A stretch of DNA of 64,000 bases, taken from positions 8,680,001 through 8,744,000 of the forward strand of contig NZ_CP109149.1 of assembly GCF_035920345.1 (NCBI RefSeq). Direction: 5' to 3'. The notes below the pieces were generated by a model. The model was not told where the DNA came from. It did no database searches and worked only from the letters and a program-made list of their open reading frames with translations. Position 1 is the stretch's first letter, and every line of letters starts with the position of its first letter. A program made the position numbers and the translations under genes. The stretch is from Nocardia vinacea (GTDB lineage Bacteria; Actinomycetota; Actinomycetes; Mycobacteriales; Mycobacteriaceae). Of the stretch, positions 1 through 64,000 are shown piece by piece.

Positions 1-2365
1 AGCTTTGTTCGGCTCGAGCCGGAATCGCGCGCTCGTCGAGCGCCGGGGGTTGTGGCAGGCGTCCGAGTACTTCATTGGATTCCAGTGCGTGCCAGGGTAA
101 TAGGGGCGCAATGGTGGTGGGCGGTGCGGACGCGGCAGCTCGAATGCCCTTGCGCGCCCCGGTCATCAGGGCGGTCAGCTGTGCGGCGACCATCGGTGTT
201 GTCCGAGCGCTCCTGGTCGGGGTGACGGCGAGCAGCAACCCACCGAGCGCACACGCCGACAAGGCCAGGGTGCGGCCACGATCGCTGACCTCCCGCGCGG
301 GCGCGACCGTCGCGAGCACACGCTGCACCTGCCCCAGATCCCGGCAGATAGCGTCCGCGGCCCACGGCGGTTCGCAGTGATCGGCAGTGAACAACCCGAG
401 CGCCACATCAGCTCGGGCCAACGCCTTATGCGCGCGCGGGCTCAGTACCGCGACAACCTGCCCGTCCTGCTGCAGGCGCTCGACCAGCTTGCTCATCGAT
501 GTCGTCGCAGAGACGAATTCATCAGCAAGCGAACGCAATTCGATCGCATCCTCATGCGCGACGAGCACCACCCGCAAGCCAGCCCGCCGCGCCGCGGTCA
601 ACACATCATGCGCGCTCGAATCGAGCTCCCGACCGAGCAACACCCGCCCGACCGTGTGGTCCCCATCGCGCAATTCGCGCCAGACCGGCCGAATGGTGGC
701 ACCCCGATCACGAGCCCCAGAGTTCGGATGCACCAGTTGCAGTGACTTGTCCGCTGTTTTCTCTTCGTCCCCCTCAGTTACGGCCTGCTCGTCGCCTGCG
801 GTTGCGGCCGCGCCGTTATCCACGGTTGCGGCTTTCGTCGAGGTCTTCTTATGGCCGTCGGTGGCGGCGCGCTTGTCGCCCTGGGGTCCGGTCGCCCCGT
901 CAGTCCGGGCGGTGGCTTGTTCGTCGCTCTCGGTGGTGGCTCGCTCGTTGCCTCCGGTTGCGGCGTTCTTGTCGCCGGTGGCGGCCGCCTCGTTGCCATC
1001 GGCGGTGGCCTGTTGGTCTCCCCTGGTCGCGGTCTCCCCGTCACCCTCCGATGACCACAGCAATCGTTGGGCTGCGGTCCAGACCTTCCCCGTAGACCAT
1101 TCGTCATCGGCCGACTCGACGTCGAGCACCAGGCGTCGTGAGGTGAGCAGTGCTTCGCCGTCGATTACCAGCGTGGTCAGCCGGTCCAGGCGTCGCCACG
1201 CACCTCGATGCAAGGTCAGTACCCCCGCCCGCGCGAGGACCATGTTGACGCTGGCGGCGTAGGCCTCGCGGGAGGCACGGGCGGCCTTCGGTGCGCCGAG
1301 GCCGAGGGCGTCGGCGGCGTCGCCTGTGCGGCCGAGGCCGACGAGTGCGGCGGTGCCGATCAGCGATCCGGCTGCTGTTTCGTCGCCGACGCGCTCGATC
1401 GGGCCCCGTGGCAGGTCGGTGGGGCGGGTGTAGGGCGGTAGGGGTTCGGTTACGTCGGGGTGTTCGCGGCACACCAGTTCGGACTCCCAGTTGCGCCACT
1501 CCAAACGCTGGGCGATGGCCTCGCCGAGGAGGAAGGTGCGCTGGGCCGTATCGGCCAGCAGATTCGTAAGGCCGTCGGCGGCGTTTTCGCCGAATGCGGT
1601 TCCGATCGCGGTGACGACGGTGAGGGCCATATCGGTGCGGGAGCGTCCGAATCGGGATTCGAGCATTGTGCGCAGTCGTGGTTGGGTGTCGACGAAGGTG
1701 GCCGCCGCCCGCACCGCGCGCGCCGGCCCACCGAACGGCAGCCGCGCGCCGAAAGTGGACACCGCGATGGCGAATACCTCGCTCGCCACCTGAATTCCCG
1801 CCGCCAGCAACGGTTCCCGGTCCTCCGGGTATTCGACGGTGCGACTCCAGTCCACTTCTGCGACATTGTTGTCGGCCTCGATCCCCTCGATGACCTCGAG
1901 CAGTTCCGGCAGTCCGGTCGCGCCTTCGCGCAGCGTGGCAACCACCCGACCGGTCACCGCATTGACATGCGACCACCGCACACCACGCAACTTGCCGAGC
2001 CGCTCGTCCAATGTCCGCGCCAGGGCAGCGCCGCGCTCGGAGCTCAGTCCGCGCACCTCGATCGTCGCCTTGTCCGCACGCAGGGCCACCCGACGGTTGG
2101 CTCGCCGCTCGTGCGGGTCGACCAGATCGAGCAGGTCATCGCCCAGCGGGCTCTCCGGTGTGGGAGCCAATTCGTCGACTCCGGCAGCGGCGGTATCGAC
2201 TGCCGATGCGGCGGCGTCGGCCACGGCTTCCGCCGCATGAAACGGCGCTTCGACGAGTTGTACCCCTAGTCCGACGGCCGTCGATACCCCGCTGCGCACC
2301 ACACCGGTAATCGCCGCCGTCGGTGCCTCGATCCACCACGGTGCCAAACCATCACGCCTACCCAT
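1..2365 (-). CDS. CtpI/CtpH-like giant P-type ATPase, N-terminal 788 codons (partial)
   Basis: An uninterrupted minus-strand frame opens at an ATG at 2365 and runs off the left edge, so no stop is seen. The visible part begins MGRRDGLAPWWIEAPTAAIT and matches what I know of the N-terminal half of mycobacterial CtpI/CtpH, membrane cation-transporting ATPases of about 1500-1600 residues. Around residue 401 the motif DGEALLT sits where a working P-type ATPase has DKTGTLT, so this half looks like a degenerate ATPase copy; near residues 600-680 a P-domain-like stretch (ARRAGLRVVLVAHED, ALARADVALGLF) follows. Residues about 441-537 are a Thr/Ala/Asp/Glu-rich low-complexity insert. The catalytic half would lie beyond the window. 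The transported ion is unknown. It is divergent from the gene at 2631. Confidence 0.8.
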   Translation of the reverse strand, partial: MGRRDGLAPWWIEAPTAAITGVVRSGVSTAVGLGVQLVEAPFHAAEAVADAAASAVDTAAAGVDELAPTPESPLGDDLLDLVDPHERRANRRVALRADKATIEVRGLSSERGAALARTLDERLGKLRGVRWSHVNAVTGRVVATLREGATGLPELLEVIEGIEADNNVAEVDWSRTVEYPEDREPLLAAGIQVASEVFAIAVSTFGARLPFGGPARAVRAAATFVDTQPRLRTMLESRFGRSRTDMALTVVTAIGTAFGENAADGLTNLLADTAQRTFLLGEAIAQRLEWRNWESELVCREHPDVTEPLPPYTRPTDLPRGPIERVGDETAAGSLIGTAALVGLGRTGDAADALGLGAPKAARASREAYAASVNMVLARAGVLTLHRGAWRRLDRLTTLVIDGEALLTSRRLVLDVESADDEWSTGKVWTAAQRLLWSSEGDGETATRGDQQATADGNEAAATGDKNAATGGNERATTESDEQATARTDGATGPQGDKRAATDGHKKTSTKAATVDNGAAATAGDEQAVTEGDEEKTADKSLQLVHPNSGARDRGATIRPVWRELRDGDHTVGRVLLGRELDSSAHDVLTAARRAGLRVVLVAHEDAIELRSLADEFVSATTSMSKLVERLQQDGQVVAVLSPRAHKALARADVALGLFTADHCEPPWAADAICRDLGQVQRVLATVAPAREVSDRGRTLALSACALGGLLLAVTPTRSARTTPMVAAQLTALMTGARKGIRAAASAPPTTIAPLLPWHALESNEVLGRLPQPPALDERAIPARAEQS
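755..1040 (-). repeat. Low-complexity repeat inside the CtpI-like gene
   Basis: The encoded segment, residues about 441-537, is built from imperfect units of 7-10 residues of the type ATxGDEQAT (for example QQATADGNEAA, ERATTESDEQAT, DEQAVTEGDEE). It is strongly acidic and polar and lies between the pseudo-motif DGEALLT and the following P-domain-like segment, so it reads as an extended cytosolic linker. Confidence 0.7.
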
Positions 2366-2630
2366 ATTCGGCAACTACCCGGCATCACCGGGTGCAAACG
2401 GGCACCGAAAGTGGTTGGTGGCTGGGATTTCAGGCACTGCGCCACGGCGCGTACCGGTGCCGGATTGGCCGTGTCGCCAGCGGGTATCCGCCATACATGC
2501 CGACCTTTCGAAAGTGAAGGTCCAAGGGATATGCGGGGCTGCCCGGCACCGTCAATGAGGACGAGGCCCACAATGGCGCGGACCGAGCACGGCCAGCCAC
2601 GCGACGGTCGTCAACACCGGAAAGTGTCAG

Positions 2631-4469
2631 GTGATGCAGGTAGCGGCGGTGCTCACGCGCGGGTCCGAGGGCGGCGGAGCCGCACTCGACCAGGTCGCGG
2701 TGCTGACCGGCACCGCGATCGCCATCGCGGCCGTGCTGGTCGTGGTCGGGTATCTGCACCGCACCCGCCGCATCACGTGGCTGCAAACCGCCGCCGATCG
2801 ACTCGCAGGGCTGAGTAACCGGCCCGGCTGGGTCGCGCTGCCGCTCGCGCTGTTCATCGCCACCATTCTCACCGCGCTGTTCGGCTTCATCTGGGATGTG
2901 AGCCTGCATATCGGGAAGGGCCGCGACGAGGGGCCGCTGGCTAATCCGGCGCACTACTTCATCATGATCGGCCTGTTCTTCCTGTTCATGGCCGGAATGC
3001 TGGCCATCATCCTGCCGCTGGACGAGAAACCGGGTCCGGCCGCGATTCGGATCACCCGCGACTGGTACGCCCCGGTCGGGGGAGTGCTGATGGCGGGTGC
3101 CGGCCTGTACGCCCTCATCGGCTTCCCACTCGACGACATCTGGCACCGACTGTTCGGCCAGGACGTCACCCTGTGGGGGCCGACGCATCTCATGCTGATC
3201 GGCGGCGCGGGGTTGTCGCTGGTCGCGGTGCTGCTGCTGGAATTCGAAGGGCGCCTGGACCGCCCCGATCCGGATCGCACCGACGGTCCGCTGCTGTGGC
3301 TGGTCCGCACCTTCGCCTTCGGTGGTCTGCTGATCGGCCTCTCGGTTTATCAGGTCGAATTCGACTTCGGCGTCGAACAGTTCCGCCTCGTCTTCCAGCC
3401 GCTGCTGATCGCGGCCGCGAGTACGATCGCGCTGATTTCAGCGCGCTACACGCTCGGCCGCGGCGGCGCGTTGGCCGCGGTGGTGTTCGCGATCTTCGTC
3501 CGCACCGTCTTGGCGGTCCTGGTAGGCCCGCTGCTCGATGCGCCACACAATATATTTCCGCTGTATCTCGGTATCGCGCTGATCGTGGAACTGATGGCGC
3601 TGCTGCCCATGTCCAGATCCATATGGTGGGGCGCGTTGACCGGACTGGTCGCGGCCACTCTCGGACTCTGGCTCGAATCACTCTGGGTGGCAAGGATGTT
3701 CGTGGATTCCTGGCCGACCGGTATGTGGCCGGAGCTATTGGTCATGGCGGTGCCGGTGGGGGTCGCGGGCGGTGCGGTCGGCGTGCTGCTCGGCATGGTC
3801 CTGCGGGGCGAAGAGCTCCCGCATGTCGCGATTCGCCGTGGCATCGTCATCGCAGCGGTGCTGATCACCGCAGCCGCCACCGCGAACGGCTTGCGCGTCG
3901 ATGTTCCCGAAAATGCCTCCGCGACAGTTCAGTTGCGTAATGCGGCACCGTCAAGCGGCGGCCGGATGGTCAACGCGGATATCACACTGGCTCCTGAGGA
4001 TTTGGTGGGCGCTGATCCCGAGTGGGTGCAGATTCTGGCCTGGCAAGGCGGCACCGGTTCCTCGAACCCCGGGCGCGGACTGGTGATCGATCAGCTGCGC
4101 CGGGTCGGCGAGGGCCACTATGTGAGCACAAAATCTGTTCCGGCATACGGTAATTGGAAGACAATCCTGCGACTGTATGACGGCCGAATGCTCACCGCTC
4201 TGCCCATCTACATGCCTCATGACCCCGGCATCGACGCCGCCGAAGTTCCGGCACTGGACCAGTTCACGCGCCCCTTCGTCCCCGAAATCACTGTGCTCCA
4301 ACGTGAACGCTCATTCGACCGACCCTCCTGGCTGATCGATGCGGCATCGCTGGTCGTACTCATCTGCTCGTTGGTTCTCATCTGGTCGCTGTCCTGGGGT
4401 GCGGTTCGAATCAACCTCGCGTATCGACGCGATCTGCGCGCGGAATCCTCAGTCGCGCCGGGACGCTGA
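2631..4469 (+). CDS. Polytopic membrane protein of unknown function with extracytoplasmic domain
   Basis: The protein has 612 residues. The start is GTG at 2631 or ATG at 2634, with a weak GGAAAG upstream. Roughly twelve hydrophobic segments fill residues 20-420, including HYFIMIGLFFLFMAGMLAII. A soluble region of about 130 residues follows (430-560), with a beta-rich pattern (RMVNADITL, WKTILRLYDGRM) that loosely resembles FixH/YtkA-type Ig-like domains. One last membrane helix ends in a basic tail. Charged residues lie near membrane borders in the first half (WDVSLHIGKGRDEG; PLDDIWHRLFG). I do not recognise a named family. It is divergent from the CtpI-like gene, and a role in metal or redox homeostasis is only a guess from that neighbour and the YtkA-like fold. 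Confidence 0.8.
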   Translation: MMQVAAVLTRGSEGGGAALDQVAVLTGTAIAIAAVLVVVGYLHRTRRITWLQTAADRLAGLSNRPGWVALPLALFIATILTALFGFIWDVSLHIGKGRDEGPLANPAHYFIMIGLFFLFMAGMLAIILPLDEKPGPAAIRITRDWYAPVGGVLMAGAGLYALIGFPLDDIWHRLFGQDVTLWGPTHLMLIGGAGLSLVAVLLLEFEGRLDRPDPDRTDGPLLWLVRTFAFGGLLIGLSVYQVEFDFGVEQFRLVFQPLLIAAASTIALISARYTLGRGGALAAVVFAIFVRTVLAVLVGPLLDAPHNIFPLYLGIALIVELMALLPMSRSIWWGALTGLVAATLGLWLESLWVARMFVDSWPTGMWPELLVMAVPVGVAGGAVGVLLGMVLRGEELPHVAIRRGIVIAAVLITAAATANGLRVDVPENASATVQLRNAAPSSGGRMVNADITLAPEDLVGADPEWVQILAWQGGTGSSNPGRGLVIDQLRRVGEGHYVSTKSVPAYGNWKTILRLYDGRMLTALPIYMPHDPGIDAAEVPALDQFTRPFVPEITVLQRERSFDRPSWLIDAASLVVLICSLVLIWSLSWGAVRINLAYRRDLRAESSVAPGR

Positions 4470-4524
4470 ACTAGTCGCGGGAAGGCCCCTTAAAACCCAG
4501 GCCAACGCGAGCTAGCCTCGAATC

Positions 4525-4800
4525 ATGTGCCGAAATATCACTGCCCTGCGTGGGCTGGAGCCCGCCGCCACCCCGGAAGAAGTGCATGCTGCGGCATTGC
4601 AGTACGTCCGCAAGGTTGGCGGGCTGTCCAGCATTTCCGCAGCTACGCGCCCTGCGGTCGATGCCGCGGTCGCCGATATCGCGGCCGCGACCATGCGGCT
4701 GCTCGAACAACTGCCCGAGCGGAAGGTTCCGCCCAAGAACGTGCCGCCGCTGCGGCGGCCCGAGGTGCAGGCGCGCATCCACGCGCATTCGCACGACTGA
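4525..4800 (+). CDS. DUF2277-family small protein
   Basis: This 91-residue protein starts MCRNITALRGLEPAATPEEV, the characteristic opening of DUF2277 proteins: a Cys at position 2 followed by an N-(I/L)-x-x-L-x-G-xEP pattern. The rest is an alpha-helical bundle (YVRKVGGLSS, MRLLEQLPER) ending in a basic, His-rich tail. No catalytic role is established for the family to my knowledge. The gene lies 55 bp after the preceding membrane-protein gene and about 70 bp before the clpP pair, from which it is separated by the candidate operator at 4803-4830, so it is probably not part of that operon. Confidence 0.8.
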   Translation: MCRNITALRGLEPAATPEEVHAAALQYVRKVGGLSSISAATRPAVDAAVADIAAATMRLLEQLPERKVPPKNVPPLRRPEVQARIHAHSHD

Positions 4801-4802
4801 CG

Positions 4803-4830
4803 CTGCTGTGAGCAGATCTGCTGTGGGCAG
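4803..4830 (+). promoter_or_regulatory. Tandem PopR-like operator upstream of the clpP pair
   Basis: Two 13-bp elements, CTGCTGTGAGCAG (4803-4815) and CTGCTGTGGGCAG (4818-4830), differ at one position and are offset by 15 bp. Each is an interrupted palindrome CTGCT-N3-RGCAG. From memory, the Streptomyces PopR target upstream of clpP3-clpP4 is TCTGCC-N3-GGCAGA. The second element with its 5' T matches 10 of 12 specified bases and the first 9 of 12. They lie 43-70 bp before the clpP start, a suitable place for an activator. Confidence 0.55.
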
Positions 4831-4872
4831 CGTGGCGAGATTTTTCGCATAGGCGCGCGGCACGGTGGAGTC

Positions 4873-5478
4873 ATGGCTCACGATGACAAGACACCGTTGT
4901 TCAGTTGGCGCGCCAGGGAGCAGCTGCTCAGCAGGCGGATTCTGGTGCTGGACGGCCCGCTCGACGACGATAACGGGACGCTGCTGATGACGCAGCTGCT
5001 CACCTTGGCGGCCGAGGACGCCGATTCGGGGATCTCATTGTGGATCCATTCCCCGGGCGGTTCGGTTCCGGCAATGCTCGCCATTCGCGATGTGATGCGG
5101 CTGGTGCCGTGCGAGGTCTCTACCCTTGCACTCGGATTGGCCTGCAGCGCAGGGCAATTCCTTTTATCCGCCGGTACCCCGGGGCGACGGTTCGCTCTGC
5201 CGCACGCCAGGGTGCTGATGCATCAGGGCTCGGCCGGAATCGGTGGTAGTGCCGTCGACGTCGAGGTGCAGGCCGATGACCTGCGCTACACCGTGGAGAC
5301 GGTGCTCGGCATTATCGCGGGGGACACCGGCCAGCCGTACGACCGCATCTACGAGGATTCGCTGCACGACCGCTGGTTCAGCGCGGCACAGGCCAAGGAG
5401 TACGGCTTCATCGACCACATCGTCGGCTCGTTCGGGGAAATCGTGCCCCAGCGCCAGCGGATCGGAATTTCGGCATGA
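4873..5478 (+). CDS. ClpP-family protease subunit with intact catalytic triad (ClpP3-like)
   Basis: This 201-residue protein is a cytosolic serine peptidase of the ClpP (S14) family, forming the proteolytic barrel that works with Clp ATPases. The triad is visible as Ser92 (GLACSAGQ), His117 (VLMHQG) and Asp162 (YEDSLHDRWF); HSPGGSV at 59-65 is the oxyanion/handle glycine loop. The start ATG is preceded by GGTGGAG. Its stop overlaps the start of the second clpP gene (ATGA), so the two subunits are probably co-translated and form a mixed barrel. A PopR/ClgR-like gene lies just beyond, which resembles the clpP3-clpP4-popR locus of Streptomyces rather than the housekeeping clpP1-clpP2. Confidence 0.9.
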   Translation: MAHDDKTPLFSWRAREQLLSRRILVLDGPLDDDNGTLLMTQLLTLAAEDADSGISLWIHSPGGSVPAMLAIRDVMRLVPCEVSTLALGLACSAGQFLLSAGTPGRRFALPHARVLMHQGSAGIGGSAVDVEVQADDLRYTVETVLGIIAGDTGQPYDRIYEDSLHDRWFSAAQAKEYGFIDHIVGSFGEIVPQRQRIGISA

Positions 5479-6068
5479 CCTACACCATTCCCAATGTGAT
5501 CGCCCAGCATCCGCGCGGTGGCGAGCGGATCACCGATATCTACTCCCACCTGCTCGCCGAGCGGATCGTCTACCTCGGCACCCCGATCGACTCCGGCGTC
5601 GCCAACGCGCTCATCGCACAGCTGCTGCACCTGGAGTCGGAGAGTCCGGAGCAGGAGATCAATCTGTACATCAACTGCGAGGGCGGCGATCTGTCCGCAA
5701 TGCTCGCGGTGTACGACACCATGCAATTCATCAAGGCCCCGGTGGCGACCACCTGCGTCGGCCAGGCCATCGCGGTCGGCGCGGTACTGCTGGCCGGTGG
5801 CGAACCCGGTCGCCGCTCCTTGCTGCCGCACGCCCGGGTCGTCCTGCATCAGCCCGCTGCCCGCGGTCAGGGCGCGATTCCCGATCTGATCCTGCAGGCC
5901 GACGAGCTGGTGCGGATGCGCGCGGAAATCGAGTCGATCCTGTCGCGGCACACCGGTCAACCAGCCGAGCGGCTACGTCACGACACCGACCGCGACCGCG
6001 TCTTCACCGCACAGGCGGCCGTCGACTACGGCCTGGTCGACAACGTGCTGGGTGCCCGCGCCGCCTGA
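5475..6068 (+). CDS. ClpP-family subunit lacking the catalytic serine (ClpR-like, ClpP4-like)
   Basis: This 197-residue ClpP paralogue overlaps the upstream clpP gene by 4 nt. The fold markers are present: INCEGGD (66-72) in the glycine loop, HARVVLHQP with His125, and RHDTDRDRVFTAQ with Asp170. The nucleophile elbow, however, reads GQAIAVGA (96-103) where active ClpP has GQAASMGA, so position 100 is Ala instead of Ser. His and Asp are kept but the subunit should be proteolytically silent. It probably contributes structure or docking surface in a hetero-oligomer with the active subunit at 4873, as ClpR does in cyanobacteria and plastids. Confidence 0.9.
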   Translation: MTYTIPNVIAQHPRGGERITDIYSHLLAERIVYLGTPIDSGVANALIAQLLHLESESPEQEINLYINCEGGDLSAMLAVYDTMQFIKAPVATTCVGQAIAVGAVLLAGGEPGRRSLLPHARVVLHQPAARGQGAIPDLILQADELVRMRAEIESILSRHTGQPAERLRHDTDRDRVFTAQAAVDYGLVDNVLGARAA

Positions 6069-6086
6069 CCGCCGCGCCAGCGCGTA

Positions 6087-6126
6087 GTCGAATGGTGGTC
6101 GTCGGAGTTTCGAGCCACCATTCGAC
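6087..6126. terminator. Bidirectional hairpin between convergent clpP pair and regulator
   Basis: GTCGAATGGTGG (6087-6098) and CCACCATTCGAC (6115-6126) form a perfect 12-bp stem with a 16-nt loop, placed between the end of the second clpP gene (6068) and the end of the convergent regulator (6144). There is no clear U-tract, but position and symmetry fit a shared terminator. Confidence 0.7.
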
Positions 6127-6143
6127 AGCGCTCGGCGCGCTGG

Positions 6144-6506
6144 TCAGGCGGCGAGTGCCATGAGGTTGGGGACAGCGCTTGCTTGCGGCGCGGCCTGCCG
6201 GGCGAAGGCGAGCCGACGTTGAGCGCGCAATTCGTCGGCCACCTGCTCGGTGAGGCCGAACAGGGTGGTGCCGAGCGCACCGGCCAGCGCCGCGATCATC
6301 TCGCTCGACGGTTCTTTACGGCCGCGCTCCACCTCGGACAGATACTGCGGCGATATGCCCGCGCGACCGGCGGTTTCGACGAGGGTCTCGCGTTGCTCCT
6401 GCCGCAGCGTGCGCAGCCGTTCGCCGAGTACCTCGCGCCACAGCGGTTCCTCGGTGTGTCGAGGTCGGTCGTCGCGTCCGCCCTGGATCGAGTGCAGCTC
6501 GGTCAT
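6144..6506 (-). CDS. PopR/ClgR-like XRE-family activator with SsrA-like C-terminus
   Basis: This 120-residue DNA-binding protein has a Cro/CI-type helix-turn-helix: TLVETAGRAGISPQYLSEVE followed by RGRKEPSSE, the signature shared by actinobacterial ClgR and PopR, which activate clp genes. It ends NLMALAA, closely resembling the SsrA degradation tag terminus (ALAA). In Streptomyces such Ala-Ala tails make PopR and ClgR substrates of ClpP, giving feedback control. It is convergent with the clpP pair, and its likely binding sites are the tandem elements at 4803-4830. Assignment to PopR rather than ClgR rests on the adjacent clpP3/clpP4-like pair. Confidence 0.85.
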   Translation of the reverse strand: MTELHSIQGGRDDRPRHTEEPLWREVLGERLRTLRQEQRETLVETAGRAGISPQYLSEVERGRKEPSSEMIAALAGALGTTLFGLTEQVADELRAQRRLAFARQAAPQASAVPNLMALAA

Positions 6507-6572
6507 AGGGAGAGCCTACGACCGCGGCCGCTGATCCGGTCGGGCATTACGCTGTGGGCGGACAAACCGACG

Positions 6573-6604
6573 AAGGCCCCATGTCCAACGGACACAGGGC
6601 CTTT
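6573..6604 (-). terminator. Strong hairpin terminator after the small secreted protein gene
   Basis: AAGGCCC (6573-6579) pairs with GGGCCTT (6597-6603), and inside it TGTCC (6582-6586) pairs with GGACA (6590-6594). It lies 16 bp past the stop of the minus-strand gene at 6620 and ahead of the regulator promoter, so it insulates the two. Confidence 0.8.
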
Positions 6605-6619
6605 CGCATCGAGTCGAGA

Positions 6620-6862
6620 TCAGGGCAGCGGAATCCACTGGCCGAAGAACCAGAAGCCGTGGCCCTGGGGCTGCTGATCATGCCGCTGCTGGTCCTGACG
6701 CTGATCCCCGCGCTGCTGATCGTGGCCCTGCTGTTGCTGCTCGATACCCGGACGCTGATCCTGCCCCGGAGCGGCGCTCGCCACACCCGCGCCAACGCCC
6801 AGCAGGCCGACCAGCACACCGCCCGCGATCGCACCCTTCGCCAGCTTCGACTTGATCTTCAT
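6620..6862 (-). CDS. Small secreted Gln/Asp/His-rich protein
   Basis: An 80-residue precursor. I place the start at the ATG at 6862 because AGGAGG lies 8 nt upstream and because residues 1-32 then form a textbook Sec signal: basic MKIKSKLAKG, hydrophobic GGVLVGLLGVGAGVA, and an ASA-A cleavage site. The mature part of about 48 residues is Gln, Asp and His rich (QQQQGHDQQRGDQRQDQQRH) and ends in the aromatic tail GFWFFGQWIPLP. Small secreted proteins of this style are common in Nocardia; function is unknown. It has its own terminator. Confidence 0.75.
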   Translation of the reverse strand: MKIKSKLAKGAIAGGVLVGLLGVGAGVASAAPGQDQRPGIEQQQQGHDQQRGDQRQDQQRHDQQPQGHGFWFFGQWIPLP

Positions 6863-7072
6863 CCACGTTCCTCCTGTTGTCGGGTCTCCATCCGAGACCG
6901 TCGACCCGTTCGATCCGGACCGACAAGACAATCTTGGAATCGCAAGATTTGCGCACCCTAGCCCGTGGCTGTGAGTTAGCTGGGACCCATCCGCACTTAC
7001 TGCGCGAGCTGTTCGCAGACGCGATAGGTGGTCATGATGTTGAGGCGATGCAGGTTTGTTTAACCTGAGCCA

Positions 7073-7260
7073 ATGACCGTGACCCCGCCACGTCGCGTCG
7101 GCCGCCCGCGCAAGGACGAGGCAGGCGACACCCGTGCGTTGCTGACGATTGGTCTACCTGCACGGCCGGCGCCGCCCGCGCCGAAGGCCGTCGCCGCGCC
7201 CACGATCACCTGGTCTTCTTCCTCGGCGCAGTGCTGCGCGACTAACGATGACCTCCCTCG
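7073..7260 (+). pseudogene. Relic of a TetR-family regulator (N- and C-terminal ends only)
   Basis: ATG at 7073 opens MTVTPPRRVGRPRKDEAGD followed by TRALL, a typical TetR/AcrR N-terminus just before the first helix. The frame then loses all TetR character. In another frame the last stretch reads AHDHLVFFLGAVLRD and stops, which looks like the C-terminal helix of the same family. The simplest reading is an internal deletion of about 150 codons with loss of frame. It precedes the dehydrogenase at 7314, which it may once have regulated. A small unrelated ORF cannot be excluded. Confidence 0.5.
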
Positions 7261-7313
7261 ACGACACCCATGACATCCGGGGCGGACTGTGCCCCGAAGG
7301 AAGGAGATAGCAA

Positions 7314-8162
7314 ATGGCCATCCGCAAGGTGACCGTCCTCGGAACTGGGGTACTGGGATCGCAGATCGCATTCCAGACCGCATTCCACGGATTCGATGTC
7401 ACCGCCTACGACATCAGCGACGAGGCCATCGCCGGTGCTCGCGACCGTTTCGCCAAGCTCGCGGCGACCTATCGCATCGAAGTGCCGGGCGGTGATAGCA
7501 AGGCCGAGAAGACCGAGGCGGGCATTGTCCTGACCACGGATCTGGCCGCGGCGGTGCAGGATGCCGACCTCGTGATCGAGGCGGTGCCGGAGGTGCTCAC
7601 CATCAAGGAGCAGACCTACCGGCAGCTGGGCGAACTCGCGCCGGCGAAGACGATCTTCGCCACCAATTCGTCCACCCTGCTGCCCAGCGATATCAAGGAC
7701 TACACCGGCCGCCCCGACAAATTCCTCGCACTGCACTTCGCGAATCTGGTGTGGCGGTACAACACCGCCGAGGTGATGGGCACGCCCGAGACCGATCCGC
7801 AGGTCTTTCGGGCGGTCGTCGAGTTCGCCGTCGGGATCGGCATGGAGCCGATCGAATTGCACAAGGAGAAGGCGGGTTACGTCCTCAATTCACTGCTCGT
7901 GCCGCTGCTCAACGCGGCCATGGCGCTCGGCGCGGGCGGATTCGCCGAACCGGAGGCGGTCGACAAAACCTGGCGGATCGGCACCGGCGCACCGGTCGGC
8001 CCATTCCAGATGCTCGACGTCATCGGCCTGACCACCCCCTACAACATCCTGGTCAACAGTGCGGAGGGGCAGGAACTCGCGACCTGGCTCAAGACCAACT
8101 ACATCGATAAGGGCAAGCTCGGCATCGCCACCGGGGAGGGTTTCTACAAGTACTCCGAATAG
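7314..8162 (+). CDS. 3-hydroxyacyl-CoA (3-hydroxybutyryl-CoA) dehydrogenase-like protein
   Basis: This 282-residue cytosolic NAD-dependent dehydrogenase probably oxidises L-3-hydroxyacyl-CoA to 3-oxoacyl-CoA. The N-terminal Rossmann domain shows GTGVLG (10-15) and an Asp33 acceptor for the adenine ribose (AYDIS). IEAVPE (88-93), TNSST (117-121), His141 in ALHFANLVW and Glu153 in TAEVMG correspond to the usual active-site segments. The C-terminal all-helical domain carries AGYVLNSLL and GTGAPVGPFQMLD. HFANLVW differs from the more usual HFFNP, so substrate range may differ. AAGGAGATAG precedes the ATG. It stands alone, so its pathway is not evident. Confidence 0.88.
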   Translation: MAIRKVTVLGTGVLGSQIAFQTAFHGFDVTAYDISDEAIAGARDRFAKLAATYRIEVPGGDSKAEKTEAGIVLTTDLAAAVQDADLVIEAVPEVLTIKEQTYRQLGELAPAKTIFATNSSTLLPSDIKDYTGRPDKFLALHFANLVWRYNTAEVMGTPETDPQVFRAVVEFAVGIGMEPIELHKEKAGYVLNSLLVPLLNAAMALGAGGFAEPEAVDKTWRIGTGAPVGPFQMLDVIGLTTPYNILVNSAEGQELATWLKTNYIDKGKLGIATGEGFYKYSE

Positions 8163-8301
8163 CTCACGGCACGACCACTGGATACTTTTCGAGGTCGATG
8201 CACCCGATCACAAGCCGCTCAGCCGTATCGCTGACGCAGAGCCGATGAGGACCCCGCATAGCCAAATACCCTATGCGCGATAGTCATTCGCTCTGCGACA
8301 G

Positions 8302-9444
8302 CTATTCCGGCGCGGGCTCGGGTTCGGGGGATTCGTCGGGTGGTGCGGTGACGACGTCGATCTGCTCGCCGAGGTAGCGAGCCACCACCGCGATGACGGC
8401 CGCTACCGGTACCGCGAGGAAGGCGCCGACGACGCCGTAGAGCGAGGCGCCCGCGGTGATCGAGACCAGGACCACCACGGCATGCAATTTCATGGTGCGG
8501 CCCTGCAAAACCGGTTGCAGCACATTGCCTTCCAATTGCTGGACGGCGATGATGATACCGAGCACGATCAGCGCGGTGGTGACGCCATTGCCGACCAGTG
8601 CCACGAGCACCGCCAGCGCCCCGGCGACGAATGCGCCGACCATCGGCACGAAACCGCCTATGAAGGTGATCACCGCGAGTACGAGTGCCAATGGGACATG
8701 CAGGATCACCAGTCCGGCGCCGATGAACACCGCGTCGATCAGACTCACCAGCGCCTGGACGCGGATGAACCCGCCGAGGGTGGACCAGATCCGATTCAGC
8801 AGCTCCTCGAGGTGCCTGCCGCCGCGACTGCCGAGTACGGCATGCAGCCACGGCAGCAGCCGTGGACCGTCCTTGATGAAGAAAAACGCCAGTACCAGCA
8901 CCAGGAACAGCGTCACCAGCGTGGAGGTCGCGGTGGTCACGCCGGTGAAGACGCCCGAGGCGATCTGTTCCGAACTGGACTTCAGCCGCTGCGTGATCGC
9001 GTCCACCGCCGCTTGCAACTGCTCGTCGCGTATGCGCAGCGGCGGACCGTGCAGCCAATCCCGCACCTTGTTGACACCCGCGGTGGATTTGTCGGCCAGC
9101 TCCGGGGCCTGGTCCACGACCGACGGAACGATCAGGGCGATGACACCCGCGAGGACTCCGATGAATCCGAGCAGACTGACCGTTGCCGCAGCGCCCGGCC
9201 GAAAGCCGTGCGCGGTGAGCCAGCGGGTCGGCGGCCACAATACTGTCGCGATGATCAGCGCCAGCGCGATCGGCAGCACGACCACCCACAGGGCGGCGAC
9301 GACGGTGCCGAGCACCCACGCGCCCGCAGCGATCGCCACAATGCACAGCGACCATTTGGCCAGCCAGATGAGTCCGGCGCCGATCGCGTCGCCGCGGTCG
9401 CGGGTCGGTGGTCGATTCTTCTCGGTGCCGTCCTGCTCACTCAC
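8302..9444 (-). CDS. AI-2E/PerM-family (UPF0118) membrane permease
   Basis: About 380 residues from the GTG at 9444; a longer frame begins at 9492 but would overlap the upstream gene by 44 nt. The family pattern is clear: paired N-terminal helices (LIWLAKWSLCIVAIAAGAWV; VVVLPIALALIIATV), a periplasmic amphipathic region (residues about 100-170), then a helix cluster with FLVLVLAFFFIKDGPRL, FIGGFVPMVGAF and a C-terminal pair. The family exports small molecules or ions, and the substrate cannot be read from sequence. The stop codon of the PAP2 gene lies 5 nt upstream of this start, so the two genes are almost certainly cotranscribed. Confidence 0.85.
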   Translation of the reverse strand: MSEQDGTEKNRPPTRDRGDAIGAGLIWLAKWSLCIVAIAAGAWVLGTVVAALWVVVLPIALALIIATVLWPPTRWLTAHGFRPGAAATVSLLGFIGVLAGVIALIVPSVVDQAPELADKSTAGVNKVRDWLHGPPLRIRDEQLQAAVDAITQRLKSSSEQIASGVFTGVTTATSTLVTLFLVLVLAFFFIKDGPRLLPWLHAVLGSRGGRHLEELLNRIWSTLGGFIRVQALVSLIDAVFIGAGLVILHVPLALVLAVITFIGGFVPMVGAFVAGALAVLVALVGNGVTTALIVLGIIIAVQQLEGNVLQPVLQGRTMKLHAVVVLVSITAGASLYGVVGAFLAVPVAAVIAVVARYLGEQIDVVTAPPDESPEPEPAPE

Positions 9445-9448
9445 GCCG

Positions 9449-10825
9449 TCAGTCTGGCACGGGAGACAGCCGGGCGGTGCCATCATCGGCACGCTGCGCA
9501 GGACTCAGCGGGTCAACCTTTACCGAGTCTTTTGCGGCGAACCAAGTCCGGTAGAAGGTGAACGCCAGTGCGGCGAAGACACCAAGAATCGCGACGCCGA
9601 ACGGGAGCGGGTAGTTCGCCATCGGCAGTGCGAAGAAGCGCACGCACAGCAGCACCCCTGCGAAGGTTGCGATACCGAAGGCCACCATCTGGGCGCGACC
9701 GCGGTCCCAACCCCGGTCCGGATCGCGCAGGACGGATTCGACGGTCAAGCACAGCGCCGCGCCCGCGACGAGGTCGACGCCGTAATGCGCCCCGAGGCCC
9801 AGCGTCGCGACGAGGGTGCAGACCAGCCAGAACGCACCACCCCAGCGCAACCAGAGCGGCCCGCGCCGAGAGTGGATGAACAGCGACAGCGCCCACGCCG
9901 TATGCAGTGACGGCATGCAGTTACGCGGTGTGATGCCGTCGAAGGGCATCGAATCGACCGAGGACGGCAGTGCCGGAACGATATTCGGCCAGACATCGGC
10001 GAGTTCGAAACCCTGCCCCTCCGGGCCGAACGCGAGCACCGGCCCGACCACCGGGAAGACCACATAGAACAGCGGGCCGACCACACCGAGGGTCAAGAAT
10101 GTGCGCACCAGATAGTGCCGCGGCCATATACCCGCGGTGACGCCGCGCAGTTGCCACGCCGCGACCACAATGGCCGCGACCGGCAGTTCGAAATACACCC
10201 AACGCACCACACCCAGCGGTACCGGTCCCGCTGCGTCGAGTGCCTGTCCGACGAGCCACGACGGATTGCCGAGCGCGTGATCGGCCAGTTCCGCATAGGG
10301 ATCCAGCACGGTCGGGCAGGCCCATGCGGTGATGTCGAGCCAGATCTCGCCGACCTTCGTCGCCAGAATCAGCAGCGCACCGAGAGCGATTGTGCGCAGC
10401 GCGGTTTCGCGCCGCGCACCGGTCCAGCGCACGGCGGCGATCACCGCCAGCGCGGTGAGCACAATGGTCGGACCGTTGCCGACCGTGAACAATCGCCCCT
10501 CGATCGCGCGAATGATCACGAAGACCACATCGATGCCGACCGCGGCCGCCAGCGCGCGCACCCGCACATTCCAGGAGACACCGATCAACGCCAGCAGAAA
10601 CCCGGCCCACGGCGTGGTCGCCGATTTGGGCCGCCCGACATAATCCCAAGAAAGACTGGTCAGCGGCCCGAGCGCATTGATATGCACGGCCATCAACTGC
10701 CCTGCGATCAACACCACCACCGCGACCGCGATACTGCCCCAGATCAACCGAGTTCGCCACGGACGCGCAGTCCCCACTTCCCCCGCAGGTGCAACCGATC
10801 TCTCCTGCGCGCCCTGAATCAACAT
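9449..10825 (-). CDS. PAP2-superfamily membrane phosphatase/transferase
   Basis: The 458-residue multi-pass membrane protein carries a C-terminal PAP2-type catalytic pair: CMPSLHTAWALSLF (phosphatase SGH-like motif PSLHT) and LGAHYGVDLVAG (terminal His-x3-Asp motif). About twelve hydrophobic helices are visible. Family members dephosphorylate lipid phosphates or move phospho-inositol groups; here the substrate is unknown but cell-envelope lipid metabolism is likely in this organism. The C-terminal tail beyond the last helix is soluble. It is followed directly by the AI-2E-type permease. Confidence 0.85.
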   Translation of the reverse strand: MLIQGAQERSVAPAGEVGTARPWRTRLIWGSIAVAVVVLIAGQLMAVHINALGPLTSLSWDYVGRPKSATTPWAGFLLALIGVSWNVRVRALAAAVGIDVVFVIIRAIEGRLFTVGNGPTIVLTALAVIAAVRWTGARRETALRTIALGALLILATKVGEIWLDITAWACPTVLDPYAELADHALGNPSWLVGQALDAAGPVPLGVVRWVYFELPVAAIVVAAWQLRGVTAGIWPRHYLVRTFLTLGVVGPLFYVVFPVVGPVLAFGPEGQGFELADVWPNIVPALPSSVDSMPFDGITPRNCMPSLHTAWALSLFIHSRRGPLWLRWGGAFWLVCTLVATLGLGAHYGVDLVAGAALCLTVESVLRDPDRGWDRGRAQMVAFGIATFAGVLLCVRFFALPMANYPLPFGVAILGVFAALAFTFYRTWFAAKDSVKVDPLSPAQRADDGTARLSPVPD

Positions 10826-10952
10826 TCCGACATCGTAAACAGGATGTGAACACCACCGTGCGACCCGATTAACGCAACCTGTGAACTCGCTGCGCGCTTG
10901 CGGACCGGTCAGTGCCGGAGCCTACTGAAGCGCCACCCGGGCGGGCCGGATA

Positions 10953-11822
10953 TCAGGGTCGCGCGATGATGAGGGGGCAGTCGGTGGCGTGTAGGACGGC
11001 CTGGCTGACCGAGCCGAGGGTCATGCCCGCGAAACCGCCACGGCCGCGGCTGCCCAGGACGATCAGTTGGGCGTATTCTGCCTCGGCGAGTAGGCATCTG
11101 GCCGGTCGATCCTCGACGACCACGCGCTCGACCTCCAAGTCCGGATACTTTTCCGCATAGCCGGCCAGGCTCTCGGAGAGCAACGCCTCGGCCTCTTGCT
11201 GCATCTCCTCGCGGGAGATGTAGCGGTTGAATTCGGACCAGGTGAGTACCGCGCGCAGTCCGACCGTGCGATGGGCGGCCTGGTCGAAGGCGACCTCGAT
11301 GGCGTGGGCGGAGCCGGGGGAGCCGTCGACACCGACGAGCACCGGTCCGAGCAGCCGATCGGCTTCGTAGTCTTGGGGTTCGGGAATGACGGCGACCGGA
11401 CAGTGCGCGTGCCTTGCGACGGCGGTGCTCACCGAGCCGAGCAGGCCACGGCGGAAGGCGCCCAGACCGCGGGTGCCGACGACGAGCATGCGCGCATCCT
11501 TGGAGCGGTCGAGTAGAACCGGAATCGGCGGTGCGTCGACCACGAAGGTCGTGATTTCCAGTTCGCCGATGGGTTCGGCCGCCGCGGTCGCGTAGGCGTG
11601 GGCAGTGGTGACGGCGGCGGCACCGGCCGCTCGATAGGCGTCGTAATCGATTTGGTCGAAGGCTATTCCGGGGCCGAAGTCCATCGGGGCGCCGATGCCG
11701 TACACGATATGCAGGCGCGCGCGGTGGTGGACGGCGTCGACCGCGGCCCAGCGCACCGCCTCGGCGGCGGCGTCGGAGCCGTCGAAGCCGACGAGTACAG
11801 GGGGATTCATATTGGTGGACAT
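10953..11822 (-). CDS. Tandem-domain universal stress protein (first of pair)
   Basis: 289 residues made of two UspA domains. Each shows the nucleotide-binding signature G-x2-G-x9-G(S/T): GTRGLGAFRRGLLGSVST near residue 115-132 and GSRGRGGFAGMTLGSVS near 255-271. The N-terminal strand VLVGFDGSDAAAEAV is typical. Such tandem USPs are classic members of the DosR dormancy regulon in mycobacteria and bind ATP in hypoxic cells. It lies 30 bp downstream of another USP gene and is probably cotranscribed with it. Confidence 0.9.
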   Translation of the reverse strand: MSTNMNPPVLVGFDGSDAAAEAVRWAAVDAVHHRARLHIVYGIGAPMDFGPGIAFDQIDYDAYRAAGAAAVTTAHAYATAAAEPIGELEITTFVVDAPPIPVLLDRSKDARMLVVGTRGLGAFRRGLLGSVSTAVARHAHCPVAVIPEPQDYEADRLLGPVLVGVDGSPGSAHAIEVAFDQAAHRTVGLRAVLTWSEFNRYISREEMQQEAEALLSESLAGYAEKYPDLEVERVVVEDRPARCLLAEAEYAQLIVLGSRGRGGFAGMTLGSVSQAVLHATDCPLIIARP

Positions 11823-11852
11823 GGGATTTCGTAGCCCCTCAGCGTGACCGCG

Positions 11853-12806
11853 CTACTGCGGGCGGACGACCATGACCGGACAGTGCGCGGTCTGGACCAG
11901 CGCGTCGCTGGTGGAGCCGAGCAGCAGTCCGCGGAATCCGCCGCGCCCCCGGCTACCGACCACGAGCAGCTGCGCCGACCGCGACCATTCGCGCAGTGCC
12001 TGCCGCGGACCCGACAGGTACACCTTGCGGATGACCTGCACGTCCGGATACTTCTCCTGCCAGCCGGCGAGCTGCTCGGCCAGGATCGCCTGTCCGGCGG
12101 TCTCGGCGTCGTGATCGCAGACGGCGTAGGGGAGGCCGGCGATGCGGTCGAAATACAGGTCGCTCCAAGCGTGGACGGCGACGAGTCGGGTTCTGCGTTC
12201 GCTGGCTTCGGCGAACGCGGCGCCGACGGCGGCCGTGCTGACCGGTCCGCCGTCGATACCGAGCACAACCGGGCCGACACGTCGGGTCTGCTGTTCGGTG
12301 CCGGTGCCGGTGCCGGTGCCGGTGCCGGTGCCGGTGCCGGTGTCACGCACGACCACGATCGCACCGCGGCCATGGCTTGCGACCGCGAGCAGCGTCGATC
12401 CGAGATAGCTCAGGGTGCCGCCGGAACCCGCTGTGCCGATCGCGACCAGATGCGCCGCCTCGGACAGCTCGATCAACAGATGTGCGGGATTGGCTTCGGA
12501 GAGTTCGGTTTCCACGGTCAGGGCCGGATCGACCTGATGGGCGAGTCGGCGTGCCGTGCGCAGCACGTCCGCGCCTTCGCGGCGGATCGCATCGATCACC
12601 GGCGGCATGATCACGTCGTACATCCCGTAGACCGACCCCGCCGCCGCGAGGTCGAGACCGTGCACGATGCGCAGGCGCCGGCGCCGCTGGGAGGCGGTCT
12701 CGGCGGCCCAACGGACGGCGAGATCGGCCGCCTCGGAGCCGTCGGTTCCGACGACTACTTCGGCCGACGCCAGCCGGTGTGGTTCATCGCGGTGCTGGGC
12801 GGTCAT
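11853..12806 (-). CDS. Tandem-domain universal stress protein with Gly-Thr repeat linker
   Basis: 317 residues from the ATG at 12806, chosen for the AAGGGAC ribosome site and because the UspA strand VVVGTDGSEAADLAV then lies at the usual distance. Domain 1 has GTAGSGGTLSYLGSTL and domain 2 has GSRGRGGFRGLLLGSTS, both G-x2-G-x9-G(S/T)-like. The two domains are joined by a (Gly-Thr)8 linker encoded by a hexanucleotide repeat (12297-12344). A DosR-like box lies about 90 bp upstream at 12896-12909. Likely an ATP-binding stress protein of the DosR regulon, cotranscribed with the USP at 10953. Confidence 0.9.
   Translation of the reverse strand: MTAQHRDEPHRLASAEVVVGTDGSEAADLAVRWAAETASQRRRRLRIVHGLDLAAAGSVYGMYDVIMPPVIDAIRREGADVLRTARRLAHQVDPALTVETELSEANPAHLLIELSEAAHLVAIGTAGSGGTLSYLGSTLLAVASHGRGAIVVVRDTGTGTGTGTGTGTGTEQQTRRVGPVVLGIDGGPVSTAAVGAAFAEASERRTRLVAVHAWSDLYFDRIAGLPYAVCDHDAETAGQAILAEQLAGWQEKYPDVQVIRKVYLSGPRQALREWSRSAQLLVVGSRGRGGFRGLLLGSTSDALVQTAHCPVMVVRPQ
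12297..12344 (+). repeat. Hexanucleotide tandem repeat (GGTGCC)7 plus one variant unit
   Basis: Seven perfect GGTGCC units followed by GGTGTC, 48 bp, lie within the minus-strand USP gene and encode alternating Gly-Thr between the two Usp domains. Because each unit is two codons, gain or loss of units changes linker length without breaking the frame. Confidence 0.95.
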
Positions 12807-12895
12807 GGATGTCCCTTCGGGTTCCGAGATATCAGCTACCCGTAGGTTAGGAATCCGAGGTGGTCGCGCACGCCTGGCATTGGTCACGAACCGCA

Positions 12896-12909
12896 GGGCC
12901 TAAAGACCG
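12896..12909 (-). promoter_or_regulatory. DosR-like box upstream of the universal stress protein operon
   Basis: Read on the minus strand the site is CGGTCTTTAGGCCC, matching 10 of the 12 specified bases of the mycobacterial DosR consensus GGGACTT-N2-GGCCC. It lies 90 bp before the USP start at 12806, between devS and the USP operon. Confidence 0.55.
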
Positions 12910-12931
12910 CTCATGCCACAGGCAGGACAGT

Positions 12932-15359
<2,428 letters not shown>

Positions 15360-15480
15360 CGCAGCACCTCCAGCAGGGTCCCTCCAGCGTAGCCCGCGTA
15401 TATGCGCAACTGGACGGTCGATCACCCTGCGTAGGTGGAGGCAAATGTCGACTAGATCCCACCGCCGGCGCATTCTCGAC

Positions 15481-16479
15481 TTACTGCATTGTGAGGATGT
15501 CGGAGAGGGGGCGGCGGGGGGTTGATGGGGGCTCGGGGGTGTTTTCGGGGGTGGTGCCGATTCGGATCAGGACCTGGGGGATGGTGGTGTGGGGGAGCAT
15601 GGTTGCGATGGCTGTTCGGGCCGATGGCAATTCGGTGATGTGGGTCATCGGGCAAGTTGCCAGGCCGGACGTGGTGCATTCCAGGAGTACGGCGGAGAGG
15701 GCTTCGCCGGTGTGTAGCCACGTTGTGACGGATTCGCGGGGTGAGCTGAGTACCAGTAGGCGAGCGTGGTCCTCGAGGGTGTCGCGGCGGGCCGAATGCG
15801 GCGTGGATGGGTAGGTACGGCCCACACCGACGCGGGCGAATTCGGCATCGGAGACCAGGGATTCGCGCGGAACGCCTTCCGCGTCGCCGGAATGTCCGGT
15901 CCACCAATGCAATTCGGTCTGGTACTCCATGTCGTAGCGGCGGACCGCGGTGGCGTGCTCAGAGGCCACCGTGAGCTTCGCGCGGGCGCTCTCGTCGAGG
16001 AGATCGAGTTCGATGTCGTGGGGTGTCACCAGCATTCGACCGGCGTGCAGGAGCGGCGATAAGTCGGTCGGCGCGTACAGCGGCAGTCGGTCGGTGCGTC
16101 GCTTTTCGATGGCGCGGGCGCGGGCCAGCACGCCGATCGGCGGCTCGGGCCACGGCCGGAACTCGATTACCGCCAGATAGTCGGGGTGGCCGGCATCGGG
16201 GAGCCGGGTGGTATCGGTGTGCCAGCCCTTGGCGGCGAATGCGGTGCGCACGTGGTGCAGCATCGCGCCACAGCTGATCACCAGTTGCCGACCCAGCGGG
16301 TCCGCCGAGGTCAGCAGGCGGTCGTCGTCGCGATACAGATGCAGTCGGGTCCCGTCGAAGACCCAGCGCCACGGTTGGGTGTTGTGCAATGACGGCGCGC
16401 GGCCGGCCGAACGCATGGCCGCCAGCAACGTCGAATGGTCCGGCACGGAATGTACGGAGGAGAGGCGGGTGTCGGTCAT
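15481..16479 (-). CDS. Acg-family nitroreductase-like protein (DosR-regulon type)
   Basis: 332 residues from the ATG at 16479 (GGGAG upstream), very near the 331 residues of M. tuberculosis Acg. The conserved opening of the family is present: [19 protein letters not shown], in which the SxHNxQPW segment belongs to the FMN-binding site. Further segments include [17 protein letters not shown] and [17 protein letters not shown]. In Mtb, Acg-type proteins lack normal nitroreductase activity and may sequester flavin. The gene is downstream of devR in the same direction and divergent from the RafH-like gene, with a DosR-like box at 16598 between them. Confidence 0.85.
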
Positions 16480-16597
16480 ACTCCCGAGCCTCGTCTGGCG
16501 ATGTGCCGGTCGATACGGGCCTTTTGCCTGTTCTCGAAGGTCGATGGTCACCCGTCGGGTCGGGCCGTGCACTGGGTGCCGAAGGTCAGGTGTAGCA

Positions 16598-16611
16598 GTG
16601 ACTTTCGGCCC
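16598..16611 (+). promoter_or_regulatory. DosR-like box between nitroreductase and RafH-like genes
   Basis: GTGACTTTCGGCCC matches 11 of the 12 specified bases of the DosR consensus GGGACTT-N2-GGCCC. It lies 77 bp before the RafH-like start and 119 bp before the divergent nitroreductase start, so it could serve either or both. Confidence 0.65.
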
Positions 16612-16687
16612 TCCCGTCGTGGACGTCGTGGATGCTGCGATCGAGTCCCGAGGGTCGGAAATCGAACAATCCAATAGCGAGGCCGTC

Positions 16688-17425
16688 ATGAGCGTGTCAG
16701 GGAAGTGGTCCACCCCGGACTTCCCCGACATTGTCGTATTTCCGCGTGGACCGATCGCGGAGTTGGAACTCGAACGCGTGGCTGGGGCGGTCGGGCGATT
16801 GCTTACTCGAAACGGGGTCGACGGTGGTGCCCGGGTGCGGGTCGTGGTCGCGAATTGTCCGAGTGGGCCGCAGTTGGTGCAGGTGAATCTGTGCGTGCGC
16901 GGTACTCCGGCGCGCGTGCAGACGATCACTCCGGGGGCGGGCATGGTGCTGCCGGTCGTGCTGCGGCTGGAGCGGCTGATCGAGCGGTTGACGACAAAGC
17001 AACGGGTGGCGCCGGAGCGGGAGCCGGTACGGCGACTACTCGCGGCATCCGGATATGGCACGATCACCCGCCGCAAGAAATGTTCGCTGCTGGTCGGTCC
17101 ACCGGATGCGGCGGCCGCGGTGCTCGACGCGATGGACTACGACGCGCACCTGTTCGTCGACGCCGAAACCGGCGCTGACGCGATCGTCTACCGTGGCGAT
17201 CCCGCGGGCATCAGGTTGATCCGTTGGCCGTGCGACCCAGCGGCGGCCGATCCGAAGATTCCGGAGTTGTCCGAGACCGCGGCCGCCGACTGCCTGTGCA
17301 CCATCGGCCTGCCATTCCTGTTCTTCATCGATCCCGTCAGCCGCCGCGGGCATCTGCTGTACCGCCGCTACGACGCCGACCTCGGGCTGATCACACCCCG
17401 GATCAGTACACGGCTTGCCTGCTGA
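16688..17425 (+). CDS. RafH-like ribosome hibernation factor (tandem S30AE C-terminal domains)
   Basis: 245 residues from the ATG at 16688, preceded by GCGAGG; a longer open frame continues upstream but would run through the DosR-like box. The N-terminal part resembles the ribosome-binding S30AE/HPF fold (FPRGPIAELELERVAGAVGR, ARVRVVVANCPSG). Two copies of the C-terminal S30AE dimerisation domain follow: AHLFVDAETGADAIVYRGD (about 159-177) and LFFIDPVSRRGHLLYRRYD (about 216-234). This arrangement matches what I know of DosR-controlled RafH (Rv0079), which stabilises ribosomes in hypoxia. It is divergent from the Acg-type nitroreductase. Confidence 0.82.
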   Translation: MSVSGKWSTPDFPDIVVFPRGPIAELELERVAGAVGRLLTRNGVDGGARVRVVVANCPSGPQLVQVNLCVRGTPARVQTITPGAGMVLPVVLRLERLIERLTTKQRVAPEREPVRRLLAASGYGTITRRKKCSLLVGPPDAAAAVLDAMDYDAHLFVDAETGADAIVYRGDPAGIRLIRWPCDPAAADPKIPELSETAAADCLCTIGLPFLFFIDPVSRRGHLLYRRYDADLGLITPRISTRLAC

Positions 17426-17729
17426 CCCGGTGTTCGGCAGGACCAATGTCCCTGGATCCAGGGCATCCCGGCTCTGTCGACGACCGTGTCACCCCGGGCA
17501 TAGTTGGAATGGGAGCCGGCCACCGGCGGTCGGGCAGAAGCGAGGCGGTACGAACGGCCTACCGCGAGAAGGATCATGGGGCGGGCGATTCGACTCGGCG
17601 GTGCCATGCGGGGCAACGCACGAGTCGTGTGTGGCGATCGACGACCACGCCGTGATCCGACCGACGGATTCGCGCCGTCGCCGCCGAAACCCGCTCGCCC
17701 ACCTGTCGTGTTGGCCGGTTCCATTTCGA
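17426..17729. other. Intergenic stretch between convergent genes
   Basis: About 300 bp without a credible ORF. It holds a perfect 14-nt palindrome CCCTGGATCCAGGG (17450-17463) just after the RafH-like stop, which may assist termination; nothing else stands out. Confidence 0.5.
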
Positions 17730-18557
17730 TTACTGCGCGCGGAGCACCATGATGCCCGGCGTCGTGCGCACATAGTCGGCGAACGGGGAGTCGACCACCT
17801 TGTTGTTCGCCGCGAGTGAGGATGCGTTGCGGAAGACCGGGCCGCTCGGTGTCATGACGAAGATGCCGACGTGAGTCACATCGAGTCCTGGCTGGTCGGC
17901 GTACGCGCCGATATAGTCACCGGTGCGTAGTCCACCGATGACGCTCTCGTCTACAGCAGCGCCGGGGATATAAGTGATACCGCGATCGACCACCGGCAGC
18001 CCCGGAAGATATGTTCCGCCATCGGCTTTCGCGTTGAGGTGCTTGGTAACGGTCACCGCGGCCGGGCTCAATGTGCCGGTGATATCGGTGGCCGCGATAC
18101 GCGCGGTATGTGACCAATCGCTGAAGAAGTGCTTGCGCTGCTGGAACTCGACGCGGCTATCGGCATAGCGGGTCGCGATCAGATTCGCGACGAACTGGTC
18201 GCGATCGGTAGACCTGCTGAGCGCCTCGACATAGTCGAGGTAGGTGAAGCAATCCACCCGGCGCAGATCGATGACCAACTGTTCGGGCTGGTCCGCCGAG
18301 CCGATGAGCATATCCGCGCCATACGGCGTCCCGAGCAGGCGTCCCGACAACCGCTCGATCAGCTCACCCTTGCTCGCACCCGGCGAGGCAGCCCGCAGCG
18401 CCAGCAGCTCATCGATCTTCCCGGCAGTGACGTCATCGCTGATCGGTGCGCCGAATGCGGCTGGAACGGTCGGCATGACCATGCCGACGAGTGCCGAGAT
18501 GATGAGCAGTACGCGAGCGATGCTGCGCAAAGGGCCTCCAGCAGGTTGAACGGTCAT
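17730..18557 (-). CDS. Exported DUF1460 (amidase-like, NlpC/P60-type fold) protein
   Basis: 275 residues from the ATG at 18557, which gives an N-terminal signal sequence (RSIARVLLIISALVGMVM ... AAFGA). The mature protein shows the DUF1460 pattern: Cys103 in RRVDCFTYLDYVEALSRS and His229 in GLDVTHVGIF, the expected Cys-His pair of a papain-like fold. Family members are annotated as N-acetylmuramoyl-L-alanine amidase-like and are thought to act on peptidoglycan or lipid-linked substrates. It is a single-gene unit, convergent with the RafH-like gene. Confidence 0.82.
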   Translation of the reverse strand: MTVQPAGGPLRSIARVLLIISALVGMVMPTVPAAFGAPISDDVTAGKIDELLALRAASPGASKGELIERLSGRLLGTPYGADMLIGSADQPEQLVIDLRRVDCFTYLDYVEALSRSTDRDQFVANLIATRYADSRVEFQQRKHFFSDWSHTARIAATDITGTLSPAAVTVTKHLNAKADGGTYLPGLPVVDRGITYIPGAAVDESVIGGLRTGDYIGAYADQPGLDVTHVGIFVMTPSGPVFRNASSLAANNKVVDSPFADYVRTTPGIMVLRAQ

Positions 18558-19253
18558 TGCTGCCACGGTAGTCCGAGCCCGGCGGTCCTCGGTCGCCGAA
18601 CACGAAAACGGCCCCGTGGCTGCAGGATCCGCTGGGGATTCCGTCATGAGCCCTACATTCCGAGTCGAACAGTTTGGACACGGGATGATCACGATGTTGT
18701 CGTTTCGTTATCTCGGAGGGGCTTTGGTCGTCGGAACTTGCCTGGTCGACCGCGATTCGACCGGACTTACAGATGCAAGCGCGTGGCGGCCTCCCGCAGG
18801 CGCCGGGCTCGGCGCGACGATTCCCGGCAAGTGTGGCAGGCTCGGTAATCGAGGCCGGGGTGCAGAGATTTCGACTCGCACAACGGTCGGCGTGACCACG
18901 GGAGACCCCAGCTACGGCTGGGGTCTTCGTGTGTCTGCGGCATGTTTCCCTCGAAACGGCTCTCATTAATGTCGATTCCGCACCGATGTGAGCTCAGTAA
19001 CCATATCCTGTTAAGCATCAGTTACCGACGTAAAAGTTCGTTACGGCCGACCTGCTGCGTTTGTGACGCCGGAACCTCCGTGTAACGATAGTTTCAATCG
19101 CGAACGAACAAATCATCCCGAAGTGTTCACCCACTGCAGATACGGTCCCCATCGTCGCACCGGATTTGTTTCCTTCGGTGTGTTCGCATGCGGGTCGAAT
19201 CGCCGGTTGTGGCTGTCTTGCGCAGGTATGCGCGAAAACGAGGAATGGTGCAC
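18558..19253. other. Long intergenic region with a terminator-like hairpin
   Basis: About 700 bp. ORFs in it have no recognisable product and poor third-position bias. The 5' side must hold the promoter of the minus-strand DUF1460 gene, and the 3' side that of the membrane-protein gene. The stretch 18780-18925 is GC-rich with several short inverted repeats and ends in the hairpin at 18904-18925, so a structured RNA reading to the right is possible but unproven. Confidence 0.4.
18904..18925 (+). terminator. Hairpin GACCCCAG/CTGGGGTC
   Basis: GACCCCAG (18904-18911) and CTGGGGTC (18918-18925) pair perfectly around CTACGG and are followed by TTCGTGTGT. No coding sequence ends immediately before it on the plus strand, so it may end a non-coding transcript. 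Confidence 0.6.
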
Positions 19254-19883
19254 GTGAGTGAGTTCTGGAGTCTGAGCACGTCGGTAGCTTTGGTCAGCGT
19301 CGGCATCTCACTGTATGGTGTCGTCGCATATCTGGTCGGAATTCTGGATGGTCGCACGCGGCCGCGCATGGCGTCTTGGGTGGCCTGGTGTACTGCCAAT
19401 ACCGTATTCGCGGTGGTCGCATATCTGGAGGGCGCAAATCTCGCCGCGGGTATCAATGCCGCGTCGGCAAGTATGAATGCCGCCGTTATCGCCCTCGGTC
19501 TGCGGCGTGGGGTCAGTCTGCGGCCCGGGGACAATATCGATTGGGCATGTCTGCTCTCCTCCGTCGCATGTGTGCTGGTCACAGTGGATATCTCGGAGAA
19601 GGCGTTCGGTGCGCTGGTGGCCATCTGTGCCAATCTCATCGCCACCATCCCAACGCTGCGGCACGCCTGGTCGAAGCCTGAGGAAGAAACCTGGCAAATG
19701 TTCGCCGCGAATGCCTTCGCTGGGGCTCTCGGTGTGCTGGGAGTGCTTCTGGCGAGTGGATATCAATTCGCCACTGTCGCGGGTCCGCTGATTACCACGA
19801 TCGGAAATATTGCCTTGGTTTCGCTAACCGTCGGCCGTGGTCGGATTTTCGAAGAAACTGCTGTGCCCGTGAGAGTTGGTTAG
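19254..19883 (+). CDS. Small multi-pass membrane protein, unknown function
   Basis: About 209 residues from the GTG at 19254 (GAGGA about 10 nt upstream); an in-frame ATG at 19245 is the alternative. Six to seven hydrophobic helices span nearly the whole length (ALVSVGISLYGVVAYLVGIL; FAGALGVLGVLLASGYQ; ITTIGNIALVSLTV). The pattern RPRMASWVAWCTANTVFAVV is reminiscent of PQ-loop-like small transporters but lacks a clear PQ pair. Five nucleotides separate it from the next small gene. Base composition is lower in GC than in its neighbours. Confidence 0.7.
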   Translation: MSEFWSLSTSVALVSVGISLYGVVAYLVGILDGRTRPRMASWVAWCTANTVFAVVAYLEGANLAAGINAASASMNAAVIALGLRRGVSLRPGDNIDWACLLSSVACVLVTVDISEKAFGALVAICANLIATIPTLRHAWSKPEEETWQMFAANAFAGALGVLGVLLASGYQFATVAGPLITTIGNIALVSLTVGRGRIFEETAVPVRVG

Positions 19884-19888
19884 CCGAA

Positions 19889-20131
19889 ATGCCTTCGATA
19901 ATCTCCAATATCGGTGACTGTTTCACCGATCCCGGCGAATTGACTCCGGGACAAGCGCGGCGTGCGATGGCCATCCACAATATTTGTTCACCGAGCTGCC
20001 GCATCTTGCGGCAGGCGAAACTGACTCTCGATGGCTCGTTGGTATCCACGGAAAGTTTCGGCGAGGCTCCAAAATATTCCGCCGTTGAATTGATCGGATA
20101 CGGCGAAGTCTCCACTGGATATCTACACTGA
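19889..20131 (+). CDS. Small hypothetical protein
   Basis: 80 residues, starting 5 bp after the membrane-protein gene and probably translated with it. Visible features are two Cys residues in HNICSPSCRILRQAK and an N-terminal acidic stretch; there is no signal or membrane segment. The last 9 nt overlap the convergent ABC ATPase gene. I do not recognise it. Its tight spacing supports a real gene, while its low coding bias argues for caution. Confidence 0.5.
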   Translation: MPSIISNIGDCFTDPGELTPGQARRAMAIHNICSPSCRILRQAKLTLDGSLVSTESFGEAPKYSAVELIGYGEVSTGYLH

Positions 20132-21214
20132 ATCCTCCAGCAATAACCCGGTTTCCGGGTCGTACCAGCGGCAGGCCTGCGGTGGCACATGCAGGTTCAG
20201 CGCGACGCCCTGGTCGGCCCGGAAGCTGGGCTGCGTCTGAATCTTGACGGTCTGTCCGCTGACATCGGTGGTCAACAGGGTCGACGAGCCGAGCGGCTCC
20301 AGCACCTGGAGTTGGGCGCGTACCGAATCGGTGCCCGCCTCGTCGCCGATGGCGATGGCCTCGGGCCGGATGCCGAGGTTGAGCTTCTTACCGCTGAACG
20401 ATGCGAGCGCGGCGGGGACCGGCAGCGACTGCCCACCGAGATCGATATGCGGTCCGGCCTCGCCGATGTCGACGATCCCGGTGAGGAAGTTCATCGGCGG
20501 GCTGCCGAGGAATCCGCCGACGAATTCGGTCGCTGGACCGTCGTATACCGCTGTCGGCGAACCGCATTGAACGATAACCCCGTCGCGCATGACCGCGACG
20601 CGATCGCCGAGCGACAGCGCCTCGACCTGGTCATGGGTGACATAGATCGTGGTGGTGCCGAGCTCGCCGACCAGCTTCTTCAACTCCGCGCGGAACGAAA
20701 GCCGCAGCAGCGCATCCAGATTGGACAGCGGCTCGTCCATGAGCAGCACGTCGGCATCCATGACTATCGCGCGCGCCACCGCGACGCGCTGGCGTTGGCC
20801 GCCGGACAGCTTCGCCGGATACCGATCCAGGTACGGCGTGAGCTGCAGCAGATCCGCGGCCCATGCGACCTTGCGCCGGATCTCCTCGGCGGGCACACCG
20901 TGCACTCGCAGGCCGAAGCCGATATTGTCGGCGACCTTCTTATTGGGGAAGACGGCATAGGACTGGAACACCATCGACAGGTTGCGCCGCCGCGGCTCGA
21001 GATAGGTGACATCCTTGCCGCCGATCACGATCTGCCCCGCATCGGGCAGTTCCAGCCCGGCGATCATGCGCAGCAGCGTCGTCTTACCGCAGCCGGACGG
21101 CCCGAGCAGCACCATGAATTCACCGTCGGTGACCTCGAGCGAGACCTGGTCGGTGGCGCGCGTGGTGCCGCCAGGGTAGGTCTTCACCAGATCCCGCAGA
21201 ATCACTTCGGCCAT
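20123..21214 (-). CDS. ABC importer ATPase, CUT1 (UgpC/MsmK/SugC-like)
   Basis: 363 residues, cytosolic nucleotide-binding subunit. Walker A GPSGCGKTT (38-46), Q-loop Gln84, signature LSGGQ (136-140), Walker B with MDEP (159-162) and D-loop SNLD are all present. A C-terminal TOBE/OB-type domain (about 240-363) is typical of ATPases serving carbohydrate importers, which can be shared between systems. It is the last gene of the binding protein - permease - permease - ATPase operon and lies 16 bp after the second permease. Confidence 0.92.
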   Translation of the reverse strand: MAEVILRDLVKTYPGGTTRATDQVSLEVTDGEFMVLLGPSGCGKTTLLRMIAGLELPDAGQIVIGGKDVTYLEPRRRNLSMVFQSYAVFPNKKVADNIGFGLRVHGVPAEEIRRKVAWAADLLQLTPYLDRYPAKLSGGQRQRVAVARAIVMDADVLLMDEPLSNLDALLRLSFRAELKKLVGELGTTTIYVTHDQVEALSLGDRVAVMRDGVIVQCGSPTAVYDGPATEFVGGFLGSPPMNFLTGIVDIGEAGPHIDLGGQSLPVPAALASFSGKKLNLGIRPEAIAIGDEAGTDSVRAQLQVLEPLGSSTLLTTDVSGQTVKIQTQPSFRADQGVALNLHVPPQACRWYDPETGLLLEDSV

Positions 21215-21230
21215 ATGCCCTACACCTCTG

Positions 21231-22085
21231 TCATCTCAGCGTCGTCCCCCACATATTCACGAGATAGCGCCGCATCACGAAGATGAAGACCAGCGCCGGA
21301 ATGATCAGCGCGAACCCGCCCGCGAACCGGTACGGCGTCGACGCCTCACCGAGCGTGGTGAGCACCTGGGCGGGCAACGTGCGATGTCCGAGCGTCACTA
21401 TGGTCGCGCCGAGGATCTCGTTCCACGACAGCACGAACGTGAAGATCGACGATGCCGCCAGACCGGGAAGTGCCAGCGGCACAACGACTTTGCGAGCCGC
21501 CTGCCAGCGCGTGCAGCCGAAGACGCGCGCCGCCTCCTCGAGGTCGGCCGGTACCGCGACGAAAATGCTCGCCGTGATGAGCACGGTGGTGGGCAGCGCG
21601 AGCGTGGTGTGCACAAGCGTCACGGCGAAGACGGTGTCGTACACGTCCAGCCGCAGGAACATCGTGGCCAGCGGCACCGAGAGCACCACGATCGGCAGCG
21701 CGCGCACGAACAGGATGAATACCTGATAGGTGTCCTTACCTCGGAAGACATTGCGGGCCAAGGCATATCCAGCGGGCGCACCGATGGCCAGCGACCAGAA
21801 CACGGTATAGAGCCCGACGAGCACCGAGTTGCCCAGTGCCGGAACCGTCCCGGTTGCGCGGAAGAACGACTGCAGCGTCTCGATGGAGAATTCGCTGGGC
21901 AGCAATGGCTTCGGGAACTCGTTCAAGGCCTCACGCGAGGACACCGCGGCGAGTCCGATCAGCACGATCGGCAGCGCCATGAACAGCGTCACCGCGATAC
22001 ACGCCACCTGCACTCCGATGGCCCGCCGCCGACGTCGGCGCAGCGGTGCGCGATCGATCGGCGGCAGTGCCGTGGCCTCACTCAT
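21231..22085 (-). CDS. ABC importer permease (MalG-like)
   Basis: 284 residues. The start ATG at 22085 overlaps the stop of the first permease (ATGA). Six membrane helices are visible, and the EAA loop that docks on the ATPase reads EEAARVFGCTRWQAARKVVV (residues about 185-204). The basic N-terminus (PLRRRRRRAIG) lies in the cytosol. MalG-type permeases form the second half of the channel. The substrate is not evident; the subunit order equals that of the trehalose importer LpqY-SugABC, but I see no sequence hallmark of that system. Confidence 0.9.
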   Translation of the reverse strand: MSEATALPPIDRAPLRRRRRRAIGVQVACIAVTLFMALPIVLIGLAAVSSREALNEFPKPLLPSEFSIETLQSFFRATGTVPALGNSVLVGLYTVFWSLAIGAPAGYALARNVFRGKDTYQVFILFVRALPIVVLSVPLATMFLRLDVYDTVFAVTLVHTTLALPTTVLITASIFVAVPADLEEAARVFGCTRWQAARKVVVPLALPGLAASSIFTFVLSWNEILGATIVTLGHRTLPAQVLTTLGEASTPYRFAGGFALIIPALVFIFVMRRYLVNMWGTTLR

Positions 22086-22927
22086 CGCGACCCCTCCGGC
22101 GCCCTGACCGTCCGCAGATAGAACATCGCGGTACCGAGCGAGATGGCCAGCACCACAAGCGAAACCGCGCTCGCGACAGCGGGATTCTGCAGATTGGAGT
22201 ACCACTCGTAGGTCTCGCCGACCAGCAGCGGAAAGTCCCGCCCGGTGAGTGCCTGCGCGACGGCGAAGGCCTGCAGCGCGAGGATGGTGCGCAGAATCAG
22301 CGCGACCTGCAGGCTCGGCCCGAGTTGCGGCAGCGTCACATGCCGGAGCCGCTGCCAGAAGTTCGCCCCGAACACCTGCGCGGCCTCGTCGTAATCCCGT
22401 GGAATCAGCTGCATGCCCGCCACCACGATGACGAAGACCAGTGAGGTCGCCCGCCAGATCTCGGCGATCACCACCGCGAGCAGCATGGTGCCGGTGTGCT
22501 GATAGTTCAACCACTGCACACCGTCCTCGGACAATCCGAGCCAGACCAGCAGTGAGTTCAGGTATCCGCGATTGCCGAAGATCGACAGCCACACCAGTCC
22601 GGCGGCCAGTTCGGAGATCGCCAACGGCACGCACCACAGGTAGAAGTGGCCACTCGCGAACCGCGGCCGCGCCTGCATCAGCAGCGCCATACCGACCGCG
22701 AGCACCAATTGGATCGGCACCACGATCACGATCAACAACAGCGTATTGCGCAGCGAGGTAAGGAAATACGGGTCGTCGAACAAGCGCCGCCAGTGCGCGA
22801 GCGTGAAGCCGCGATCGTCGCTGAACGCATCGAAGATCGCCCGCACCAATGGCCAACCGAACAGCGCGACCAGCAGCACGATCGAGGGCAGCAGCAGAAT
22901 CCACGGTGAACCGAGTCGCGCGCGCAT
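22082..22927 (-). CDS. ABC importer permease (MalF-like)
   Basis: 281 residues from the ATG at 22927, which follows the binding-protein stop at 22930 directly; a longer frame would overlap it. Membrane helices include WILLLPSIVLLVALFGWPLV and TLLLIVIVVPIQLVLAVGM. The EAA loop reads YDEAAQVFGANFWQRLRHVT (about residues 180-199). It forms the first half of the inner-membrane channel together with the permease at 21231. Confidence 0.9.
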   Translation of the reverse strand: MRARLGSPWILLLPSIVLLVALFGWPLVRAIFDAFSDDRGFTLAHWRRLFDDPYFLTSLRNTLLLIVIVVPIQLVLAVGMALLMQARPRFASGHFYLWCVPLAISELAAGLVWLSIFGNRGYLNSLLVWLGLSEDGVQWLNYQHTGTMLLAVVIAEIWRATSLVFVIVVAGMQLIPRDYDEAAQVFGANFWQRLRHVTLPQLGPSLQVALILRTILALQAFAVAQALTGRDFPLLVGETYEWYSNLQNPAVASAVSLVVLAISLGTAMFYLRTVRAPEGSR

Positions 22928-22929
22928 AG

Positions 22930-24237
22930 CTACCCCACCCCGCAGATGTCGGCGACGGGATCGGGTGCCCAGCACGGCACCTTCAGCTCGTCGAGAATGC
23001 CCTGCAGCACCCGGGCCTGTTGATCGAGTGTGGTCCGAATATCGGCTCGGTCCAACACAATCGAGCGGAAGCTGTCCTTGAACACCTTGCTCACCTCACC
23101 CTCGCGCTGACCGAGGCCGACCGGCGGCAGCGACAGGATCGCGCCCTGCGCCTGCTGCTGTCGGTCCACGGCATCGGCCTCGAGCCTGACCGCCGGTGGC
23201 AGATCGTCCGGGATGGCGGTGTCGACCGACGGGAAGAAGCCATTGGAGCGCAGCAGTTCGATCTGGGTTTCCGGCTTGGTCAACGCGCTGATCGTGCGCT
23301 GGGCGAGCTCGGCATCGGTGCTGCCCTTGGGAATTGCGAGCCCGGCGACCACGGCCATATAGCCGAGGCCGTGCTTGCCGCGCGGCGCGGGCAGCATGCG
23401 CCAGTCCTGCGGGTCGTGCTCGGGCGCGTGCACCAGGCGGACAACGTGATCCCAGGCCATGCGCACCTCGCCGCTGGCAAGGGGCTCTTGCATGAAGTCG
23501 AAATTCGTACTCGACTGTGCGCAGTTGGCCCACAGTTCGCGGAAGTATTGCCAGGCCGTCACGGCCTCGGCCGAGCGGAAGGTGGTGATCTGCCCGCCTG
23601 TGAACGACGGCAGCAGATACCCCTGGGTGAAGCGATGCAGCAGGCCTTTCGGGCCGGCGGGCAGTCCGAGCATCGGTCGGTTGCCATTGGCGCGGCGCGC
23701 GGCGATCGCCCAGTCGAGGAACTGCTCGTAGGTCAGTGCCGTGGCGTCCACCCCGGATGGCAGGTGCTGCAGCGCGTCGGCGTGTGCGGCGAGCACGTAA
23801 CTCGCTGTGGCCCAGGGGATATACCACGTCCGATCGGTACCGGCCCGCGCCAGTTGCAGGTAGGCGGCGGGCCAGCCGCGGTTGCCGAGGTCGGCGAGCA
23901 GGCCGGTGAGATCCTCGAGATAGCCGTCGGCCAGCGGTGCGATATCGCCGTGCAGCCCGCCGAGCAGCCCGACCTGCGTCGAGCCCGCCTCGAACTGGCT
24001 GCGCACCTGACTCGCGAACGGGCTCTCCTCGATGGTCACATAGCTGACGCCCGGCGCTGTCTTGCCGAGCAGGTTGCGGAAACGATCGGCCTCGTCGGCG
24101 GGGCGGAATTGGGTGGAGAGAAAGAGCATGCCGCCACTTCCCGTGGTGGCGAATCCGGTGCACGCGGCGGTGAGCGCGAGGGTTCCGATGCCCGCCGCGC
24201 CGAGGAACGACCGGCGCGTCAGGCCGCGTGTCGCCAT
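22930..24237 (-). CDS. ABC importer solute-binding lipoprotein (family 1, Tat-type signal)
   Basis: 435 residues from the ATG at 24237. The N-terminus TRRSFLGAAGIGTLALTAAC is a twin-arginine signal (RRSFLG) ending in a lipobox (LTAAC), so the protein is probably exported folded and anchored as a lipoprotein. The rest has the family 1 solute-binding architecture (GLHGDIAPLADGYLEDLTGL; GYMAVVAGLAIPKGS). It heads the importer operon. The substrate, a sugar or related polyol in most relatives, cannot be fixed from sequence. The 289-bp AT-richer region upstream, shared with a divergent gene at 24527, must hold the promoter. Confidence 0.88.
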   Translation of the reverse strand: MATRGLTRRSFLGAAGIGTLALTAACTGFATTGSGGMLFLSTQFRPADEADRFRNLLGKTAPGVSYVTIEESPFASQVRSQFEAGSTQVGLLGGLHGDIAPLADGYLEDLTGLLADLGNRGWPAAYLQLARAGTDRTWYIPWATASYVLAAHADALQHLPSGVDATALTYEQFLDWAIAARRANGNRPMLGLPAGPKGLLHRFTQGYLLPSFTGGQITTFRSAEAVTAWQYFRELWANCAQSSTNFDFMQEPLASGEVRMAWDHVVRLVHAPEHDPQDWRMLPAPRGKHGLGYMAVVAGLAIPKGSTDAELAQRTISALTKPETQIELLRSNGFFPSVDTAIPDDLPPAVRLEADAVDRQQQAQGAILSLPPVGLGQREGEVSKVFKDSFRSIVLDRADIRTTLDQQARVLQGILDELKVPCWAPDPVADICGVG

Positions 24238-24526
24238 GTGTGGCTCCCGAGGCAGGAATGGACCCGGGTGCGCCGACACCAATCCATCATGCCCAGATAC
24301 AAACAGATGTGGGCGCACAGCCGAACGCGCAACTTCCCGTGACTGAGAACAAAACCCGAGTTGTCTTGCGGCACAAATAAAAAGGAAGTCACCCCTCTGA
24401 AAAAAGTTATGAAGATCTTTGGATAACGAATTCTTTACGCACTGCCCCGCCGGGTCGTCGAGACACCTATGCTCGGGGCTTTCACGAGTGATCGACGTTG
24501 CGATAGATGAAGAAACGGGTAGCCGT

Positions 24527-24748
24527 ATGACCGCCAGGACCGACCTAGAACACGAACTACGCGGGCCGCTGGCGGCAACCGGGCTGATCACCGAACAGGA
24601 GGCCACCGAACTGCTCGAGATGTTCCGCGCGGCCAAACAACTCGAAACGGCGGCGCTCATCGAAGCCATCGATGAGATGGTCGGCGCGCTGCCCCGGCCG
24701 TTTCGGGCGGTGACGAAGAAGATCATGTTCGGGAGCCGGCTCGGCTGA
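24527..24748 (+). CDS. Small helical hypothetical protein
   Basis: 73 residues from the ATG at 24527. It is mostly charged alpha-helix (EQEATELLEMFRAAKQLETA), without signal or membrane segment, ending in the basic segment VTKKIMFGSRLG. Its stop overlaps the start of the next gene (TGATG), so the two are translationally coupled and probably act together. A longer open frame upstream to 24419 looks non-coding. No family recognised. Confidence 0.7.
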   Translation: MTARTDLEHELRGPLAATGLITEQEATELLEMFRAAKQLETAALIEAIDEMVGALPRPFRAVTKKIMFGSRLG

Positions 24749-26034
24749 TGAGTGATCTGGTAACCGGTGCCCAGATCGTCCTGCTGTCACGGACTTTGCA
24801 TGCCCCCGTGGAGCGACTGGCGCATCTGGAGCGGTTGGGCAGCGAGAATCTGCACGAACTCCAGGAACGGCTGGCGGGCCTGATCTTCGACCAGCACAAC
24901 GAGACGTTCGAGCGGATCAGCAAACTGGTGCCGATCATTCCGCTGCGCATCTCGATGCCGCTGGTGCAGCGCCTCGTGCCGCCGATGATGACGGGCCGGG
25001 CCGCGGGCGCGGTCGGTGTCGATCACCCGAAGAAGGCGGCCGAGACGGTTGCCATGCTCGCGCCCGCGTATGTAGCCGACTGTGCGCCGTATATGGATCC
25101 GCGCACCGTCGGACAACTCGCCGCGGTGGCGCCGCCGGAACCCATCGTCCGGATTCTCAACGAAATGTTGGCGCGCAAGGACTACATCACTGCCGGGCCG
25201 TTCCTCGACGCCTTTGCCACACCGACATTGGTCGCGGCCTTCGAACAGGGCGTGCTCGATGACGAGGGTCTGATCTTCTCCGCCGCCTATGCCTATTCCG
25301 TCGCGGGCGTGAGCGCCATTTTTCGTCAACTGCTGGCCGGGCCGCGGCAGCGGATCCCGCGCATGCTGCATACCATGCTCATCGGGTCTACGGGGCTGCA
25401 GTTGGCCGCGCTGTCGACGTTCGCGCGCTGTGAGACCGAGCTGACCGCGTCGATCGGCGATGTCCTGTTCAGCATCGGCTCCACCGAAATGATCGGCAAT
25501 CTCATCGCGAGCTATCTCCGGGCCGGTGCGGCACCGGAGCTGTTGACCTTCATCGGAAGGCTGAGTAAGTGGGCACTGGGGGCCCTGGCCGGGAATCCGA
25601 TCATCGCGAACGACGCGGTGTTGGCCGGACTCGTCGGCAGCCTGGAGGGCCGCATCGAATCCGACCTGTGGCGTGGACTTTTCAGCCTGATGGCACACGC
25701 CGACGCCGGGATCCAGCGCCGGATGATAGCCCTGCTCGCGCAGATGAACGATGCGATGGTGTCCGCATTGCCCGGCATCGCCACCGAGGCCCACGACTGG
25801 CCGCTGCTGCTGGACCTGATCGCCCGCGCCGACACCCCGGTCCGCGGCCGCTTCGAAACGATGTGGTCCAACCTGCCGCCGGAGCGCCGCATCGATCTGG
25901 AGCACCGCATCCGGGAACTCGGCCTGAACATCCGCCTGGCACCGGTGACCACTACGACGCTATCGGTGGACGAGGTGTTCTACCGTCGCCGCCAGATGCG
26001 CCGCCGCTACGACGCAGTGCAGAGTTGGGACTGA
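24748..26034 (+). CDS. Hypothetical alpha-helical protein
   Basis: 428 residues with no signal and no strong membrane helices. The sequence is a succession of amphipathic helices about 20-35 residues long (EKLGSENLHE-type N-terminus, MLAPAYVADCAPYMDPRTVG, GPFLDAFATPTLVAAFEQGV), which suggests an alpha-solenoid-like scaffold. The C-terminus is basic (YRRRQMRRRYDAVQ). It is coupled to the 73-residue protein just upstream. Similar paired genes exist in mycolic-acid actinobacteria to my recollection, but I know no function. Confidence 0.75.
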   Translation: MSDLVTGAQIVLLSRTLHAPVERLAHLERLGSENLHELQERLAGLIFDQHNETFERISKLVPIIPLRISMPLVQRLVPPMMTGRAAGAVGVDHPKKAAETVAMLAPAYVADCAPYMDPRTVGQLAAVAPPEPIVRILNEMLARKDYITAGPFLDAFATPTLVAAFEQGVLDDEGLIFSAAYAYSVAGVSAIFRQLLAGPRQRIPRMLHTMLIGSTGLQLAALSTFARCETELTASIGDVLFSIGSTEMIGNLIASYLRAGAAPELLTFIGRLSKWALGALAGNPIIANDAVLAGLVGSLEGRIESDLWRGLFSLMAHADAGIQRRMIALLAQMNDAMVSALPGIATEAHDWPLLLDLIARADTPVRGRFETMWSNLPPERRIDLEHRIRELGLNIRLAPVTTTTLSVDEVFYRRRQMRRRYDAVQSWD

Positions 26035-26229
26035 CTGCCCTAGCCGCAGGGTAGCTCGCGCCGAGGCGGCCTGACAGCCGGTTGGGGCTGGTTGGATCAG
26101 GGACTGACGAAATCTGCTGTCTATCTGACCGATCCGGTCGGGGCTACCGACAACCGTGCGATTCCGGCGTTCAATTCGAGCACATCGCGCGCCACGCGAC
26201 GTTTCGAAAACGCTTGGAAGGTAAGACGA

Positions 26230-27108
26230 ATGACCGAGTTCGTGACATTCGAGGAGGGGCGGATCGCCTGCGATGTCGTCGGAGACGGACCGCTGGTTGT
26301 GCTTTCGCACGGTATCGGAACTTCCCGGCACGACTATCGCCATCTCGTACCGCGACTGACCGCCGCGGGCTATCGGGTGGTGAATGCCGACCTGCGTGGG
26401 CACGGCGAATCCAGCCCCGGCTGGCCGTCGGTGACCGGGAAGCCGGCCATCAGCCGAACCGATGTCGCAGGCGATCTGCTCAGTGTGATCCGGCATTTCG
26501 GCGGCCCCGCGGTGCTCGTCGGCCACTGTATTTCCGGCGGTGCCGCGACCATTGCCGCAGCCGAGGCGCCCGAACTCGTCAGCGCCATCGTCGAGATCAA
26601 CCCGTTCACCAGGAGGCAGCGACTGGATTTCGGTGCTCTGTGGACGGTGCCGCGGTACCGGCGCGGGCTGGTGCGGTTGATGGGCACGCTGCTGCTGGGG
26701 TCGCCTCGGTTATGGCGCAGGTACCTCGATATCGCCTATCCGACCAAGCCCGAGGACTTTCCGAACTATCTCGACGGCGTGTTCACGACCCTGCGGGAAC
26801 CCGGCCGGTGGCGCGAGTTCAGGAAGACGAGTAAGACCAGTCCGGTCGATGCCGAGGCGGCGCTGTCGGAGGTGCACCGGCCCGCACTGGTGATCATGGG
26901 CGCCGAGGATCCCGATTTTCCGGACCCGAAGGGCGAAGCCATGGCGATCGTCGCGGCGATGCCCATGGGCATCGGCAAGGTGGCTGTCATCGAGAACGGC
27001 GGGCACTATCCGCATGCGCAGTTCGGTGACCGCGTCGCCGAATTGATCATTCCCTTTCTCGGACGGCATGCCGCCGGTGTGGTCGCACCGGTCCGGCACG
27101 CGGGGTGA
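26230..27108 (+). CDS. Alpha/beta hydrolase with Cys at the nucleophile position
   Basis: 292 residues from the ATG at 26230 (GGAAGG upstream). The alpha/beta fold markers are clear: oxyanion region SHGIGTSRHDYRHL, ADLRGHGES, the nucleophile elbow VGHCISGGAA with Cys100 where most relatives have Ser, the acid in MGAEDPDFPD and the catalytic His in NGGHYPHAQF. A Cys nucleophile is known in dienelactone hydrolase but is unusual in this lipase/epoxide hydrolase-like branch. The next gene, a GlxA-type regulator, begins at or just after its stop. Confidence 0.85.
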   Translation: MTEFVTFEEGRIACDVVGDGPLVVLSHGIGTSRHDYRHLVPRLTAAGYRVVNADLRGHGESSPGWPSVTGKPAISRTDVAGDLLSVIRHFGGPAVLVGHCISGGAATIAAAEAPELVSAIVEINPFTRRQRLDFGALWTVPRYRRGLVRLMGTLLLGSPRLWRRYLDIAYPTKPEDFPNYLDGVFTTLREPGRWREFRKTSKTSPVDAEAALSEVHRPALVIMGAEDPDFPDPKGEAMAIVAAMPMGIGKVAVIENGGHYPHAQFGDRVAELIIPFLGRHAAGVVAPVRHAG

Positions 27109-27161
27109 TCGGACTGCACATTGCCGTGACAGTCCTGGGGGAATGCGGTGATGATAGGAAC

Positions 27162-28205
27162 GTGTCGACGCCTCGCACGGTTGTCCTCGTGGTCTACGAC
27201 GGCATCCAGCTGATCGAATTGGCCGGTCCCATGGACATTTTCGGTGCGGCGAACGCCATCGTCGGCGCGCCGGCCTACCGGTTGGTGACGGCATCGCCGC
27301 GCGCGGGCACCGTCGCGGTGGACGGCGGTCTGACGATGAATGTCGAACATTCCCTGCCGGAGATCGCCGCCGGTGACGATGAGATCGACACCATGATCGT
27401 GATCGGGGGCAACGGAGCCTTCGTCTCATCGGTATCCGCCGACGTGGTGCGCGAGCTCCCGGCCATTGCCCGGCGATCGCGGCGGGTGGCGTCGGTATGC
27501 GCCGGTTCGCTCCTGTTGGCCGGTGCCGGGTTGCTCGACGGTTATCGTGCGACAACGCATTGGGGAGCATGTGCGGTGATGGCCGAGCGCTTCCCGCGGG
27601 TGCTGGTCGAACCGGACCGGATCTACGTCAACGACGGCAACCGGTGGACCTCGGCGGGGGTAACCGCGAGTATCGATCTAGCGCTCGCCTTGGTCGAGGC
27701 CGATCACGGCACCGAAGTGGCCCAGCTGATCGCTCGATGGTTCGTCGTTTTCACCCGGAGGCCAGGTGGCCAAGCACAATTCAGCGCCCAACTACGTGCG
27801 CAACCGGCGCGTACCCCGGCGATTCGGGCCGTACAACAGTGGCTACCCGACCACTTGGACGAAGACTTGAGCGTGGCCGCATTGGCAGCTCGGGCGGGAC
27901 TGAGCGAGCGCGCCTTCGCCCGCGCCTTCCGTGCCGAAACCGGCAGTACGCCTGCGGCTTTCGTAGAAAATCTGCGTGTCGAGGCGGCTCGTCGACTGCT
28001 CGAGACCACAGATCTGACGGTGGTCGCGATCGCCAAAGCGGTCGGCTACAAGCACGGTGAGACGCTGCACCGGGTCTTCTCCCGGCAACTGGCCACCACA
28101 CCCGACCGCTACCGGCAGCATTTCGCGATCACCGGTTCCGGTTCGGACACAGACGATTTCAGCTACCGGGAAAGCCGGGCGGCAGCGGCTGGAAATCCGC
28201 CTTGA
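27162..28205 (+). CDS. GlxA-type transcriptional regulator (DJ-1/PfpI plus AraC domains)
   Basis: About 347 residues from the GTG at 27162; an in-frame GTG at 27105 overlaps the hydrolase stop and is the alternative. The N-terminal DJ-1/PfpI-like domain (TVVLVVYDGIQLIELAGPMD; nucleophile-elbow-like SVCAGSLLLAGAGLLDG) probably senses a ligand. The C-terminal AraC domain has two helix-turn-helices (LSVAALAARAGLSERAFARA; VVAIAKAVGYKHGETLHRVF). It likely regulates the adjacent hydrolase or a nearby catabolic gene. Confidence 0.88.
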   Translation: MSTPRTVVLVVYDGIQLIELAGPMDIFGAANAIVGAPAYRLVTASPRAGTVAVDGGLTMNVEHSLPEIAAGDDEIDTMIVIGGNGAFVSSVSADVVRELPAIARRSRRVASVCAGSLLLAGAGLLDGYRATTHWGACAVMAERFPRVLVEPDRIYVNDGNRWTSAGVTASIDLALALVEADHGTEVAQLIARWFVVFTRRPGGQAQFSAQLRAQPARTPAIRAVQQWLPDHLDEDLSVAALAARAGLSERAFARAFRAETGSTPAAFVENLRVEAARRLLETTDLTVVAIAKAVGYKHGETLHRVFSRQLATTPDRYRQHFAITGSGSDTDDFSYRESRAAAAGNPP

Positions 28206-29490
28206 ACTTCGGACCCGGCGGGAGACCGCGCAGCACCGCGCTGGTCCAGGCGACCGCGGGCGGCCAGCCGGTGACAGCATTGACGATGTGCTCGGGGACG
28301 GGAACGGTGTAGAAGCGCAGATCCGCGCCACGCTCCCAATAGCTTTGGACGGTAGGCAGCACCACCGACGGCGGAATCAGTTCATCCCACAGTCCGTGCC
28401 ACCACAGGATCGGCGTATCCGGAAGGTATTTGCCCAAGCTGTTGCCCTGCAGGACCCGAAGGATCTCCGGGGACGACTCCAGCGACTTGCCGGGCTGATA
28501 GTAGGCGCTGATGGGCCGGTAGACACCGGTGAGCGCAATGCTCGCGTAGCACCGACTTCGGACATCCTCGATGATCTGCTGCCCCTCGGTGGTCAGCAGA
28601 TCGGCGGGATCGAAGACGTCCGGGTATTCCCGGGCCAGACTCGCGGAGCCGAGCCACATGGTGAAGTTGCTGGTGCCGGTGAGCCCGGGTTCCGCGTGGG
28701 TCGCATACCTGGCCTCCGCCACCAGGTCACCGGGCGTGCCGCCGATGGTGGTGCCGAGCAGCCGCACATCGGGTGCGTAGCTTGCGCGCAGCTCGGCCGC
28801 GCGAATGGAACCCGAACCGCCGCCGGAATATCCGTACAGCGCGATGCCGGAATCGGTGAGGTCGAGGGCGGGATCGTTCTTCATCGCGCGCAGGCTGTCG
28901 AGGACCATCTTGCCCTCGGCATAGGTGTTGAAGGTATTGAACTTTCCGTCGAAGTCCGGCACGTTGATCGCGAAACCCTGTGCCAGCCAATAGATCACCA
29001 GCGCCGACTCCTTCATGGTGCCGGTCTGCATGGTGTGCGAGGGATTGCAGGCCGAATCGGTGGAGTCGATCGCCTCTTGGAAGGACAACACCGGCCGGGG
29101 GCTGCCCTGCCACGGAATGCCGGGCACCACAACGGTTGTCGCGGTGACGATCGGATTGTCGTGCACGTCGTTCGAGCGGAACAGCAGCTGCTTGGTATAA
29201 ACCGGGAAGGGAATGCCGAGCACCCGCGTCTGTACTTCGCGGCTGCGCACGATCTGCCCCGGCTGATACGACGCGAGATCCGCGGGATCGTCGTACCACG
29301 GGTCCTGATCCGGCGACGGGATCGGCAGCAGATCATAGATTTGCGGCTCGGTCGGCAACTGCGGCAGCTGGTTCTGATCCGGTGGGAAATTCGGCGGGAA
29401 GCCCGGATCGGCGAGCGCCACCCCGGCACTGCCCATTGCCAGACCTGCCGCCACCGCCAGCACCGCGAGCCGCCGCCGAGATCGCTTCAC
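28159..29490 (-). CDS. Secreted lipase (LIP/secretory lipase family)
   Basis: About 443 residues from the GTG at 29490, preceded by GGAGG at 6 nt; a frame from 29529 also exists. A Sec signal is present (RRRLAVLAVAAGLAMGSAGV ... ALADP). The lipase elbow reads LYGYSGGGSGS, with conserved segments SYQPGQIVRSREVQT and VPDFDGKFNTF near the N-terminal half and WWHGLWDELIPP in the C-terminal region, supplying the catalytic Ser and Asp. The acidic, Pro-rich linker after the signal (PGFPPNFPPDQNQLPQLP) is common in actinobacterial members. It overlaps the end of the GlxA-type gene by 47 nt on the opposite strand. Confidence 0.88.
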   Translation of the reverse strand: MKRSRRRLAVLAVAAGLAMGSAGVALADPGFPPNFPPDQNQLPQLPTEPQIYDLLPIPSPDQDPWYDDPADLASYQPGQIVRSREVQTRVLGIPFPVYTKQLLFRSNDVHDNPIVTATTVVVPGIPWQGSPRPVLSFQEAIDSTDSACNPSHTMQTGTMKESALVIYWLAQGFAINVPDFDGKFNTFNTYAEGKMVLDSLRAMKNDPALDLTDSGIALYGYSGGGSGSIRAAELRASYAPDVRLLGTTIGGTPGDLVAEARYATHAEPGLTGTSNFTMWLGSASLAREYPDVFDPADLLTTEGQQIIEDVRSRCYASIALTGVYRPISAYYQPGKSLESSPEILRVLQGNSLGKYLPDTPILWWHGLWDELIPPSVVLPTVQSYWERGADLRFYTVPVPEHIVNAVTGWPPAVAWTSAVLRGLPPGPKFKADFQPLPPGFPGS

Positions 29491-29685
29491 CGCATCCTCC
29501 GAATGTTCATTGATCCGCCAGCCGATCATGGGTTCGGCTTGCTGGATTCAGCTCACCGCAATTGACGGCGCAGGTCTATTGGCATGATGCAGAGCCTGGA
29601 CCTCGGGTCTTGTGCATCTGCACGAACCCGCTCGGCCGAGAGTGTCCCGGACCGGATATCACCTTCGGGACCGCCAGGGTACCCA

Positions 29686-29697
29686 TTGAAGCTTCAA
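29686..29697. promoter_or_regulatory. 12-bp palindrome upstream of amino-acid permease
   Basis: TTGAAGCTTCAA is a perfect palindrome, 78 bp before the permease start and 12 bp before the larger inverted repeat at 29710. It may be part of the same control region. Confidence 0.45.
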
Positions 29698-29709
29698 ATA
29701 AAACGCATT

Positions 29710-29737
29710 GAATGTACCGCTAAATAACGGTACATTC
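29710..29737. promoter_or_regulatory. Perfect 10-bp inverted repeat upstream of amino-acid permease
   Basis: GAATGTACCG (29710-29719) and CGGTACATTC (29728-29737) flank the 8-nt spacer CTAAATAA, in an AT-rich stretch 38 bp before the permease start. The dyad spacing fits a dimeric repressor such as a GntR or TetR protein; no such gene is adjacent. Confidence 0.6.
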
Positions 29738-29774
29738 TTCCGCGACATGACTTCCCTTACTGGAAGGCCTGGTC

Positions 29775-31331
29775 GTGATCGCAGTTCGGGGACCAGTTGA
29801 GTTATCGGCGCTCGCAGATGCGCTGCATGCCGAGGATGTCGGTTATCGCAGATCGCTGCGCGCGCGCCAAGTGCAGATGATCGCAATCGGCGGGGTGATC
29901 GGCACCGGGTTGTTTCTCGGCGCCGGTGGGCGACTCGCCAGCGCCGGACCGGGATTGTTCCTGGTGTATGCGGTGTGCGGCGTATTCGTCTTCTTCATCC
30001 TGCGCGCGCTCGGCGAACTGGTGCTGCATCGTCCCTCCGCCGGATCCTTCGTCTCCTATGCGCGCGAGTTCTACGGGGAGAAGATGGCTTTCGCGGTTGG
30101 GTGGACCTACTTCTTCCACTGGTGTATGACCGGGATCGTCGATATCACCGCCATTGCCACCTATGTGCACTACTGGGGCGCGTTCGAGGTCGTCCCGCAC
30201 TGGGTGATCGCGCTCATCGCCCTGATCGCGGTGGTGAGTACCAACCTGATCTCGGTGCGCTGGTTCGGCGAACTGGAGTTCTGGGTCGCGCTGATCAAAG
30301 TCGTTGCCCTGGTGGGCTTTCTGATCGTCGGCACGATCTTCCTCGCCGGTCGCTTCCCGATTCAGGGTGCGCAGACCGGGGTCGGGGTGATGACTCAGCA
30401 CGGTGGATTGTTCCCGACCGGTGTGCTGCCGCTGGTCACGGTCATTACCGGTGTCGTATTCGCCTATGCCGCAGTCGAACTGGTCGGCATTGCGGCCGGT
30501 GAGGCGGAACATCCGGAGACAATCATGCCGCGGTCGATCAACTCCGTCATCGCCCGCATCGGACTGTTCTATGTCGGTTCGCTGGTGCTGCTCGGACTGC
30601 TGTTGCCATATACGGTCTTTCGGGCCGGTGAGAGTCCGTTCGTCACGTTCTTCGCGAAAATCGGTGTGCCGGCGGCCGGTTCGATCATGAACCTGGTCGT
30701 GCTCACCGCCGCGTTCTCCAGCCTCAATGCCGGGTTGTACTCGACCGGCCGGATTCTGCGTTCGATGTCGATGAACGGCAGCGCACCCGGTGTGGCGGCG
30801 CGTATGTCGCGGGCGGGCGTACCGTACGTCGGCATTCTCGCCACCGGCGCAATCGCGCTGGTCGGCGTCGGACTCGATGCGGTGGTGCCGGACAAGGCAT
30901 TCGAGATCGTGCTGAACGCGTCCGCACTCGGCACCATTGTGTCGTGGACTGCGGTTGTGCTCTGTCACCTCCGACTCTGGCGCGAATGGCGCCGCGGTTT
31001 GGCCTGGCGCCCGGCCTCCCGCCTACCCGGCACCCCCTACACCGATGTGGCGACCCTGCTCTTCCTGGCCACCGTGGTCGTCCTGATGGTCTGCACCGGC
31101 GATATGGTCCAGCGCATTGCCGTACTCGTGATGCTCGTCGTCCTGGGGCCGGCTTTGGTCGGCGGCTGGTTCCTCGCGCGCCGAAAAGTGTTGCGAATAG
31201 CCCGCATCCGCCAACATCACACCGGCCAGTTCGAGGTAGTTGCCGAGCGTCCGCCTCTCGGGCCTTCGGCCGAACCGGAAGTGATCATCGAGCCTCTGAA
31301 GTCCCGCTACGCCAACCCGGATCCGCGCTAG
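29775..31331 (+). CDS. Amino-acid permease (APC superfamily, GabP/AnsP-like)
   Basis: 518 residues with twelve predicted membrane helices. The start is GTG, preceded by GGAAGG. The first helix carries the APC signature [19 protein letters not shown], in which the unwound GxG segment binds the amino-acid backbone. Typical later segments are [15 protein letters not shown] and [18 protein letters not shown]. Family members import amino acids or GABA by proton symport. The C-terminal tail of about 40 residues is soluble. Two palindromes just upstream suggest dedicated control. Confidence 0.9.
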
Positions 31332-31839
31332 GGGCCGGTATACATCGGGAGATCCGATGATTTTCGCGTTGGCGCGTACTCGCGGTCGCAGCGATGGGCG
31401 GGCAATCGTCGCGCTTCCTCGATCGGGCTAGCGGTCCGCGCGGGGACAGCCCGGTAGGTTTGCTCGCTATTTCTGGAAAATGCCGGGCTACAGCCACTTT
31501 CGTGGTAAGTCGGCGCTCGATCGAGCGTGACCACAGGCAGCGTTGTGGCGACATCCGCGCCCGATTATGCGTCGGGTAGCGCGAATGTTCCGCGACCGCG
31601 CAGGGCGAACAAACGGTGAACAGCCGCGGTCGCGGTGGAGACGAAAAGTCAACGGGCTCCGCTGTTTTCGCAGTACTCCGTTCACTGATCGGAGGGTGGT
31701 CGTTCACGGCGCGTGGTTAGCGTTTGAAGCTGTCGTTTCCGGAGACTGTTGAGCAGCTCCGAGGTTTGTCCGCTTCGATGCCCGTCTTGCCATGCCGTGC
31801 CTGCGTTCGGGGTGCGCGGAAACGAATCAGGTAGTGGTA
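31332..31839. other. Intergenic region of about 500 bp
   Basis: No convincing gene on either strand. It holds the perfect palindrome CGCTCGATCGAGCG at 31514-31527. The right-hand end must contain the promoter of the VirB6-like gene. Composition is more mixed than in the flanking coding regions. Confidence 0.4.
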
Positions 31840-34281
31840 GTGAACAACTGGAGATCGGACTGCTGGGATCCGGATCGCTGGCAGTTGCCCGCGGTGCTGC
31901 GGCGGTGTCGGACGTGGATACGCGCGACGCGGCGGCGGTGCTGGACGGTTGGGATCCTGCTCACAGTCTTCGTTCTGGTCGTCTTCCCGGGTCTACTCGG
32001 CGCCACTGCCTCGGCCACGGCCGAAGGCGGCACCCGCACCGCCGGATCGTCGGTGGGCAGCGCGCTCGGCTGGACCCACGTCGCCGATTCCTCGGGTGTC
32101 GAAGCCGCCAGTTATGTGTTCGCCACCGACCACGGCGGTGTGCTCAATCCGGGCGATACCGCGATTTCCCTGGTGATCGGCCTGGAATTCGCGGGCTGGA
32201 AAATCATTGTGATCACAGCGATCTGGCTGATCGGCTACGCCCTGAGTTTCGAGTGGCTGAACCTCTTCTCGAAAGCACTGCTCGGTGTGGCGCACAGCTT
32301 GACCGGACAGATCGCGACGCCGATCATGCTGGTGACCGCCGCGACGATCGGCGCATTCTTCGTCGCGTGGTTCGTGGTGCGCGGCCTCTACTCCAAAGCC
32401 AGCCTGCAAGTGGTGACCATGATCATGGTCGGATTGCTGGGACCGATATTCCTTGCCGAGCCCCTGGCCGATGTGCTGTCGTCGGACGGCCTGCTCGCGA
32501 AGGGCCGCGATCTCGGCATTTCGGTGGCTGCCGGGCTGAACGGCGATAACAATATCGATCCGCACCACATGGTGGCGACCATGCAGGGCACGCTGACCGA
32601 CAACTTCGTTCGTCGTCCGCTGCAGGTCTGGAACTTCGGGCATGTAGTCGACGAGCAGGCCTCATGCCGTGCCGCGTGGTCGGCCGGTGTCACAGCGCGC
32701 AGCGAAGACCGGGTGAAAAAGGGGATCGGCGCCTGCGGGGACAGCGCGGCCAAGGAATCGATGGAGAATCCGAATTTCGAACAGATCGGCACCGGCCTAT
32801 TGCTGCTGCTGGCCGGGGCGATCCTGCTCGCTTTCGGGGCCGTGCTCGCGATCAAGGTGATCCGGGCGGCACTCGACACGATCTACCACGGATTGATGTC
32901 GATCTTCGGTTTCGCCGCAGGCGGATTCGTGTACGGACCTACGCAGACGTTCCTGATCCGCAATGTCGTCGACAGCTTCGTCGCCGCGGCACGCATGACT
33001 GCCTACACCATCTTTCTCGGCGTTTATGTGCTGATCCTGGGGGACCTGTTCAAGCTCGCCGGTGATCAGGTCATGGTGGTGTTCATCATCGGCGCGATCT
33101 TCGAGATCGTGGCGATCCTTCAGCTCAAACGCCTCAGTAAAAGTCTGGACCGCGGCAATGAATGGATTGCGAATCGGTTCGCATTGGCCGTGCAGGGCAG
33201 CGGTGGTGGCGCACGCGGTTCGGGTGGCAGCGCGACCGCCCTCGGCATGGGAGTGACCGGCGCGGGCCATTCCATGCGTATGGGGATGCTGCCTGCTCTC
33301 GCCGCGTTCAGCACGGTCAGCAATTCGCCTGCGACCGAATGGCTCTGGGGACGGACCCGTTCACCGCTGCGGCCGTTCTCCCGGATGGAGCGTGAGGCGC
33401 AATTGGGGCAATGGGGATTCTGGGGCGCGCCAGGTGTGGGTGGCCCCGACGGCTCCTATGCCCAGGCATACGTGCACCGGCCCGTGTTCGCGCGGGCGGC
33501 CCGGGAGGCCGCGCTTGCCACGCCGAATGGCGGCATCAATACCGTTCGCGGCGCGGCCGCGGCGATACAGGGTCTGGTGGATATCGGCGGGAAGATCACC
33601 GATGCACCGGCGGCATTGCTCGCCGCCGGATTCACCGACGAGGACATCATGTTCAACGCCATTCGTTCGTCGTCGATCGTCGATGACAACGCCAAGGGCT
33701 GGACGCTCGGCAATAACCATCTCGGCCGCGTGGTAGCCGCAGTCCAACGTGTCCAGGACTCGTCGCTTCGACTCCTCGAGGGTGGCAGCTCTACCGGCGA
33801 AGTCGCGGCGGATCTCGCTACCTTGCAGGCCGCCGCATTCCGGTATCGGCGCTCGGCCCCCGCGGGCGTCACTCTTACCACGGACGAGGAGCAATTCGTC
33901 ACCGCATACCTGGGCACACCCACAGAGGACGTGGCCCGGGCTCTCCAAACCGTCGCCGGTGGCGGCACCGTCACGTCGGGCCCATTGTTCGGTACTCCAT
34001 TCGCAAACGACGCCCTCGCCGCCAGGCGCATGTTGGGGCAGATCGGAAGCAGGCAGGCAGACCTCGTCTTGACCAGCGTCAACGATGTATTGAGCAATCC
34101 GGCGGACCAAGAGTTGCTCCGCGTTGCTCGTGGCCACATCTCCGATACGGTTCTCACCGACCAAGCGTTGAGCGGGGCCAAACGAACAGCGACGAACACG
34201 CCGACGCCGCCGAGGCAAGGCAGTCCACGGCGGCCTGGCTGGGCCCCGCCGATGGCTGGGGTCGGCGCCCGGCTGAATTGA
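31840..34281 (+). CDS. VirB6/TrbL-like multi-pass membrane protein
   Basis: About 813 residues from the GTG at 31840; in-frame starts exist back to 31792. After a first helix (VGILLTVFVLVVFPGLLGAT) come four to six further helices (WKIIVITAIWLIGYALSFEW; VVTMIMVGLLGPIFLAEPLA; IGTGLLLLLAGAILLAFGA; MTAYTIFLGVYVLILGDL). A soluble C-terminal region of about 370 residues rich in Ala, Gly and Arg follows. Topology, the extracellular loop of about 130 residues and the overall size resemble actinobacterial VirB6/TrbL channel proteins of conjugative type IV secretion. No VirB4, relaxase or coupling protein is nearby, so it is an orphan or serves another purpose. Confidence 0.6.
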   Translation: MNNWRSDCWDPDRWQLPAVLRRCRTWIRATRRRCWTVGILLTVFVLVVFPGLLGATASATAEGGTRTAGSSVGSALGWTHVADSSGVEAASYVFATDHGGVLNPGDTAISLVIGLEFAGWKIIVITAIWLIGYALSFEWLNLFSKALLGVAHSLTGQIATPIMLVTAATIGAFFVAWFVVRGLYSKASLQVVTMIMVGLLGPIFLAEPLADVLSSDGLLAKGRDLGISVAAGLNGDNNIDPHHMVATMQGTLTDNFVRRPLQVWNFGHVVDEQASCRAAWSAGVTARSEDRVKKGIGACGDSAAKESMENPNFEQIGTGLLLLLAGAILLAFGAVLAIKVIRAALDTIYHGLMSIFGFAAGGFVYGPTQTFLIRNVVDSFVAAARMTAYTIFLGVYVLILGDLFKLAGDQVMVVFIIGAIFEIVAILQLKRLSKSLDRGNEWIANRFALAVQGSGGGARGSGGSATALGMGVTGAGHSMRMGMLPALAAFSTVSNSPATEWLWGRTRSPLRPFSRMEREAQLGQWGFWGAPGVGGPDGSYAQAYVHRPVFARAAREAALATPNGGINTVRGAAAAIQGLVDIGGKITDAPAALLAAGFTDEDIMFNAIRSSSIVDDNAKGWTLGNNHLGRVVAAVQRVQDSSLRLLEGGSSTGEVAADLATLQAAAFRYRRSAPAGVTLTTDEEQFVTAYLGTPTEDVARALQTVAGGGTVTSGPLFGTPFANDALAARRMLGQIGSRQADLVLTSVNDVLSNPADQELLRVARGHISDTVLTDQALSGAKRTATNTPTPPRQGSPRRPGWAPPMAGVGARLN

Positions 34282-34290
34282 GGTGGTGCG

Positions 34291-35322
34291 CTATCCGTTC
34301 AGCGCGTCGCGGATCATCGGCCACGACCTGTGCAGGTCTTCCTGCCAATAGCCCCACGAGTGGGTGCCGGTGGGGCGCAGGTCGAAGGTGGCGGGGATGC
34401 TCAGTTGTTGGAGGCGATCGCGCAGTGCGTGCGCGCACTGGTTGGTGATGGCCTCCAGCACACCGCCATTGACGAGTTGGCCGACGAGTTTGCCTCCGTT
34501 GCCGCGGATGCCGTGACCGTCGAGGGTATCGAGCGCTCCGGGGACGCCCGTTCCGGTCGAGACGTAAACGGCTGTGCCGCGCAGCATTTCGGCATGCACA
34601 TAGGGGTCGTTGGCGGCCCACGCCGGATCACTGGGCGGCCCCCACATATTGATCGGATTGCCCCGCCACCGCAGGACGACGGCATCGATCATGGCTTGGC
34701 CCAGCGGGTCACTGGTCTGGACGCAACCGCTGTAGGAGCCGATGGCCCGGTAGCGTCCGGGTGCCGCGAGTGCGAGCTGAAATACCGATGTGGCGGCCAT
34801 GGAGATCCCCGCGACCGCGTCGGCGCCGCTGCCGTTGAAGGCCGAGTCGATGATCGGCGGTAGTTCCTGGGTCAGGAAGGTGGTCCAGCGTTGGCGGCCG
34901 AGGATCGGATCGTCGTTGCGCCAATCGGTGAAGTAACTGCCATTGCCACCCATCGGGGTGACGACCGTGACCTGTTTGTCGCGGAAGAAATCGACGATAT
35001 CCGTCTGCTCGGGCCAACTGCTTGCATCCGCGCCACCGCTCGCGCCGTTGAGTAGGTACAGGGTCGGTGTCGGTAGCGAACTATCCGGTGCCCGAAGCAC
35101 TTTGACGAGGATATCGGTGTCCATTGCGGCCGAGTACAGCCGCAGGTCGAGCATGCCGTCCGGATTCTCGACCATGCCGACGAGATGTGAGCCGTCGGCG
35201 GCGGGGCGAGCGGCGGCGGTAGCCGTGGTGACCGTGATCGGGCCACTTGGGTCCGAGCGTGCGGGCACGGCGGCCAGACTCACCGCGGAGATGAGCGCCA
35301 TCAGCCCTGTCGCAGTTCGCAC
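34291..35322 (-). CDS. Antigen 85-like mycolyltransferase/esterase (copy 1)
   Basis: 343 residues from the GTG at 35322, preceded by GGAAGAG. An N-terminal signal (TGLMALISAVSLAAVPARS) exports it. The esterase D/Ag85 fold is shown by LRLYSAAMDTDILVKVLRA, YLLNGASGGAD, GGNGSYFTDW, the nucleophile motif GISMAATS and the terminal His in TGTHSWGYWQEDLHRSWP. Ag85-type enzymes move mycolic acids between trehalose mycolates and arabinogalactan. It has the same length as the second copy at 39433; the two frame an envelope-lipid gene group. The 3' ends of this gene and the VirB6-like gene are 10 bp apart. Confidence 0.9.
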   Translation of the reverse strand: MRTATGLMALISAVSLAAVPARSDPSGPITVTTATAAARPAADGSHLVGMVENPDGMLDLRLYSAAMDTDILVKVLRAPDSSLPTPTLYLLNGASGGADASSWPEQTDIVDFFRDKQVTVVTPMGGNGSYFTDWRNDDPILGRQRWTTFLTQELPPIIDSAFNGSGADAVAGISMAATSVFQLALAAPGRYRAIGSYSGCVQTSDPLGQAMIDAVVLRWRGNPINMWGPPSDPAWAANDPYVHAEMLRGTAVYVSTGTGVPGALDTLDGHGIRGNGGKLVGQLVNGGVLEAITNQCAHALRDRLQQLSIPATFDLRPTGTHSWGYWQEDLHRSWPMIRDALNG

Positions 35323-35520
35323 TCGACTCTTCCTTCCCGCTATCCGATGCCGTCGCCACGATAGTCGGCAATTACCAGGGCAGATAAGGCTATTTGGACG
35401 ATCTTTCGGCGAAATGCATTGCTGCTGGGGGACATCACAAAGTTCGAGCCCGGCCATGGTCGACAGGCAATGCGTGCCGTTGACTGAGATTCTCCTGGAT
35501 TAGCGAATTGAGGGCATCCT

Positions 35521-36942
35521 TTGGTCAATTTCGGTTTCTTCGATGAATGGCATCCCGAGGGCGGTCGGCTCACCGCATGGACAGCGTCGCCGAGCTCGCG
35601 GGCGGCGGTGCGGACCGCCCCGATACACGCAACAGGTCCCTCTTACCAGCAGGAGGCGTATCTGCGGACCGCGTATCGCAATGCCGATGCGGGCGTTCGA
35701 GCTTCGCGATTGTGCATGATTGCCTTCGATATTCCGGGTGCTCCGGTCCGCGATGCGCTGACCCGCGCATGCAACGCATTCCTGCGACGGCACGACACGT
35801 TTTGGAGCTGGTTTTCGTTTACCGCAGATGGCCGGATCGTGCGGCATGTGGCGCGGCCGGAGGATATCGAATTCGTCGCTACCGACCACGGTGAATTCAC
35901 CGACAGCGTCGCGATTCGCGAGCGGGTACAGGCCGAAACGCCGGGTCCGTTCGAATGGGATTGCTTCAGCTTCGGCGTGATCGATCACGGCGATTCGTTT
36001 ACGGTGTATGGCGCAGTGGATCATCTGCACACCGACGGGGTTGCGCAGGCGCTGTCGTGTGTGGATCTGCTGACGCTGTACGGCAACGAATTATCCGGCG
36101 GCCGAGTGCCTTCCGCGCCCGTCGACGGTCACCTCGCCTATTGTGCGCGCGAACGCGGGCTCAATGAACAACTCACGCTCGCATCACCGCAGATCCGGCA
36201 GTGGGTCGAGCTGCTGCACCTCAATGATGGTGATATGCCGTCGTTTCCACTGGATCTCGGACTGACCGACGGGGACCATATACGGGGTGCGCAGGTGACG
36301 CTGCCGCTGATGAGCGAGGCCGAAGCATTGCGATTCGAGCAGGTCTGCCAGGACCACGGCGGCCGATTCATCGGCGGGCTATTCACCGTGCTCGCCATGA
36401 CGGAGCTCGAATTGACCGGTCGGGATCGGTATTTCGGACTCACCCCGGCCAATACCCGCGCCACACCCGGCGAGGCGACCTCGGTGGGCTGGTACACCAA
36501 CCTCATTCCGGTCACCGCGGCGATCCGGCCGGATGACACCTTCACCTCCCTCGTTGCCTCGGTCCAGGACGCAACCGGGCGGGCCAAGGAGCTGACCGAT
36601 ATTTCGCCGCACCGAGTGCTCGAGCTGGTCACGCCGGATCTGGGCATCCGGACGAAGCCGGGCTGGGCGGCGCCGATGCTGTCGTATGTCGACGTCCGCA
36701 GGATGGCGGGCGCGGAAATGTTCGATCGGATCAACGGCGGTCTGTACGGCAATCGGGCCAGTGCGACCGAGGTCTACCTCTGGATAAACCGGTTCAACGA
36801 GGTGACCACGCTGAGCCTGATGTTTCCGGATACCCCGCAGGCGCACGCGTCGATCGACCGGTATGCGAAGGCGCTGACCGCGGTTATTACCGCGGTGGTC
36901 GCGGACGGTGACTATGCCGTGCGGGTCGACGTCTTGTCATGA
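35521..36942 (+). CDS. PapA-type acyltransferase (condensation-domain family)
   Basis: 473 residues with a TTG start at 35521, preceded by GAGGG; no ATG or GTG fits better. It resembles mycobacterial polyketide-associated acyltransferases PapA, which attach acyl chains to trehalose or glycolipids. The catalytic HxxxDG motif is in YGAVDHLHTDGVAQAL. Conserved C-domain segments include SWFSFTADGRI, GLFTVLAMTELELTGRD and VGWYTNLIPVTAAIRPDD. Its stop overlaps the start of the broken PMT-type gene (ATGA), so the two were once coupled. No polyketide synthase is nearby. Confidence 0.85.
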   Translation: MVNFGFFDEWHPEGGRLTAWTASPSSRAAVRTAPIHATGPSYQQEAYLRTAYRNADAGVRASRLCMIAFDIPGAPVRDALTRACNAFLRRHDTFWSWFSFTADGRIVRHVARPEDIEFVATDHGEFTDSVAIRERVQAETPGPFEWDCFSFGVIDHGDSFTVYGAVDHLHTDGVAQALSCVDLLTLYGNELSGGRVPSAPVDGHLAYCARERGLNEQLTLASPQIRQWVELLHLNDGDMPSFPLDLGLTDGDHIRGAQVTLPLMSEAEALRFEQVCQDHGGRFIGGLFTVLAMTELELTGRDRYFGLTPANTRATPGEATSVGWYTNLIPVTAAIRPDDTFTSLVASVQDATGRAKELTDISPHRVLELVTPDLGIRTKPGWAAPMLSYVDVRRMAGAEMFDRINGGLYGNRASATEVYLWINRFNEVTTLSLMFPDTPQAHASIDRYAKALTAVITAVVADGDYAVRVDVLS

Positions 36943-38407
36943 TTGTCCGGCTTTTCCGCGTCGCCCCTTGCTTTGCCGACGAGGCGCTGGTGACCAGCGC
37001 GACCCGGGCACATGACGCTGATCTGCGAAATACACTGCCGCCGTTTGCATTACGTCCTGTGGCCGCAATCACCGGGCTCGTCGGGGTCGTACTGCTGGCG
37101 CGAGCGGACCGGTACGGCTACTTCGGTGACGAACTGTACTTCTTATCGGCCGGTCATCGGCTCTCCTTCGGCTACGTCGACCAGGGCCCATTGCTACCAC
37201 TCATCGCTCGATGCGTGGACTGGATTGATACGGGTTCACTTGTCGCACTGCGTATTCCGTCGATCATGGCGGCTCTGCTCGCGATCGTCACGGCCGCCGC
37301 GTCGGCCCGCGAATTCGGCGGCGGGCGTTTCGCGCAGGTACTGGCGGCACTGGCCTACGCCTGCTGCCCGTTCGCGATCACCCAGTCGGCCACGCTGTCG
37401 ACCTTCGCCCTCGATGCCACATTGGTTTCGGCGCTGATCTGGTTGACCGTGTACTGGATTCGGATTCGTGACGATCGGCTCCTGATCGTGGCCGCCGCGG
37501 TGGTCGCGCTGGATCTACAGGTGAAACTATTGGCTCCGGTGCTGATCGCCGGTATCGGTCTCGGCGTCATTGTTTTCGGTCCGAGAGATCTGCTTCGGCC
37601 GCCTGCCGTGTGGTTCGGTGCCGCGTTTTCGGTGGTGTCGGTCCTACCAGGACTGGTGTGGCAGGCGCGGCATGGGTGGCCACAACTGGCCATGGGTGCG
37701 ACGATACGAGCCGAACAGCAGGCCGCGAGCGGTGGCGTCGCCGGATTGCCGATGCAGTTCGCCATGCTGACCGGCATCGGCGGATTCCTTGCCCTGGTTG
37801 GCATTTGGGCCTTGACGAGGCATTCCGCGCTGCGGCCGTATCTGTTCGGTGGGCGAAGGCTACGGGAATCGCCCTGTCCGCGCTCGCCGCGACAATCGCT
37901 GTGGCCGTGGTGTTTCTGTTGCCGGTATCGTCGGCTGCCCGAGATCGGCCGACGAATACACAGAGCGAGTTGTCCACCCGAATGCGCGTATTCGGCACCA
38001 GCGGTTGGTACGAACTGGCCGCAGCCGTCGATATCGCTTACCGCACAGTCTATCTCGATGAGCGCGCCAACACAGTCGTTGTTACGCAAACCTATTGGCA
38101 AGCGAGCGCGCTGGACCGACTCGGCCGCACCGACCGGCCCGCGATCTACAGCCCCAACCGCGGATTCGCCTACTTCGGTCAGCCGTCGGAGACCCACTCC
38201 ACGGTGCTGTACGTCGCTCCTGAAACAGCGGAACCGATTTTGCGACATACATTTTCGGATGTCACGTCGGTGGCGCGCATTGATGATCGACGCGGATTTC
38301 CCGGTATCAACCGCGAGATCGTCATCTGGCGCTGCGACCACATCATCCGCCCCTGGGCCGAAACCTGGCCGCAACTGATCACCAACGTGCTCGACCCGGG
38401 TATCTGA
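36939..38407 (+). pseudogene. Frameshifted, internally deleted PMT-family glycosyltransferase
   Basis: The first frame (from ATG 36939, overlapping the acyltransferase stop) encodes about 310 residues of a GT39/PMT-like membrane protein: RYGYFGDELYFLSAGHRLSF carries the catalytic Asp-Glu pair, followed by VDQGPLLPLIAR and many helices up to SALRPYLFG near 37848. From there a different frame continues the protein sense (WAKATGIALSALAATIAV, then the C-terminal soluble domain to the stop at 38407). The usual segment between these parts, about 50-80 residues in relatives, is missing. So one deletion removed a segment and changed the frame. Such enzymes transfer sugars from polyprenyl phosphate in the cell wall. 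A sequencing error could explain a frameshift but not the missing segment. Confidence 0.75.
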
Positions 38408-38440
38408 CATCCCCGTGGTTTTCGAGGAAAGGGACTCTCA

Positions 38441-39406
38441 ATGACATATACGAGCACCGGCATTGCCTGGTTCCAGCGAACCTGGTCGCTGCCAGAGCTT
38501 GTCGATCGCAAAGGCGAGCGCATCGTGTCCGTCGTCATCCCGGCGCTCAACGAGCAGGACACCATCACCGATGTGATCGCCTCGATCCGCGAGCTCGTCG
38601 GCACGCTCGTCGACGAACTGATCGTCATCGACTCCGGCTCGACCGACGACACCATGGTGCGAGCCCGAGCGGCCGGTGCGACCGCGGTCTACACCCGCGA
38701 GCAGGCCCTCGGGGGACTGTCGCCACGCCCGGGCAAAGGCGAGGTGCTATGGCGCTCGCTGGCGGTGGCAAACGGTGATGTCATCGTTTTCCACGACTCC
38801 GACCTAGTGGCGCCGGACCCCCGATTCGTACCGGCCTTGGTGGCGCCGCTGCTATTCGACGAGCAACTGAAGCTGGTCAAGGGCTTCTATCGGCGGCCAC
38901 TGGCCACCGATCCATTCGGCGACGCCGACGCCGGCGGGCGCGTCACCCAACTGGTGGCGCGTCCATTGCTCGCCGCGCTGGCCCCCGAACTCGCGGAGGT
39001 GCTGCAGCCGCTCGGCGGGGAATACGCGGCGACGCGAGACCTGTTGACCAGCATCCCGTTCGCGCCCGGCTACGGCGTCGAGATCGGCATCCTCATCGAT
39101 ACCTGGCAGCGCCACGGCGCACCGGCTATCGGCCAGGTGGACCTCGGCACCCGGATCCACCGCAACCGGCCCACCCACGAGTTGGCCGCCATGAGCCGCC
39201 AGATTGTCGCAACCATGCTCGACCGGTTCGGTATTCGCGACTCGGGCCGCGGGTTGATCCAATACCGCCCCGACGGCACGACTTGGCGACGCACAACGAG
39301 CACGGTCTCCCTGGCCGACCGCCCCGCTATGTCGGCGCTGCCCCCGCCACCGGTAACCGACGAAATCGTCTCCGCCGCAGTCGAACACACACTTTTTGCC
39401 TGGTAG
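38441..39406 (+). CDS. gpgS: Glucosyl-3-phosphoglycerate synthase
   Basis: 321 residues, close to mycobacterial GpgS (324). This GT-A (GT81) enzyme joins glucose from NDP-glucose to 3-phosphoglycerate, the first step of methylglucose lipopolysaccharide synthesis. Recognised segments: VSVVIPALNEQDTI, VIDSGSTDDT, PRPGKGEVLWRSLA, the metal-binding DSD in VFHDSDLVAPDP, LQPLGGEYAATRDLLTSIPF and GYGVEIGILIDT. The start ATG is preceded by AGGAAAGGGA. It lies between the broken PMT gene and the second Ag85-like gene. Confidence 0.93.
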   Translation: MTYTSTGIAWFQRTWSLPELVDRKGERIVSVVIPALNEQDTITDVIASIRELVGTLVDELIVIDSGSTDDTMVRARAAGATAVYTREQALGGLSPRPGKGEVLWRSLAVANGDVIVFHDSDLVAPDPRFVPALVAPLLFDEQLKLVKGFYRRPLATDPFGDADAGGRVTQLVARPLLAALAPELAEVLQPLGGEYAATRDLLTSIPFAPGYGVEIGILIDTWQRHGAPAIGQVDLGTRIHRNRPTHELAAMSRQIVATMLDRFGIRDSGRGLIQYRPDGTTWRRTTSTVSLADRPAMSALPPPPVTDEIVSAAVEHTLFAW

Positions 39407-39432
39407 AAACTTTGTATCGCTCAGGAGTATTC

Positions 39433-40464
39433 GTGATCGGTTCCATCGACAGCACCGGGCCTGCTCGAGTCCGCTTGTTGTGTGTCGCAATGGTTCTCGT
39501 GATCTGCGGCGCACCTGCCGCTATGGTGCACGCCCAGCCACCGCAGGAACCGATAGCGGTGTCCGCCGACGGGTCGCGCCTGGACCGCATCCAGCAACGG
39601 AACGACCGCCTGATCGACATATCCGTGTATTCGGCCGCGATGAACACCGTCTTCCCCGCACAGGTGTTGCGCGCCCGGGACGAGGACGCGTCCGCACCCA
39701 CGCTGTACCTGCTCAACGGGGCCAATGGCGGTGTCGGCGGCAGTTGGTACGACGAAACCGATGTGGCGGACTTCTTCCGCGATAAACAGGTCAATGTCGT
39801 CATCCCCATCGGCGGCGCGGGCAGCTATTTCACCGATTGGAAGTCCGATGATCCGCTGCTCGGGCGGCAGCGCTGGACGACCTTCCTGACCGAAGAACTG
39901 CCGCCGATCATCGACCGGGCATTCAACGGCAACGGCGCCAATGCCATTGCCGGGCTTTCGATGTCCGCGACCTCGGTGTTCCAACTCGCACTGTCGGCGC
40001 CAGGCCGGTACCGGGCGATCGGTTCGTACAGCGGTTGCGTCCGCACCAGTGATCCGCAGGGACAGGCGTTCGTCACCGGCGTCGTCGCGCGGTGGCGCGG
40101 CAATGCCCTGAATATGTGGGGCCCGCCCGCGGATCCGGCGTGGGCCGCCAATGATCCCTACCTGCACGCCGATCGGTTGCGCGGCACCGCCATCTATGTT
40201 TCCGCGGGCACCGGTGCACTCGGCCCGTTGGACACCCCTGAAGGCACGCGGGGCGACCTGATCCAGCTCGTGTGGCAGGTGATGTTCGGTGTGCCGCTGG
40301 AAGCGGTCATGAACATGTGCACCCACCAACTGCATGACCGGCTCGAATCCCTCGGCATTCCCGCCACCTTCGATTTCCGATCGAACGGCACGCATTCCTG
40401 GGGCTATTGGCAGGAGGACCTGCACAAGTCCTGGCCGATACTCGAAGCCGCGCTGACCGAGTGA
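39433..40464 (+). CDS. Antigen 85-like mycolyltransferase/esterase (copy 2)
   Basis: 343 residues from the GTG at 39433 (AGGAG at 7 nt). Signal sequence VRLLCVAMVLVICGAPAAMV, then the same fold and motifs as copy 1: ISVYSAAMNTVFPAQVLRA, YLLNGANGGVGG, GGAGSYFTDW, nucleophile motif GLSMSATS and C-terminal His in NGTHSWGYWQEDLHKSWP. The two copies share long identical stretches (for example SDPAWAANDPY versus ADPAWAANDPY), so they are paralogues from a fairly recent duplication with the lipid genes between them. It is 26 bp after gpgS and probably in its operon. Confidence 0.9.
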   Translation: MIGSIDSTGPARVRLLCVAMVLVICGAPAAMVHAQPPQEPIAVSADGSRLDRIQQRNDRLIDISVYSAAMNTVFPAQVLRARDEDASAPTLYLLNGANGGVGGSWYDETDVADFFRDKQVNVVIPIGGAGSYFTDWKSDDPLLGRQRWTTFLTEELPPIIDRAFNGNGANAIAGLSMSATSVFQLALSAPGRYRAIGSYSGCVRTSDPQGQAFVTGVVARWRGNALNMWGPPADPAWAANDPYLHADRLRGTAIYVSAGTGALGPLDTPEGTRGDLIQLVWQVMFGVPLEAVMNMCTHQLHDRLESLGIPATFDFRSNGTHSWGYWQEDLHKSWPILEAALTE

Positions 40465-40600
40465 GTGTCGGCTCGGTGCGCGTCATCGAAATCCGCCGAA
40501 GGTTTTGTGTCGCTTCACCATCGACCGCCAGGTGCGTATCACACACCGAAAATCTGTCGTAGCGTGACCGACCCACGCCGCAGTCGAACGGGGAAATGCC

Positions 40601-41830
40601 ATGACGGTCACGAATGAATCGATCGAGCCGAATTTCGCGGCATTATCGCGCAAGATCGTGAACCGCCTCGAAAGCGTACCGGTCGACGGGCTCGATGGCG
40701 CCGTCCGGAGCAACCTGATCACGATCGCACGCTGTGGCCTGGAAGGGGTCACCGCCGCGATTCGTACGGGCCGGCCGGTGCCGGAGCGGACCGTCGCCCG
40801 GCTCGAGGCCATCGCGGCCAGAATGGCGGATCGGGAGTTGCCGATCGCGCTGATCCAGCACGTCATGCACGCCGGTATCAAAGCTGGTTTCGAACTCGTC
40901 GCATCCGAGAGGCCGCGCTCGGTTCGGCAGGGGTTCTTCACCGACGGCGCCCGGCTCATCCAAGCGACACAGACGCTTTCGACCGCGGTATTGCGCGGGT
41001 ACGTCGGCGAAGTGCGTTCCATGACCGGTGATCGCAGAATCGCCGCGCAGACGCTGGTATCGGCACTGCTGGCCGGAAAAGCGGATCCGACGATGGCGCA
41101 CCGATGCGGTGCCGAACTTTCGCCGTCCTATTTCGTGGTCGCGGTCGCACTGGGGCCGCATCCCGACGAGAACGATCGTCGACTCGATTCCCGGGTGGTC
41201 GCGCGCCGCAAGCTGCGGCGCGTTCAAGCCGAGCTGGCGACCATTCGTGAATGCCGGGTGCTATCGATACTCAGCGTCGACGGCGGAACCATCCTGATCC
41301 CAACGGAATTCGCGGCCGATGTCGAAGAACGGCTGGACGATCTGATCGCTCGGCTGACGCGCGCCGCTGCCGCGCCGATGACCGCGACATTCACGGCGTC
41401 GCCGCGCAGCCGGATTCCCCCCGCCGCCGACCGCGTGCACAAACTGCTCGACCTCGCCCTGCGCCTGGATCGCGGACCCGGATTGCACCGGTTCGAAGAT
41501 CTGGCACATGAGTACCAACTGATCCAGCCGGGTCCCGGCTACCAGCACCTGCGCGCGATCCTCGATCCACTGCGGGCCGAGCCCGGACTCCTCGATACCC
41601 TTCGCACCTACTTCGCCGCGCAAGGCAAACGCGCGCCGACCGCCCGCCGACTCGGCGTCTCGACCAGCGCCGTGCGCCGCCGCCTCATCAGAATCGCCGA
41701 ATTGACCGGACTCGATCCCGAAAACGCCACCGACGCCTGGTATCTGAGATCGAGTCTCGTCGCCCGCACTTTCGCAGACTTTCCATCGAGGCAATCACCG
41801 GGCACGACGTTATGCCTGGTCGGGTCCTGA
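40601..41830 (+). CDS. PucR-type transcriptional regulator
   Basis: 409 residues, no signal. The N-terminal region is a helical sensor (IRTGRPVPERTVARLEAIAA; RELPIALIQHVMHAGIKAGF), the middle has a degenerate GGDEF-like fold typical of this group, and the C-terminal PucR helix-turn-helix reads LLDTLRTYFAAQGKRAPTAR followed by RLGVSTSAVRRRL. Such proteins control purine or amino-acid catabolism and lipid genes in actinobacteria. It lies 137 bp after the Ag85-like gene. Its last 21 nt overlap the convergent EspR-like gene. Confidence 0.85.
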   Translation: MTVTNESIEPNFAALSRKIVNRLESVPVDGLDGAVRSNLITIARCGLEGVTAAIRTGRPVPERTVARLEAIAARMADRELPIALIQHVMHAGIKAGFELVASERPRSVRQGFFTDGARLIQATQTLSTAVLRGYVGEVRSMTGDRRIAAQTLVSALLAGKADPTMAHRCGAELSPSYFVVAVALGPHPDENDRRLDSRVVARRKLRRVQAELATIRECRVLSILSVDGGTILIPTEFAADVEERLDDLIARLTRAAAAPMTATFTASPRSRIPPAADRVHKLLDLALRLDRGPGLHRFEDLAHEYQLIQPGPGYQHLRAILDPLRAEPGLLDTLRTYFAAQGKRAPTARRLGVSTSAVRRRLIRIAELTGLDPENATDAWYLRSSLVARTFADFPSRQSPGTTLCLVGS

Positions 41831-42244
41831 GTCGTCGGTGTCCGGCGGCGCAGCCGGTAATCCTTCGCTCGCCCGTAGCTTCTCCGCCATGGTGGCCAGC
41901 AGATTCTGCGACTCCTCGGAAAGGTCGAATGCCCGGCTCGATAGTCGCCGCAGGTGGTAGCCCTGGAGCTGAGACAGCAGTTCCAGGTCGTGGTCGATTT
42001 TGGCGGCGTAGACGTCGTTGAAGAAGTAGTCCGGTTTGACCTTGAAGAACTTGGCGAGGGCGGCCATGGTCTCGTTGGACGGGTTGGCGCGCTGTCCCGA
42101 CCGCAACTGGGACAGATAGGGTTTCGAGATCGGGTGCCCGGAGTTCGTCAACGCGTCGGCGACTTCCGCATTGGTATGCGAGCGGCGGCCCGGGGGATGC
42201 ACGGTTTCGAACAGCTTGTTCAACCGCTCGGCGAAATCAGCCAT
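41810..42244 (-). CDS. EspR-like nucleoid-associated regulator
   Basis: 144 residues. It aligns well from memory with M. tuberculosis EspR (132 residues): FAERLNKLFETVHPPGRRSH, then the helix-turn-helix region SKPYLSQLRSGQRANPSNET, FFKVKPDYFFNDVYAAKIDH and a C-terminal dimerisation helix. EspR binds DNA at many sites and activates ESX-1 and lipid virulence genes. The acidic tail (PPDTDDSGPDQA) is an extension relative to EspR. It stands alone here. Confidence 0.88.
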   Translation of the reverse strand: MADFAERLNKLFETVHPPGRRSHTNAEVADALTNSGHPISKPYLSQLRSGQRANPSNETMAALAKFFKVKPDYFFNDVYAAKIDHDLELLSQLQGYHLRRLSSRAFDLSEESQNLLATMAEKLRASEGLPAAPPDTDDSGPDQA

Positions 42245-42413
42245 CTGAGGTGCCCATCTTCTTCGCTGTCCCTGGTGAACCGATCATCGGTTCGATTGTG
42301 CTGTCGACGAAAACCGCTCCAGCCCAGCGGGTCCGAAGTCGAATCGCAAATGTGTTCGGTTGATCACCCGTGACTGCCCGGTAGGAAACGGATCGAAACA
42401 TCGGCCTCGCAGG

Positions 42414-42590
42414 TTACCGTGCCCGCTCGCGGACCACTCGGGCGACGTCGATGCGTTGCACGAGCCGGCTCGCCGGCAGCTGCGACAGCGCCGCGGCGGC
42501 GACGACCGCGGCGACCGCCAGCACTGGCGGTATCGCGAGTCGAACATCCGCTGTCAACGATGCCGAGCCGGCAGTTCGCCGACTATCCGT
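42414..42590 (-). pseudogene. C-terminal remnant of an FtsX-like ABC permease
   Basis: The frame ends VLAVAAVVAAAALSQLPASR then LVQRIDVARVVRERAR, which is exactly the last helix and cytosolic tail of FtsX/MacB-type permeases (usual form ...PARRAARTDPARVLR). Nothing upstream continues the permease, so only about 45 codons remain. The surrounding 435 bp between the EspR-like and SanA-like genes hold no other gene, so the rest was deleted. Confidence 0.6.
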
Positions 42591-42679
42591 CGTTCGCACG
42601 ACACCCACATCGGAGCTTTGTTCGACGGCGAAACTGTTGCGCTGCTATCGAATCCGGTGCACTCGCTCGCGCGAGGATG

Positions 42680-43393
42680 TCAATGTGGAGTCGCGTTGAT
42701 GGCGTCGCGGACCGTGGTTTCCTGGTTGCCGAGGAATTTCGGGTCCGGATGTACAGCCATATCGAAAACGGCCTTGGTAGCGGCGATTTGGTCGCGTAGC
42801 CAACATTTGTTGTAAACGAGGTTGTGGGGCTGGGTATCGTCGCCGATGCCGGTGGCATCGATGCCCGCGTCGCGGCATAAGGCGATGGTGCGGGGCAGGC
42901 TGAAATCCTGTGTGACGACAATGGCTTTGCGCACCCCGAAGATTTCGTGTGCGCGGACGCAGGATTCGTAGGTGCTGAATCCAGCGTAGTCGAGGGCGAT
43001 CTTATTCTCGGGCACGCCCTTGCGCACGAGATAACTCCGCATGGCGGTGGGTTCGTCATAGCTCGGGCGGCCGTTGTCGCCGGTGACCAGCAGCGCCTTG
43101 ACCTTCCCGGTTTCCAGCAGCCTGCGACCGAGCTCGAGACGGGCCACAAGATACGGCGACGGCTGACCACTCTGGTAGACCTGCGCACCGGGAATCAGCG
43201 CCACCTCGGCGGCGGGAACGGTATCGACCGAGTATTTGTAATCGCCTGCCTGGTATCGAATCCAGACGATCGAGCTCACGCCGACGATGACGGCGCATAT
43301 AGCCGTGCCCGCCACGATCCGGAGCAGTGTGCGCACGCGAAGCCAGGACCTCAACCTCCCCCGACTCCGTGCCATGAGGTCACGAAATCCCAT
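42680..43393 (-). CDS. SanA/YdcF-like DUF218 membrane-anchored protein
   Basis: 237 residues. One N-terminal membrane helix (IVAGTAICAVIVGVSSIVWI) anchors a DUF218 domain: AALIPGAQ-type opening (AEVALIPGAQVYQSGQPSPY), LLVTGDNGRPSYDEP and AIVVTQDFSLPRTIALCRDA. E. coli SanA of the same family affects vancomycin exclusion at high temperature; the activity is unknown. Likely acts at the envelope. Confidence 0.85.
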   Translation of the reverse strand: MGFRDLMARSRGRLRSWLRVRTLLRIVAGTAICAVIVGVSSIVWIRYQAGDYKYSVDTVPAAEVALIPGAQVYQSGQPSPYLVARLELGRRLLETGKVKALLVTGDNGRPSYDEPTAMRSYLVRKGVPENKIALDYAGFSTYESCVRAHEIFGVRKAIVVTQDFSLPRTIALCRDAGIDATGIGDDTQPHNLVYNKCWLRDQIAATKAVFDMAVHPDPKFLGNQETTVRDAINATPH

Positions 43394-43494
43394 TCCAAGA
43401 GTCTGCCAGATCGCACCACACAGCTCTGCCCACCAATCCGGGGTCCGGGTCCGCTCAGCGGAATAGTGCGGCGGCGATCAGCAGTTGTAGAGAT

Positions 43495-43824
43495 ATGGAG
43501 ATCACCGAGTTTCCCGGATACGAGTGGACAACCGTCGCGGATTCGCCTGTGCGAGAGTTGTTTCCGGGCATTCGCTCGCGGGCGCTGTGGCGCGGGGCGA
43601 ACGGCGCGAAAGCGTATGTGCTGGAAATGGATCCGGGCACCGCATGGGACGGTATCGATCTGCACGAGCCCGGACCGGAGGAGGTTTTCGTAGTATCCGG
43701 CACATTCAACGACGGATTCCGCGACTACCCGGCCGGATCGTTCATCCACGCTCCGGCCGGATCGTCACACATCCCACAGTCGATCACCGGCTGCACGCTA
43801 TTCGTCTTCTACCCGGAGGGCTGA
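43495..43824 (+). CDS. Small cupin-domain protein
   Basis: 109 residues forming a single beta-barrel cupin: GIRSRALWRGANGAKAYVLE, then LHEPGPEEVFVVSGTFNDG and YPAGSFIHAPAGSSHIPQS. The metal-binding pattern is partial: one His in LHEPG, Glu in PEEVFV and a His in GSSHIP. It resembles the ChrR-type cupin of anti-sigma factors, without the zinc-binding N-terminal part. Function unknown. It is convergent with the hydratase operon. Confidence 0.8.
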   Translation: MEITEFPGYEWTTVADSPVRELFPGIRSRALWRGANGAKAYVLEMDPGTAWDGIDLHEPGPEEVFVVSGTFNDGFRDYPAGSFIHAPAGSSHIPQSITGCTLFVFYPEG

Positions 43825-43842
43825 AAGCCGTCGGGTGGTGAG

Positions 43843-44172
43843 CTAGTCCCGGTTGAACCGCTCCCGGACCGCGTCCATTCGCGCGCGCAACTCGTCCGGG
43901 ACGATCAATCCATGATCCATCAGTGTGTGGGCCGTCACGACGACCGATCGGGTGTGTACGGGAAAGTCGTGGTAGATCGTCTCACCGAGCGCATCCTCGG
44001 CATGGCGGCGTGCCAAGTTGTCCAATGCGCCACGCCAGGACAGGCATTCGCATGTCGCCTGCATGCTCGATTCCCAGGGGTCGGGCTTGCGGTCGAGTTC
44101 GGGCAGCGCGTTCTCCCGCCGCGACTCTGGATCCAGCGTGCGCAGGAGAACGTCGTAAGGGCTGCTTGTCAC
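43843..44172 (-). CDS. Nitrile hydratase beta N-terminal-like accessory protein
   Basis: 109 residues. Its second half (CECLSWRGALDNLARRHAED; TIYHDFPVHTRSVVVTAHTL; GLIVPDELRARMDAVRERF) is clearly paralogous to the subunit at 45169. Small proteins related to the beta-subunit N-terminus act as activators in cobalt nitrile hydratases (P14K-type, subunit-swapping chaperones) and I infer that role here. Its start overlaps the stop of the alpha-like gene (ATGA), and it is the last gene of the operon. Confidence 0.75.
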   Translation of the reverse strand: MTSSPYDVLLRTLDPESRRENALPELDRKPDPWESSMQATCECLSWRGALDNLARRHAEDALGETIYHDFPVHTRSVVVTAHTLMDHGLIVPDELRARMDAVRERFNRD

Positions 44173-44876
44173 CGACCGCTCCTTCCCGAGGCGGCCTCGA
44201 CCTGGTCCGGCGGTGCCTGCGCGGTCCAGTCGATCTGCGGCACGGCCACGCCGATCATCGTGTCCCGGGTGACGATGGCCGCCAGCTGTTCCTCCGTCCA
44301 GCCCTCGGTGCCCGCCGGGCGCATCGGCATCACCATGAACCGGGACTTCTGGTTCGAATCGTGCACCCGGACCTCGACCTCGGGCGGAATGTGCAGGCCG
44401 AATTCGGCGAGTACCTCACGGGGCCAACGCACCAGGCGCCGACGGTAATTGGGGGTGCGGTACCAGTCCGGCGACATACCGAGAACCGGCCGCGGGTAGC
44501 ACGAACACAGCGTACAGACGATCACGTTGTGCACCTCGGGCGTGTTCTCCAGCACGTAGAAGTAGGTGTAGTCGCTCGGCGTTCCGGATCCGGTCGGGTC
44601 GCGCCAGTCGATGCCGACCTCCTTGCAGGTCTCGGTGCCGTCGGCGAGCAGGCGTGCCTTGAACTCGGGATCCGTCCACGCCCTCGCGACCAGTCTCGAT
44701 CCGCCGTGCGGACCGACAGATTCCGCCCATTCGGAGAACCGTCGGTGGTCTTCTTGCGAAAAGAGGCCCTTCTCGATGGCGAGCTCGCGAACCGCGGTCT
44801 CCAGGATCTCGAACTCGCTGATCTGCGAGCTCGTCTGGATCGGCGCGTGCGCCCCGTGATCGTGGGTCTGACTCAC
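44169..44876 (-). CDS. Nitrile hydratase alpha / thiocyanate hydrolase gamma subunit
   Basis: 235 residues from the GTG at 44876, overlapping the upstream stop (GTGA). The metal-claw motif VCTLCSCYPRPVLG is complete: three Cys, and Thr in the first position of the claw, the pattern of cobalt-type enzymes (iron-type has Ser). Flanking segments (GTPSDYTYFYVLENTPEVHN; PVLGMSPDWYRTPNYRRRL) are typical of the alpha/gamma fold. The enzyme hydrates nitriles to amides or hydrolyses thiocyanate; the split beta subunit beside it favours a thiocyanate hydrolase or toyocamycin-type three-subunit hydratase. Confidence 0.9.
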   Translation of the reverse strand: MSQTHDHGAHAPIQTSSQISEFEILETAVRELAIEKGLFSQEDHRRFSEWAESVGPHGGSRLVARAWTDPEFKARLLADGTETCKEVGIDWRDPTGSGTPSDYTYFYVLENTPEVHNVIVCTLCSCYPRPVLGMSPDWYRTPNYRRRLVRWPREVLAEFGLHIPPEVEVRVHDSNQKSRFMVMPMRPAGTEGWTEEQLAAIVTRDTMIGVAVPQIDWTAQAPPDQVEAASGRSGR

Positions 44877-45172
44877 TTGGCATCCTCCTCTGCGGGCTCG
44901 AGCCAGCGCTCGGAGACCTCCGTCTCCAGGGTGTCGACGTCGAAGCCGGTGTATTTGGGCCAAAGATCTGTCTGGCGGAATCGCACGACGTAGAACGGTT
45001 CGAAGCGACCGTCCTCACGTCCCCACGCCTCGTCTTCCGGAATCACCCATTCGGGCCGGTATTCGACGACGACACCCGTTCGACCACGGGTGTAGGCCTG
45101 GGTGCGAGTGTGGAACATCGACGTCGCGTTTCGAACCCGGACGCGATCGCCGATTTCGTATTTCCTGGTCAT
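44873..45172 (-). CDS. Nitrile hydratase beta C-terminal-half subunit (SH3-like)
   Basis: 99 residues from the ATG at 45172. It corresponds to the beta-barrel C-terminal half of nitrile hydratase beta: EIGDRVRVRNATSMFHTRTQ, YTRGRTGVVVEYR and FYVVRFRQTDLWPKY. In bacteria with the usual enzyme this is fused to the N-terminal half, while here it is a separate gene that overlaps its neighbours on both sides (ATGA and GTGA). This is the arrangement of thiocyanate hydrolase alpha and of ToyL/ToyK-type subunits. Confidence 0.87.
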   Translation of the reverse strand: MTRKYEIGDRVRVRNATSMFHTRTQAYTRGRTGVVVEYRPEWVIPEDEAWGREDGRFEPFYVVRFRQTDLWPKYTGFDVDTLETEVSERWLEPAEEDAK

Positions 45173-45594
45173 TGCCGCGCCTCCAGCCGTGCGCGTACCG
45201 CGTCCAATTTCGCGGACAGTTCGTCCGGGGTGATCAAACCCTTGTTGATCAAAACCTTCGCTGCGACGGTCGCCCAGCGCGCGTAATAGGGCAGGCCGAA
45301 ATACAGCGTCGCGCCGAGGTCGTTCTCGGCTCGTCGGCGCTCTTCGGAATTCCACACGCCACGCCAGCCGAGGCATTCGCAGGTGACGTAGGTGTTCATC
45401 TCCCACGGTTCTTCATCTTTTTCGCGGTACTCGACCGGCACATCCGGCTGTCCGCCCACGTCGTGCAGGACGTGTCGGAGTGCGGTGAACAATTCGTTCG
45501 AGATCTCGTATGGCGAGTCCAGCGGTTTGCGGAACACGGGAGCGAGATCTGCTACGCGAGTTTGAACTTCGTCGAATCGGTTCGGTGAACTCAT
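45169..45594 (-). CDS. Nitrile hydratase beta N-terminal-half subunit
   Basis: 141 residues, first gene of the four-gene operon. Helical sequence with TYVTCECLGWRGVWNSEERR, LGATLYFGLPYYARWATVAA and GLITPDELSAKLDAVRARLE matches the N-terminal half of the beta subunit. Together with the next two subunits it rebuilds a full alpha-beta hydratase. Upstream, 300 bp separate it from the 52-residue Cys-rich protein, and no regulator or transporter gene adjoins. Confidence 0.87.
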   Translation of the reverse strand: MSSPNRFDEVQTRVADLAPVFRKPLDSPYEISNELFTALRHVLHDVGGQPDVPVEYREKDEEPWEMNTYVTCECLGWRGVWNSEERRRAENDLGATLYFGLPYYARWATVAAKVLINKGLITPDELSAKLDAVRARLEARQ

Positions 45595-45754
45595 GAGGTC
45601 TCCGTAGTGACGGATCCGATGTTCCCCCGGCCGAGTGATCGCATACGGCGCACACCCGGTTGCGGGGCCGCGAGCCCCTATTCAAATTGCATTGATCCGA
45701 CTGACAAGGCTACACGTCAAGATCGTTCGATTGAAGACGCCGCCGCCTGCCGTG

Positions 45755-45913
45755 TCACCCGAAAGGCCACCATGACCTGCTCGGACGCGGGTTCTGGGCG
45801 GTGCACGCGCAGCGCAGCTCGGGCGGCACGTCGGACAGCACCTGTTCGATGTGCTCACCGCACCCTCGGTAGGTGGGCTTACCGCATTTCGAGCAATCGG
45901 CACGTTGACACAT
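45755..45913 (-). CDS. Small Cys-rich (zinc-binding-like) protein
   Basis: 52 residues from the ATG at 45913, with AAGGAGA 5 nt upstream; a longer open frame to 46099 has no start support. The sequence opens MCQRADCSKCGKPTYRGCGE and continues HIEQVLSDVPPELRC-AC, giving six Cys plus one His in a treble-clef-like spacing, and ends in an aromatic basic tail (SRSWWPFG). Proteins of this pattern occur widely in actinobacteria and other bacteria without assigned function. Confidence 0.75.
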   Translation of the reverse strand: MCQRADCSKCGKPTYRGCGEHIEQVLSDVPPELRCACTAQNPRPSRSWWPFG

Positions 45914-46308
45914 CGGGTCTCCTTCAGGGTTGGTACCCGCAGGGGTATAGCGGAGTCTTTCACTCGACCCTGCGGCGGGTAGCCGACAGGGGTTTGTGAC
46001 AGAATCATCAATTTCGAATAGTTGGTCACCTGCGGACGCTTGGGAGCTGCTGCCGAGCGTCAAGGGCGTCGGCTCCGAACGCGCATACCAATACCTCACC
46101 GAATCACTGCAGTGCTTCGGCGGTTCCGGAGATCGAGTTGAAGAGAACTGTTCAACCTGGGTCGGAGATGGGCTGAGCCCAGGTCGACCGGGAGTTGCTG
46201 ACCATTGCTGCGTTTATGAGGAAATCATCAGTTATTGTGTTATCGTACCGGTGTTGTGCGTGATCGCTTTGCTGATGTGTCAATCGGTGGCTCGGTGAGA
46301 GGACTCGT
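45914..46308. other. Intergenic region before mmpL
   Basis: About 395 bp. A 100-codon frame from a GTG at 45996 shows no coding bias and no recognisable product. The 100 bp before the mmpL start are AT-richer (around TTATTGTGTTATCG at 46232) and probably hold its promoter. Confidence 0.4.
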
Positions 46309-48528
46309 ATGTCCCGGTATCTGTTCGCCCTCGGCCAGGTCGTAGCGCGTCGTCGCTGGTGGGTGCTGGCACTGTGGATCGTCGGGCTGGTCGGCGCGAT
46401 CGGTTTCGCCGCCGGCGCCGGTGGCAAGACCAACGACAACTTCACCGTCCCCGGCACCGAGTCGCAGGATGCCGTGTCATTGCTGCAGCAGCGGATGCCG
46501 GCATTCAGTGGCGCGCAGATGCAGGTTGTTTTCGAAACCCCCGGCATGGTCAAGGTGACCGACCAGCAAGTGACCGCCGAGATCGAACAGGCTATGGCGG
46601 GGTTGAAGGGACTGCCGCAGGTCGCGGCGGTCGTCGATCCGTTCCAGGCGCAGGCGGTGTCGCCGAATCAGCGCGTGGCACTCGGCAGTGTGCAGTTCTC
46701 GGTGTCGGCGGGTGAGGTCGGCGAGGAGACCCTCGACGAGGTGGATCGCGTCGCCGACTCGGCTCGCGATGCCGGTCTAACGGTGGAATTCTCCGGTGCG
46801 GTGTATCCGGGCTTCACGGCCGAGATCCCGCATACCCCGGAGATTCTCGGCATCGTCGCGGCATTCATTATCCTGCTGATCACCTTCGGTGCGGTGGTCG
46901 CCGCCGGACTGCCCATCATTACGGCGTTGGTGGGTGTGGGTATCGGGCTTACCGGGATTCTGGGCGTGGCCGCCTTCGTCGATGTGGCCTCGGCGGCGAC
47001 GTCGCTGGCGCTGATGCTCGGCCTGTCCTGTGGGATCGATTACGCGCTGTTCATCCTGTCGCGGCATCGGCACCAGATCGTGCTGGGCATGGCCGCGGCC
47101 GAGTCGATTCCGCTGGCGGTCGGAACTGCGGGCAGCTCGGTGGTGTTCGCGGCGATAACCGTGATCATCGCACTGTGCGGCCTGGCGGTCGCGGGCATTC
47201 CCTTCCTCACCGTCATGGGGCTGACGGCAGCGGGTGCGGTGCTGGTCGCCATGCTGGTCGCACTGACACTGCTGCCCGCGCTACTCGGCTTCGCCGGCGA
47301 TATGGTCGCCAAGTTCATCTCGCCGCCGCTGCATCCGGGAAAGGCGGAGGAGGTCGCGCGCATCGCCGCCTACGAGCCCGAACGCACATTCGGGCACGCG
47401 TGGGGCCGATTCGTCACCCGATTCCGGATCCCGATGCTGGTTCTCGGTATCGCCATTCTCGCCGCACTGGCCATCCCGGCCACGCGCATGGACCTCGGAT
47501 TGCCCAGTGGTGAAACGCAATCGGAGTCGAGCACCGCGCGCAAGGCATACAACATCGTCAGTGGGTCGTTCGGCCCCGGTTTCAACGGACCACTGCTGGT
47601 TGTCACCGACCTGTCGGCCGCTACCAGCCCGGACGCCGCGCAAACACTGATGGGCCGACTGCGGCAGGTGCCCGACGTCGCCGCCGTCCAGCCCGCCGGC
47701 TCCGACAACGGGTTGCTGCTGGTGCAGGTCATCCCGAAGACCGGTCCCAACGACTCCGCGACCACCGATCTGGTGCACCGGCTGCGTGACGATCGTGACA
47801 GCATCGAAAGTGGCACCGGCGCAAAGTATCTCGTCGGTGGCACGACGGCAGCGAATATCGACACCTCGAACCAGTTGGCTAAGGCGCTGCCTATCTTCCT
47901 CGCGGTTGTCGTGGGTCTGGCGCTGGTATTGCTCACGATCGCGTTCCGCACGATTCTCGTCCCGCTGTCGTCGATCGTCGGATTCATCCTGTCGGTCTTC
48001 GCCGCCCTCGGCGCACAGGTTGCGGTATTCCAATGGGGGTGGGGTGCAAGCCTTTTCGATGTGACCAAGGCGCAGACGCTGAGCTTCCTGCCGATCATCA
48101 CGCTGGCCATCATCTTCGGCTTGTCCAGTGACTATCAGATCTTCGTGGTATCCCGGATCAAGGAGGAGCACACGCGCACCGGTCAGGCGATCAGTTCGGT
48201 GCAGAACGGCGTCGCGCACTCCGCGCGCGTCGTCACCGCCGCGGCGCTGATTATGTTCGCGGTATTCGTCGCCTTCACCACCACCGATAATCCGATCGTC
48301 AAACCCTTGGCGTTCACCCTGGCGGTCGGTGTCCTGCTCGATGCCTTCATCGTCCGGCTGACGCTGGTACCCGCGGTCATGGCCATCATCGGAAACCGCA
48401 TGTGGTACCACCCGCGCTGGTTCGCGCGCTACGTCCCCGACCTCGACATCGAGGGTGTCGAACTCGAACGCCGATTCAGCCACGACACCGAAGCCGAAGT
48501 GCCGCAAGACATTACCGGTGTGTCATGA
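46309..48528 (+). CDS. MmpL-family RND transporter
   Basis: 739 residues with GAGAGGA before the ATG. The RND layout is clear: helix 1 (RRRWWVLALWIVGLVGAIGF), an extracytoplasmic domain (about 45-165), helices 2-6 including LMLGLSCGIDYALFILSRHR, a second extracytoplasmic domain (about 395-525) and helices 7-12 with FGLSSDYQIFVVSRIKEEH. The paired G-x-D-Y(A/Q) motifs in helices 4 and 10 are the proton-relay tyrosine/aspartate positions of MmpL proteins. These export lipids or other hydrophobic compounds across the inner membrane. No MmpS partner or regulator is adjacent. Confidence 0.92.
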   Translation: MSRYLFALGQVVARRRWWVLALWIVGLVGAIGFAAGAGGKTNDNFTVPGTESQDAVSLLQQRMPAFSGAQMQVVFETPGMVKVTDQQVTAEIEQAMAGLKGLPQVAAVVDPFQAQAVSPNQRVALGSVQFSVSAGEVGEETLDEVDRVADSARDAGLTVEFSGAVYPGFTAEIPHTPEILGIVAAFIILLITFGAVVAAGLPIITALVGVGIGLTGILGVAAFVDVASAATSLALMLGLSCGIDYALFILSRHRHQIVLGMAAAESIPLAVGTAGSSVVFAAITVIIALCGLAVAGIPFLTVMGLTAAGAVLVAMLVALTLLPALLGFAGDMVAKFISPPLHPGKAEEVARIAAYEPERTFGHAWGRFVTRFRIPMLVLGIAILAALAIPATRMDLGLPSGETQSESSTARKAYNIVSGSFGPGFNGPLLVVTDLSAATSPDAAQTLMGRLRQVPDVAAVQPAGSDNGLLLVQVIPKTGPNDSATTDLVHRLRDDRDSIESGTGAKYLVGGTTAANIDTSNQLAKALPIFLAVVVGLALVLLTIAFRTILVPLSSIVGFILSVFAALGAQVAVFQWGWGASLFDVTKAQTLSFLPIITLAIIFGLSSDYQIFVVSRIKEEHTRTGQAISSVQNGVAHSARVVTAAALIMFAVFVAFTTTDNPIVKPLAFTLAVGVLLDAFIVRLTLVPAVMAIIGNRMWYHPRWFARYVPDLDIEGVELERRFSHDTEAEVPQDITGVS

Positions 48529-48534
48529 CGCCCG

Positions 48535-48620
48535 CTAGCCGAGTAGCGCGTGCTCCTCGGTCACGAAGTAGGAGGACTGCGCCAGGGCGATGAAGTTCTT
48601 CTCGTCTTGGTTGAGTCGAT
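48535..48620 (-). pseudogene. C-terminal tail of an unidentified gene (fragment)
   Basis: On the minus strand the last codons read LNQDEKNFIALAQSSYFVTE, then EHALLG and a stop at 48535, with strong GC third-position bias as in real genes. The sense is lost upstream at about 48615, where the opposite strand becomes coding-like. Probably a truncated gene end; identity unknown. Confidence 0.4.
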
Positions 48621-48870
48621 TACCCGCGCGTTCATCCAGGCAGTCGCCGGAGACGCCGCACTGATCGCCGCCGACCTCGAGGAAGCCGGAACGCTCGCGG
48701 CCGCCGCAGTCATTAACGGCGACGGCCTTCGATCGGCACGCTATCTGCGCTACCTGAGCGACTTCCACAACCAGATCCCCGCCGGCGCCACACGCCACCC
48801 CGCGCTCGCGGAATTCGTCGACCTCATGCACACGCACTACCCGGCAATCGTTGCACCCCAACAGCGCTGA
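48616..48870 (+). pseudogene. C-terminal fragment of an unidentified helical protein
   Basis: From about 48616 to the stop at 48870 this frame has strong coding bias and a protein-like sequence: ITRAFIQAVAGDAALIAADL, LRSARYLRYLSDFHNQIPAG, ALAEFVDLMHTHYPAIVAP. The preceding codons back to a GTG at 48550 lose this character, so I regard it as the 3' part of a gene cut at about 48615, head-to-head with the minus-strand fragment. A short intact gene of 106 codons is the alternative. Confidence 0.45.
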
Positions 48871-48907
48871 TCTGTGGATACTGTGCGGGGCCATGACGAT
48901 GTCGTCT

Positions 48908-49489
48908 TCACTCGCCACAGGCCTGCCCCGCACCAGCGGGTGTGCTGGGGGTTTTTCGGAAGATCGCTGCGAATTCCTCGGCCAGCAGTCCGTAGAGTGC
49001 AAGGTCGGCGGGTGCGCCGTGTACAAGTCGAGCATTTCGTGCGACGCCCTCCCGAATCGCGCCGATGGACTCGCACGCTGCCACCGCGGCGGAATTCTGG
49101 GTGAGAATCCAAGAATACATTCGGCGAAGTCCCATAACCTCGAAGCCGAACCGGGCGAGTAACTCGCCCGCCTCTGCGCCCAGGCCGCGGCGACGATTGT
49201 CGGTTTCGCCGATGGCGATTCCGAATTCGGCGGACCTGTCTTCGGGGCTTTGATGACTGAGCGATCCGAGTCCGATCGGTGCGCCGGAGTCCATCATGCA
49301 GAAGATGAAAGTCGCATTGTTGTACGACACTTGTTCATAGCTGGCGATCCATTGCGTCCACATCCTCTTTGAAGAGGGGTAGCGATAACCGACAGCGAGC
49401 CGAAACGACTCCTCTTGAAACCATTTGTGCAGAACCTCTACATCACTCTCCTCGGGAGCCCTGAGCGCTACTGTCGTACCTCTGATCAC
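48908..49489 (-). CDS. GNAT-family N-acetyltransferase
   Basis: 193 residues from the GTG at 49489, which has GGAGAT upstream. RimJ/RimL-like GNAT pattern: VALRAPEESDVEVLHKWFQE at the N-terminus, FGIAIGETDNRRRGLGAEAG as the acetyl-CoA loop (R/Q-x2-G-x-G/A, here RRGLGAEA), and NSAAVAACESIGAIREGVAR as the last helix-strand pair. It would acetylate an amine, a protein N-terminus or an antibiotic; substrate unknown. It is downstream of the small-peptide gene at 49640, separated by a hairpin. Confidence 0.85.
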   Translation of the reverse strand: MIRGTTVALRAPEESDVEVLHKWFQEESFRLAVGYRYPSSKRMWTQWIASYEQVSYNNATFIFCMMDSGAPIGLGSLSHQSPEDRSAEFGIAIGETDNRRRGLGAEAGELLARFGFEVMGLRRMYSWILTQNSAAVAACESIGAIREGVARNARLVHGAPADLALYGLLAEEFAAIFRKTPSTPAGAGQACGE

Positions 49490-49576
49490 CGCAGATCTCC
49501 TTGCTGAAAGAAACCAAGTCCAGTACCGGCCGGGCGCAGGCTGACCGCCGTGTCCGCGCGAGAGCGCGCTGCGCCG

Positions 49577-49612
49577 AGGGCTTGCCGACGACACTTCTTT
49601 TTCGGCAGCCCT
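49577..49612 (-). terminator. Hairpin after the 49-residue peptide gene
   Basis: AGGGCTTGCCGA (49577-49588) and TCGGCAGCCCT (49602-49612) pair with one bulge. It lies 28 bp past the stop of the peptide gene at 49640 and before the acetyltransferase, but there is no T-run. Confidence 0.5.
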
Positions 49613-49613
49613 C

Positions 49614-49900
49614 AGTTCCAGCCCGCGCGAAAACAGTCGTCAGAGCGGAAAAGGCGGACAGGTCAAGCAAGGCGGGAAAGGCCCAGGCAGGGGAGGGATA
49701 ACCAGGGGGACGAAGAGCGCCCGAAGCATCTCGGGAATCTCCAATGCCGCGATGAGGCCCCCCAGCCACGTCAAATCCAGTACAAGCATCTTTATCTCTT
49801 CTATTTATGGGATGGTTCATGACCACATTGGCTACTCGCTCGCTCACGAAAGAACATCGTGTGCTGAGGTACGGGATCCTCGAACGTTTCCAGGCGCAGG
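49614..49900 (-). repeat. Direct repeat copy A (small-peptide unit)
   Basis: About 287 bp that resembles 50200-50495 in the same orientation. Shared blocks include CAGTCGTCAGAGCGG, the peptide frame, the stretch CCATCCCA before the ribosome site and the upstream block GTTTCC with flanks. It covers upstream region, gene and trailer, so the whole unit was duplicated and then diverged. Confidence 0.85.
49640..49789 (-). CDS. Small hydrophobic Pro-tailed peptide, copy A (49 residues)
   Basis: 49 residues. It begins MLVLDLTWLGGLIAALEIPE, continues MLRALFVPLVIPP and ends in a Pro-rich tail with two Cys (PFPPCLTCPPFPL). The upstream AGAAGAGATAAAG is a plausible ribosome site. The paralogue at 50251 shares MLxLDLTWL, LRxLFVPxVI and a PxPFPP tail. 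Conservation of frame, stop position and the tail in both copies despite DNA divergence supports a translated product. No signal cleavage site is present; the hydrophobic core of residues 8-32 could insert in a membrane. Function unknown. Confidence 0.65.
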   Translation of the reverse strand: MLVLDLTWLGGLIAALEIPEMLRALFVPLVIPPLPGPFPPCLTCPPFPL

Positions 49901-49925
49901 CGACTCCGAAACAAAATCACATCCC

Positions 49926-50168
49926 TTAGAAGGTGATCGTGATCCCGAAAATCGGCTTGTCAAGGCTGCCGCCAACGACGATACCGGTGAAGTTTTCCGT
50001 GTGGCCGCCGACGCCTAAGTAGCCGCCGCTGCCAGGGAAACCAGCGTTGCCAAAAATGCTGCCGTGGCTGAAGGTGCCGAAAGATGCGTCGCCTATGCTG
50101 CCATAGCTGGTGCTATTCGATCCGAGAGCGCCGGGGCTGACGCCGTCAGGGGTGATACTAAGGCTCAT
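49926..50168 (-). CDS. Gly/Ser-rich small protein of unknown function (80 residues)
   Basis: 80 residues with a good ribosome site (GAAAGGAAAATC before ATG). After MSLSITPDGVSPGALGSNST the sequence is Gly, Ser and Phe rich (SYGSIGDASFGTFSHGSIFG; NAGFPGSGGYLGVGGHTENF) and ends in a beta-prone hydrophobic tail (KPIFGITITF). It has no signal peptide and almost no charged residues. It lies between the two hydrophobic peptide genes on the same strand, 82 nt after copy B, so one operon is likely. No family is recognised; a surface, pore-forming or precursor-peptide role would be conjecture. Confidence 0.65.
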   Translation of the reverse strand: MSLSITPDGVSPGALGSNSTSYGSIGDASFGTFSHGSIFGNAGFPGSGGYLGVGGHTENFTGIVVGGSLDKPIFGITITF

Positions 50169-50199
50169 GATTTTCCTTTCGATGTTGCGCTGACGGAAT

Positions 50200-50495
50200 A
50201 GTTCTCAAGCCCGTGCAGTAACAGTCGTCAGAGCGGATAAGGCGGATAGGTCAGAAAGGCGGAAAAGGCTCAGGCCAGATAGTGATAACCCAAGGAACGA
50301 ATAACCCCCGAAGCGTGTCAGAAATCTCCGCGACGACACTCCACAACCACGTTAAATCCAGAATCAACATCTCTATCTCTTTTCCTTGTGGGATGGTTTA
50401 TGACGACACTGGCTCCGACGAGCGGTCTCACCGGCTCGTCGGAAGCGAATGTCGTGTGCCGAGGTCTGGGGCTTCTCGACCGTTTCCGGGCGTGT
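50200..50495 (-). repeat. Direct repeat copy B (small-peptide unit)
   Basis: The counterpart of 49614-49900, same orientation, imperfect. The two copies flank the gene for the Gly/Ser-rich protein. No terminal inverted repeats or target duplications were seen, so this is a gene duplication rather than a mobile element. Confidence 0.85.
50251..50370 (-). CDS. Small hydrophobic Pro-tailed peptide, copy B (39 residues)
   Basis: 39 residues starting MLILDLTWLWSVVAEISDTL, then RGLFVPWVITIWPEPFPPF. It is a paralogue of the 49-residue peptide, with Trp in place of several small residues and without the Cys pair. The upstream sequence AAGGAAAAGAGATAGAG parallels that of copy A. It is the second gene after the 185-residue protein on this strand, 136 nt downstream of it. 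It is too short to appear in standard gene calls. Confidence 0.65.
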   Translation of the reverse strand: MLILDLTWLWSVVAEISDTLRGLFVPWVITIWPEPFPPF

Positions 50496-50506
50496 TCCGG
50501 GGTGGT

Positions 50507-51064
50507 TCACGCCACCTTGAACGTGAACCTGTACAGGCCGCCGTCTCCCGCGAAGTGCTCAACGGCTGCGGGGTTACTCGTCGCCTGCAGTTGCAGGCGG
50601 CGCGGCGGGCCGAGCTCGTCGTCGTTGCCCAGCGGGAACTCCATCGCGCGCTTGTTGAGAACTCGTAGCGTCTCGCGGACCGTGGCAGCGAGCACAGCGG
50701 TCCGGAGGGCAGTCGGTTGCCCAAGGGTGCGAGACAGGGTCAGCGCCCATTGCCCTTGGAGGATCTGGTTGTAGGCGCGTCGGACATCATCCACGACGTC
50801 GCGACCGTTGTCCTTCTCGATCAACTGGAGGACATACAGGGACCGGGGGTCGTAGGCCGCTATGGCGATGTCGCCGCGGCGGGTTTCGCCGGTGTCCATG
50901 TCGTCCCAGAAGTCGTACCCGCCGTGGACCGTGAATTCGGTCTGGGTGACGACGCTGTCGCTGAGCGGGATCTGGCCGCGCCAGGTCAGCAGATAGACAT
51001 CGTCCGAACCCGCCTCGGTGCTCTGCTTGATGCACTTCATCTCATCGACGATCACCTTCGTCAT
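50507..51064 (-). CDS. Hypothetical 185-residue beta-rich protein heading the small-peptide operon
   Basis: 185 residues from the ATG at 51064, with GGAGG 7 nt upstream. The N-terminal half (VDEMKCIKQSTEAGSDDVYL, LTWRGQIPLSDSV, FTVHGGYDFWDDMDTGETRR) is a beta-sandwich-like segment of a type (KCxxxxE...DDxYLL) that I have seen in uncharacterised actinobacterial proteins. The C-terminal half is helical, then ends RFTFKVA. No signal or membrane segment. Two 22-bp iterons lie 91-144 bp upstream. It is probably cotranscribed with the peptide genes below. Confidence 0.7.
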   Translation of the reverse strand: MTKVIVDEMKCIKQSTEAGSDDVYLLTWRGQIPLSDSVVTQTEFTVHGGYDFWDDMDTGETRRGDIAIAAYDPRSLYVLQLIEKDNGRDVVDDVRRAYNQILQGQWALTLSRTLGQPTALRTAVLAATVRETLRVLNKRAMEFPLGNDDELGPPRRLQLQATSNPAAVEHFAGDGGLYRFTFKVA

Positions 51065-51154
51065 CACTTGCCTCCATTCCGATGTCCCGACCCGCGCCAC
51101 TCTCTGTGGGATGACACCAAGCTACGGGCGGAACCGAAGGTGCGCAAGAACCTT

Positions 51155-51208
51155 TGATGTAACGGTTCTATCATGACAAGCACCTCTGATGTCACGGTTT
51201 AAACATGA
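51155..51208 (-). promoter_or_regulatory. Two 22-bp iterons upstream of the 185-residue protein
   Basis: Direct repeats 51155-51176 and 51187-51208 match at 18 of 22 positions (TGATGT-x-ACGGTT-x5-ATGA) and start 32 bp apart, about three DNA turns, placing them on the same face. Such arrays are typical operators for ribbon-helix-helix repressors, and a gene of that family lies just to the right at 51263. Confidence 0.7.
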
Positions 51209-51210
51209 AA

Positions 51211-51239
51211 AAGAGGGGACGGTTCTACCGTCCCCTCTT
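51211..51239 (-). terminator. Rho-independent terminator of the ribbon-helix-helix gene
   Basis: A perfect 12-bp stem, AAGAGGGGACGG (51211-51222) with CCGTCCCCTCTT (51228-51239), has a 5-nt loop, and on the minus strand is followed by TTTTTC. It separates the regulator gene from the iterons. Confidence 0.9.
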
Positions 51240-51262
51240 GCGACCCGACGTTGCCGGGCGAT

Positions 51263-51523
51263 TCAGGCGTTGTGCGACTCTGCTGCGCGCATTGCTTCAG
51301 CCGCTTCTAGGAGTTTCCGCTTCCGCTCGTCCATCAACTGTTCTATCTGGACGGGATCTAAGGCTTTGCGGATGCCTTCGAGGAGGAATTCGCGCGCAAG
51401 TTCGGCGACCGGGACGCCGCGAAGGATCGCGATCTGCTCTAGTAGCTGGTAGTCCTTCTCGCGCATTCGTACGCTGAACGTGCTGATGTTGCCGCCCTGT
51501 GGCGATGAAGATCTGCCGGCCAT
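51263..51523 (-). CDS. Ribbon-helix-helix regulatory protein
   Basis: 86 residues from the ATG at 51523 (AGGAGGG at 5 nt). The RHH core is ISTFSVRMREKDYQLLEQIA (beta strand plus helix A) followed by RGVPVAELAREFLLEGIRKA (turn and helix B), then a long charged helix (EQLMDERKRKLLEAAEAMRA). Such proteins dimerise through the strand and repress by binding direct repeats, as in plasmid-partition, toxin-antitoxin and CopG-type systems. Likely targets are the iterons at 51155-51208 or its own promoter; the divergent inverted repeat at 51623 may also be involved. Confidence 0.85.
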   Translation of the reverse strand: MAGRSSSPQGGNISTFSVRMREKDYQLLEQIAILRGVPVAELAREFLLEGIRKALDPVQIEQLMDERKRKLLEAAEAMRAAESHNA

Positions 51524-51622
51524 CGGCCCTCCTGTTGCTGCGCAGGTGTAACGGCGCGTGGGTTCATCCCTATAAAGCCTGACCAAGGTGCGATGAACCT
51601 AGAGCACCGTTGTGTTTGCTAA

Positions 51623-51639
51623 CGAGCATATAACGCTCG
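51623..51639. promoter_or_regulatory. Inverted repeat in the divergent promoter region
   Basis: CGAGC (51623-51627) and GCTCG (51635-51639) flank ATATAAC in an AT-richer segment between the ribbon-helix-helix gene (start 51523) and the divergent acidic-protein gene (start 51673). A candidate operator or core promoter element, weak by itself. Confidence 0.35.
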
Positions 51640-51672
51640 CGTCATAAGCACCATAGAACCGAAGAATCTTAG

Positions 51673-51960
51673 GTGCCAGTTTGTATGCAGGGCTCGAGCC
51701 GGGTCGAGGCCATCCAGCAATTCCGAGCGGAAGTAATCAGATTGACCGATACGACCCCATCACCGTCTGGCATGGACTTCGTGAGCGAGGCCGACCCGGC
51801 AGAGATCGAGACCGAGCTAGAGATCGTGATCGACATCGAGATCGACTTGGCAGAGCTGAATGATGACGAGCGCGAAGACCTCGATCGACTGCATAAGGGT
51901 GCGCTCGAGTTCTTCATCGAGGACGGCATCCGGAAGATCCAGGACTCTGGCGAGATCTGA
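51673..51960 (+). CDS. Small acidic protein divergent from the ribbon-helix-helix gene
   Basis: 95 residues from the GTG at 51673; an ATG at 51685 is the alternative. It is extremely acidic in the middle (AEIETELEIVIDIEIDLAEL) with a helical C-terminus (KGALEFFIEDGIRKIQDSGE). Such acidic small proteins can be DNA mimics or antitoxin-like partners, but here that is only suggested by the divergent regulator. No signal sequence, no known family. Confidence 0.6.
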   Translation: MPVCMQGSSRVEAIQQFRAEVIRLTDTTPSPSGMDFVSEADPAEIETELEIVIDIEIDLAELNDDEREDLDRLHKGALEFFIEDGIRKIQDSGEI

Positions 51961-52335
51961 CCTCCCGCAGTCGGCAATCAAAGCCACACCAAGCCAAGCG
52001 CAGCCTGAAGTGACAGGATGCGGTTTCGGGCTACTGCTCTGCTGGCGGCGATTTTCCTGCTGCGCATCGCAGTACCAACGGCCGCGTCGGGTGCGCGATG
52101 CGCCGGATCGTCCTACCGACCCGCGGGCAGTGTGATCCTGCCTCGCAGCGGCAGCAGGGGAGCGAGGTCGACCGGCGGTTCCCGGGAGCGGAAATGTAGT
52201 AGGTCCAGGCCACCTCGCACGGATCGACGTACCGCAGGTGTGTCTCCTGTTGGGAGATGACGCCGGCGCCGTCTCGCTCGGGGCGGCGGTGATCAGGCGG
52301 CACGCTGCTGCAATGCCCGCATGCCGCGCCGATTG
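51961..52335. other. Stretch without a credible gene
   Basis: About 375 bp. The plus frame 52018-52260 starts with a signal-like stretch (TALLAAIFLLRIAVPTAASG) but degenerates into an Arg/Ser-rich sequence, and the minus frame across 52031-52303 has no recognisable product. It may be decayed coding sequence. Confidence 0.4.
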
Positions 52336-52884
52336 CTACTGCTTGGCCTGGTCCTTCATGTCGGCGCTGTCGGTTTGTGGGGTATGTCGGATGCCGCGCC
52401 AGCCCAGTGGGAGTTGGACGCGGCCTGCGCGGATATCGCCGATGAGGTGCTCGTAGCCGTCACGGACCTCGCTGAGATGGACCCATGCCGAGTGCCGAAG
52501 CTCCTCGCAGTCGGCGTGCAGCACCGTCCACCACGCCTCGGCGTAGGTCTTCGCGACATGACTGATCACCTCACCGAAGGTGTGGGTGTGGCGGCGGGCG
52601 CACCGGCTGTGACGGACGTAGGACGCCGCCCAAGAGTTGATCTTGTCGATGACCTTCGCGATATCCGCATGGAGGGCGGTCTCGGTGACATCGGGTGCAC
52701 GCGGTTGCGGATTCAAAACCGCCGAAATCAGTGCAGCGTGCAGATCACCGAGTTCTCTCGCCCACGCGATCATCGGTAACGGCTCGGTGAGGCGCCCCGC
52801 GATCGCGGCCAACAGCTGATCGGGCGACAGCACAGATGCCGCATCGATCGCGCTATCCCCCGGCACCGCTATAACCGCGTCCAT
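52336..52884 (-). CDS. DUF4254-like protein
   Basis: 182 residues from the ATG at 52884 (GGGGGAT upstream). A helical protein with segments like those of actinobacterial DUF4254 proteins: LSPDQLLAAIAGRL, WARELGDLHAALISAVLNPQ, DKINSWAASYVRHSR, RRHTHTFGEVISHVAKTYAE and HLSEVRDGYEHLIGDIRAGR. The His-Thr-x-x-(hydrophobic)-GE/Q motif is the family's best-conserved part. No known function; no membrane segment. It lies alone between a degraded stretch and the TetR gene. Confidence 0.65.
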   Translation of the reverse strand: MDAVIAVPGDSAIDAASVLSPDQLLAAIAGRLTEPLPMIAWARELGDLHAALISAVLNPQPRAPDVTETALHADIAKVIDKINSWAASYVRHSRCARRHTHTFGEVISHVAKTYAEAWWTVLHADCEELRHSAWVHLSEVRDGYEHLIGDIRAGRVQLPLGWRGIRHTPQTDSADMKDQAKQ

Positions 52885-53234
52885 GGGTGATCCCCCGTAT
52901 TTCTGGAAGCGAGTGCTCACGGCGCTGCTGACCACCATCTGCGGCAGATGTTGACGTAGTGGTCGCCGCTTCGGGCGATACCAGCGGCGCTGTCGCGGAG
53001 GCTGGTCATGCGAACTGTTCGGAGGCTCGTCGTTCGATGACGGCCTCAGTGGGATGGGCGTGCTGAATCATAGGTTGTTGCTCGACTATTTCGAGATGAA
53101 TGGTTGATGCGGCGAGTGCGGCGCGGCGTCTCGGCGCATAATGCTAATACTGACTGCGCACTCAGTCAACGACTGGTCGAGCAGTCGGCCGGTGCTAGAG
53201 TGTCCGGAAATTTGGCCGAGGAGGGGTGGGATCA
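52885..53234. other. Intergenic region between DUF4254-like and TetR genes
   Basis: About 350 bp. It contains divergent promoters and the dyad at 53151. There is an AT-rich segment with CATAATGCTAATAC at 53137-53150 that could supply a -10 element. No gene is seen. Confidence 0.45.
53151..53168. promoter_or_regulatory. Palindromic operator candidate before the TetR gene
   Basis: TGACTGCGCACTCAGTCA has 6-bp arms TGACTG/CAGTCA around CGCACT. It lies 67 bp before the TetR start, overlapping the likely promoter, a usual place for an autorepressor site. Confidence 0.6.
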
Positions 53235-53927
53235 GTGAGTGGGCGTGCGACGGGACCGGGCAAGTCGGGCGCGATTCTCGATATTTTCACGCGCCATGTC
53301 GCCGAGAAGGGCTACGACGGAACCAGCTTCAGTGGTGTCGCAAGCGAGCTGGGCATCTCTCAGGGCCTGATCGTGCATCACTACGGGACGAAGGCGCGGC
53401 TGTTGGAAGCTCTGCATGTTTCCTACATGCGGCGTCGGATCGACGAGGCCGAGCGGATTGTGTCGAAGTTCGCCACGCCGACCGAGCAGCTTGCCGGGCT
53501 GTTGCACGCGGCCATGCTCTATCAGGTGCACGATCGGAATCGGACCGTTGCCTTCCAACGTGAGGTCGCGCGGCTTGCGCAGGAGGCTGAAGATTCCGAG
53601 GGGCGCAAGCTGCGCAGGGATTACATCGGAATCCTGCACAGCGTGGTCGATGCGGGCATTGCGTCGGGTGAGTTCCGCACTGTCGATACCAGCATCCGGA
53701 GCCTGCTCATCTTCGGTGCCGCGCAGTGGGCGTGGACGTGGTTCGAGCCGGAAGGGCGCAGATCCGCCGCGCAGGTCGGTGCCGAACTGGTAGACCTCAC
53801 TCTCGGATCTCTATTGGTGAATCGCAGATCGCTGCCGCGCCTCTGCGACCCCGACGGTCGACTGGTCGCAGGGGTACTCGAGATCATCACCGCCGCCCCG
53901 GAGACACCGAAAGCCGCCTCGGAGTGA
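53235..53927 (+). CDS. TetR/AcrR-family transcriptional regulator
   Basis: 230 residues from the GTG at 53235 (GGAGGGG upstream). The N-terminal helix-turn-helix is complete: FTRHVAEKGYDGTSFSGVAS, then ELGISQGLIVHHYGTKARLL. The ligand-binding C-terminal helices include LLHAAMLYQVHDRNRTVAFQ and GAAQWAWTWFEPEGRRSAAQ. It probably represses itself through the dyad at 53151. The gene it would normally regulate is not intact: an aldo/keto reductase fragment lies right after its stop. Confidence 0.9.
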   Translation: MSGRATGPGKSGAILDIFTRHVAEKGYDGTSFSGVASELGISQGLIVHHYGTKARLLEALHVSYMRRRIDEAERIVSKFATPTEQLAGLLHAAMLYQVHDRNRTVAFQREVARLAQEAEDSEGRKLRRDYIGILHSVVDAGIASGEFRTVDTSIRSLLIFGAAQWAWTWFEPEGRRSAAQVGAELVDLTLGSLLVNRRSLPRLCDPDGRLVAGVLEIITAAPETPKAASE

Positions 53928-53929
53928 TG

Positions 53930-54168
53930 ACCATCCTTCGGAAGATTCCCTGATCGATGCGCTGCGCGAGATCGTCGACATCCACCAGGCCACCCTCGGC
54001 CAGATCGCCCTGGCATGGCTGACCACCTACCACGGCGACACCGTCGTCGCCATACCCGGCGCCACCAAGCCACACCACGCCGAGGAGGCCGCCGGGGCGA
54101 TGAAGGTCGCACTGAGCGGCGAGGAGACCGAACGCCTTGCCGATCTGTCCACAAGGGTCACCCACTGA
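53930..54168 (+). pseudogene. C-terminal fragment of an aldo/keto reductase
   Basis: Directly after the TetR stop, one frame without a proper start reads LREIVDIHQATLGQIALAWL, then TVVAIPGATKPHHAEEAAGA and EETERLADLSTRVTH before a stop at 54168. IPGATKPxHxEE with the QIALAWL helix is the hallmark NADPH-binding end of aldo/keto reductases. About 70 of the usual 300-330 codons are left, so the barrel and the catalytic Tyr are gone. Confidence 0.75.
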
Positions 54169-54176
54169 CCGCTGTT

Positions 54177-54911
54177 CTATGGGCCGTCGGTGGTTGCCAA
54201 ACGTCGATTCGTCACGCGCAGTTGACGTTCCGTGCTATTGGTGAGGTCGTCGACTTGCTCGGCCGTCAACCGCCCGCACGGTTGTCCCCAGTGCAGCGCG
54301 ATATCGTCCCCCGGCGCTGCGTCCGGGATCCCGGCGTAGCCGTCCGTCCACACCGGGACGGTTCGCCGTGTCGTCTCCGACAGTGATAGGTGTGTGCCGT
54401 CCCAGCGCAACCGGCTGGTCCCGACGGTGAGGTCGTCGCGGTGGCGATCCAGTACCGTCGCGGCGGTGATGCGGCAGTTGTCGAGGATTTCCAAGGGTTG
54501 GTCGCCGCCGGCAGCGGGCAGCAGCCTGGTCCACGGGTAGACACCGAAGACGTGGAAGCTGTGGTTCGCGGCTGCCTCCGGAGCGAGAGTGGGCCCCAGA
54601 TGGGACCAGTACATACCCGCGATCGGGGCGATGAGTCGCAGCAACTCGGCGAGGAATTCGGGGCCGTCGAGTTCGGCGCCGATGCCCCCACCCAGCCAAT
54701 AGGAAGCCACCAGTCGCTCGTCCAGCGGATCGGCGACGCCGGTCAGGCGCGACATGGCCCGCAAGTACGGCCATGCGCCGGAGAAGCCGCGCGCTAACAC
54801 CCGCACGCGTTCGCCATCGCGGTCACGCAGCGCCGCGGTGTGCTCGGGCCCGCAGTAACCGAGGTGGTTGGGCGCATACGCGTAGCGCGCGAACATCTCC
54901 ACACCGTCCAT
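54177..54911 (-). CDS. DUF6390-like hydrogenase-cluster protein
   Basis: 244 residues, last gene of the hydrogenase maturation operon. Its start overlaps the stop of the nickel permease gene by one base (54911). Characteristic segments: MFARYAYAPNHLGYCGPEHT, WPYLRAMSRLTGVADPLDER, SYWLGGGIGAELDG and FHVFGVYPWTRLLPAAG. Proteins of this type are known to me only from actinobacterial hydrogenase clusters; their step in maturation is not established. The C-terminal half reads like a beta-rich domain (RRTVPVWTDGYAGIPDAAPG). Cytosolic. Confidence 0.75.
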   Translation of the reverse strand: MDGVEMFARYAYAPNHLGYCGPEHTAALRDRDGERVRVLARGFSGAWPYLRAMSRLTGVADPLDERLVASYWLGGGIGAELDGPEFLAELLRLIAPIAGMYWSHLGPTLAPEAAANHSFHVFGVYPWTRLLPAAGGDQPLEILDNCRITAATVLDRHRDDLTVGTSRLRWDGTHLSLSETTRRTVPVWTDGYAGIPDAAPGDDIALHWGQPCGRLTAEQVDDLTNSTERQLRVTNRRLATTDGP

Positions 54912-56017
54912 CAGGTCGGTTCCTCCGATAACGTTGCGCTCCAGCGGCTTTCGATGTCGCCGTAATGCCAGATCGCGAGCGCGCCAGCCCAGGTGGACGC
55001 GAAGAGGCCGACGATGATGAAGCCCATCGTGGCCAGGTCGAGGCCCCCGATCCAGGCGAGCACCCCGCTGGTGACATCGAATTTCTCGGTGAGGATGGAG
55101 ATGAGCTCCTGGACACCGATCAGCAGGGCCACCGCGACCGAGAGCCCGGTGACCACCATGTTGTAGTAGATCTTGCGGATCGGTCCGGTGAAGGCCCAGC
55201 CGTAGGCGTAGTTCATGAACGAGCCGTCCAGTGCGTCGAACAGCGACATGCCCGCCGAGAACAGCACGGGCAGAACGAGAATCGCGTACCAGGGCAGCCC
55301 GGTGGCGGCCGCGCCGCCTGCGATCACCAGCAGACCCACTTCGGTGACGGTGTCGAAACCGAGGCCGAACAACAGCCCCACCGGATACATCTGCCACGGC
55401 TTGCGCACCGCGCGCATGACCGGCGCCAAGACCCGGTTGAGCACGCCGCGCGAGTCCAGGGCGCGCTCGAGTTGCTCTTCGCTGTAGCCGCCGCGTCGCA
55501 TAGCGCGTAAGACCTGCCAGATCCCGATCAACGCGGCCAGGTTCAGGAGTCCGATGAGGATCAGGAAGGTGCCCGAGACCGATGTGCCGAACACCCCGGT
55601 CCACCGCTGCAATCGCGAGTCCTCGTCTTCCAGGTTCCGCGCCAGCGCGGTAACCCCGAAGGTCAGCAGCCCGACGAGCACGAAGACGATGGTGGAGTGC
55701 CCCAAGGAGAACCAGAAGCCGACCGTGATCGGTTTCTGCTTGTCCGCCACCAGTTTTCGGGTGGTGTTGTCGATCGCCGCGATATGGTCGGCGTCGAAGG
55801 CGTGTCGCATGCCCAGCGTGTAGGCGGTGACGCCGAGCCCGACGCCGAATATCGCGCCGTCCACCTGATGCTCGTCGGGCACGACCAGCAACAGCAGCGT
55901 CCCCCATCCCACGATGTGCAGTATGACGATTGTCGCTGCCATGCCGAGGATGCTGCGACGCTGCCCGCCGTCGCATCCGTCCCACGCATCTCGCAGCTTC
56001 GTGGTGATTGTCGCCAC
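54911..56017 (-). CDS. NicT/HoxN-type nickel-cobalt permease
   Basis: 368 residues with eight predicted membrane helices. The signature of the NiCoT family, RHAFDADHIAAIDNTTRK, is complete in helix 2, where His and Asp bind nickel. Second signature: GLGFDTVTEVGLL. Another conserved region is LPVLFSAGMSLFDALDGSFM. It imports Ni2+ for the [NiFe] active site and is placed downstream of hypE in the same direction, 42 bp apart. Confidence 0.93.
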   Translation of the reverse strand: MATITTKLRDAWDGCDGGQRRSILGMAATIVILHIVGWGTLLLLVVPDEHQVDGAIFGVGLGVTAYTLGMRHAFDADHIAAIDNTTRKLVADKQKPITVGFWFSLGHSTIVFVLVGLLTFGVTALARNLEDEDSRLQRWTGVFGTSVSGTFLILIGLLNLAALIGIWQVLRAMRRGGYSEEQLERALDSRGVLNRVLAPVMRAVRKPWQMYPVGLLFGLGFDTVTEVGLLVIAGGAAATGLPWYAILVLPVLFSAGMSLFDALDGSFMNYAYGWAFTGPIRKIYYNMVVTGLSVAVALLIGVQELISILTEKFDVTSGVLAWIGGLDLATMGFIIVGLFASTWAGALAIWHYGDIESRWSATLSEEPT

Positions 56018-56059
56018 GGTCCCATCTTTCCCACTCGTCCGGCGGAGCCGCCGCCGTGT

Positions 56060-57148
56060 TCAACAGATTCGCGGTAGCTGCTCTCCTGCGGGCAGGTCGA
56101 CGACACGGGTGCCGCCGAGAGCGGTGCGGGCCACCACCATCCCCGGGTGCTCGGCAACGCAGTGACCCACGATTGCCGCGTGGGCGCCGAGGGGATGCGC
56201 ATGCATGGCGTCGAGGACGCGGTCGGCATCGGCGGGGGGTACGAATGCGACGAGTTTGCCTTCGTTGGCGACATACAGCGGGTCGAGACCGAGCAACCCG
56301 CAGGCATCGCGCACCCCGACGGGCACCGGTATCGCCAGTTCATCGAGTTCGACGCCGACGCTCGCGGCACGGGCGATCTCGTTGAGGGAGGCGCCCATGC
56401 CGCCGCGTGTGGGATCGCGCAGCACGTGCACATCGGCGCCGGTGGCGAGCATGGCCGCGACCAATCCGTGCAGTGGCGCGGTATCGCTGCACAGTGTCGT
56501 GCCGAACTCGAGTCCTTCCCGGCAGCTCAGTACCGCGATACCGTGCAGTCCGATCTCACCGCTGACCAGCACCATATCGCCGGGCCGGGCCCGCTGGGGC
56601 CGGATGTCCACGCCTTCTGGAACCAGTCCGATGCCCGCGGTGTTGATGAAGATGCCGTCGCCGTGCCCGGTGTCGACGACCTTGGTGTCGCCGGTGACCA
56701 GCCGGACCTCGGCCGCGAGCGCGGCGGTGCCGACGGCTTCGGCGATGCGGGCGATCTCGGCCAGCGCGGTGCCCTCTTCGAGGATGAACGCGGTCGAGAG
56801 CGCTATCGGCCGGGCGCCCGACATCGCCAGATCGTTCACGGTGCCGTTCACGGCGAGGTCACCGATCGAGCCGCCGGGGAACACCAGCGGCTTGACCACG
56901 AACGAATCGGTGGAGAACGCCAGTCGCAAATCGCCGAGGGGGAGCACCGCCGAATCGCCGAGCTCGGTGTCGGCGGCCGCGCCGAACGCGGGCAGGAACA
57001 GGTGCTCGATCAGCTCGCCCGACATCGCACCACCGCCGCCGTGTCCCATCACGATGTTGGGCGCGTCGCGCAGCGGCATGGGGCAGACCCAACCATCGAT
57101 GTCGAGTGGGGGAGATACGGCTGCCCCACTGCCGTTGGTGTCAGGCAT
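56060..57148 (-). CDS. hypE: Hydrogenase maturation protein HypE
   Basis: 362 residues. HypE dehydrates the carbamoyl group carried by its C-terminal Cys to a thiocyanate, from which cyanide is passed to iron; the protein ends ...LPRIC, with that Cys as last residue. PurM-like ATP-binding segments are visible: [54 protein letters not shown] and [20 protein letters not shown]. It overlaps hypD by 8 nt. Confidence 0.95.
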
Positions 57149-58253
57149 GGGCTACCTCCGCGGGAAGATCGAGACGCCGGTACAGGTAGTACGCGGCACA
57201 GGCGCCTTCGGAGGAAACCATCGTGGCACCCAACGGGTTTCGCGGGGTGCATTCCTTGCCGAATGCTGCGCATTCGTGAGGTTTGATCAAGCCTTGGAGC
57301 ACTTCACCGGACCGGCACACCGAAGACTCGGCGGTGTGCAGATCGCCGACGGAGAAACGCTGTTCGGCGTCGTAGTCGCGGTAGCGCGGCGACAGCCGCC
57401 AGCCGCTGCTGGGGATCACGCCGATGCCGCGCCACGCCCGGTCAGTGACCTCGAAGACGTCCTCGAGCATGGCCTTGGCCGCTGGATTCCCGGCCGCGGC
57501 TACCGCACGGGGATAGGCGTTCTCGACCTCGTGGCGTCCTTCCTCGAGCTGGAGCACGGTGCGCCGGATGCCTTCGAGGATGTCCAGCGGTTCGAATCCG
57601 GTGACCACCATCGGAACCCGGTATTTCTCGGCCAGCGGCGGATATTCGCCGGTGCCCATCACCGTGCAGACGTGCCCGGCGGCGAGGAATCCCTGCACCC
57701 GGCAGCTGGGCGACTCCATGATCGCCGCGATGGCGGGCGGGACGAGCACGTGCGAGACCAGCAGTGAGAAATTCTCGATGCCGAGCCGTTGGGCCTGGTA
57801 CACCGTCATCGCGTTGGCGGGCGCGGTGGTCTCGAATCCGATGCCGAAGAACACCACCTGCCGATCCGGGTTGTTCTTGGCCAGTTCCAGCGCATCCAGT
57901 GGCGAGTAGACCACCCGCACGTCGCCGCCTTCGCTCTTGACCCGGAACAGATCCTTGTGACTGCCGGGTACCCGCAGCATGTCGCCGAAGGAGCAGAAGA
58001 TCACCCCCGGCCGTGCGGCGATCTCCAGTGCCTTGTCGATCACCTCGAGCGGGGTGACGCACACCGGACAACCGGGCCCGTGGATCATCTCGATCTGATC
58101 CGGCAACAGCTGGTCGATGCCGTGGCGGATGATCGAATGTGTCTGTCCGCCACACACTTCCATGATCGACCAGCGCTTGCTGGTGGTGGCGCGGATACGG
58201 TCGAGCAAGTGTCGCGCCAGCTCGGGATTGCTGAATTCGTCCAGGTATTTCAT
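57141..58253 (-). CDS. hypD: Hydrogenase maturation protein HypD
   Basis: 370 residues. The iron-sulfur protein HypD holds the Fe(CN)2CO unit during assembly with HypC. Conserved segments include [40 protein letters not shown] (catalytic Cys motif), [10 protein letters not shown] and [20 protein letters not shown]. The C-terminal Cys set that binds the [4Fe-4S] cluster ([43 protein letters not shown]) is complete. Its start overlaps the hypC1 stop (ATGA). Confidence 0.95.
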
Positions 58254-58615
58254 GACTTCGCCTCCTGGTCGTCGACGGTCGAGCCCGGCGCGGATGCGTC
58301 GGAATCGTTCGCCCCGGGTTGCGGGGCTTCGGGGTTGTCGACACCGGCCTGCTTCGCCGCGAGCGCGAAACCGTCGCCGAACTCCTCCTTCAGTACGCCG
58401 AGATGTTCGAACTCGGCCAGCGTTCGCAATGCGGATTCTTCATCCAGGCGTTGGATCGCGAACCCGACGTGCACCACGACGTAATCGCCGACGGCCACGT
58501 CCGGGATGTATTGCAGGCACACGTCTTTGTGCACGCCGCCGAAGTCGACCTCCGACATCAGCGTGCCGTCGCGTTCGTTGACGCTGAGCACCTTTCCGGG
58601 AACCGCAAGACACAT
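58250..58615 (-). CDS. hypC: HypC chaperone with extended C-terminus (HypC1)
   Basis: 121 residues. The N-terminus [12 protein letters not shown] carries the essential Cys2, which after removal of Met binds iron and contacts the large subunit. The core domain to about residue 85 is normal ([40 protein letters not shown]). Beyond it is an unusual acidic, Pro/Ala-rich tail of about 35 residues ([20 protein letters not shown]). A second, compact HypC is encoded at 60902. Overlaps hypD by 4 nt. Confidence 0.93.
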
Positions 58616-58631
58616 CAGTTGTCTCCTTCAC

Positions 58632-60905
58632 TCACACCGCACCGGCTACCAGGAGCTGACCGAACGCGATCCCGCCGTCGTTCGGTGGCAGTCTGCGATG
58701 ACTGATGACACGGAATCCGTCGCGTTGTAGCAGACGGGTACAGCTCGACAACAACAGCGCGTTCTGGAACACACCGCCCGACAGCGCGATCACCGACTCG
58801 GGCGCGGCGAATCGCCGTGCCGTGTCGTGCACGAGGTCGGCGACGGCGGCGTGGAATCGGGCGCCGATGACGGCGGGCGGTATGCCGCCTGCCGCGTCGG
58901 CGACGACCTCGGCGAGTACCGGGGCAGCATCGATCCGGGCGGGATCGCCGTCGTGCCAAGCGAACCGGTACCGGCCCGCCGTCCCGCGGGCCCCGCGGGC
59001 CCGACCTTCGAGTTCGATCGCTGCCTGCGCCTCATAGTCGACGACGTGCCGCACCCCGGCCAGCGAGGCGACCGCGTCGAACAGCCTGCCCATGCTCGAA
59101 GTCGGCGTGCAGCCGAGCCCGGTATCGAATTGGTGCGCGAGCACGGCCCGCTCGGCGTCGGGGCAGGCGTCGACCGAGGCGATGCCGGGGGACCACTCGA
59201 TGCCCGCCGCGCGCAGATGCGACAGGGCCATCCGATAGGGCTTGCGGACGCTGAGGTCGCCGCCCGCCAAGGGCACATAGGACAGGTGCGCCATGCGCCG
59301 GTAGCCCTTGTATCCGGCGACGAGCACCTCGCCGCCCCAGATCGCGCCGTCGGGTCCGTACCCGGTGCCGTCGAAGGCGATGCCGAGGACCGTCTCGTTC
59401 GCATCGATCCCGTGCTCACCCATCACCGCGGCCAGATGCGCGTGATGGTGTTGCACGGTATGCACAGGTCGGTCGGCCGCGTTTGCGCGGGCCCACGCGG
59501 TGGAACGGTAGCCGGGGTGGGCGTCGGCTGCGAGTTGGGTCGGGTGCACGCAAGTGAGTTCCTCCAGGTGGGATCGCGCCGTGTCGAACGCCTGCAAGGT
59601 GGCCAGATCGTCCATGTCGCCGATGTGCTGACTGAGCCAGGCGTACCGTCCGTCGGCGACGGCGCAGGTGTTCTTCAGGTCGGCGCCGACCGCCAGGGTC
59701 GGCGGAACCGGGATGGGCAGCGCCAGCGGGAGCGGCGCGTAGCCGCGGGAGCGGCGTACCGGCAGCTCGGCGCCGTCCACGACACGCACCACCGAGTCGT
59801 CGCACGGGATGAGAATCCGCCGGTTGTGGCCGAGCCAGGCGTCGGTGAGCCCGGCCAGGCGGGTGCGGGCGTCGGCGTCGTCGTAGCAGATCGGTTCGCC
59901 GCCGAGATTGCCGGAAGTCATCACCAGCACGCCGGGGCCGGGCGGGTCGCCGGGCAGGCCGAACAACAGCAGATGCAATGGGGTGTAGGCGAGCATGACT
60001 CCGAGGTCCGGGTTGCCCGGTGCGACCGCGTCGGCGACGGGGCGTTCGCCGCGCGGCAGCAGGACGATCGGCCGCTGCGGCCCGCTCAGCAGGGCCGCAC
60101 CGGTGGGATCGATGGTCACGATGCGCGCCGCGGCGTCCAGGTCGGCGACCATGACGGCGAACGGCTTGTTGCCGCGCCGCTTGCGTCGACGCAATTCGGC
60201 AACGGCGGTGTCGTTGCCTGCGTCGCAGGCGAGGTGGTAGCCGCCGATGCCCTTGACCGCGAGAATGCCTCCGGCACAGAGTAATTCGCGCGCTGCGGCG
60301 AGTGGCCGCGCCGGATCGCCGGGCCCGGTGTAGGACAGGGTGGGCCCACAGTCCGGGCAGGCGATGGGCTGGGCGTGGAACCTGCGATCGGCGGGGTCGG
60401 CGTATTCGCGGGCGCAGCGCGGGCACATGGCGAAATCGGCCATGGACGTGCGCTCGCGGTCGTAGGGCAGCCTGGCGATGATGGTGAATCGCGGGCCGCA
60501 GTTGGTGCAGTTGACGAAGGGGTGGCGGTAGCGGCGGTCGCCGGGGTCGCGCAGTTCGCGCGCGCAGTCCGCACAGATCGCCACATCGGGTGAGGCCAGG
60601 GTGCGTCCGGCGCCGCCGCGCCGGGTGTCCCCGATCAGGAATCCGGTACCGCCGCGGATATCGACCGCGGTCTGCTCGACCGAGGCGACGGCGGACAGCG
60701 GTGGCGGGGACTCGTGCACTCGGCGAATGAACTCCCGCACCGATGCCTCGGCGCCCTCGATCTCGATGACGACGCCGTCCGTGTCGTTGGCGACACGGCC
60801 GGTCAGCGCGAGCTCGACGGCCGTGGTGTAGACGAACGGCCGGAATCCGACGCCCTGCACCACGCCGCGCACGAGCAGGCGGCGGCGAACGCGGTCGTCG
60901 TTCAC
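58632..60905 (-). CDS. hypF: Carbamoyltransferase HypF
   Basis: 757 residues from the GTG at 60905, which overlaps the hypC2 stop (GTGA). Domains in order: acylphosphatase (GVVQGVGFRPFVYTTAVELA), two zinc fingers (CADCARELRD with CTNCGPRF; CPRCAREYAD with CPDCGPTL), a YrdC-like carbamoyl-adenylate domain (KRRGNKPFAVMVADLDAAAR) and the Kae1-like carbamoyltransferase domain (HHHAHLAAVMGEHG, AFDGTGYGPDGAIWGGEVLV, SGGVFQNALLLS). It makes the carbamoyl group for HypE from carbamoyl phosphate and ATP. Confidence 0.95.
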   Translation of the reverse strand: MNDDRVRRRLLVRGVVQGVGFRPFVYTTAVELALTGRVANDTDGVVIEIEGAEASVREFIRRVHESPPPLSAVASVEQTAVDIRGGTGFLIGDTRRGGAGRTLASPDVAICADCARELRDPGDRRYRHPFVNCTNCGPRFTIIARLPYDRERTSMADFAMCPRCAREYADPADRRFHAQPIACPDCGPTLSYTGPGDPARPLAAARELLCAGGILAVKGIGGYHLACDAGNDTAVAELRRRKRRGNKPFAVMVADLDAAARIVTIDPTGAALLSGPQRPIVLLPRGERPVADAVAPGNPDLGVMLAYTPLHLLLFGLPGDPPGPGVLVMTSGNLGGEPICYDDADARTRLAGLTDAWLGHNRRILIPCDDSVVRVVDGAELPVRRSRGYAPLPLALPIPVPPTLAVGADLKNTCAVADGRYAWLSQHIGDMDDLATLQAFDTARSHLEELTCVHPTQLAADAHPGYRSTAWARANAADRPVHTVQHHHAHLAAVMGEHGIDANETVLGIAFDGTGYGPDGAIWGGEVLVAGYKGYRRMAHLSYVPLAGGDLSVRKPYRMALSHLRAAGIEWSPGIASVDACPDAERAVLAHQFDTGLGCTPTSSMGRLFDAVASLAGVRHVVDYEAQAAIELEGRARGARGTAGRYRFAWHDGDPARIDAAPVLAEVVADAAGGIPPAVIGARFHAAVADLVHDTARRFAAPESVIALSGGVFQNALLLSSCTRLLQRDGFRVISHRRLPPNDGGIAFGQLLVAGAV

Positions 60906-61147
60906 GACTGTTCTCCGCTGCCGAGCAGACGCAGTCCGGCCATCGCCCGCTCCGCGCCATCGGCGTCGGTCTTCTCGACGACGAATCCCATGTGGATGAT
61001 CACCCAATCACCCGGCGCGGCGGGCTGATCCTCGTCGAGCAGACCGATATTGACCTGGCGCTTCTCACCGGATACCTCGACCACGGCGATCTGCCCGTGG
61101 TAGCCGTCCGGAATCTCCACGACCCGCCCCGGAATGCCAAGGCACAT
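60902..61147 (-). CDS. hypC: Compact HypC chaperone (HypC2)
   Basis: 81 residues from the ATG at 61147. It begins MCLGIPGRVVEIPDGYHGQI with the invariant Cys2, and continues VNIGLLDEDQPAAPGDWVII with HMGFVVEKTD, the normal HypC length and fold. Its stop overlaps hypF (GTGA), and it lies 2 bp after the protease gene. With HypC1 it makes a pair, so the cluster may mature two hydrogenases or use the two at different steps. Confidence 0.93.
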   Translation of the reverse strand: MCLGIPGRVVEIPDGYHGQIAVVEVSGEKRQVNIGLLDEDQPAAPGDWVIIHMGFVVEKTDADGAERAMAGLRLLGSGEQS

Positions 61148-61149
61148 GA

Positions 61150-61623
61150 TCACACCTCCTGTCCAGCGCGCAATTGCGCCGCGATGCGCGTGACCTCGGC
61201 TGCCGCAGGTTCGACGGCCGCGGCGACGACAGGGCTGAGGCCGATTCCCTCGGCCACCGAGTCGACCTGGCAACCGACGACGACGGTCGGCGGCACGACA
61301 CCGCCGAGCGCGCGCACCGCGGCGAAGACCGCCTCCGGATTCATCGCGTGCGCGTCCATGGCCGTCGTCGCCCCCGACTCGGGTTCGGCGCGCAGGATCT
61401 GCACGCGACCGGGTGCGCCGGTATTCGGCAGAGCGTCCACCAGTACCACCGCATCCCACCCGTCGAGCAGGTCGTAGGCCAAGTGCAACCCGCGGATGCC
61501 GTAGTCGACGATCCGCTGGTTCTCCTCCGACGCCGTGGGCAGCCGACCGACCACCTCGGGGCCGAATCCGTCGTCGCCGAGGAAGATATTGCCGATCCCG
61601 GCAACGAGCACGCGGGCGCTCAT
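61150..61623 (-). CDS. [NiFe]-hydrogenase maturation protease (HyaD/HupD family)
   Basis: 157 residues. The peptidase M52 signature VLVAGIGNIFLGDDGFGPEV contains the Glu/Asp nickel-sensing positions (here Asp17-Asp18 and Glu23), and VDYGIRGLHLAYDLLDG with VVLVDALPNTG gives the second Asp. This nickel-dependent endopeptidase removes the C-terminal extension of the large subunit after metal insertion. It lies 1 bp after the 39-residue protein gene and just before hypC2. Confidence 0.93.
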   Translation of the reverse strand: MSARVLVAGIGNIFLGDDGFGPEVVGRLPTASEENQRIVDYGIRGLHLAYDLLDGWDAVVLVDALPNTGAPGRVQILRAEPESGATTAMDAHAMNPEAVFAAVRALGGVVPPTVVVGCQVDSVAEGIGLSPVVAAAVEPAAAEVTRIAAQLRAGQEV

Positions 61624-61624
61624 C

Positions 61625-61744
61625 TCACATGTGGCGAATCTTCAGATAACGCCGGAGGTCGGGGATCGACCGTATGCCGAGATACGCGCCGACCACGACG
61701 ATGACCGCCACCACCGCGGTGGAGACCACACCTACTGCTTCCAT
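61625..61744 (-). CDS. 39-residue membrane peptide (DUF6893-like)
   Basis: 39 residues from the ATG at 61744, preceded by GAAAGGAATAC. One membrane helix (VSTAVVAVIVVVGAYLGIRS) is followed by a basic tail (IPDLRRYLKIRHM). Small proteins of this type occur in actinobacterial hydrogenase clusters in just this position before the maturation protease. The gene fits between the 433-residue protein stop (61758) and the protease start with single-base spacing, which supports it. Function unknown; a membrane anchor or assembly aid is an inference. Confidence 0.75.
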   Translation of the reverse strand: MEAVGVVSTAVVAVIVVVGAYLGIRSIPDLRRYLKIRHM

Positions 61745-61757
61745 GACCGTATTCCTT

Positions 61758-63059
61758 TCACTCGTCGCCGTTGACAATCGGTTCGAGCTCATCGGGAGCG
61801 AAATACAGGTAGCGGCCGTACCATTCGTGCAGATCGGCCGCCGGATCGTCCTCGATTACCACCCCGACATGCGTTTCGCCGTCGACGTCGGCGTGCACCG
61901 AAGTGACGCGCGCCGCCCTGCCCTCGTAGAACAGGTCGTGGGCGTCGGCGCGTCGCGTCGGGCGCAACCGAACCCGGCTGCCCTGCCGCACCAGCACCCC
62001 GGCGATCGGGACCGCGTCGGACTCCGGGCGCACCGCGCCGTCGGCCGCCGGATCCCACCAGCTCATGCCCTCGGGCACCTCGGGAACCAGGTGCGGCGTC
62101 GGCTCACGGCACAGCCCGTGCAGGTCGTGCATGGCCTCGGGCGTCATGCGATCGCAGCGGTCGATGATCTCGGCCGCTCTCGGGTCGGTGGCGCGGGCCC
62201 GTTCCTTTTCGTCGTCGGTGAGCGTCATGACGCGCAGGGTGAGGATTTCGTCGATCTCGGTGGAGTCGAACAGCTGGCCCGCGCTCTGCTCGGCGATCTC
62301 TGGATGGTCGTAGAGGATGATCGGTGACACCAGGACAACGTCGTTGTGGCCGGGCGGCCCGGCCAACACCGGGAAACAGCGGTGCTGGGTGCAGTGTTCG
62401 ACGGCCGTCGCGGCGCCGGGTTCGGGGTCGAGGAGCGAGACGAACTCGCCGCCGTCGAGTTCGGCGATCACGTGGGCGCCGAGCATGGAGCGGGCGGTGG
62501 CGTCGTCCGAGCTGGTGGCTGCGCCGCCGCTGTTGCGCAGCCGTATTCCGACGCGTCGATAGTCGCCCTCGGGGGCGACGGTCAATTCGAGCGTGCCCTC
62601 GATCGGTGCTCGGGTGCGCACCACCACGCCCGCCGTCGATCCCGGAATCGGTTCGACCGCCTGCCAGCCCGGTACTTCGATCGGCATCGTCGTATTCACC
62701 AATGACCAAGGGCCACAGGGGATTTCGCATTCGGTGGCTTCGTCCCAGCTGACCCATCGGCGACCGTCGGCAATCAGTTCGGCGCGCGCGGTTCCGTCCA
62801 GTTCGACCGTTCGGCGCTGCAATTGCAGGAACCGCGCGGTGAGCGTGATCCGCGTGGCACCGGACGTGCGGACAAGGCATTCGGCGGCCAGCGAATCGTC
62901 CTCACCGAATCCGGCCGCGGCCGCGCCGCGCGGGCCGAGCACACCGAACTGCCAGCGGGACTGGTTTTTTCGGGCGTCCGACCGGTAGGGGTACAGCAGA
63001 TACCCCTCGTACAGTACGGCGTCGGCGACGGCGCGGGCACGGGTCATGGCGGCGTTCAC
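61758..63059 (-). CDS. Hydrogenase-cluster protein, 433 residues, unknown function
   Basis: 433 residues from the GTG at 63059, which overlaps the stop of the upstream gene (GTGA). No signal or membrane helix. The sequence is mostly beta and mixed (VLYEGYLLYPYRSDARKNQS; RCFPVLAGPPGHNDVVLVSP; RLRPTRRADAHDLFYEGRAA; VVIEDDPAADLHEWYGRYLY), with two Cys in EHCTQHRC. Its C-terminal part (about 350-433) looks like a separate domain. Coupled on both sides to other hydrogenase accessory genes, so a role in assembly of the enzyme is likely; I know no characterised homologue. Confidence 0.75.
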   Translation of the reverse strand: MNAAMTRARAVADAVLYEGYLLYPYRSDARKNQSRWQFGVLGPRGAAAAGFGEDDSLAAECLVRTSGATRITLTARFLQLQRRTVELDGTARAELIADGRRWVSWDEATECEIPCGPWSLVNTTMPIEVPGWQAVEPIPGSTAGVVVRTRAPIEGTLELTVAPEGDYRRVGIRLRNSGGAATSSDDATARSMLGAHVIAELDGGEFVSLLDPEPGAATAVEHCTQHRCFPVLAGPPGHNDVVLVSPIILYDHPEIAEQSAGQLFDSTEIDEILTLRVMTLTDDEKERARATDPRAAEIIDRCDRMTPEAMHDLHGLCREPTPHLVPEVPEGMSWWDPAADGAVRPESDAVPIAGVLVRQGSRVRLRPTRRADAHDLFYEGRAARVTSVHADVDGETHVGVVIEDDPAADLHEWYGRYLYFAPDELEPIVNGDE

Positions 63060-63700
63060 GGCGCGGACTCCTCGGTGAGAAGTTTCGCGACAGCGTCGTC
63101 GAATCCGAGCAACCCGTGCGAAGACTTGTAGGTGGCCAGCGCTTCGACATTCTCCCGGCGCAACCGCACCCAGCCGGAATTCGGATAGTGGGCGTCCATG
63201 AGATCGCGCCATACGGCGACCGGCATGTCGTATTTGTCCTCGCGGTCCCATGGCACCTGCTGAACCGCGAAACCCGTTTCCCCTCTGATGAATACGGTGC
63301 CGCTGAACAGGAAGATCAGGGGTACGGTGCCCTCGCGCAGGGCGTGTAGGTACTTCGATCCGGTGACCTCGAAGTCGTAGGTGCACGGCATCGGCAGTTC
63401 CACCTCGGCGCCGCCGGAGAAGCCGGGCACCATGGTGGCACAGTGCATCCAGGTGAACGACTTATGTGTTTCGTGCCAGCGTTCGCGCGGGCCGAAAAGG
63501 TCCAGCAGCCCCGCGCCTTCGGCGTCGGAGTAGCCGCGCCGGAAGGGTTCGATTCGCACCTGGGCGCGCAGCGCGATCGCGTGCACCGGCTCCTCGGCCA
63601 GCGCGGCGATGCCGATGCGCGCCGACAGATTCGGGGTGACCGCGTACGGTTCCGGCCGCACCTCGAGCACCGCAAAGGTCATCGCATAGGCCGGGCTCAT
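63056..63700 (-). CDS. DUF6084-like hydrogenase-cluster protein
   Basis: 214 residues from the ATG at 63700, overlapping the preceding stop (ATGA). Segments: MTFAVLEVRPEPYAVTPNLS, RIGIAALAEEPVHAIALRAQ, WHETHKSFTWMHCATMVPGF, CTYDFEVTGSKYLHALREGT and GWVRLRRENVEALATYKSSH. The beta-sandwich-like pattern and length match proteins from actinobacterial high-affinity hydrogenase clusters that I know as DUF6084. Cytosolic; role not known. Confidence 0.75.
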   Translation of the reverse strand: MSPAYAMTFAVLEVRPEPYAVTPNLSARIGIAALAEEPVHAIALRAQVRIEPFRRGYSDAEGAGLLDLFGPRERWHETHKSFTWMHCATMVPGFSGGAEVELPMPCTYDFEVTGSKYLHALREGTVPLIFLFSGTVFIRGETGFAVQQVPWDREDKYDMPVAVWRDLMDAHYPNSGWVRLRRENVEALATYKSSHGLLGFDDAVAKLLTEESAP

Positions 63701-64000
63701 CGCGCCACCTCCGGCCGGGCCCGAGCCGACATCGTGGTGAAGAATTCCGCGATGTAGTCCCTGGCCTCCTTGCCGCCATCGAATCCGCGCCACAGCATCC
63801 GCATCCGTCCGACGAACTCGTAGCAGGCATCGATCGGCAGCAGCAGGACCGCACCGGGACCGCCGCGTTCGGGCATCCGGATGAGCAGGGCCTCGACATC
63901 CGGTGCGAGCCGGTCGAGTTCGGGATGGCGATCCAGCATCGCCCGCCAATCCCGCAGCGGCAGTTCGGATTCGGTAGCCCCTGCCGGTCCCGGATAGAAC
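63697..64000 (-). CDS. DUF5947-like hydrogenase-cluster protein (partial, 5' end outside window)
   Basis: The frame is open to the right edge; about 100 C-terminal codons are visible. It reads FYPGPAGATESELPLRDWRA, then LDRHPELDRLAPDVEALLIR and IDACYEFVGRMRMLWRGFDG, the end of proteins known as DUF5947 that accompany actinobacterial hydrogenases. FYPGPAGATES and the Trp-rich helix near the end are typical. The stop overlaps the DUF6084-like start (ATGA). The structural hydrogenase genes are expected upstream, beyond the window. Confidence 0.75.
   Translation of the reverse strand, partial: FYPGPAGATESELPLRDWRAMLDRHPELDRLAPDVEALLIRMPERGGPGAVLLLPIDACYEFVGRMRMLWRGFDGGKEARDYIAEFFTTMSARARPEVAR

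Follow-up and report, generated by a model that had tools for sequence, protein, structure and literature searches.

The described systems closest to the gene group considered here include the PorA and PorH channel proteins of corynebacteria. As outlined in PMC3792995 and PMC5944148, they lack a presequence and are encoded by paired small genes in mycolic-acid bacteria; the average length is 43 aa for PorA and 57 aa for PorH, and PorACj and PorACur have 40 and 37 aa, respectively. Ser is the acceptor of O-mycoloylation (PMC5310785, PMC9233653), a modification reported for PorA and PorH of C. glutamicum, not for all members. The channels described from Nocardia, as PMC9233653 presents them, are of the MspA type, such as NfpA/NfpB. 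Further points of comparison are the unannotated small proteins of mycobacteria, many of which PMC4633059 assigns to the 5ˊ end of a leaderless transcript, and the DUF6290 (PF19807) ribbon-helix-helix (RHH) regulators.

The window analysed, a stretch of 64,000 nt, covers 8.68-8.744 Mb of the single-contig 10.36-Mb chromosome of a Nocardia and carries the gene group on its minus strand. The group begins with the RHH regulator gene (51263..51523), followed on the same strand by a terminator-like site with a 13-bp stem 3ˊ of that gene (51211..51239), iteron copy 2 (51183..51208), iteron copy 1 (51151..51176), the gene for the 185-aa protein p185 (50507..51064), that for pep39, a hydrophobic acidic 39-aa peptide with a weak coding signal (50251..50370), that for Gly80, a Gly/Ser/Phe-rich 80-aa protein with AAAGGA 5ˊ of its ATG (49926..50168), and that for pep49, a hydrophobic acidic 49-aa peptide (49640..49789). 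The four reading frames reported in the first-pass annotation thus all lie on one strand where it had placed them, and the iterons and RHH gene that it saw ahead of them are both present. A hairpin without a U-tract 3ˊ of pep49 (49578..49611, minus strand), which belongs to a fold of z -2.3, is a candidate operon end; it stands between pep49 and a GNAT acetyltransferase gene (48908..49489, minus strand) that starts with GTG at 49489 after AAGGAG and is probably a separate gene from the peptide operon. Divergent from RHH lies orf95 (51673..51960, plus strand), which encodes an acidic 95-aa protein of no Pfam family. No sigma-70-type promoter was found in 48500-52500. This gene arrangement is genuine, and it corresponds to no named family.

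With PorA/PorH, compared through published descriptions and not through sequences (PMC3792995, PMC5944148), the locus shares peptides in the 37-57 aa range, the missing presequence and the pairing of small genes in a mycolic-acid genus. It differs in its neighbours, which are not groEL2 and ppk2, in an amphipathicity that does not rise above shuffles, in the Pro-rich tail, in the additional genes for Gly80 and p185, and in that the other Nocardia searched gave no convincing relatives. Like the mycobacterial small proteins treated in PMC4633059, the peptides are short actinobacterial ORFs without annotation; those of the window differ in being duplicated and in lying in an accessory insertion. 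The RHH protein resembles DUF6290 regulators in matching the family above its cut-off (33.3 bits versus 27) and adjoining repeated sites, and differs in that no toxin partner is recognised and that p185 and the small proteins would be under its control.

No family for pep39, pep49, Gly80 or p185 was found in Pfam and NCBIfam, PADLOC recognised none of the five proteins submitted to it, and the best PHROGs match is that of p185 to a family of unknown function (E 0.031), which agrees with the earlier statement that the four proteins belong to no named family. Among the titles listed for small proteins and peptides in Nocardia, none describes this group. The closest set consists of P0001 (p185, 86%), P0014 (Gly80, 91%) and P0015 (pep49, 46 aa, 91%), for each of which the longest contig measures 9,370 bp; the three are probably on one contig of that length, and the set would thus travel together at least once, a point that the first-pass annotation had proposed to check. 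P0014 is the one relative of Gly80 and P0015 the one relative of the peptides. The repeat-region DNA (49600-50450) matched one of 150 Nocardia genomes, its own, in which no third peptide copy was found, the two matches being pep39 and pep49. A convincing peptide relative was seen in none of the 149 foreign genomes among 150 from Nocardia, and none of Gly80 in the other Nocardia genomes searched, in searches that scored the best first-look candidates per genome (e.g. 3, 22, 8), so that absence is not proof. Weak matches were frequent: with the own genome included, 56 of 198 genomes had pep39 matches at E≤1, 31 of 150 matched a two-row peptide profile at E≤0.5, and 95 of 198 had Gly80 matches at E≤1. 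The top match outside the own genome has E 0.029 for pep39, 0.0037 for the profile (within a 196-aa frame) and 0.0039 for Gly80. A 32-aa ORF in a genome of another family (G193) ends in the pep39-tail-like APWVLRIWLRPFPPRS, has neither the MLxLDLTWL start nor a ribosome site, and is taken as chance; among the short ORFs at the three other weak-match places (of four, L064-L067), no copy was recognised.

The regulatory part of the locus appears to be older than the peptides. An iteron pattern built from the two 26-nt copies (51151-51176 and 51183-51208), with variable positions set to N, occurs at ≤3 mismatches in only these two places of the 10.36-Mb genome, and a reversed-pattern control gave 0. 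A degenerate, inverted third copy (51653..51674, plus strand) lies 5ˊ of RHH and matches 16/22; when the bases of 51524-51750 were shuffled 2000 times, one shuffle gave as good a match. In the Nocardia genome G030, a relative of orf95 (45% over 73 aa), an RHH gene (60%) and then P0016 follow one another in the same order as in the window, and the contig ends at P0016. P0016 and p185 score weakly against each other, at 9.8 bits by profile and with a tblastn E of 2.6e-5 for a target of 7 kb, and the motif order of P0016 matches that of p185: KSIHCDVETDEVGADE, DPDSAIFIVGLIENDDGD, FDDEVG and GDGGRYELTFE. The cis-region is kept as well, with the terminator hairpin followed by CATG...AAACCGTNACA, the core of iteron copy 2 at the equivalent place, as G030's one iteron; the DNA around the third iteron copy is also conserved. 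This gene order and conserved cis DNA suggest that RHH and p185 were probably linked before the peptides arose; the older unit would then be orf95-RHH-p185 with the iterons, not the peptides, a point missed in the first-pass annotation.

Of 148 Nocardia genomes, 12 have a member of the RHH family, the own genome and G030 among them. When the remaining 10 were examined as 11 regions (tblastn, E≤0.05), the RHH itself and one orf106 match (E 0.015) were found, and nothing for p185, P0016, Gly80, P0014, P0015, GNAT or orf95, so that an RHH gene is by itself no marker of the system. A pep39 match of 12 residues (E 0.045) and a pep49 match of 23 residues (E 0.038) in these regions were taken as chance. 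Another locus, L122, has at 6424-10282 three genes of this RHH family, spaced by 1.5 and 2.2 kb and lying beside oppositely oriented proteins of 182-245 aa; one of the three matches crosses a TGA, probably 5ˊ of its ATG.

The DNA of 48400-54000 was compared with 148 Nocardia genomes and then directly with relatives. The group sits in an insertion of about 3.7 kb (48598..52298) between an MmpL gene (46309-48528, plus strand) and the gene at 52336-52938 (minus strand)/TetR. The insertion is absent from the close relative G117, whose flanks are 94-97% identical and in which window positions 48598 and 52298 adjoin as an empty site. At the same site, G009 (flanks 90-95%) has other genes, including one whose product matches PF11271, 'Porin PorA', with 219.9 bits and, by reading of ORFs, a P450 and a ferredoxin; G045 has, by the same kind of reading, yet another gene set. 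These differing contents mark the site as a plastic spot and the group as accessory cargo, which the first-pass annotation had missed. Window positions 52103-52265 are 84% identical to G009 DNA inside the PF11271 gene (L090 2985-3155) and look like a remnant; PF11271, with 297 positions, would not be the small corynebacterial PorA, the name presumably being shared by coincidence. At the insertion edge, the 47 bp of 52265-52311 have a 91% copy about 29 kb away (G000:C1:8761572-8761617), a possible rearrangement footprint. Part of orf106 (48672-48873) is 83% identical to G090:C18:626597-626792 and is likely a gene fragment brought with the insertion.

We tentatively propose that the locus is an accessory operon under RHH control, to which small and perhaps envelope-associated proteins were added recently. 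The old core would consist of the regulator RHH, of orf95 as the divergent partner, and of p185 as the target. Probable binding sites of RHH are the iterons, which lie between its own terminator and p185, and a site 5ˊ of its own gene, and bound RHH would keep both promoters repressed. In this lineage the transcript would have gained a tail by duplication, around the Gly-rich protein, of a peptide-encoding unit of about 290 bp, whose peptide is hydrophobic, acidic and without a signal sequence. Upon release of RHH, p185, Gly80 and the peptides would be made together from a common transcript, translation of pep39 being the most conditional of these steps, and the peptides may associate with the membrane or the mycolate envelope. 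The hydrophobicity, missing presequence and Pro-rich tail fit such an association, to which the amphipathicity and the AF2 model add no support. The gene group is genuine, although both young and narrow, and its regulator core is modestly interesting. If the peptides are made, it would represent a gene family caught young, with duplicated proteins of about 40-50 residues in an insertion tied to an older regulator module, and thus a clean case of the birth of a small envelope protein and its recruitment by a regulator in mycolic-acid bacteria.

Block alignment confirmed the two direct repeats of about 290 bp, each encoding a short peptide (49 and 39 residues), that had been read from the sequence at first pass. 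One block of 87 nt is 78% identical (49747-49833 / 50328-50414) and one of 49 nt is 86% identical (49617-49665 / 50205-50253), in register at a spacing of 581-588. Unit A (49617..49905) and unit B (50205..50490), both on the minus strand and with approximate outer limits, consist of an upstream region with conserved blocks, the pep49 or pep39 frame, respectively, and a 3ˊ block; both copies begin shortly past the stop of the preceding gene. The peptides are identical in 24 of 38 aligned residues, with a GRAVY of 0.91-1.19, a net charge of -2 to -3 and a best 19-residue hydropathy of 1.21-1.71. By eye, the hydrophobic stretch begins at the N-terminus of both, with no basic n-region, and no GGAGG-type site precedes either. 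The hydrophobic moment of residues 2-26 is exceeded by 18-61% of shuffles, and the AF2 model of pep49 is a single short helix (3-15; mean pLDDT 59). A single base change just past PFPP makes pep39 stop earlier than pep49, and pep39 may be a decaying copy.

It had also been argued that the DNA of the two copies diverged while the protein was kept, which would imply selection. The shared coding sequence has 114 positions, of which 29 differ from copy to copy, 13, 6 and 10 by codon position over 38 codons; seven of the codon differences are silent and 14 non-silent, and dN/dS, the check proposed at first pass, is 0.48. Against random re-placement of the same changes, neither the few amino-acid changes (P=0.117) nor a third-position excess (P=0.44) stands out. 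The lack of such an excess favours the main rival explanation, in which the peptides are not genes, an intergenic stretch of about 290 bp having been duplicated with open frames left over, and only p185 and Gly80 are proteins. Further points on this side are that the flanks are as conserved as the coding DNA (80% in the upstream 45 nt and 86% in the 3ˊ block, which overlaps the last codons of pep49, versus 75% in the shared codons; Fisher P 0.54 and 0.15, respectively) and that a stop is present in only 28-37% of simulated re-placed copies, so that most frames stay open by chance. Codon adaptation, referenced to 16 long ORFs of the window, shows a clear coding bias for p185 (0.68) and Gly80 (0.50) versus 0.27-0.37 off-frame; pep49 comes out almost neutral (0.37 versus 0.34/0.28 off-frame), and for pep39 the values are unfavourable (0.23 versus 0.26/0.35). 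We nevertheless consider this explanation doubtful. The BLOSUM62 score between copies is 123 in the sense frame, the best of six (the other five give 47-94), and exceeds a mutation re-placement null (P=0.011 and 0.042 for the two directions), low values that are optimistic in that several selection statistics were tried on the peptide pair. Within the shared frame there is one gap, with a length of 6 nt. The relative P0015 keeps the pep49 frame open at 91%, with four substitutions and a 3-residue (whole-codon) gap, and is the strongest support for the peptide. Taken together, the evidence for production of both peptides is no more than moderate. The selection argument is partly supported, by the sense-frame similarity and not by the substitution counts, the flanks or the codon usage of pep39; a 'system' with selection on both peptides would be drawn from one orthologue and borderline statistics. 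Should the peptides not be made, the locus would be a warning against reading duplicated short frames as genes.

The frames might alternatively encode regulatory leader peptides, whose Pro-rich tails slow the ribosome and tune the next gene (pep39 for Gly80, pep49 for GNAT). A gene does follow each unit, the tails are of the PPLPGPFPP type, and ribosome stalling at Pro-Pro is treated as established in PMC8129111 and PMC11611912. This mechanism is improbable, however, because no terminator-like site lies between pep39 and Gly80, most shuffles fold more stably than the RNA 3ˊ of pep39 (z +1.2), GNAT lies beyond the hairpin and is preceded by an AAGGAG of its own, and the hydrophobic N-terminal part would go unexplained.

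Leaderless bacteriocins and toxin-type peptides are usually cationic. The short, hydrophobic, duplicated peptides could be read as a type I-like toxin or leaderless bacteriocin with control genes, and the RHH resembles antitoxin-type regulators, its score against the RelB model being 27.9 bits, under the cut-off of 50. Both forms of this idea in the first-pass annotation are very improbable: the bacteriocin is disfavoured by the net negative charge and by the lack of any recognised export or immunity gene among the neighbours, the small toxin by the lack of a recognised antitoxin partner there, and PADLOC matched none of the proteins scanned. We give equally little credence to a lineage-restricted Nocardia system in which the signal-less paralogous peptides and the Gly-rich partner, duplicated in the insertion and switched by RHH and iterons, would form a mycolate-membrane pore or surface layer with no descent from PorA/PorH. 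The PorA/PorH-like pore first suggested, that is, a two-peptide mycolate outer-membrane channel exported without a presequence, is possible and highly improbable: despite the similar size and pairing, its neighbours are p185, Gly80, GNAT and RHH instead of GroEL2 and PPK2, amphipathicity is not above shuffles, pep49 and P0015 have no Ser for O-mycoloylation (pep39 has two), the Nocardia channels described in PMC9233653 are MspA-like, and no convincing relative was seen in the 149 other Nocardia genomes searched.

Relatives of p185 reach beyond the closest set. A p185 relative at 84% comes from Nocardia sp. CA-135953. Thirteen related protein clusters were retrieved at E≤0.01, and the nine that name an organism are all from Nocardia; a single-sequence search found p185 in 2 of 198 genomes, a profile search in 4 of 150 Nocardia genomes (one a partial match at E 0.006), and the profile run across the phylum in 1 of 396, the own genome. 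The predicted fold has strands and two helices (pLDDT 64), and with regard to an MspA-type porin reading (about 20 kDa), none of the 14 alignment members has a Pfam match at E≤1, to the MspA domain or any other. The p185 loci in G009 and G214 have no RHH, no iteron at ≥15/22 and no convincing peptide nearby; a 28-residue pep49 match (E 0.017) on the opposite strand near the G214 p185 gene was taken as chance. The G214 protein (L078 8300-9184, minus strand), which falls in no Pfam family, carries two N-terminal WRWCxKCQGLFFGG...CPAGGxHxxxGSSNYSL repeats before its p185 domain.
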